Part shown: positions 1 through 64,000 of the stretch, one piece after another
Layout of the letters: each line of letters opens with the position of its first letter
How positions within the stretch are numbered: the first letter of the stretch is position 1
Translations under genes and position numbers: made by a program
NCBI RefSeq assembly: GCF_000281045.1
Contig: NW_008246092.1
Coordinates: 243,098 to 307,097, forward strand
Direction of reading: 5' to 3'
DNA length: 64,000 nucleotides
Source: Saprolegnia diclina VS20
Taxonomy: Eukaryota; Oomycota; Saprolegniomycetes; Saprolegniales; Saprolegniaceae
Notes under the pieces: generated by a model
Told to the model about the DNA's origin: nothing
The model's input: the letters and a program-made list of their open reading frames with translations, nothing else
Database searches by the model: none

Positions 1-1556
1 CGACAATGGAGCACCACGCGCGTCTCCAGAGCACGTTCAAGATGCTCGTGCCCATCTACCGCAACGACGTCAAGATTCTTCGACGTAATGTCAAGCAATA
101 CGAAAATGCGGCGGCGGCGGCACTTGCGCTGAAGTACAAGCGGTATCCCAACGACCACGTATTACTGACTAGGATATCCCGACCATATATATGTATCTGC
201 ATCTCAAACAATTTGCTGTAGGCAATGGCGGTCGACGAGCACGAGCTGCGGCGCGAGGCGGCCGAAACGTCGTCGCGGCTTCTGGCCGACTTTCCCGAGA
301 CGATTTTGTCGCTAGAAGCGCTCGAGGCCCACGACGCGACGCTGCTGGAGCACCATGTCTTTGAGCTCGAGTACATGGTCGCGCATGCGCGCATCTGTGG
401 AGCCTATTACTTGACCAAGGCCAAGCGCCGCGCCGAGGTTGTGGCGACGCCGTTGACCGACACGCGGTCGGCCGACGACCTTCAGATGGCGTTCACTGAC
501 GCGCTGAGTGCGTACGAAGCGAGTGCCGCGGCGCTCCAAGCGAGTCTTGCAGCCGACGCGCACTTTCAATTGGAGCAGCAGGCGCGCGCGGCACCGACCA
601 TCTTTGTCGCGTCCGCACACTCGGCGCTCTACGGCAAACTCCAGCGCGCGGCGCGCAAGGTGCGGGCCGAGTGCCGTCTCTCCAAGACGCTCCACCAGCT
701 CCTCTCGCTCGCCCAGGCGCACACGCAGATTACTTCGATTGTTGCCAACGACGCAGTGCACGCGGCAGTCGCGGCAGCGGTCGTCCAGGCGTCCGCCGCG
801 CTCACTTCTGCCCACGAGACCCAAATCCAGGACGCAGTGGAGGCGCATGCGCGCGAGCTTCAAGCGCTCGAGCACCCGCAAACGAATTTGGACAAGAGCA
901 TCGATGTGGCGGACGTCAAGAGCGCGCACAAAGCTGAGTTGTTTGCGATCGTGAGCCTCACCAAAGTCGTCGCCCGGCGCAAGGCCCTCGCGCTGCGTCG
1001 GCACGCCGAAGCCGAGTTTGCACGCCTCGAGCACATGCAAGCGCAGCACGCGATCATGCTGCAGAAGCTCGAGACCGAACTCGAGACGCGCGAATCTCTT
1101 GAACACATGCGCTTGTTGGCGCGGCTTGAGAAGCGCAAGCTGGCGCGCATGGCTTGCGGGCCGCCCTCCACGAATAGTAGCGACCCAGAACCTGCTACTC
1201 CAAGTGCCATGCTTGAGGAAGAGAAGGCCAAGATCATCGAAGAGAAGCGAAGCGAGTGGCATGAGGCCGAAGTGGCCTGTGCCAACGAAGTTCAAGCCGC
1301 CGCGGTCGAGGCGATCGCCGCCGAGGCCGTCACCTTTGGGCTTGGCACCGACACAGACGTGGTCCAGGGCCTCATTGCGCAACTCCAGGCGGTCGACTTT
1401 GGCCGCACGCCGAGCACGATCAAGCAGATCCACGCGGTCGAGAAGGTGCTTCTAAGCATGCGCGAGAGCGTCCAAAAGCCCCGGCGGAGCGGCGCCAAGA
1501 GCTCCGGTCCGTCGCACATCGTTGTGGAAAAAGCCAAGAAACCCATCTTTCGTTGA
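1..1556 (+). CDS. Coiled-coil-rich hypothetical protein (5' end may be cut by window edge)
   Basis: Two exons, 6-158 and 222-1556, joined in phase across a 63-bp intron (159-221, GTATTA donor, TAG acceptor). The first ATG is at base 6, but the frame is open to the window edge, so the true start may lie upstream. The roughly 495-residue product is Ala/Glu/Arg-rich and almost wholly helical, with long heptad-like stretches (for example residues 130-360), no signal peptide and no membrane segment. The C-terminus is basic. I recognise no family; a structural or cytoskeletal role is only a guess from the coiled-coil character. Confidence 0.6.
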
Positions 1557-1617
1557 TGCATTGAAATCGTTGCAATTCGAAAATATTCCTTCAATCTTCA
1601 ATCTAAAAACTTGAATC

Positions 1618-2049
1618 TTAAGTCCAAAACAAGGCGCGGTACGACTTGGACCCACGCTCGCGCCACACTTGTCCATAGAGCACAAAGAAAATGCCAAAGA
1701 GGATGCAAGCTCCGCCCGTAATAAGACCAAAGAGATTGCCGAGGCGATAGAGCGTAAGGAGCCCGAGACCAAAGAGGTAAAAGCCGCTGCCGCGGAAGGA
1801 CGCGAGGAGCGGAAACCACGCGAGTGGCGCAGCGGTTGCGAGGAGGAGCGCCGGGATGACGAGCAGCGAGAGGAAGAGCTGGAAGAGCGTGAGGGCCACC
1901 GATGCAGCGGACGCGGCATACCCGTAGTCGAACGTGCTGAGGATGTACCCAGTGGCCGCTGCATTCACAGTCGCCAAGAGAAGCGTCGACACTTGGTGAA
2001 AGAGGTGGAAGCCGCCGACACCGCCCACGGTGTACCACGTCATGTTCAT
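1618..2049 (-). CDS. Four-pass membrane protein, paralogue A
   Basis: Single exon of about 143 residues starting at the Met codon 2047-2049 (a second Met lies two codons on). It has four hydrophobic segments of about 20 residues and a short polar C-terminus beginning with the motif VWRERGS. It aligns along its length with the plus-strand protein at 2459-2878: shared HQV near the N-terminus, a GSGxY motif between segments 2 and 3, and W-[RK]-E-R after segment 4. The size and four-pass layout resemble COPI-associated/Tvp15-type Golgi proteins, but that is a weak resemblance. The two genes are head to head with about 410 bp between starts. Confidence 0.65.
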   Translation of the reverse strand: MNMTWYTVGGVGGFHLFHQVSTLLLATVNAAATGYILSTFDYGYAASAASVALTLFQLFLSLLVIPALLLATAAPLAWFPLLASFRGSGFYLFGLGLLTLYRLGNLFGLITGGACILFGIFFVLYGQVWRERGSKSYRALFWT

Positions 2050-2458
2050 GGCGCGTGCGGATGTATCGCTGCACAGATCAAGACTGGGGACTGTTGGGCG
2101 ATATCTAGAGCGGAGAAGTTCGGCACGCTCCATACGACGGCAAGAAACCGCCAACCTCTACACGGAGATGGCCATTGACCACCCCGTCTCGCCCGCACAG
2201 ATGAAATTTTCGCGCCGGCAGGAAGAATGGACCGCCGATGGCAGAATGCCTAGACACCGGACGCAGAGACATTGGCGAGGACGACCAGCGAATGTACCTG
2301 TTCTAGCAGTGGACAAACGCGCTTGTGCTGCGTGGAGGCCTGTGGGCCGAGATTTCGGCGGCGCGTTTTCGCTGTCTCAAAATTTCGCCAAATGCAACTC
2401 AGTTCTGGATGGTCGTCGCAGACTCGAATTATCCCGCTCGCTCGACAACAACAACACC
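2050..2458. promoter_or_regulatory. Bidirectional intergenic region between the two four-pass paralogues
   Basis: The 409 bp between the two divergent starts hold no convincing coding sequence. They must contain the 5' leaders and promoters of both genes. I see no clear TATA box and no palindrome. Confidence 0.4.
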
Positions 2459-2878
2459 ATGGGTGGACTCTACACGCTGCACCAGGTATGCATGACGCTT
2501 GTGGCCCTCGTCGGTGTCACGGCTGCGGTCCTCAGCTTTGTCACCACCACATTTGCCTTTGGCGAGCTCGGCGCGCTGCGCGCAACGCTTACTTCGCTCG
2601 GCGCCTTTGCCTATCTCTTTGTCCTCTCGGTGCTGTTGCTGCTCGCCGCGGCGTTTGGTGCGCTCCAGCCGCTGCTTTGGCTCGGCTGTCTCGGCAGCTT
2701 CACGGGCAGTGGGCTCTACGCCACGTACCTCGGCTTGCTCATCTACACGTTCCTCGGCGGCGCGGCGTATGGGCTTCCGATGAGCGTCTTTTGCATTGCC
2801 GTCGGCGTCCTCAGCATCGTCTTGGGCCTCGCGTGGAAAGAGCGCGATACTGCGACCTACTACTCCCTCGTCAATTGA
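2459..2878 (+). CDS. Four-pass membrane protein, paralogue B
   Basis: Single exon of 139 residues. The start at 2459 was chosen because it gives a short N-terminus directly before the first membrane segment, as in the divergent paralogue; the longer upstream reading has no such support. Four hydrophobic segments, a GSGLY motif between segments 2 and 3, and a C-terminal WKERD motif match paralogue A. Function unknown; COPI-associated/Tvp-like proteins share size and topology. The pair probably arose by inverted tandem duplication. Confidence 0.65.
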   Translation: MGGLYTLHQVCMTLVALVGVTAAVLSFVTTTFAFGELGALRATLTSLGAFAYLFVLSVLLLLAAAFGALQPLLWLGCLGSFTGSGLYATYLGLLIYTFLGGAAYGLPMSVFCIAVGVLSIVLGLAWKERDTATYYSLVN

Positions 2879-3600
2879 GCTCATGTACTTATATATGTCG
2901 CCACATTGCACTTGATATTGCCCTTTGGTTGACGGAGGATCGACGGCAACAAAGGAAGACCTTTTGCAATAGAATTGCATGTCCGTAACTGGTCGAGAGC
3001 CACGTGCCATCTGTTCCACTACGCAGGCCTTAGAGAACATTTCGATCGGATGCAGTTTCGATCTGACGGCAGTTCAAGTCCCGCCAAACACGCAATATTG
3101 CACGCTGCGTGCCACAGCTGTGTACACGAACGACGGTCCTTTTGCAATCATGGCCGTGCGTGGATTCGAACTCGGGTGGAGCTTGTCCTTTGGGTGACAA
3201 ACTTGGCTCGCAATGGCCTCTTCAACATCAACTTCAACGTGGGACCGCCTTCATCCATGTACTCTTGTACTGCAGCAACCTCTGCCCTGGAAGAGTAAAC
3301 AAGACTGTAATGCGACTTGCTCCCGAACGTCAATCGGCGCCACATCATTTGCCTCGAGCGACTCGAACCATCGAGGCTTCTTGGATGCACCGAGCCGTTC
3401 GACGCGCATGGGTGCCCGACGCATGTCGCGATGCCATCAACATCGTACCGCCGTCCGGCCTACCACGCTGCTGCGACGCGACCTCTGTTGCCTGGAGGGC
3501 CTTTCTGCCAAGTAGAGTCGACCTGATGCGAAATGCTCCTCCCAACGCAACTCTTGAAACGAAAGATCGGGTTGACATGAAGGAGGGCGCAGCGCGTGTC
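2879..3600. other. Intergenic stretch without recognised gene
   Basis: About 720 bp between two convergent genes. It contains only short open frames with no recognisable domain and no usable start. A TTCGAA-containing segment near 3168-3174 looked briefly like a tRNA T-arm but has no matching stems. It must hold the 3' UTRs of both neighbours. Confidence 0.4.
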
Positions 3601-4837
3601 TTACTTCTGCGCGTAGAGGGCCAGAATGCGGTTGACGTCGCGCTTGCAGCCGAGGAAGATGCCCGTGCGCTCGTGGATGTGCGTCTACATATGCTCATTA
3701 GCATCGGGATGGTGCAACGAGAGGAGGTAGTACCGGGTTGAGGTCGAGGACACGCGTCGTGCCGTTCGTCGAGAGACCGCCGGCCTGCTCGACGATGAAC
3801 GACATCGGGATCGCTTCGTAGAGCATGCGAAGCTTGCCCGTCTTGGACTTCTTGTCGGCGGGGTAGAAGAAGACGCCACCGTAGAGGATCGTGCGGTGCA
3901 CGTCCGAGACCATACTGCCGACGTAGCGGGCAGCGTACGGCTTGGGCGCGTTCTTGCACTCGTCGACAAACTGCTTGGTGGGCGCGTCCCAGAGGGCAAA
4001 GTTGCCTTCGTTGCACGAGTAGATCTACATACTTGGATCACAATCTCGACGTCGCGCAAGCGATGTATTACCGTCTTGGGGTTTTCCGGGATGCGGATGT
4101 TCTTGTGCGAGAGGATGAACGAGCCGATCGTCGGGTCGAGCGTGAAGCCGTGGACGCCCTTGCCGTACGTGACGACCATCTGCGTCGAGCTACCGTACAT
4201 GCAGTAGCCGGCGGCGACGAGCTGACGACCCGGCTGCAAAATGTCCGAGATCCTACTCGGAACTTAGTGTCGGCGAAAGAAGGTTGTGTGCGGCGTACTG
4301 GCGGCGCGGGCCCGTGTTTTGCATGGCGTAAATCGCAAAGATGGTACCCGTCGAAATGTTGCAGTCAATGTTGGACGACCCGTCGAGCGGGTCAAACGCA
4401 ATGCCGTACTTGCCTAAACCAAGTGCCATGAGTGTCTCGATCAATACGATGTGGATGCGACGTACAGCCCGAGACGCCTTCGACCCAGATCGGCTCTTCG
4501 TTCTCCTCCGAGACCATGACCTCAATCTTGGTCGAGTTGCGGAGCGAGTTGATAAAGATTTCGTTCGAGAGCAAGTCGAGCTTCTTGACGTCGTCACCCG
4601 TCGAGTTGGTCGAGCCATCAAGGCCATAGAGACCGGTCAGGCCTACAGGTACGTGGCAGCGTGAGCCACTCGGTTGCGTGGCATAGACGTACCGGCGCGA
4701 CGCACGGCCGACGAGATGACCTTGCACGCAAGCTCGATTGAGTTGAAGAGGATGCAGAGGTCGTTGTTGGACTGGAGCTCGCCGTCGGCGAGGATGAAGC
4801 GGCTGAGCGTGATCGGGTTCGAATGGTCGACTTGCAT
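3601..4837 (-). CDS. FBP: Fructose-1,6-bisphosphatase
   Basis: Hydrolyses fructose-1,6-bisphosphate to fructose-6-phosphate in gluconeogenesis. Six exons splice cleanly on the minus strand. Introns fall at about 4643-4692, before the exon encoding [11 protein letters not shown], and after the segments ending RRQ, PKT and LNP. The family hallmarks are all present: ISSAVRRAG near the N-terminus, VKKLD, VSEEN, the metal-binding [27 protein letters not shown] and a C-terminal [15 protein letters not shown]. Length, about 330 residues, is normal. The start at 4837 gives a standard N-terminus. A longer reading from 4972 would need a 24-bp intron, which is below the size seen elsewhere here. No transit peptide is evident, so probably cytosolic. 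Confidence 0.9.
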
Positions 4838-4972
4838 GATAGTGCTTGGGTACTTGGCTCAAAAAGGCAAACTGACCTTGTCGACGTCCTTTCCTTGGAT
4901 ATCCTCTATCCTTTTATCTTCAACGTCCGCGTCGGGTGCGGCCGGTACCTCTACCTTTGCATATCCTTTCAT

Positions 4973-5411
4973 AACTAATATCTGCGACAATCCACCGCCA
5001 AGAGAGGAAGATCGGGGCTAGGGATCGGTAGTGCACCAATAAGGATGCGGCGCTGGTGTCGCCTCGACCAATCGCATGGCGGCTCGCACGCACAGTGGGC
5101 GCGCGTGACGCGGCGTGCGTCATGCGTCCTTTTTTATCTTGTCCGTTTTATGTGGGGCATTGTATGTGGCATTAAATTTTTCTTTTTTATGGGACCGAGT
5201 AGCCGCAAGTTGACGCCGACACGAGCGCCGATGTCGCCAGGATGTGCGCAGATTCGATGTGCACGGGTAGTGGGTACGTGCCCCGGGGCACATTGCTCTT
5301 ATTCGGAGGGTCCGGATACGGATACAGCAGAGACTGCCGGATAATGGTTCGTGTATCCGGTCATTCGACTGGCAGCGTATCCGGCACAGTCCCAGGTTGC
5401 AGAGCGGTGGC
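4973..5411. promoter_or_regulatory. Intergenic promoter region, FBP/BUD13, with CCGGATAC motif cluster
   Basis: About 440 bp between divergent genes. The BUD13-proximal part holds CCGGATAC at 5312-5319, CCGGATAA at 5337-5344, GTATCCGG at 5353-5360 and GTATCCGG at 5377-5384, the last only 28 bp from the BUD13 ATG. The same element recurs before other genes of this window. No coding sequence is seen. Confidence 0.5.
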
Positions 5412-7303
5412 ATGGCGTCCAAGATGGAGGCGCTCCAGCGCTACATGGCAGGTACGCGCGAACGAGCGAGGATGCAAGTCGATGATATGGACTAGGTGGG
5501 GCCAAGGAAGAGAAGAAGAAGAAGCGCAAGGCCAAGAGCTCGCATGTGGGCATGCGCGTGATCGATGACGACGACGACTGGCGCGAGCTTGCACCCAAGG
5601 GCAAGAAGACCGACTTGTGGCAGAACGAGACTGGCGATGTGGATGAAGACTTACCGATGGTCGTCGAAACGGACTACGACCCCGAGAATCAGCCCGTCGT
5701 CGCCAACGCCGAGGAGTTTTTCGAGCGCGAGCGGGCCGACGAGCTCGAGCAGCAGTGGCAAGAAGACGAAGCCAACGCCCGTCGCGCCAAGGCAGCAGAA
5801 CCTGATGCGTCGCCTCCGCGCAAGTCCCGGCGATCCGACACGCCACCACGACGGGCAGTTGACGATGCCTCGCCGCCTCGTCGGGCGACTTCTGGGGACG
5901 CGTCCCCGCCTCGGCGACGAGCTCGTGACACTGACAGTGACGCCTCGCCCCCGCGTCGCTCCCGCAAAGATCAAAGCGAAGATGCATCACCACCCCGGCG
6001 CCGTCCCGCGGACCGCGGCGATGCCTCGCCCCCGCGTCGGTCCCGATTCAGCCAAGTTGCCTCGCCACGACCTCGTCAGGATGCGTCACCTCCGCGCCGG
6101 CAACGCGAAGACGCCTCGCCACCCCGTCGCACCCGACCCGCATCTTCGTTGCCGCGTGACGCTTCACCGCCTCGAGTCTCCAAGCGCGAGAGTGCGCCGT
6201 CGTCGCCGCCACCGCGAGATGCCTCGCCTCCGCGCCGCCGTTCGGATCGTCGTCGACGAGATGAGTCCCCTTCACCTCAACGCCGGCGGTCGAGAAGCAA
6301 GCGCCGGTCCCGGTCCGCGTCGCCTCGTCGCCGACGAAGCCGTGAGCGGTCGCCGCGCCGTGATCGCCGCAGCAAAGAACGATCGTCCTCTCCTCGTCGC
6401 CACCGCCGTGACAGCCCGTCGCCACGCCGCGACCGCCGGCGTCGATCTCGCAGCCCTCGCCGATCCCGCAGCCCCCGCCGGTCACCAAGCGCTCACCAAT
6501 CCCGCGCACGGTCGCCCCCACCAGCGGCGTCGCGGGCCGAGACCAACGAAGCTGCGGACGACGCCCCGACACCACCTCAGCGGTCGTCACCTGTGAAAGC
6601 GCCGGGCGGCGGCGTCTTTACGGGCAAAGAGTTCCGTCAAGAGAGCGAGCGGGCGCGCAAGCAGCAAGGCGCGCTCTTCGAGGACGAAGCGCTGATGGGC
6701 AAGCAAGCCGAGACGGTCTACCGTGACAAGCGCGGGCGCAAGCTGGATATGCTCATGGAGATGGAGCGGCAACGCGAGATCCACGAGGGCAAGCGCAAGC
6801 GTGAGGCGCTCGAAGAATACGAGTGGGGCACAGGCAAGGTTCGGAAGGAAGAGCTCAAGAACCAGCGCGAACAGCTCGAAGAGATCAAGGCCAAGGTACG
6901 ACAAACGCATATGTGCTCCCGCTCATGCGTATGTATTAGCCTTTTGCGCGCTACAAGGACGATGGCGAGCTCGATGCGGCGCTCAAGCACCGCCCACGTA
7001 ACTTTGATCCGATGGAGTCGTCGCTCTTCAAGGTACACGGGACGTCCATGCCAGGGCGATGGCGCTGACTTGATCTAGGACGACGCCAAGGAGCTTTTGG
7101 AGAAGACGTCGAAAAAGTCCAAGAAGAGCAAACCGCGCTACTCGGGCCCGTCGGCGCCACCGAACCGCTTCAACATCCCGCCGGGCTACCGCTGGGACGG
7201 CGTCGTGCGCGGCAACAACTGGGAAGAGAAGGTGCTCCTGCGCCAGAACAAGAGCCAAGCCGACAAGGCCGACGCGTACCAGAACGCGACCGCCGACATG
7301 TAG
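5412..7303 (+). CDS. BUD13: BUD13-like pre-mRNA splicing factor (RES complex)
   Basis: Component of the retention-and-splicing (RES) complex of the activated spliceosome. Four exons: 5412-5451, 5496 to about 6896, about 6945-7030 and about 7078-7303, all joining in frame. The short first exon supplies MASKMEALQRYM and the second a Lys-rich block followed by VGMRVIDDDDDW, both typical of BUD13 N-termini. The middle is an array of DASPPRR-type repeats followed by an Arg/Ser-rich tract, as in animal BUD13. The conserved C-terminal domain contains KxFARYKDDGELD-like sequence, then RFNIPPGYRWDGVVRG. The last residues (KADAYQNATADM) fit the family end. Nuclear. CCGGATAC motifs sit directly upstream, and another spliceosome-associated gene follows 118 bp downstream. 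Confidence 0.9.
5808..6240 (+). repeat. DASPPRR-type heptad repeat array inside BUD13
   Basis: At least ten copies of a Asp-Ala-Ser-Pro-Pro-Arg-(Arg/Lys) core separated by 3-10 residues, encoded by diverged codons rather than an exact DNA tandem repeat. An Arg/Ser-dipeptide tract follows to about 6540. Ser-Pro sites flanked by Arg are likely phosphorylation targets. Confidence 0.8.
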
Positions 7304-7311
7304 TTGCAAAG

Positions 7312-7321
7312 TATCAACTTG
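7312..7321 (+). repeat. Recurrent 10-mer TATCAACTTG, copy 1
   Basis: Lies 9 bp past the BUD13 stop. Other exact copies (either strand) are at 15268-15277, 39516-39525, 41055-41064 and 50804-50813. All copies are outside coding sequence; function unknown. Confidence 0.4.
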
Positions 7322-7384
7322 ACTTTCTATATATGCTTGCGCTCGTTTTGCTGCAAAGCAGTGGCGTGTTTTTAGACAAGGCAT

Positions 7385-7405
7385 GTATCCGGATTGACCG
7401 GATAC
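7385..7405. promoter_or_regulatory. Inverted pair of GTATCCGG / CCGGATAC sites
   Basis: GTATCCGG at 7385-7392 and its reverse complement at 7398-7405 form an imperfect inverted repeat with a 5-bp spacer. It ends 16 bp before the ATG of the C9orf78-like gene. Candidate transcription-factor site or core-promoter element. Confidence 0.5.
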
Positions 7406-7421
7406 AGCATGGTAAAGTGCA

Positions 7422-8360
7422 ATGTTCCGGCAGCGGGCCAAGAAGCCGAAGCGGACGCGAGCGCCGGTCGAGGACGATGGCAGCGACGGCAACGAGGTCT
7501 CGCTGGACGAGCTGCGTGAGCTCCGCGAAGACCAGAAGGCTCGGAAGCGCCAGATGCTCGTGAAGGGCGTGGCGGCGACGACCGAGCCGGCGCCCACGAA
7601 GGCCAAGACCGCCGAGACCAATACGCTCGATGGGCAATTCACAGCGCAGTCGCAGATGACGACCGCCGATCATTACGCGCAGATCATGTACGTTGTGCTA
7701 AAAGCGCAGTCGCAGCAGAAGTGATCCAACGACTAGGAACACGTACGTCGAAGAGAAACTCAAGGCCAAGTACAAGCTGGACGACGGAACGAACGCGGCG
7801 CCAGCGCTCACGGCAGAGCAAGAGCTGTACCGCATTCCCGACGAGCTCAAGAAGAAGATGAACATCCCAGACTCTGCGAGTGTACGCGTCTTGCTGGCGC
7901 GCATTCTCGTGTCATCAGGCTACGCTAGGCGCCCGAGGGTGGGATCGTGACGTGGAACACGGGCATCGCCGAGGTCGAGCTGCCAAAGAGCGTCCACGAC
8001 CAGGTTGTCGAGGCGACGAAAGAGGCGCTCGAGCGTCAACAGCACAACGAAGCCACGCTCCAAATCAGCTCGGCGCTGCCGACGAACGTCAGCGCCAACT
8101 ACAAGCAGCACAAGCACGACTACATCACGGACCTCAAGAGCCAATCCAAAGGTCCACTTTACCTACAACAAGCGGTGTTCGCATGCTCATCGTATCTGTA
8201 GAGGACCAGCGGGCCAAAGGGTTCCAGCACGGTACGACGCTGCGCAATCTTCCCCATCCTTCTCTCATGTGGCGTGCAACTAGTGGACAAGAATGCACCG
8301 TCGGACGACCGCGTCATGCACCAATTTCGTCGAGAATTGAGCCGTCAGCGCCGTAAATAG
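7422..8360 (+). CDS. C9orf78/TLS1-like spliceosome-associated protein (Hep59 family)
   Basis: Five exons splice in frame, with introns at about 7688-7737, 7881-7928, 8150-8201 and 8232-8282. Recognised from the family order: basic N-terminus with RQRAKKPKR and a VSLDELRELRE helix, then HYAQIMNTYVEEKL, LYRIPDELK, GIAEVELP, and the signature TNVSANYKQHKHDY. The C-terminus is basic (RRELSRQRRK). Human C9orf78 and fission-yeast Tls1 bind the Brr2 helicase and tune splicing, so a nuclear splicing role is inferred. About 215 residues, shorter than the human protein (about 290). It follows BUD13 on the same strand. Confidence 0.8.
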
Positions 8361-8908
8361 TGTCTGAAATGAACACGCGTCTACAACCACCGTACATCGC
8401 TGCCCATCCCATTCCCCGATCAAAGTGTCCACAATAGCACTGCACCCAAGTCCAAGACTGCATGTCGGCAGCTTTGCCATCCACTTGGCGTCAAGACCAA
8501 GGACAACCGTCGTCACCACATGGGCAGCGGCTATTCATGCTACAAATACAGGCGCCACGGTCAAGATCGCGAGGGACACACAGGCGCACCTGCTGGATTC
8601 CTTCGGCGGCTACTTGCCGCAAATAATTTCTGCGTTCACCGGATACGAGTCTTGTATCCGGATGCGGCGGCGCGCCATACAAACCGCAAGACGTGGCGTT
8701 TCCAGCCAGTGAAACTGCTGCCCGTCGGTGCGATTATCCGGACGACGAGGCGCCGGATACGGGCCACTGGATTTCTTAGCGCGGTATACAAACGCCAAGT
8801 GTGACCGGCTGAGATGCATCTTCTATGGGATCATCATTTTCGATTTCTTGGCGTCACGCACGGTAAATGGTCCCGACGATGGCGGCCAATGACTAATATA
8901 GATCGTAG
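8361..8908. promoter_or_regulatory. Intergenic region with four CCGGATAC-type sites upstream of the carrier gene
   Basis: The 548 bp contain no gene I can support. CCGGATAC at 8639-8646 and GTATCCGG at 8654-8661 form an inverted pair. TTATCCGG at 8734-8741 and CCGGATAC at 8753-8760 form a second. The carrier ATG is 149 bp downstream. Confidence 0.5.
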
Positions 8909-9853
8909 ATGACAGTTGCAACAGCCTCGATGGTCCAGCAAGTGAAGCCCACGACGTCCATGGCCGTGAAGGCGCAGCCCTACATCTGCGGCGGGTCCGC
9001 GGCCGTCGTTGCCGCGATCGCGATCCACCCGATCGATCTCGTCAAGGTGCATTTGCAGCTCGCAGGCCAAACGGGCTCGAACGCGACGGCCGCCAGCGTC
9101 GCCAAGTCGGTGATTGCGAAAGAAGGCGTCAAGGGCCTGTACGCTGGCCTCTCGGCTGCCGTCGTGCGCCAGATGGTGTACGGCACGGCGCGCCTCGGCA
9201 TGCACCGCGCGATCTCGGACTCGATCCAGACCGCCCGCGTCGAGAAGGGCGCGACCGACGGCCTCCCGCTGTGGATGAAGAGCGCGATCGCCATGGGTAC
9301 GGGCGCCGTGGCTGCGACGCTGGGCTGTCCCATGGACGTCTCGCTCGTGCGTATGCAGGCCGATACGCTGGCGGCGCCGGCCGACAAGCGCGGCTACAAG
9401 AACGTGTTTGACGCGATCTTCCGCATCGCCAAGGCCGAAGGCGTCCCGACGCTCTGGCGCGGCAGTGTGCCCCTCATTGCACGCGGCGCGGCCATGAACT
9501 TTGGCATGATGGCGTCGTACGACCAGGCCAAGGAAGTGCTCGGCAGCTACTACGGCCAAGGCTTTGTGACCAACGTCGGCGCCAGCGCGGTCTCGGGCTT
9601 TGCGTGTGCGTTCACGTCGCTCCCGTTCGACCTTGTCAAGTCGCGCCTCATGAACATGAAGGTCAACAGCGCCGGCCAGTACCCGTACGCAGGCGTCGGC
9701 GACTGCTTTGCGCAAATCGCGCGCAAGGAAGGTGTCGGGAAGCTCTGGCGCGGCTACTGGACGTACTATGGCCGGTGCGCGCCGAACGCGATGATTGTGC
9801 TGCTCGTCATCGAGCAGATCAACGCAGTCTACAAGAAGACGTTCTTGTCCTAG
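8909..9853 (+). CDS. Mitochondrial 2-oxoglutarate/dicarboxylate-type carrier
   Basis: Exchanges dicarboxylates across the inner mitochondrial membrane. Intronless, 314 residues, the normal length for the solute carrier 25 family. It has three repeats, each with the P-x-D-x-x-[KR] signature: HPIDLVK near residue 44, CPMDVSLVR near residue 146 and LPFDLVK near residue 240. The second-repeat sequence VSLVRMQAD is like the oxoglutarate carrier's VALIRM. Each repeat has a following G-x-x-x-L-[WY]-[RA]-G helix motif. Oxoglutarate/malate exchange is the best guess; dicarboxylate carriers are close alternatives. Confidence 0.85.
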   Translation: MTVATASMVQQVKPTTSMAVKAQPYICGGSAAVVAAIAIHPIDLVKVHLQLAGQTGSNATAASVAKSVIAKEGVKGLYAGLSAAVVRQMVYGTARLGMHRAISDSIQTARVEKGATDGLPLWMKSAIAMGTGAVAATLGCPMDVSLVRMQADTLAAPADKRGYKNVFDAIFRIAKAEGVPTLWRGSVPLIARGAAMNFGMMASYDQAKEVLGSYYGQGFVTNVGASAVSGFACAFTSLPFDLVKSRLMNMKVNSAGQYPYAGVGDCFAQIARKEGVGKLWRGYWTYYGRCAPNAMIVLLVIEQINAVYKKTFLS

Positions 9854-9959
9854 ATATTATCCCCTATTAGTTTTTAGTTCGATTTCTCTAATGCTACACA
9901 TTCCATGTCAACACATACAACATGTCGGTCTATTCGAGGCAAAATGTAGCTACAGATGG

Positions 9960-10480
9960 CTACTTGGTTTGGACCTCGAAATGGGCGTCGGCGATGAGGG
10001 CCTATGGTGAGAGAGAGACGACGATGATGACGGAGCTGGTAGGATGGCGAGCGCGGCAGCAAGTACCTGGCCTTCCGATGTGGCGAGGTACTCGCGCGAG
10101 ACGGCAATGTCCGACTGAATCGCTTCGATGAGCGCATCGAGCGACGAGAACGGCAGCTCGGGCCGAATGTAGGCGCCGAGAAGCAAGTCGATTTTGGCAC
10201 CATAAAAGTCGGACGTAAACTCGTGCAGCAAGTGCGGCTCGATGGTCTTCTCGGTGTTCTGGAACGTCGGGTTCCAGCCGACGCTGGCGACCGCCATGTA
10301 CGGCCCGGCGCCGTCGACCGTCGCCCAGCCGCAGTAGATGCCCGTCGGCGTGTCGTGGAGCGCGTCGCCGAGGTCCTTCGGGCACATGTTGGCGGTCGGA
10401 CACCCGAGCTGCTTGCCGCCGCGGCCAAAGCCCGTGACGACGGTCGCCGAGAGGCGGATGGCAGGCACGGACTTGACCAT
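9960..10480 (-). CDS. RFK: Riboflavin kinase
   Basis: Phosphorylates riboflavin to FMN. Two exons: the main one from the Met at 10480 and a short terminal exon after an intron whose donor follows SEGQ (about 10006-10056), ending ALIADAHFEVQTK. The family core is clear: GFGRGGKQLGCPTANM near residues 17-32 (the PTAN substrate motif), GIYCGWATVDG, SVGWNPTFQNTEKTIEPHLL and DFYGAKIDLLL. About 155 residues, normal for a monofunctional eukaryotic kinase. No FAD synthetase domain is fused. Upstream are CATCCGGAT (10518-10526) and TCGGATAC (10534-10541). Confidence 0.9.
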
Positions 10481-44765: not shown

Positions 44766-46884
44766 ATGCGCCCGACGCACCTCCGACGCAGCATGGCATC
44801 GATCTCAGACCCGCTGATCAAGGTTCACCTCTCGCTCGAGCACACGGCGGCGCGCGACGGCAGCGGCTTCCGCGTTGAGCGCGACGAGAGCGTCGACCCG
44901 CGCAAGCCACGGGCAAAGGTGCCCGGCGCGTCGTTCACCAAGGCCATTTGCACGCCGCTGCCACAGCCCAAGCTCGTGTGCATTGCACCTAGCGCGCTTC
45001 AGTTGCTGCAGCCAGCAGACGCGCCGCCGATCGCCAAGCTCAGCGACGACGAGAAGACATCGTGGCTGCATCTCATTGCTGGCACAGGGTCGCTCGAAGG
45101 CCTCGCGCACTGCTACGCAGGGCATCAGTTTGGCCACTTTTCCGGCCAGCTCGGCGACGGCGCTGCGATTCTCCTCGGCGGCGTGCCCGGCTATGAGGCG
45201 CAGCTCAAGGGCGCGGGCCTGACAAACTACTCGCGCACGGCCGACGGGCGCAAGGTGCTGCGCTCGACGCTGCGCGAGTTCTTGGCCAGCGAGCACATGC
45301 ACGCGCTAGGTATCCCAACGACACGCGCGGGCGGCGTCGCGGTCTCGACGTCCGAGACGGTCCTTCGCGACAAATTCTACGACGGCAACGCCAGCCACGG
45401 TACGCACTGCCTCTTGCACGCTCTCTGCATTCACTGACATCATGCAGAGCCCGTCGCCACCGTCTTGCGCATTGCCGAGACCTTTATTCGGTTTGGCTCG
45501 TTCGAGCTCTTCAAGCCAGTGGACGCGACGACGGGTCGGAGCGGTCCGAGCGCCGATCTGCCCACGGTGCTTGGTCCATCTCCTCCTCTTGTATCCTCAT
45601 CGACCATTGTAGGACACTAAAGAGGCCACGCTGCGCGCCATGGTATCGTTCGTGGCCGAGACGTACTATGGACTATCGCCCGAGATGGCTTTTGAGGACA
45701 AAACGCAAGCTTTCCTGCAAGCGCTCTGCGAGCGCACGGCGCGGCTCGTGGCCAAGTACGTCAAACTCTCTTCCTGTGACGACACGAAATGGCTCTAGGT
45801 GGCAAGCAGTCGGCTTTTGCCATGGCGTACTCAACACGGACAACATGAGCATCGTGGGTGATACGCTCGACTATGGCCCGTACGGCTTTATGGAGCATTT
45901 CGACCCGCAGCACATTTGCAACACGTCCGACTCGTCGGGTCGGTACGCCTACGCGGAGCAGCCCGAGGTACCTACCTCGTCCCATCCTCGCAGAGGATTG
46001 TTGAGCTGGCTCTAGATTTGCAAGTGGAACCTTCACAACCTGGTGTCGCAGCTGACGCACTTGCTGCCGCCGCCGATGCTGGACGCGCTCCACGCGCTCG
46101 TCGAGGCGACGTTTGACGAGGTGTACGCTACCGAATTCTCCGCCCTCGTGCACGCCAAGCTCGGGCTGCTGGCCGACGGGACGTCGCGCGAGGTCATTGG
46201 TGCGTGGTGGTCGACGCTCACCGAAACGCGCGCCGACTTCACCTGCGCCTTCCGGGCCCTCTCGCAGCTTCGCACGGCCGACGCCGCGACGACCGACGAC
46301 GTCGTTGAAGGCCTCACAAGTGTGTCGCACACGCTGGCGCAAACCAAGGCAGCCCGCGCACCGAGCGTGTCGCCCGCGCAGCTTGTGCACCTGCGGGATC
46401 TGCTCGAGAAGAGCCCGGCGCGCGCCGCACAGTACGGCATCGACGCCGAGGTTGCTGAACGTAGCAGCAGCCGCATTCTCTTATCTGTCGCCTGTGTTAG
46501 GTGCTCGCCAAACTCCAAGAGGACATCACCGCGTACTCGAAGTTGCTCACGAGCGACTGGACGGACGCGTCGTTCCGGGACGTGCAGGCCGCCAAGTGGC
46601 GCGCGTGGGTAGATGCGTATGCGGCGCTGCTCGTGCAACAAAACTCGGCGTCGGACGACGACCGGCACCGGGCCATGAACGCGGTCAACCCCAAGTTTAC
46701 GCTCCGCAACCATGTGGCGCAGGCGGTGATCGAGGCGGCCGAGCGCGATGACGACGCATCGGTGCAACACATTCTGCACCTGCTCCTCCACCCCTTTGAG
46801 GACGGTCTCTCGTGCGACAGCGCGCTGTACGCGACACCATTGGACCCGAGCGCCCCGCCGCTCATGGTGTCGTGCTCGTCGTAA
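44766..46884 (+). CDS. SELENOO: SelO/YdiU pseudokinase protein AMPylase
   Basis: Transfers AMP to proteins using a kinase fold with inverted ATP binding; mitochondrial in eukaryotes. Six exons splice in frame to about 620 residues. The Met at 44766 yields [12 protein letters not shown], presequence-like. Motifs: [41 protein letters not shown], then [34 protein letters not shown] (catalytic-loop equivalent) and DYGPYGFME (DFG equivalent). The C-terminus is [13 protein letters not shown], then the end VSCSS. Animal SelO has selenocysteine near this end; here the codons read Cys (TGC) followed by TCG TCG TAA, so it is a Cys-type enzyme like bacterial YdiU. Confidence 0.92.
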
Positions 46885-46952
46885 GTGGAAGAGAAGTTGG
46901 AGGTCCTCGCTTGAATTAAGGAAATACTGTCTCGTGTTGCAGCTGTTTACGT

Positions 46953-48337
46953 TTAGGACAACGGAAGAAGCACTTGGGGCTTGAAGAGCGATGGCTGCAC
47001 CACCTTGGTGGGCACGAGCTGGCCGTTGGCTTGGAGCAGGAACGTCTCGAACGTGTTGGTGTTCTCCTCGCCGACGATCACCGTGTTGTTGGCGCCAAGG
47101 GCAAAGTCCCGCGCGCCCGCCCAAGCTTTTAGAACGTAGTCACCGATCGGTTTGAGGTCGGCGTCAAACACGGCGATGCTGTCGCCCGGTGTCGACCCGC
47201 CGTACCGGTTCGTAACGAGGACGTAGCGGCCGTCGGCCGTGATGCGAATCGCACCCGTGAGAACACCCGCGACCTGCGTCGTCTTGACGGCTTTCGCCAA
47301 GGTCAGGAGCCCCGACGTGGACGCATAGCTGAAGCGAAGCACTTGGTTGCTGCGCTCGGTCACCAAGTAGAGCTGCTGGTTGTTGGGGTGGAACGCCATA
47401 TGACGTGGCAGCGCGCCCGGGCTGACAGTTACAAACGCTGGCGAGTTGGCGGTGAGCGCGCCCGTCGTCGGGTTAAACTTGAACTGCATGATCTTGTCGT
47501 TGCCGAGGTCCGTGACAAACCTAGAAGTCTAAGTCCACATTTCCGGACACGAGCAGCGTACGCATAATTGTTGTCGGGGCTCAGCGTGACGCAGTGCGCG
47601 TGCGAGCTATCTTGACGCCCCGGCACGACGCGCGCGGCGCCGGGAAAGACCACCTGGCTCACAATGCGGTTGGCCACCTTGGTTGCAGGATCGATCGCCA
47701 GCACCTACGCACCGCAGCTGTTCTTCCAGAGGCTTTGACGAGACGAAGGACGCACCGTAATGCTACCGACCGTGTAGCTCGCAACGAGCGCAAAGCGTTG
47801 ATTCGATGTCACAGCGATGTGCACGGGACCCTGCGAGTTAGTCGCCATCGCGCCAAGGCGCTTGAGCGTTGGTGACGCGCCGCTGCGGTCGATCGCAAAC
47901 GAAACAATCTGTCCGGCTGTGACCTCGTTCGTGACGTACAAGTAGTTCTTATCTTGCGTGAGCGCCATGTACGTGGGCATGTTGCCCGTCAGCGTGCTCG
48001 AGACGGAGAAAAGCTGCTGGAGCGGCGATTTACTCGCATCGTAGACCGTGATACCCGGCGAGGAGGCCTTGGAGCCATCGGTTTGCGCACCAACAAGCAA
48101 CAACGACATTGGTTTCGGTGTCGGTGTCGGTGCTGGTGTCGGTGCCGGTGCCAGTGGCTTGGGCGCCATTGGTGCTGCCACCTGTGGCTTGGGGGTTGTC
48201 GGCGCTGGTGTTGCCGCAAACAGCTCAAACTCGAGCGCGGTTGGCGTCGTCGGTGTCGACGTGGTCGTCGGTGTCGGTGTGGAACCCGCCGTCGTGGCGA
48301 CGCACAGAGCGAAAAGGTACAACACCGATGTCTTCAT
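46953..48337 (-). CDS. Secreted lactonase-type seven-bladed beta-propeller with Pro/Thr-rich linker
   Basis: Three exons, introns at about 47523-47568 and 47703-47757. A signal peptide (MKTSVLYLFALCVATTAGS) is followed by a low-complexity Pro/Thr/Ala linker of about 55 residues, then the propeller: GNMPTYMALTQDKNYLYVTNE, GPVHIAVTSNQRFALVASY, HAHCVTLSPDNNYAY, FVTDLGNDKIMQFKF, LPRHMAFHPNNQQLY, GAIRITADGRYVLVTNR and NTVIVGEENTNTFE. This is the Lactonase family that includes bacterial 6-phosphogluconolactonase (Pgl) and muconate-lactonizing enzymes. Substrate unknown; the signal peptide puts it outside the cell. A second copy lies upstream at 49081-50275. Confidence 0.8.
48106..48325 (-). repeat. 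Low-complexity Pro/Thr linker tract (GGTGTCGGT-type DNA repeat)
   Basis: Short imperfect repeats of GGTGTC/GGTGCC units (plus-strand reading) encode the Pro-Thr-Pro-Ala linker after the signal peptide of the propeller. The unit structure suggests slippage-driven length change. Absent from the tandem paralogue. Confidence 0.65.
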
Positions 48338-48345
48338 CCCAGGTA

Positions 48346-49080
48346 GTTAGCAAATCGCAGAGTGAGGAGCGCAGGCCATGCTGCCCATCACCACGACGCT
48401 CCTCGTTCTCCGTTTTCAACGGTTCAGCGCCTGAGACGCATTACGCATGGAAATGGCGAGTCTCCTCCGTCCAGTCGACAGTGCTTAATACATTATCGAC
48501 CCATTTATTGACCCTACTAGTACGTGATACCATGTACCCCTCGCAGGTATCTTTGCATCCTACGTATATTACGTCGAGCGAGCGTTGTTGCACGATACAC
48601 CTACTGAAGAGCTATAGCTCACCGCCGCCAAAGCGCGCCCAGAGAAAGGGCTCGAGCGCGGACGGCGATGTGCCGGCTTTCACGCCTGGACTGCTGGTCC
48701 TTGTGAGCTGCACGCACGAGTGGCAAGCCGATGGGCTCAGGGACTGGAGGGTGCAGTGATATTTCCGGCAAAAACATGGCAAATTTCCGTTTCGACGTCT
48801 GAAACCACACTTTCACGTGCGATTGAACACACAGGAAGAATATGATAGGGACGATTCCACACAAATGGCAACAGTGCAGAAGGACAAGCAAGATGGAAAG
48901 CTCCGCCGAAGAGACCCCAGTCCTGAAGTTCATCGTGGGCCAAGTTGCCATCAGGAGAAATGCCACTCTCGACGCTTGCGGGCGCCAAGATACTCCTGTT
49001 TGCCCCAACATGTGCGGTGAAATGCTTTGAGCTTTGGCAGACACATACCGGTAGAAGCACATACAGACTTGTGGACAATA
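48346..49080. other. Intergenic stretch between tandem propeller genes
   Basis: About 735 bp. Minus-strand frames of up to about 147 residues exist but show no domain and no credible start context. It should hold the promoter of the downstream copy and the 3' UTR of the upstream copy. Confidence 0.35.
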
Positions 49081-50275
49081 TTAGTACGGCAATAGCACCT
49101 GCGGCTTGAAGAGGGCGGTTGCTTGTCCTTGGTGGTGCGTCAGCTGACCGTTTGCGTGCAGTGTAAAGCTGTCGATGCTGTTGGTGTTTTCATTCCCGAC
49201 AAACACCGTGCCATTGGCAATCGTAAAGTCCCGGGGCGCGCCCGAAGCTTGGGTCGGGTACGACCCGATGCGCTTGGTCAGGTCGGCGCTGAAGACGACG
49301 AGACTGTCGTCGTTGCCCCACCGGTTGGACACGAGCACGTGCTTCCCGCTCGGCGCCACATGCAGCGCGCCAGTAAAGACACCACTCGCTTTCGTCGTCG
49401 TCTTGACCGACTTCTTCTGCCGCAAGGTGCCGGACGTTGCGTTGAACTGGAATTGAATGAGCTCGTTCGACTGCTCGGTGTTGAGGTAAAGATCGCGTCC
49501 GTTCGGGTGAAACGCCAAATGACGTGGCAGCGCGCCACGCCCGAGAGCCACGAACGCCGGCGCGTTGGGCGTGAGCTTGCCGCTCGCGGCATCAAACTTG
49601 AACTGCATGATCTTGTCGTTGCCGAGGTCCGTGACGAAGCTAGTAGCCCACTCATGATAAGACAATATATCAATGAAGCAAGCACAACGTACGCAAACTT
49701 GTTGTCGGGACTCAGGGCCACACAATGTGCGTGCGGTCCGTCTTGACGACCCGGCACGACGTGGGCACCGCCTTCGAAGGTCACTTGGTCAACGACAGAG
49801 TTAGCAAAGCCGTTGCCATCGACGCCAAGCACCTACATTGCGTTTACATAGAGTGAGACGAGAGGTCGCGTACCGTGATGCTGCCGACCGAGTAGCTGGC
49901 GACAAGAAGAAAACGACCTGATTTGGTCACAGTGACGTGCACGGGTCCCTTGGACTTGGTGGGTGCCGTCCCGAGGGCCTTGAGCTCGACACTGTCGCCC
50001 GCGCGCGCAATGCGAAACGACGTGACGGAGCCGGCGTCGATCTCGTTGGTCAGGTACAGGAACTGGCTGTCGTGCGAGACTGCCATATATGTGGGCATCT
50101 CGCCCGTGGTCGTCGTCGTCTCATGCAGGAGCTTCCGAAGACGACCGTTTTCGTTGGCAAACACCGAGAGACCGACCGATGACGTCGGCGACGTCTGGCT
50201 GCCGACAAAGAGGAGCGAGCTCTGAACGACCGTTGCGACAAGCGCCAGAAGGCTGAGAACGAGCGTTGGCTTCAT
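49081..50275 (-). CDS. Secreted lactonase-type beta-propeller, second copy
   Basis: Three exons with introns at the same two places as the downstream paralogue (about 49640-49693 and 49833-49873). The Met at 50275 starts a signal peptide (MKPTLVLSLLALVATVVQS). The propeller follows directly, without the Pro/Thr linker: GEMPTYMAVSHDSQFLYLTNE, GPVHVTVTKSGRFLLVASY, HAHCVALSPDNKFAY, FVTDLGNDKIMQFKF, LPRHLAFHPNGRDLY and NTVFVGNENTNS. It is strongly similar to the neighbour throughout and ends in the same KPQVLLP motif. About 365 residues. CCGGATAC lies at 50373-50380, 98 bp upstream. Confidence 0.8.
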
Positions 50276-50999
50276 GGCAAACTGAAATGTGAGCTGCAAA
50301 ATGTGAAAAGCAGCAATTGGGAAAAGGTGCGGTGGTGGATCGAGCCAGCGTGATACGCTTCGTCGATAGCATCCGGATACGAACTAAGCTTACACCGCGC
50401 ACAGTTCCGAGGGTGTGCTTCGTCCAACGTTCGAACGTGTCGGGAACACAGCTGCCGCCGCGCCGTGATGTTCGAGTGAGATTTCGCACCTTGGCGAACG
50501 ACGCACTAGGCCTAACAAACGCTACTCCGTACAGCTAGCGTCGCATTCGTCACCTCCGTTTTTAAGGTTGTCGGTTTTAGCGAAGACGTTTGTTGGCGGA
50601 AGCGCAAGTCCGTAGAATACACTAGGAGTTCATTTCACATGAGCCGAGGCTATAGGAGCACCACTTCGTGCTTCCATGGTGCAGACCATTTTGGGAGTGC
50701 ACGACTGCAGCGGCCAAGAGAGATGAATGAGCCAATCCCTTGGTGCTTTTCGACAGTACAGTGCGCTGATTGGCCCCGTAAAAGCTCCAATCACCCTCCG
50801 TATCAAGTTGATACCCAGACGGAGTACTGTGGGGAATCTCGACTCGGGATACGCGCGGGATGCGTGGCAATGTCGCGTCTTTTGAGCACAGCGAAGCCCT
50901 GCGACTACCTGCTGAGAGGCCTCTAGTTTCATCGGGCTGCGCCTGAATGCGCAGCCGGCCCATTGCCATAAATAAAACCGCAGAGTCGTCGTCGATGAC
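50276..50999. other. Intergenic stretch with CCGGATAC site and GTATCAAGTTGATAC palindrome
   Basis: About 720 bp without a supported gene. CCGGATAC at 50373-50380 may serve the propeller gene. A perfect 15-bp palindrome, GTATCAAGTTGATAC, lies at 50800-50814. Confidence 0.4.
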
Positions 51000-51512
51000 C
51001 TAAGCAAGCGGAATCTGCTTGGATGGAGTTTTTTGGACCGTGACGGGTTGCAAGGCCTTGCCACTGCGAGGGTATTGTGATTCGAGTGGGTGCGTCGGTG
51101 CTGCAGACTGTAGCGACTCGGGCTTTCTCATCGTGTCTGCTTGTTTGAGCAGGACCTCCAACAACCGGATACCTCGGCAGTTGAAATATTTCGCGACAAC
51201 TTCGACAACTTGGTGCTCAAGTCGCCTCGACGACCATTTTTGGACAAGGGCTCGCGCGTAATTCGCTCTCGTGAAGGTGCCATGTGCAGTGGCAACAAAG
51301 CGCAACACGACGAGGCGCTGCATCAGGCAGACGTTGACCAGTCCACGGTTGCCGAACATTCCTTTTGCCGCTCGTAAATGAGCCTGACCTGAGCTGAGAA
51401 GCGCCGTTGAATAATGGTATTCGTCCACGGATTCGGCGCCGCAGCCACTATCAACGCTATATCACTGTGCAGCACTGCAAAGTCCATACGCATTACGCCA
51501 AATAGTCGCATC
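51000..51512 (-). CDS. Possible small hypothetical protein (two exons)
   Basis: Weakly supported. Two open stretches join in frame if an intron at about 51318-51388 (GTCAGG donor, CAG acceptor) is removed: MRLFGVMRM to IQRRFSAQ, then RLVVLRFVATAHGTF onward to a stop at 51000. About 145 residues, with no recognised domain, signal or membrane segment. It lies head to head with the P4-ATPase fusion, its start only 118 bp away. It may instead be non-coding sequence upstream of that gene. Confidence 0.25.
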
Positions 51513-51629
51513 TGTTTGACGCCGGCCACACGCTTCGCCTCGTCGAAACGCGCTCGCGAATTAACGGCCGGTCCAAAATAGGTCGCAAAACCACTTGGCA
51601 GCAAGGGACGCTTGTATCGGTTTTCTGGG

Positions 51630-54600
51630 ATGAGTGTCGCGCCGCTGCCGGTGCGCCGTCCGAGTGCGCACGAAGGCTCGTCGCTCGAGGCGGGCGCGGC
51701 CCCCGGGCGCATTCTCTACGTCAACGACCGGCCGTCGACGCTCGCGGCCATGGCACGCTACAGCCTCAAGTATCCGAACAACGTCGTCAAGACGTCCAAG
51801 TACTCGGTGCTGACCTTTCTACCCAAGAACCTCTTTGAGCAGTTCCGGCGCGTCGCAAATTTCTACTTTCTCATCATCTCGCTCCTCCAGCTCACGACCA
51901 AGTTGTCGCCGACCAATCCGTACTCGACTGTCGGCCCCCTCATGCTCGTGCTCATCGGTACACCAAGCAGCGCATGTCGATCGTATTTTGAGTAATACGT
52001 AGCCACGATGATCAAGGAGGCGATCGAAGACAAGGCGCGGCACGAGGCCGACCGCCAAGTCAACCACGGACTCACGCTCATTTACGACGCGCCGGTCGGC
52101 TGGCGCAGCATCACGTGGATGCAGCTCCAAGTCGGCGACCTCATCAAGGTCGACAACAACAAGCCATTTCCCGCCGACCTCGTCCTCCTCGCTTCGAGCG
52201 CGGACGATGGTCAAGCCCAGGTGGAGACAACGAGCCTCGACGGCGAAAGCAACCTCAAGGTACAATACTCAGCGATTGCAAATCGTGCTACATTCGTAAG
52301 TAGACGCGGTTCTGCCCCATGGCCAAGGCAGGTCCGCTCCAGCCTACGACGTTTCCGTCCAGCATGACAGGGGAGATCCGATGCGAGGCCCCAAACCGAC
52401 GTCTCTACACGTTCGACGGCGTCTTGCGATTGCGTGCGGGGCCGGACGACGAACAGGACATTTCGCTGACCATTGATAACGTCGTGCTCCGAGGCATGAA
52501 GCTCTGCAACACCGACTACATCATCGGTGTCGTGGTCGCTGCCGGCGCCGACTCGAAGCTCATGCTCAACACCAAAGCGGTACTAGTAGTCTCGTCTTGA
52601 ACAGCGTCTCATTGGTACGCAGACCCCGTCCAAGTTTTCACGTCTCGATGTGATTGCCAACCGCTGTATTCTGCTCGTCTTTTCCGTGCTCTTTGCCGTG
52701 TGCTGCCTCTCGACGGGCCTGAGTCTCATGTGGAGCCACCAGCGCACGCGGCTCAACTCGACAACGTACCTCTCGCTCCTCGTGGCGTCCAGCATCCTGG
52801 ACGTCAACACCTTTGCGAGCACGTTTGTGACTTATCTCATTCTGTACAACAATTTGGTATGTCCTATTGTTAATTGTGCCATCGACAAGGATCTCATCGA
52901 CAGCCTGCTAGGTGCCGATCTCGCTCTACATCAGCTTGGAAGTTGTCAAGTGGTACCAGGCCAAAAAAATGGAAAAGGACCCCGAAATGGTATTGCTTAT
53001 ATGGGGCGATGGTGTACCACAAGCTTTCGACTATCAGCACACGTGTAGATCGACCCGGTCTCGGGTCGCGCCGTCCTCGCGCGCACGTCCAACCTCAACG
53101 AAGACGTGGGGCAGATCAAATACCTCTTCAGCGACAAGACTGGTATGTCCTTGGTGTCCGAAAATCGTCTCGATTCTTAAGATTTGATAGGCACCATCAC
53201 GAAAAATGAGATGGTGCTCAAGGTCATTAGCATCGACAATGTCATTTATGACAGCATTCCTGGGGTACTCCAAATTGCATGTATCGGAAAATGGCGCTAA
53301 CACGCTCGCATAGCCGCCACCCCGGAAGCGGTCGATGAAGGGCATTATCGATGCTAGTTTTGCCAAGCGACCGTCGCAGCCCAACGCCGTCGCTCTCCTC
53401 GCGCGGTGGGTCCCGACTTTCCTGATTCAGTATTCTTATTGCAATATCGCATTAGTGAAAATTCGATGCGGCGCAAGGAAAAGGAAAATGCCGAACGCGT
53501 CGCCGCGCGTCTGCGCATGTTTCAAGCCGACGTGCAGCACTATGACAACCTCGCGTCAATCGGCTCCAACCCCACGTCGGACGTTGCGTGTCAACCCGTA
53601 TGTTTGGGTTTGGAGCTGTCACAATGACATACCCAATTTGTAGTCGTCGGTTGTGCTCGGGGATACGCCGCTCACGAAAGGCGAGCTCACACAGACCTTT
53701 TTCCGGTGCCTCTTGCTCTGCCACACGGCGACGATCGCCCCCGATGACGAGATTCGCGCATCGTCGCCGGACGAGGCGGCGCTCTTGGTGGCCGCGATCG
53801 AGTTCAACTGCCGCTGCCGCCAGCGCTCCATCAACTCGGTCACCATCAAGTACGATCTTATTTTCAAGTGAAACAAGCGCTTACGGAGCGCGTAGCATCT
53901 TTGGCGACGACGAGACGTACGACATTTTAGCGCTCAACGAATTCGACTCGACGCGCAAGTGCATGTCGATCATTGTGCGCCAGACGTCGCCGCGGCCGAC
54001 CAGCGAGGATGACGACGGTGTGTCACGTGATGCGTCTGCATACGTGCTGACAAGAACAGTAGGCATTTGGATGTTTACGAAAGGCGCCGACACCGCCATG
54101 ATGGCGAGTGCCGTGCCATACGGTCAGCAGCTCAAACCGCCGGCCATGGCTTTGCACATTCACTACTTTGCGTCGATGGGGCTGCGGACGCTCGTGTTTG
54201 GGTACATTTGCCGATTACTTATATGCTTCGATATGGACCGTGATTGTTGAATAGGTACAAGCGACTGACTCGCGCCGAGTACAGCTCGTGGTTTGAAGCG
54301 TACACCAAGGCCAAGACGAGCCTCGTGGACCGCGACACAAAGCTCATCGAGTGCGCACGCTGCATGGAGACAGGCGTCACGCTCCTCGGCGCCACGGGCG
54401 TCGAAGATCAGCTCCAAGACGGCGTCACGCACTGCATTCAGACGCTGAGCAACGCGGGGTACAAAGCGAACTCGACTGCTGTGGCTGACGCTCGATAGGA
54501 TCAATATTTGGATGCTCACGGGGGACAAGGACGAGACAGCAATCTCCATAGCCAACTCGTGCGGTCTCCTAACCGATCAGTCGCACTTGGTCGTTGTCAA

Positions 54601-57600
54601 CGAAAAAACCAAAGCCGCGTGTCTCTACCAAATTGCCAACGCCCGCAAAAAGCTGCGCAAAGCCGGTACCTTTGTGGCGGCACGGATCACATCATCGATG
54701 ACGTGATATTCCACGTAGGCATCTGGCACCCGGGGCGCCCGTCACACGACATTGCACTTGTCATCAACGGCGAGGCACTCGAATGCCTCTTGGCGCCAGC
54801 CGACGAGTCGCCCGAGCCTGCACCGACCATGGGGCGATACACGTCAAGCGATGCCCTCGTACCTCCTGAGAGCGGTCGTGGTGGCAATGAGAGCTCGCTA
54901 GACGCCGCACCCGAAGTCCGTGACAAGGACTCCCAACGTCGTATGGGCCAACGCGATGTGTTGCGGTTGCTGAATCTTGAATAGAAATTCGAGCATCGCT
55001 GACGGTCGACGACCCCGCCGAGCTCAGCGTCATGGGCGGTGGCAACGACAGCATCTTTATGCAGCTCGTGACGCAGTGCTGCTCGGTGATTGCCTGCCGC
55101 CTCTCGCCGCTTCAGAAGGCACAGATCGTTGCACTCATCAAGACAAGGTTCGACTACCTATCGGTATTAAAGACACCGATCTCACCGAATGTACAGCAAG
55201 GGTCGGCCCGTCACGATGGCGGTCGGTGACGGCGGCAACGATGTGAGCATGATCCAAGAATCGCACATTGGTGTCGGCATCTACGGACACGAGGGCATGC
55301 AAGCTGTCCGCAGCGCCGACTTTGCGATTGGCCAATTCCGGTTCTTATCGCGTCTGATTCTGGCGCACGGCCGGTGGAACTACCGGCGCGTCTCGATCGT
55401 GATTCTCTTTTCGTTCTACAAGAACATGGCGCTCATCATGACGCTCTTCTGCTACTCGTTTTACAACGGGTACTCGGGTCAGACCATGTACGAGTCATAC
55501 CTGATTGTGGGCTGGAACGTTCTCTACACGCTCTTCCCGATCCTCGTGCTCGGTATCATTTCTTATTTCCAGTGTTGTACTATGTAAAAAATGACAATTA
55601 GGCATCACGGACGAAGACATTAGCTCCGAGACCGTGCTGCTCTATCCGTTCATCTTTCGCAACAACCAGAAAGGCCAAGAGCTCAACATTGAGAAGATGC
55701 GCGTGTGGGTCGTGAACGCACTTTTGCACTCATTTCTGGTGTTTATGCTCGGGACCTATTTTGTGTACAAATTTCGCATTCCACACCGTACGATACTATG
55801 ACGGTAGGTACATTGTCGACGGGTCGTCGCTCCCCAACTCGAGTGTCTTTCTCTACGGCACGGCTGTCTACGGCGTCCTCGTCGTCACCGTGACAATGAA
55901 AGCGGCCATGGTCATGCAGCGCATGCACCGCTGGACGCGCTACCATTACCTCTCGATCATTTCGGGGCCGCTCATTTACTTTTTGTTTGTGCTCTCGTAC
56001 TCGCAGGTACCTTTGGCGATGTGACGACGCATCCTGAACAGAAGCATCGACGTAGGCCTACGTGTGGGTGCCGATTTCCCCGGTCAGCGACTTTTGTGGT
56101 CTCGGTAAAGTGCTTTTTGGCACGGCACAGTTCTGGCTCGTCATCGTGCCCGTCTCGTTTGCGTCGTTGATTGTGGACATTATTGTCATGTATCTCCAGC
56201 GCATGTATTTGCCAACGAACCAAGACATTATCGAAGAAATCGACTGCTGCCTCGACAACAACAGCGCTTGCGAAACCACGGTCCGTTGTTCCAATTGAAA
56301 CAAAAAAATCATTGATATCCGTAGCCCAAAGTGCACACAAGCAGCTCCAAAACGTGGATTTTGGCCAACAACCCGCTCGGCGATTGGACAAAACAGCACG
56401 ACGCGTCATCGACGGAGCACGAAGAGCTGTGCCGGTGCGCAAAGTAGATGGTTGACATCTCATACTATATGTCTTCTTGTCTCTAGACACTTGGTGCGCA
56501 TGGAAAAAGCCATTGCGCGGGAGATCGGCGCCCATCGCAGCGACGACCAGGACAAGGTCATTTCGGCCACGGCGCAGCCCGCGATTCACCCGATCACGCT
56601 CGAGTTTATGGGCGAGGAGAACGAAGAGCTCGAGCACGAGTACAACATCAACTTTTCCCTTCGGTTCGTCGTACAATTTGCGAAAAATCTTATGGTGGGC
56701 ACAGCGAGGCGCGCCGGATTCGAACGCTCATGTCGGTCGTCGTCGTCGCGCTGCCGCCGTATGCATTTGTCGAGTACTATGGCGAAGGCGACGAAAACCT
56801 CTGGCCGTACCGCGTCGCCATGTTCATTGCGGCGCTGGTGTACATTGCCTACACACGCACGTCGTTCTTTCACCGGCACTACCAATACTCGGTATTTTCA
56901 CTGCATTTTGATTGAAAAATTTCATTTAAATTTATTGCTAGGTTGCGGTGCCCTTGGCGATCGCTGGTATTGTGTTTACGCAAGCGATCAAGTACACGGG
57001 GAAATTTGCCGTCACGATCTTCACCATTATTCTCTATTCGGTCGTGCGCGTCAAGTTTGTCATTGCGACGTGGCTGGCGTTCTTCAACTTTTTGTATTTT
57101 TTACTCTCGGGGTACCTCGGCTTGAACCACATTGCAGCGTCGAGTGAGAATTCCGCAATCGACGACACGCTCTTTATGCTCTTCATGGTACTATATATTT
57201 TGAAATCCCCATTTTGAAACACAAAATTCATTGTCTGTGTAGCTCATTCTGATTGGCATGGCGGCGTTTGGCGGCTACAACCTCCAAGCCACGATGCGCC
57301 GGGACTTTTTACAAAACCGTATTTTGCTCTACCAAGAGCGCCGCAGCACAGAAATCCTCAACAACATGTTGCCCGAACACGTGGTCAAGCGCATGCAGTC
57401 GGGCGACACACTCATTTCCGAGGAAGAGAAGGACGTGACGCTCCTCTTCTGCGACATTGCGGACTTTGGCTACCTCTTCAAGCACTACTCACCGACGCAG
57501 GTACATATATGCATATTTCATCGCATCAGCCAATACGACAATATTGCGCTGTAGATGGTGAGCCTCCTCGACCGCATCTATTCGCTCTTCGACCAGCTGT

Positions 57601-60223
57601 GCCTCAAGCACGGCTTGCGCAAAATGGAGACTGTTGGCAAAACGTACTTTGCCTGCGCTGGGCTCCAAGACAGCGAGAAGGGCCGCGAGGCTGCGATCCG
57701 GACCGCGGCCATGGCACACGAAATGATGGTCTACCTACATTCCCAAAACATATGTTTACGAGTGATAGGCGGTCGTGGCCAAGTGCAAGGCCAGCAGCGG
57801 CAACGGCATCCGCATTCGGATCGGCATTCACTCGGGGCGCGTCATTAGCGGGCTCGTGGGCATGAAGAAGCAGCAGTTTTCGCTCTTTGGCGACACAGTC
57901 AACACGGCCTCGCGCATGCAAAGCACAGGAATTACGGGCCACATCCAGCTCTCGCAGGTCGCCCATCTCAACCAGTCGTATGCGGCAACTATGGTGGCAT
58001 TAGATGACATTTGAGAAGATCCGCAGCGACTTTCACTTTGAAGAACGCACGGTGGAAGCCAAGGGCAAAGGTCAAATGAAGACCTTCTTGCTCGGCCGCC
58101 CGACGACCGCACTCGCCGAGCGTGCGTGCCGTGGGCATTGGGACGCGGGCAAGCACGTCGAGTCGCGTCGTGTGAGCATTCCCAATATGCGCGAACCCAC
58201 CGAGTAGGTCCTTTTTGAAATCGGTATAATGCCGTATCACGCCGTTCGGTAGAAGCGCACAGTGTCTGCGAGCGATCGCAACTCGCTGCATCGAGTCGCT
58301 CCAGCGCACGTTCGACTGCGTCCGCGAGCCGCCAAGCGCCGCCAACGAGAGCATTGCGGCCAAGGAGCTCGAGATGAAGTCGCAGATCGACTTGCGCTGG
58401 CTGCATTTCAAGGACGCTGCGTACGAAATAGCCTACCTGCGGGCGATCGTGGTCGAGCACCGCGCGGGGTACTGCTTGCTGATGAAACCTTGTCGAGGTG
58501 CGAGGATCTTGACTAGGACGCGCCGCACGGTACTGGCCCTTGGCGTCTACATACTCTACGCAGTGCTCCGCGACGTCCTCCATGACGCTTACGTGACGAC
58601 GTGCGCGTCGTGCCACAGCTACATGTAGCCACAACGTTATATGAGGTGCACTGATACGGTGTAGGGTTGCGTTTCAATTCGCGCGCGCCGCGGTTGTCGT
58701 GCTCATCGCGTGGTATGAGTACAGCGAGTACCACGCGAAGCGCAAGCTGTCGTCGCTGGTCGTGCCAGACGGCGTCATGCGCGCGTCGCACCGCCAGAAC
58801 CACCGGCTATTGGTCTTATACGTTTTGATCGCGGTCGTCCTCTTCATGCCCAACCTCCTTCGGTAGAGTCTTTGCTTCTTTGTGTGTTTTCGACGTATCG
58901 ATGTAGCTGGATATCGGAGCAAGCGAGCATTCTCTACTCGTACCTCTGCCTCGACATCATCATTGTCATGTTCCTTGCGTCGTTCGGCGGCTCGCTCTTG
59001 TACCCATCCGTGCTGCTCATCAACAGTCTTCTCGTGAGCGGCAGCGGCATTATCTACTTTGTACTACGTTCATCTGGAGGATATACCTCGAACACTATTT
59101 CTAGACGCTGCAGCTCAACTACGAATCGTCCACGATATCGGACGCCGAGAAGCTGCGCATTTACCCACTCGCGATCACGCTCTTTATCGGTCTCTCGAAC
59201 GTCATGGCCCGGCGCGACAACGAGTTTTTCGGACGCCGCAAGTACTGGCTCCAGACGCGCACGCAGCTCGAGACCAAGAAAGCCGACCAAATGCTCTACA
59301 AAATGCTTCCGCAGTCGCTCGTGACGCAGCTCAAGGACGGGGACACGGTCTGCGACCAGCACCATCACGTCCGTGCCATGCATTGGGGTACACTGGGAGC
59401 TTAGAGCACTGAATAGGTGGGGATCCTCTTCTCCGACATCAAAGGGTTTACCTCGATCGCGGCGCGCGCCGACACGGACAAGGTCGTCCACATTCTCGAC
59501 TCGCTCTTCACGGCGTTCGACAAGCTCACCGAGAAGCACGGTCGGTCCTCAAATGATTGTGCAAGTCGGACAGATTGTCTGACATGGGTGCAGGCGTTTT
59601 CAAAGTCCAAACGATTGGGGACGCGTATGTGATCGTGTCGGGCTTGCCGTATGCAGACGTGAGCCTCAATACGGTCTCAACAAATGACCTGAAAGCCCAA
59701 GTGCTGAGCCGGTCGACGTTCGACGACGGGTCGGGCTCCAAAGGCGCGCCCAAGTCTCTGGACACCACGTCGACGCACCTCCGGAACCTCATTCGCATGG
59801 CGAGCGATATGCAAGAGGAGGTCAAGAAGGTGAATGACCCCAACAGCGGCGAGCCGCTCCAGATGCGCATCGGCATTCACCTCGGGAGCATCATTGCCGG
59901 CGTCATTGGCACGTCCACGCTGCGCTACGACATGTGGGGACCCGACGTGCTCACGGGCAATGAGATGGAGACCAACGGAGTGCCCGGGCGCATCCTCGTC
60001 TCCCAGGACGTGCAGCACGAGGTCCGCCCGACACGAGAGCCGCCTCCTCACTACTGTGTTTGTGTAGGCAAGTGTCTGCCCGGATCTGGCCTTTGAGTTC
60101 CACAAGAACATTGATTTTACCAACGCCAACCTCGACACATACCTCGTCGACTACATCTCTGGCGACGCGACGCTCCAAACGCCGTCGACCCCGACCGGGT
60201 CAACGAAAAACACGGCGTTTTAG
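51630..60223 (+). CDS. P4-type ATPase fused to two class III cyclase domains (alveolate-type guanylyl cyclase)
   Basis: About 35 short introns; roughly 2,250-2,350 residues. The N-terminal half is a phospholipid flippase. [13 protein letters not shown] leads; DGES codons are at 52239-52250. PISL is in membrane helix 4 ([13 protein letters not shown]), and DKTGT has its Asp at 53133-53135 with an intron inside the next Gly codon. MLTGDKDET starts at 54512 and GDGGND at 55225-55242. After the ATPase helices come six more membrane segments, then a cyclase domain (57.43-57.97 kb), a further six-segment block (58.5-59.1 kb) and a second cyclase domain (59.42-60.1 kb). Domain 1 has METVGK, plus Asn and Arg of the [11 protein letters not shown] site. 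Domain 2 has both metal Asp residues ([14 protein letters not shown]) but Leu and Glu in place of that Asn and Arg. Together they make one complementary GTP-cyclizing site. Predicted role: membrane cGMP synthesis coupled to lipid flipping or sensing. Confidence 0.88.
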
Positions 60224-60596
60224 CACCGCCCAATCTGCATATCGTATTTAATCTTGTGTTTTCTAGTCTTCATAGTATGACATTATGTTGCTACATGAAC
60301 GTCTAAGCTAATTCGTCTGTACTCCCATTTCGACGTGTCCTTTCAGCGGCGTCGAGCAAAGCGACGTCGCTCAGCGTGCCACGTCAGGCGTGCGAGGGAC
60401 CAGTAGGTCAGCGATAAATATGCATGCCTTTGTGGGAGCGTTTTTTCGACTTTCAGAGAAGACATTACAAACATAGAGGTAAAAATATGCAATTGGGTCG
60501 CGCACCTTTTCCGGATCTGGCCCCGACCAATCACTGGGGTCTGTACATCCGGATACGGCGTTGGCTCGCGATGAATGGTCATCTACAAATTGGGCC
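60224..60596. promoter_or_regulatory. CEBPZ upstream region with CCGGATAC site
   Basis: The 373 bp hold no gene. CCGGATCT at 60511-60518 and CCGGATAC at 60549-60556 lie 41-86 bp before the ATG. TCATCTACAAATT at about 60579-60591 resembles the oomycete initiator/flanking-promoter consensus (TCAYTYYNCAWTTT) with one base missing. Confidence 0.45.
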
Positions 60597-63500
60597 ATGG
60601 GCAACAACAAGAAGGGACCGAAGAAGGCTGCGGGTGGCGCCAAGCCCGCGCCGGCGACGGCCAAGCCTGTCCATGCCAAGAAGCAGGATGCGCCCAAGGG
60701 TAAGCCGCAGCAGAAGCCCGCGCAGCCCAAGGGTCAGCCGCAGCAGAAGCCCGCGCAGCCCAAGGTCCAGCTGCAGCAGAAGTCCGCGCAGCCCAAGGGA
60801 AAGCCGCAGCAGCAGCAGGCCCAGCCCAAGACCCAGCAAAAGACACACGAGAAGAAGGGTGCTGCGACGCCGAACGCAAAGCAGGGCAAGCCAACGACGC
60901 CAGTGGCCAAGTCGGGCAAGAAGGGTCACATTGTTGTCGAGGCCGAAGACACGCAGCCCAACGAAAAGCTCGCGCTCATGCTCAAGAACATGAAGGACAA
61001 CGCCGTCGCGTGGCACTTGGCCGTCAAGCCGCTCTCGGCGAGCAAGGCGACAAACGATGCGCCCAAGTACAAGCCCAACGACCCGATTGTTGAGGAGAAG
61101 CGCAAGCTGGCCGAGTCGGCCATGGAGAAGCAGCTTAAGGCGCTCGAGTCCAAGGGCAGCCTCTCGAGCGACGACAAGTACCTCAAGACGATGATGAAGT
61201 CCGGTACGTTGGCCGATCGAATCGCTGCAACGACGCTCGCGATCCAGGGGTCGCCGATCCACAACCTCCAGCGCCTCAGCCAGCTCGTGACGATGGCTAA
61301 GAACAAGTCGCGCCGCGAGTCGCAAATGGCCGTCGACTCGCTCAAGGATCTCTTCCTCAACAACCTCCTTCCCGACCGTAAGCTCCATTTCTTCCACCAG
61401 CAGCCGCTGCACCGCCCCGACGCGACCTTGCAGCACCTCGTCATCTGGTACTTTGAGCACTGCATCAAGATGGCCTTCTCGCAGCTCATCGCGGTGCTCT
61501 CCAACGGCATGAACGACGCCATCGACGTGCACAAGCGCGCGTGCATCCGCGCCGTCGTTGCGCTCCTCACGGAAAAGCCCGAGCAAGAAGCGGTCTTGCT
61601 CTCGATGCTGGTCAACAAGCTCGGCGATCCCGAGCGCAAGATCGCGGCCTACGTGCTGCACCAGCTCCAGGAGCTGCTCAAGACGCACCCGGTCATGAAG
61701 CGCGTTGTCGTGTCGGACGTCGAGCGGCTCTTGACGCGCACCAAGGTCACGGAGCGCACCAAGTACAACGCCGTGCTCTTCTTGAACCAGCTGTATCTGG
61801 ACGCCAAGGACAAGACGCTGGCGACCCACCTCATTAAGGTCTACTTTGGCCTCTTCACAAAGGAAGTTCACCGCACGGGCTCGGAAGCCGGTGGTCTCGA
61901 GCGCAAGCTCCTCTCGGCGCTGCTTGTCGGCGTCAACCGCTCGTTCCCGTACGCCGAGTGCACGTCGGCGGACTTTCAGTCGGAGATCGACACCATGTTC
62001 CGCGTGGTCCACACGGTACGAGACAATAGTGTCCATTGTTGCGTGTATTTAGCCTCGACCTAGGCGCATTTTAGCACAAGTGTCCAAGCGCTCATGCTGC
62101 TCTTCCAAGTCATGAACTCGACCACCTCGGTGCCCGACCGCTTCTACACGGCCTTGTACGCCAAGCTCTTGGACCCCAAGGTACAATTGGTTGCGCTGGA
62201 GTCTATGGTGGCTAATCGCACGCGACGCGTAGCTCCCGACGACCTCCAAGCACACCATGTTTTTGAACGTCCTCTTCCGCGCCATGAAGTCGGACGTCTC
62301 GCCCGCGCGCGTCAATGCGATGATCAAGCGCCTCCTGCAAGTCGCCTATACGATGGCGCCGGCCTTTGCGTGTGCTTCGCTCTACCTCGTGTCGCAGGTC
62401 ATGGCCCACAACCCGCGCCTCCGCGGTATGATCGACATGGCCGAAGCCAGCGATGTGAGCGTCGTGGCCACCGACGCGACGGCCGTCACCAAGGCTACCA
62501 ATGACGACGATGACGAAGATGAAGAGACGGCGTCGGACGACAATGCGACTGAAAATGTCCCAGAAGAAGACGACGCCGACTTGGCGGCGGAGCGGGATCG
62601 CTCGGCGGCACTGCTTGCGGCCATGGGGCTCGACGGCGCGGACGCGGTGGCCGAGCGCCAGACCACGTCGCAGGCCGGTGTCGCGACGGTGTACGACGCC
62701 AAGAAGCGCAACCCGTTGTACGCCGGCGCGGACAATGCGTGCCTCTGGGAGCTGCAGCCGTTCCTGCAGCACTACCACCCGTCCGTGGCCACGTTTGCCA
62801 AGCAGCTGCTCGAGGGCCAGATCGTCTACAGCGGCGACCCGCTCACGGACTTCACGCTCACAACCTTCTTTGACAAGTTTGTCAACAAGAAGCCCAAGGC
62901 CAAAGACGGGCCGCACCAGCGTGGCGTCGCGGCGCCGTCGGCGATGGCCAGCATGTACTCGGAGGAGTTCCAAAACCAAGACGAAGGTACGCCATGTCGA
63001 TGCAACGACAGAGTTCCTGATGATGACATCGTAGGCAACGTCGAGGAGAGCGACAAGTTCTTCTACACGTTCTTCAAGGAGCGTCTCAAGCGCAAGCCCA
63101 AGAAGGCCAAGAAGGAGCCCAAGGACGGCGACGCCTCGGAAGACGACGAGTACGAGGCCTTTGCCACGCAGTTGGCCGAGGGGCTTATGCAAGACAACGA
63201 TGACGAAGACGTCGACATGGACGACTGGAGCGGGCCGGAGGACAGCGAGGACGACGAGGACGCGGAGGACGCGGACCCGAGCGAGCTCCTCGCGAATGAG
63301 TTCCCCGACTCGGACTCGGACGCGTCGGAAGTTGATGACGAAGAGCTGCTCATGACCAACGGCCACTCGCTCGCCGACGACGCCGACGACTTTATGGACG
63401 ACGACGATGACGAGGACGATGACGAGGACGATGACATGGACGATGACGAGGATGACGAGGATGACGAGGATGACATGGTATTCCAAGAAGACAAGACGGC

Positions 63501-63645
63501 CAAATTTGCTGCCAAGTCCAAGAAGGGCGCGGCGCCGGACCGAAAGCGCAAGTCGCCGTTCGCGTCCGCGGACGACTACCTCGATCAGATTGCCGAGCTC
63601 GAGGCCACTGCGCGGTCGTCCAAGTCCAAAAAGCCCCGCAAGTAA
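60597..63645 (+). CDS. CEBPZ: CEBPZ/Mak21/Noc1-like ribosome-biogenesis factor
   Basis: Nucleolar factor for 60S subunit assembly and export, acting with Noc2. Four exons with introns at about 62016-62062, 62180-62232 and 62986-63034. The Met at 60597 opens MGNNKKGPKK and a Lys/Pro/Gln-rich tail of about 100 residues. The CBF/Mak21 helical-repeat core follows (DRIAATTLAIQGSPIHNLQ, LKDLFLNNLLPDRKL, IWYFEHCIK, YVLHQLQELLKTHP, then FLNVLFRAMKSDV and ACASLYLVSQVM). The typical NPLYAGADNACLWELQPFLQHYHPSV box (given as landmarks only: NPLYAGA and HYHPSV) is near 62710-62790. The C-terminus has very acidic tracts and a basic nuclear-localization end. About 975 residues. Confidence 0.92.
60690..60834 (+). 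repeat. Tandem KxQPQQKPAQPK-type repeat in CEBPZ N-terminus
   Basis: About four copies of a 36-bp unit encoding Lys-Gly-[KQ]-Pro-Gln-Gln-Lys-Pro-Ala-Gln-Pro-Lys, with a few changes between copies. Nearly identical DNA in the first copies suggests recent tandem duplication. Confidence 0.75.
63394..63478 (+). repeat. Asp/Glu-rich tract encoded by GAC/GAT/GAG repeats
   Basis: A run of some 28 acidic residues interrupted only by Met, encoded by a GAYGAx triplet-type repeat. Acidic tails of this kind are common in Mak21 homologues. Confidence 0.8.
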
Positions 63646-63892
63646 ATCTCCTAATCACTACTACACTATATAATTCGACGCACATACCCATTGCCCGCTT
63701 GGAGTCGGCGCGCACAAGCATGACGTCAGTTTGGCAGGTGCTCATAACTGCGCGACAATCACACTTGCATCCGAGGGCTCACGCGGCTCGGTGCCAAAGG
63801 TACTGAAGCAAACTTGAATCGGATCATATAGTTAGATAGCACTCCCAACACGCAACTGGACCACCTCTCGGTGTCGTGCGGGGTGTTGGCTC

Positions 63893-64000
63893 TTAGGGCT
63901 TGGCGGCTTCGTTCATCTGATCGGCCTGGATCGCCGTGATGGCGATCGTTGTGACAATGTCGCCGACCGTCGCGCCGCGGCTGAGGTCGTTGACGGGCTT
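63893..64000 (-). CDS. pta: Phosphate acetyltransferase, C-terminal end (continues past window)
   Basis: Only the last 35 codons are in the window, ending at a stop at 63893. They read [20 protein letters not shown], then ITAIQADQ, the conserved C-terminus of phosphotransacetylase (acetyl-CoA plus phosphate to acetyl phosphate plus CoA). The enzyme is known in some oomycetes and other protists, where it pairs with acetate kinase. The rest lies outside the window. The gene converges on CEBPZ with 247 bp between the stops. Confidence 0.75.

What the first reader, a model, noticed from the sequence alone, without database searches (positions are those of the whole stretch)
51630..60223. Alveolate-type P4-ATPase/guanylyl-cyclase fusion in an apparent oomycete
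The sequence shows one continuous multi-exon gene with an apparently complete P4-ATPase ([22 protein letters not shown] and GDGGND all present), followed by two membrane-spanning blocks each leading to a class III cyclase domain. This architecture is well known from Paramecium, Tetrahymena, Plasmodium and Toxoplasma. I do not know of a characterised stramenopile member. It would make cGMP signalling physically coupled to lipid transport in a flagellated, zoospore-forming lineage.
Basis: partly seen in the sequence, partly recalled or inferred. Interest (0 to 1): 0.85.

Follow-up and report, generated by a model that had tools for sequence, protein, structure and literature searches.

The report
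Oomycete lipid-pump and cGMP-enzyme fusion
This Saprolegnia-like water mould carries one large gene that joins a membrane lipid pump to a cGMP-making enzyme, a design that papers call unique to malaria-type parasites and ciliates, and relatives of it turn up across water moulds and further afield, so the design looks old and inherited.

Summary
Window 51630-60223 (+) is one gene of 36 exons (35 GT..AG introns, 40-59 nt) encoding 2309 aa without an internal stop. It encodes a P4-ATPase with all six motifs tested, then two membrane cassettes, each leading into a class III cyclase. Catalytic residues are split as reported for the Toxoplasma enzyme: GC1 carries the guanine-type Glu plus Asn/Arg, GC2 both metal Asp. 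The genome holds two more such fusions, an ATPase-less twin-cassette cyclase, a CDC50 pair, phosphodiesterases and a PKG-like kinase. Homologues exist in ten named oomycete genera, one bicosoecid and one haptophyte. In trees, GC1 and GC2 each form one clade and alveolate fusions stay apart from oomycete ones, so an alveolate loan is unlikely. Papers call the architecture "alveolate-specific" (PMC6592433) or unique to apicomplexans and ciliates (PMC7858053); these data contradict that. A new member of a known kind whose known range, and probably age, is much larger. Enzyme activity and ATPase-cyclase coupling are inferred from parasite work; no transcript from this species was seen.

The parts
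51630..60223 (+). whole coding region, 36 exons, 2309 aa, P4-ATPase / twin-cassette guanylyl cyclase fusion
   Evidence: 82-93% identical orthologues
51708..56214 (+). P4-ATPase part (aa 27-1225), exons 1-20; PhoLip_ATPase_C matches in pieces at 55306-56018
   Evidence: (C25:298403-299115), motifs; Pfam N and C families on the Achlya orthologue
52239..52253 (+). actuator motif DGES(N)
52915..52926 (+). PISL motif of M4 (lipid type)
   Evidence: meaning of the motif from PMC7858053 section 10
53133..53195 (+). DKTGT phosphorylation motif, split by intron 53143-53190
54518..54538 (+). TGDKDET
55225..55242 (+). GDGGND hinge
56215..56711 (+). linker between ATPase and cyclase parts (aa 1226-1345), continuous reading frame over three introns
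56712..57296 (+). membrane cassette 1 (hydropathy only; helix count not fixed)
57336..58108 (+). cyclase domain GC1 (aa 1519-1729); Glu in METVGKT 57624-57644 (guanine type), Asn/Arg in [13 protein letters not shown] 57877-57915; second metal Asp replaced by Lys
58521..59116 (+). membrane cassette 2; the matching cassette of paralogue C6 is predicted to fold like the adenylyl cyclase 5 membrane bundle
59276..60154 (+). cyclase domain GC2 (aa 2044-2287); both metal Asp (LFSDIKGF 59426-59449, TIGDAY 59611-59628), transition-state Asn/Arg lost

Best explanation
A single large membrane protein. Its N-terminal P4-ATPase, probably with a CDC50 subunit, binds and flips a phospholipid through the usual aspartyl-phosphate cycle. 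Its C-terminal half is a membrane guanylyl cyclase built like a mammalian transmembrane adenylyl cyclase with the two halves in reverse catalytic order: GC1 and GC2 pack into one pseudo-heterodimer with a single active site, GC1 giving base recognition and transition-state residues, GC2 the two metals. The state of the ATPase (lipid bound, phosphorylated, CDC50 bound) sets cyclase output, so lipid composition is turned into cGMP, read by the PKG-like kinase and ended by phosphodiesterases. Shown here: the gene, the architecture, the residues, the presence of partner genes, trees that fit one origin of the paired cyclases. Inferred: flipping, GTP to cGMP, coupling, which membrane, which lipid, CDC50 binding. 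The architecture was inherited from before the oomycete-alveolate split and was not borrowed.
Against: No expression, biochemistry or localisation for this protein. Attempts to show activity of recombinant Toxoplasma GC1, GC2 and GC1+GC2 failed in PMC6592433. PMC5322657 cites a study in which cAMP and cGMP levels did not change during zoosporogenesis. ATPase tree: the fusions are not one side of a branch; a Bigelowiella P4-ATPase and two Saprolegnia stand-alone P4-ATPases fall beside them, although one clade is not rejected (p-AU 0.409). The cyclase trees do not join Cafeteria to the oomycetes (open base; apart in the GC1 part), so inheritance within stramenopiles rests on the ATPase tree. Base position 2 of GC1 is Ser, not the Cys of animal guanylyl cyclases (recalled). 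In the C6 model GC2 is poorly predicted in parts.
Confidence: 0.72

Rival explanations
1. The two halves are linked but independent: a housekeeping flippase that tethers a cyclase to a membrane, with no information passing between them.
For: All six ATPase motifs are kept in the three Saprolegnia fusions, as expected of a working pump; an ATPase-less twin-cassette cyclase with the same split residues exists in the same genome, so the cyclase fold does not need an ATPase.
Against: Plasmodium genetics puts the ATPase upstream of cGMP (PMC7858053). 134 of 142 proteins with paired cyclases have at least 900 aa before the first; the other eight include short models and some with the cyclase family alone, e.g. 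P0152. The set was found by searching with fusions and is biased towards them.
Confidence: 0.2
2. The ATPase is a lipid sensor that no longer pumps; it only changes shape to gate the cyclase.
For: Apicomplexan and ciliate relatives have lost canonical ATPase motifs: 0 of 24 apicomplexan and 0 of 3 ciliate proteins keep all six.
Against: 31 of 45 oomycete proteins keep all six; of the 14 others some are visibly incomplete, e.g. P0003, which lacks the N-terminal part, the rest were not examined. The window protein keeps all.
Confidence: 0.12
3. Gene transfer from an alveolate into an oomycete ancestor.
For: The design was described in alveolates, and the papers seen have it there only.
Against: Alveolate fusions are one side of a branch in the ATPase tree (100) and in the joint cyclase tree (92/94); oomycete fusions are 100/99 together and lie with a bicosoecid in the ATPase tree (99). 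Three unnamed rows (P0067, P0077, P0083) were counted as alveolate because of their place.
Confidence: 0.04
4. Two adjacent genes or a false assembly join.
For: No transcript from this species was available.
Against: The frame runs on through the linker; the same fusion is in other assemblies, of ten oomycete genera, and in proteins with transcriptome-style names from other protists, e.g. P0061, P0077.
Confidence: 0.02
5. The cyclase makes cAMP, or nothing.
For: Ser at the second base position; GC1 lacks one metal Asp, GC2 lacks Asn and Arg.
Against: The losses are complementary between the halves, the Glu is in 141 of 142 proteins, and Toxoplasma and Plasmodium relatives are needed for cGMP.
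Confidence: 0.07

Closest known systems
Toxoplasma TgATPaseP-GC (TgGC) and Plasmodium GCalpha
   Same: order ATPase, cassette, GC1, cassette, GC2; reversed split of catalytic residues; guanine-type Glu in GC1; PKG, PDE and CDC50 in the same genome
   Different: window protein is 2309 aa against 4367 aa for Toxoplasma; ATPase motifs intact where named apicomplexan ones are eroded (0 of 24 with all six); base residues S and Q where apicomplexans have A and C; separate clade
Ciliate guanylyl cyclases with P-type ATPase domain (Paramecium, Tetrahymena; Linder et al. 1999, cited in PMC6592433, not seen)
   Same: same architecture; GC1 residues D K E S N R identical to Blepharisma and Tetrahymena rows
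   Different: ciliate ATPases more eroded (0 of 3 with all six)
Mammalian transmembrane adenylyl cyclases (AC5, AC8, AC9)
   Same: twin cassettes of membrane bundle plus cyclase domain, pseudo-heterodimer; predicted membrane bundle matches AC5
   Different: reversed halves, Glu not Lys at the base position, N-terminal ATPase
Twin-cassette cyclase without ATPase (Saprolegnia C5:746322-749422; PMC6592433 mentions a Dictyostelium one)
   Same: two cassettes, reversed residues
   Different: no ATPase; long branches outside the fusion clades
Halocafeteria seosinensis guanylyl cyclases (PMC5447177)
   Same: a stramenopile with some 10 membrane proteins each with two class III domains and guanine-type residues, two induced by salt
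   Different: the passages I saw name no ATPase part and take the C-terminal domain as non-catalytic; I did not examine those sequences

Membership tests
P4-ATPase / guanylyl cyclase fusions (ATPaseP-GC) | N-terminal P4-type (phospholipid) ATPase | tested here: met
   PF16212 in pieces at window 55306-56018; best PDB relatives of the Achlya orthologue are DRS2 and other phospholipid-transporting ATPases
P4-ATPase / guanylyl cyclase fusions (ATPaseP-GC) | catalytic P-type motifs | tested here: met
   DGES, PISL, DKTGT, KGAD, TGDK, GDGGND all present
P4-ATPase / guanylyl cyclase fusions (ATPaseP-GC) | two class III cyclase domains in the same chain | tested here: met
   PF00211 at both places in six-frame search and one reading frame through both
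P4-ATPase / guanylyl cyclase fusions (ATPaseP-GC) | six-helix cassette before each cyclase domain | tested here: inconclusive
   cassette 2: six long helices and AC5 match in a predicted model of paralogue C6; cassette 1: hydropathy only
P4-ATPase / guanylyl cyclase fusions (ATPaseP-GC) | reversed pseudo-heterodimer: base and transition-state residues in GC1, metals in GC2 | tested here: met
   GC1 DKESNR, GC2 DDQDLE
P4-ATPase / guanylyl cyclase fusions (ATPaseP-GC) | GC1 and GC2 group with those of known fusions | tested here: met
   GC1 36 rows one clade 98, GC2 36 rows one clade 87 (quick tree)
P4-ATPase / guanylyl cyclase fusions (ATPaseP-GC) | ATPase groups with those of known fusions | tested here: inconclusive
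   35 fusion rows lie together with three stand-alone rows; one clade of 33 rows not rejected, p-AU 0.409
P4-ATPase / guanylyl cyclase fusions (ATPaseP-GC) | makes cGMP; ATPase activity needed for it; CDC50 bound | not testable with these tools
   CDC50 genes are present, binding unknown
P4-ATPase / guanylyl cyclase fusions (ATPaseP-GC) | partner UGO (Toxoplasma complex) | not tested
   no search was made
alveolate lineage of these fusions | branches inside the alveolate clade | tested here: not met
   alveolate rows one side of a branch without oomycetes
transmembrane adenylyl cyclase | Lys/Asp adenine pair and metals in the first domain | tested here: not met
   Glu/Ser in GC1, full metal pair in GC2

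The most novel reading that the evidence does not exclude
The ATPase-cyclase fusion arose once, before stramenopiles and alveolates parted and perhaps before haptophytes did, from an ATPase-less twin-cassette cyclase like Saprolegnia C5. Its ATPase was a working lipid pump at first, as it still appears to be in oomycetes, and was eroded into a gate in apicomplexans and ciliates. The malaria and Toxoplasma egress switch is then a specialised form of an old lipid-to-cGMP relay, and oomycetes keep the fuller version.
Probability: 0.5. Interest if true: 0.68.

Novelty: new member of a known kind. Interest (0 to 1): 0.55.

Why it matters
Two papers on the parasite enzymes describe the fusion as alveolate-specific or unique to apicomplexans and ciliates. 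If it is older, the cGMP switch that malaria parasites and Toxoplasma depend on can be studied in other organisms that keep an intact pump, and the open question of what the ATPase does (flip, sense or chaperone) becomes testable by comparing an intact and an eroded version of one protein. It also gives oomycetes a candidate source of cGMP for the PKG kinases reported in the Phytophthora infestans kinome (PMC3019232).

Tried and rejected
Alveolate gene transfer: made unlikely by the trees. False join: made unlikely by orthologues. Zoospore-only role: not supported, since both Peronospora proteins keep the motifs. Matching the Phytophthora zoospore-membrane cyclase PPTG_08439 (PMC12223298) to this family: not possible, the passages give no architecture for it. 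A third protein search, from the haptophyte protein, gave 13 hits with only part of the candidates scored and did not widen the named range.

Print check: ten full-text searches in an open-licence library. 'Oomycete' or 'stramenopiles' with 'P4-ATPase' and a cyclase term gave 0 papers, 'dinoflagellate' 0. I opened eight papers; none of the passages seen states a stramenopile or haptophyte fusion. Subscription papers and preprints were not searched, and sequence databases already carry automatic names such as phospholipid-transporting ATPase or Guanylate cyclase domain-containing protein for these proteins. What I saw: passages only for PMC6592433, PMC12223298, PMC9600588, PMC5447177, PMC5322657, PMC3019232; passages, outline and section 10 of PMC7858053; abstract and outline of PMC9426505.

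Selections before counts: trees used 36 fusion proteins chosen by hand for taxon spread out of 142; Tetrahymena was left out of the ATPase tree (35 fusion rows), Blepharisma_2 and Blabericola were dropped before the AU test (33 rows). Three unnamed rows were put in the alveolate group because of their place. The ATPase tree and the single-domain cyclase tree are quick searches with SH-aLRT only; the joint cyclase tree is a careful one. In one search groups were formed by hand from the names printed (best 120 of 539 hits, and 66 hits); P0056, whose printed name is cut, was taken as oomycete. Motif counts use plain pattern matching, so a changed letter counts as loss.
Full report
WHAT WAS CLAIMED. 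One multi-exon gene at 51630-60223 with a complete P4-ATPase followed by two membrane blocks, each with a class III cyclase, in an apparent oomycete.

GENE. Reading the three forward frames and placing GT..AG introns by hand gave one frame from the ATG at 51630 to the TAG ending at 60223. Orthologues then changed details: two in-frame introns were added (54018-54062 and 58469-58516) and the borders of two linker introns moved. The final model has 36 exons, 35 introns of 40-59 nt and 2309 aa. A spliced alignment script guided only by the Achlya protein P0001 gives 35 exons with the same borders, apart from one 45-nt in-frame intron that it reads through and the last 9 nt; the linker borders were settled with its help. 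No stop lies in the linker between ATPase and cyclase.

GENOME. The window is G000:C25:243098-307097 of a 54.15 Mb assembly in 169 contigs. The product (preliminary 2344-aa model) is 93% identical to Saprolegnia parasitica SPRG_01963 over 78% of the query, 82% to Achlya hypogyna and 75% to Thraustotheca clavata over 99%. Two paralogous fusions exist: C1:1781691-1788509 (2096 aa, 12 exons) and C6:226799-233495 (2101 aa, 8 exons), modelled with S. diclina proteins as guides and free of stops; they are 39-42% identical to the window protein in the ATPase and 50-60% in the cyclases. C5 holds a twin-cassette cyclase; the genome search for the P4-ATPase C-terminal family has no match on that contig. 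So the genome has three fusions and one ATPase-less cousin.

DISTRIBUTION. (539 hits, best 120 listed) names oomycetes of ten genera: Saprolegnia, Achlya, Thraustotheca, Aphanomyces, Lagenidium, Phytophthora, Nothophytophthora, Pythium, Globisporangium, Peronospora. It also names Cafeteria roenbergensis (Bicosoecida), Diacronema lutheri (Haptophyta), Vitrella, Perkinsus and dinoflagellates, with ATPase and cyclase Pfam families in one protein; I rescanned Achlya, Cafeteria and Diacronema. The Cafeteria and Diacronema proteins lie on contigs of 222 and 562 kb. One search adds apicomplexans, Chromera and ciliates. The haptophyte case rests on one named genome; a search from that protein did not widen it.

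ATPASE STATE. With one motif set, all six are present in 31 of 45 oomycete proteins, 3 of 3 chromerid, 2 of 5 dinoflagellate or perkinsid, 1 of 1 haptophyte, 0 of 1 bicosoecid, 0 of 24 apicomplexan and 0 of 3 ciliate proteins. Some of the 14 oomycete exceptions are incomplete models, such as P0003; others may be real changes, e.g. P0050 and P0052 lack only DGE[TS]. Motif loss does not prove loss of activity: PMC7858053 argues from 47 of 56 conserved residues, and from genetics, that the Plasmodium ATPase works.

TREES. ATPase: 35 fusion and 17 stand-alone rows; alveolate fusions together (99), oomycetes plus Cafeteria and two metagenome proteins together (99), and the fusions adjoin a Bigelowiella P4-ATPase and two Saprolegnia stand-alone ATPases. 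Without two long rows the alveolates are one side of a branch at 100, and holding all fusions as one clade is not rejected (p-AU 0.409). Cyclases: all GC1 together (98), all GC2 together (87), the C5 domains outside both. Joint GC1+GC2, careful search: alveolates 92/94, oomycetes 100/99, while haptophyte, bicosoecid and others stay unresolved at the base. Three unnamed rows were counted as alveolate because of where one search put them. The simplest reading is one pairing of the cyclases and one fusion, older than the oomycete-alveolate split, with later inheritance. A transfer between haptophytes and stramenopiles is not excluded.

HOW IT LIKELY WORKS. In Plasmodium the phosphorylation Asp of the ATPase could not be replaced, and a cGMP analogue rescued GCalpha-null growth, which places the ATPase upstream of the cyclase. 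CDC50B binds GCalpha and is needed for optimal cGMP. In Toxoplasma the complex holds CDC50.1 and UGO, and depletion of CDC50.1 mislocalises a cyclase that then fails to respond to phosphatidic acid (PMC9600588). The Saprolegnia genome has a tandem CDC50 pair, 27 PDE-family matches on 12 contigs and a kinase with three cNMP domains whose four best PDB matches are named cGMP-dependent protein kinase and score above the human-type kinase 1 entry; that these four are Plasmodium enzymes is recalled. I infer the same relay: lipid state, ATPase, cGMP, PKG. UGO was not looked for.

BIOLOGY. In Phytophthora infestans nearly all cyclic-nucleotide genes examined are expressed mostly in sporangia and zoospores (PMC5322657); whether the fusion gene was among them I could not tell. 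Peronospora effusa and P. destructor keep all tested ATPase motifs, and the cyclase residues are intact in P. effusa by alignment and in P. destructor by motif. As Peronospora has no zoospores (recalled), the protein probably does something else too.

NOVELTY. [quoted passage not shown] My searches found no paper that reports it in stramenopiles or haptophytes, within an open-licence library only and with eight papers opened. PMC5447177 did report membrane guanylyl cyclases with two class III domains in a bicosoecid, and took the C-terminal domain as non-catalytic; the split active site seen here suggests that it may be the metal-binding half, but I did not examine those sequences. This is a new member of a known kind with a strong extension of range and, probably, age.

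Noticed in passing
G000:C1:1781691-1788509 and G000:C6:226799-233495: Two more ATPase-cyclase fusions; they have 11 and 7 introns against 35 in the window gene, a three- to fivefold difference between paralogues.
   Followed up: partly
G000:C5:746322-749422 (L036): Twin-cassette cyclase without ATPase and with the same reversed residue split; candidate for the state before fusion.
   Followed up: partly
G000:C1:1210189-1210788 (-) and 1217771-1218352 (+): Two divergently placed stand-alone P4-ATPase genes that branch beside the fusion ATPases.
   Followed up: no
G000:C19:147951-150978: What looks like a tandem pair of CDC50 genes.
   Followed up: no
L037:951-3305 (-): PKG-like kinase frame with three cNMP-binding domains, best PDB matches named cGMP-dependent protein kinase.
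   Followed up: partly
window 60483-62063 (+): Downstream open frame without a Pfam match; its text looks like the start of a Noc1/CEBPZ-type protein (recalled). Two Aphanomyces astaci gene models (P0010, P0011) run the fusion together with a CBF (PF03914) domain, which would fit conserved gene order.
   Followed up: partly
P0038-P0041: Some Phytophthora orthologues carry ankyrin families; real addition or a gene-model run-on.
   Followed up: no
P0095, P0109: Two unnamed proteins with ATPase and cyclase families whose first cyclase match starts near residue 300, so the order of parts may differ there, or the domain calling slipped.
   Followed up: no
P0145, P0152: Proteins named guanylate cyclase alpha-like under the bee Hylaeus volcanicus come up among apicomplexan sequences; perhaps a parasite in the insect assembly.
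   Followed up: no
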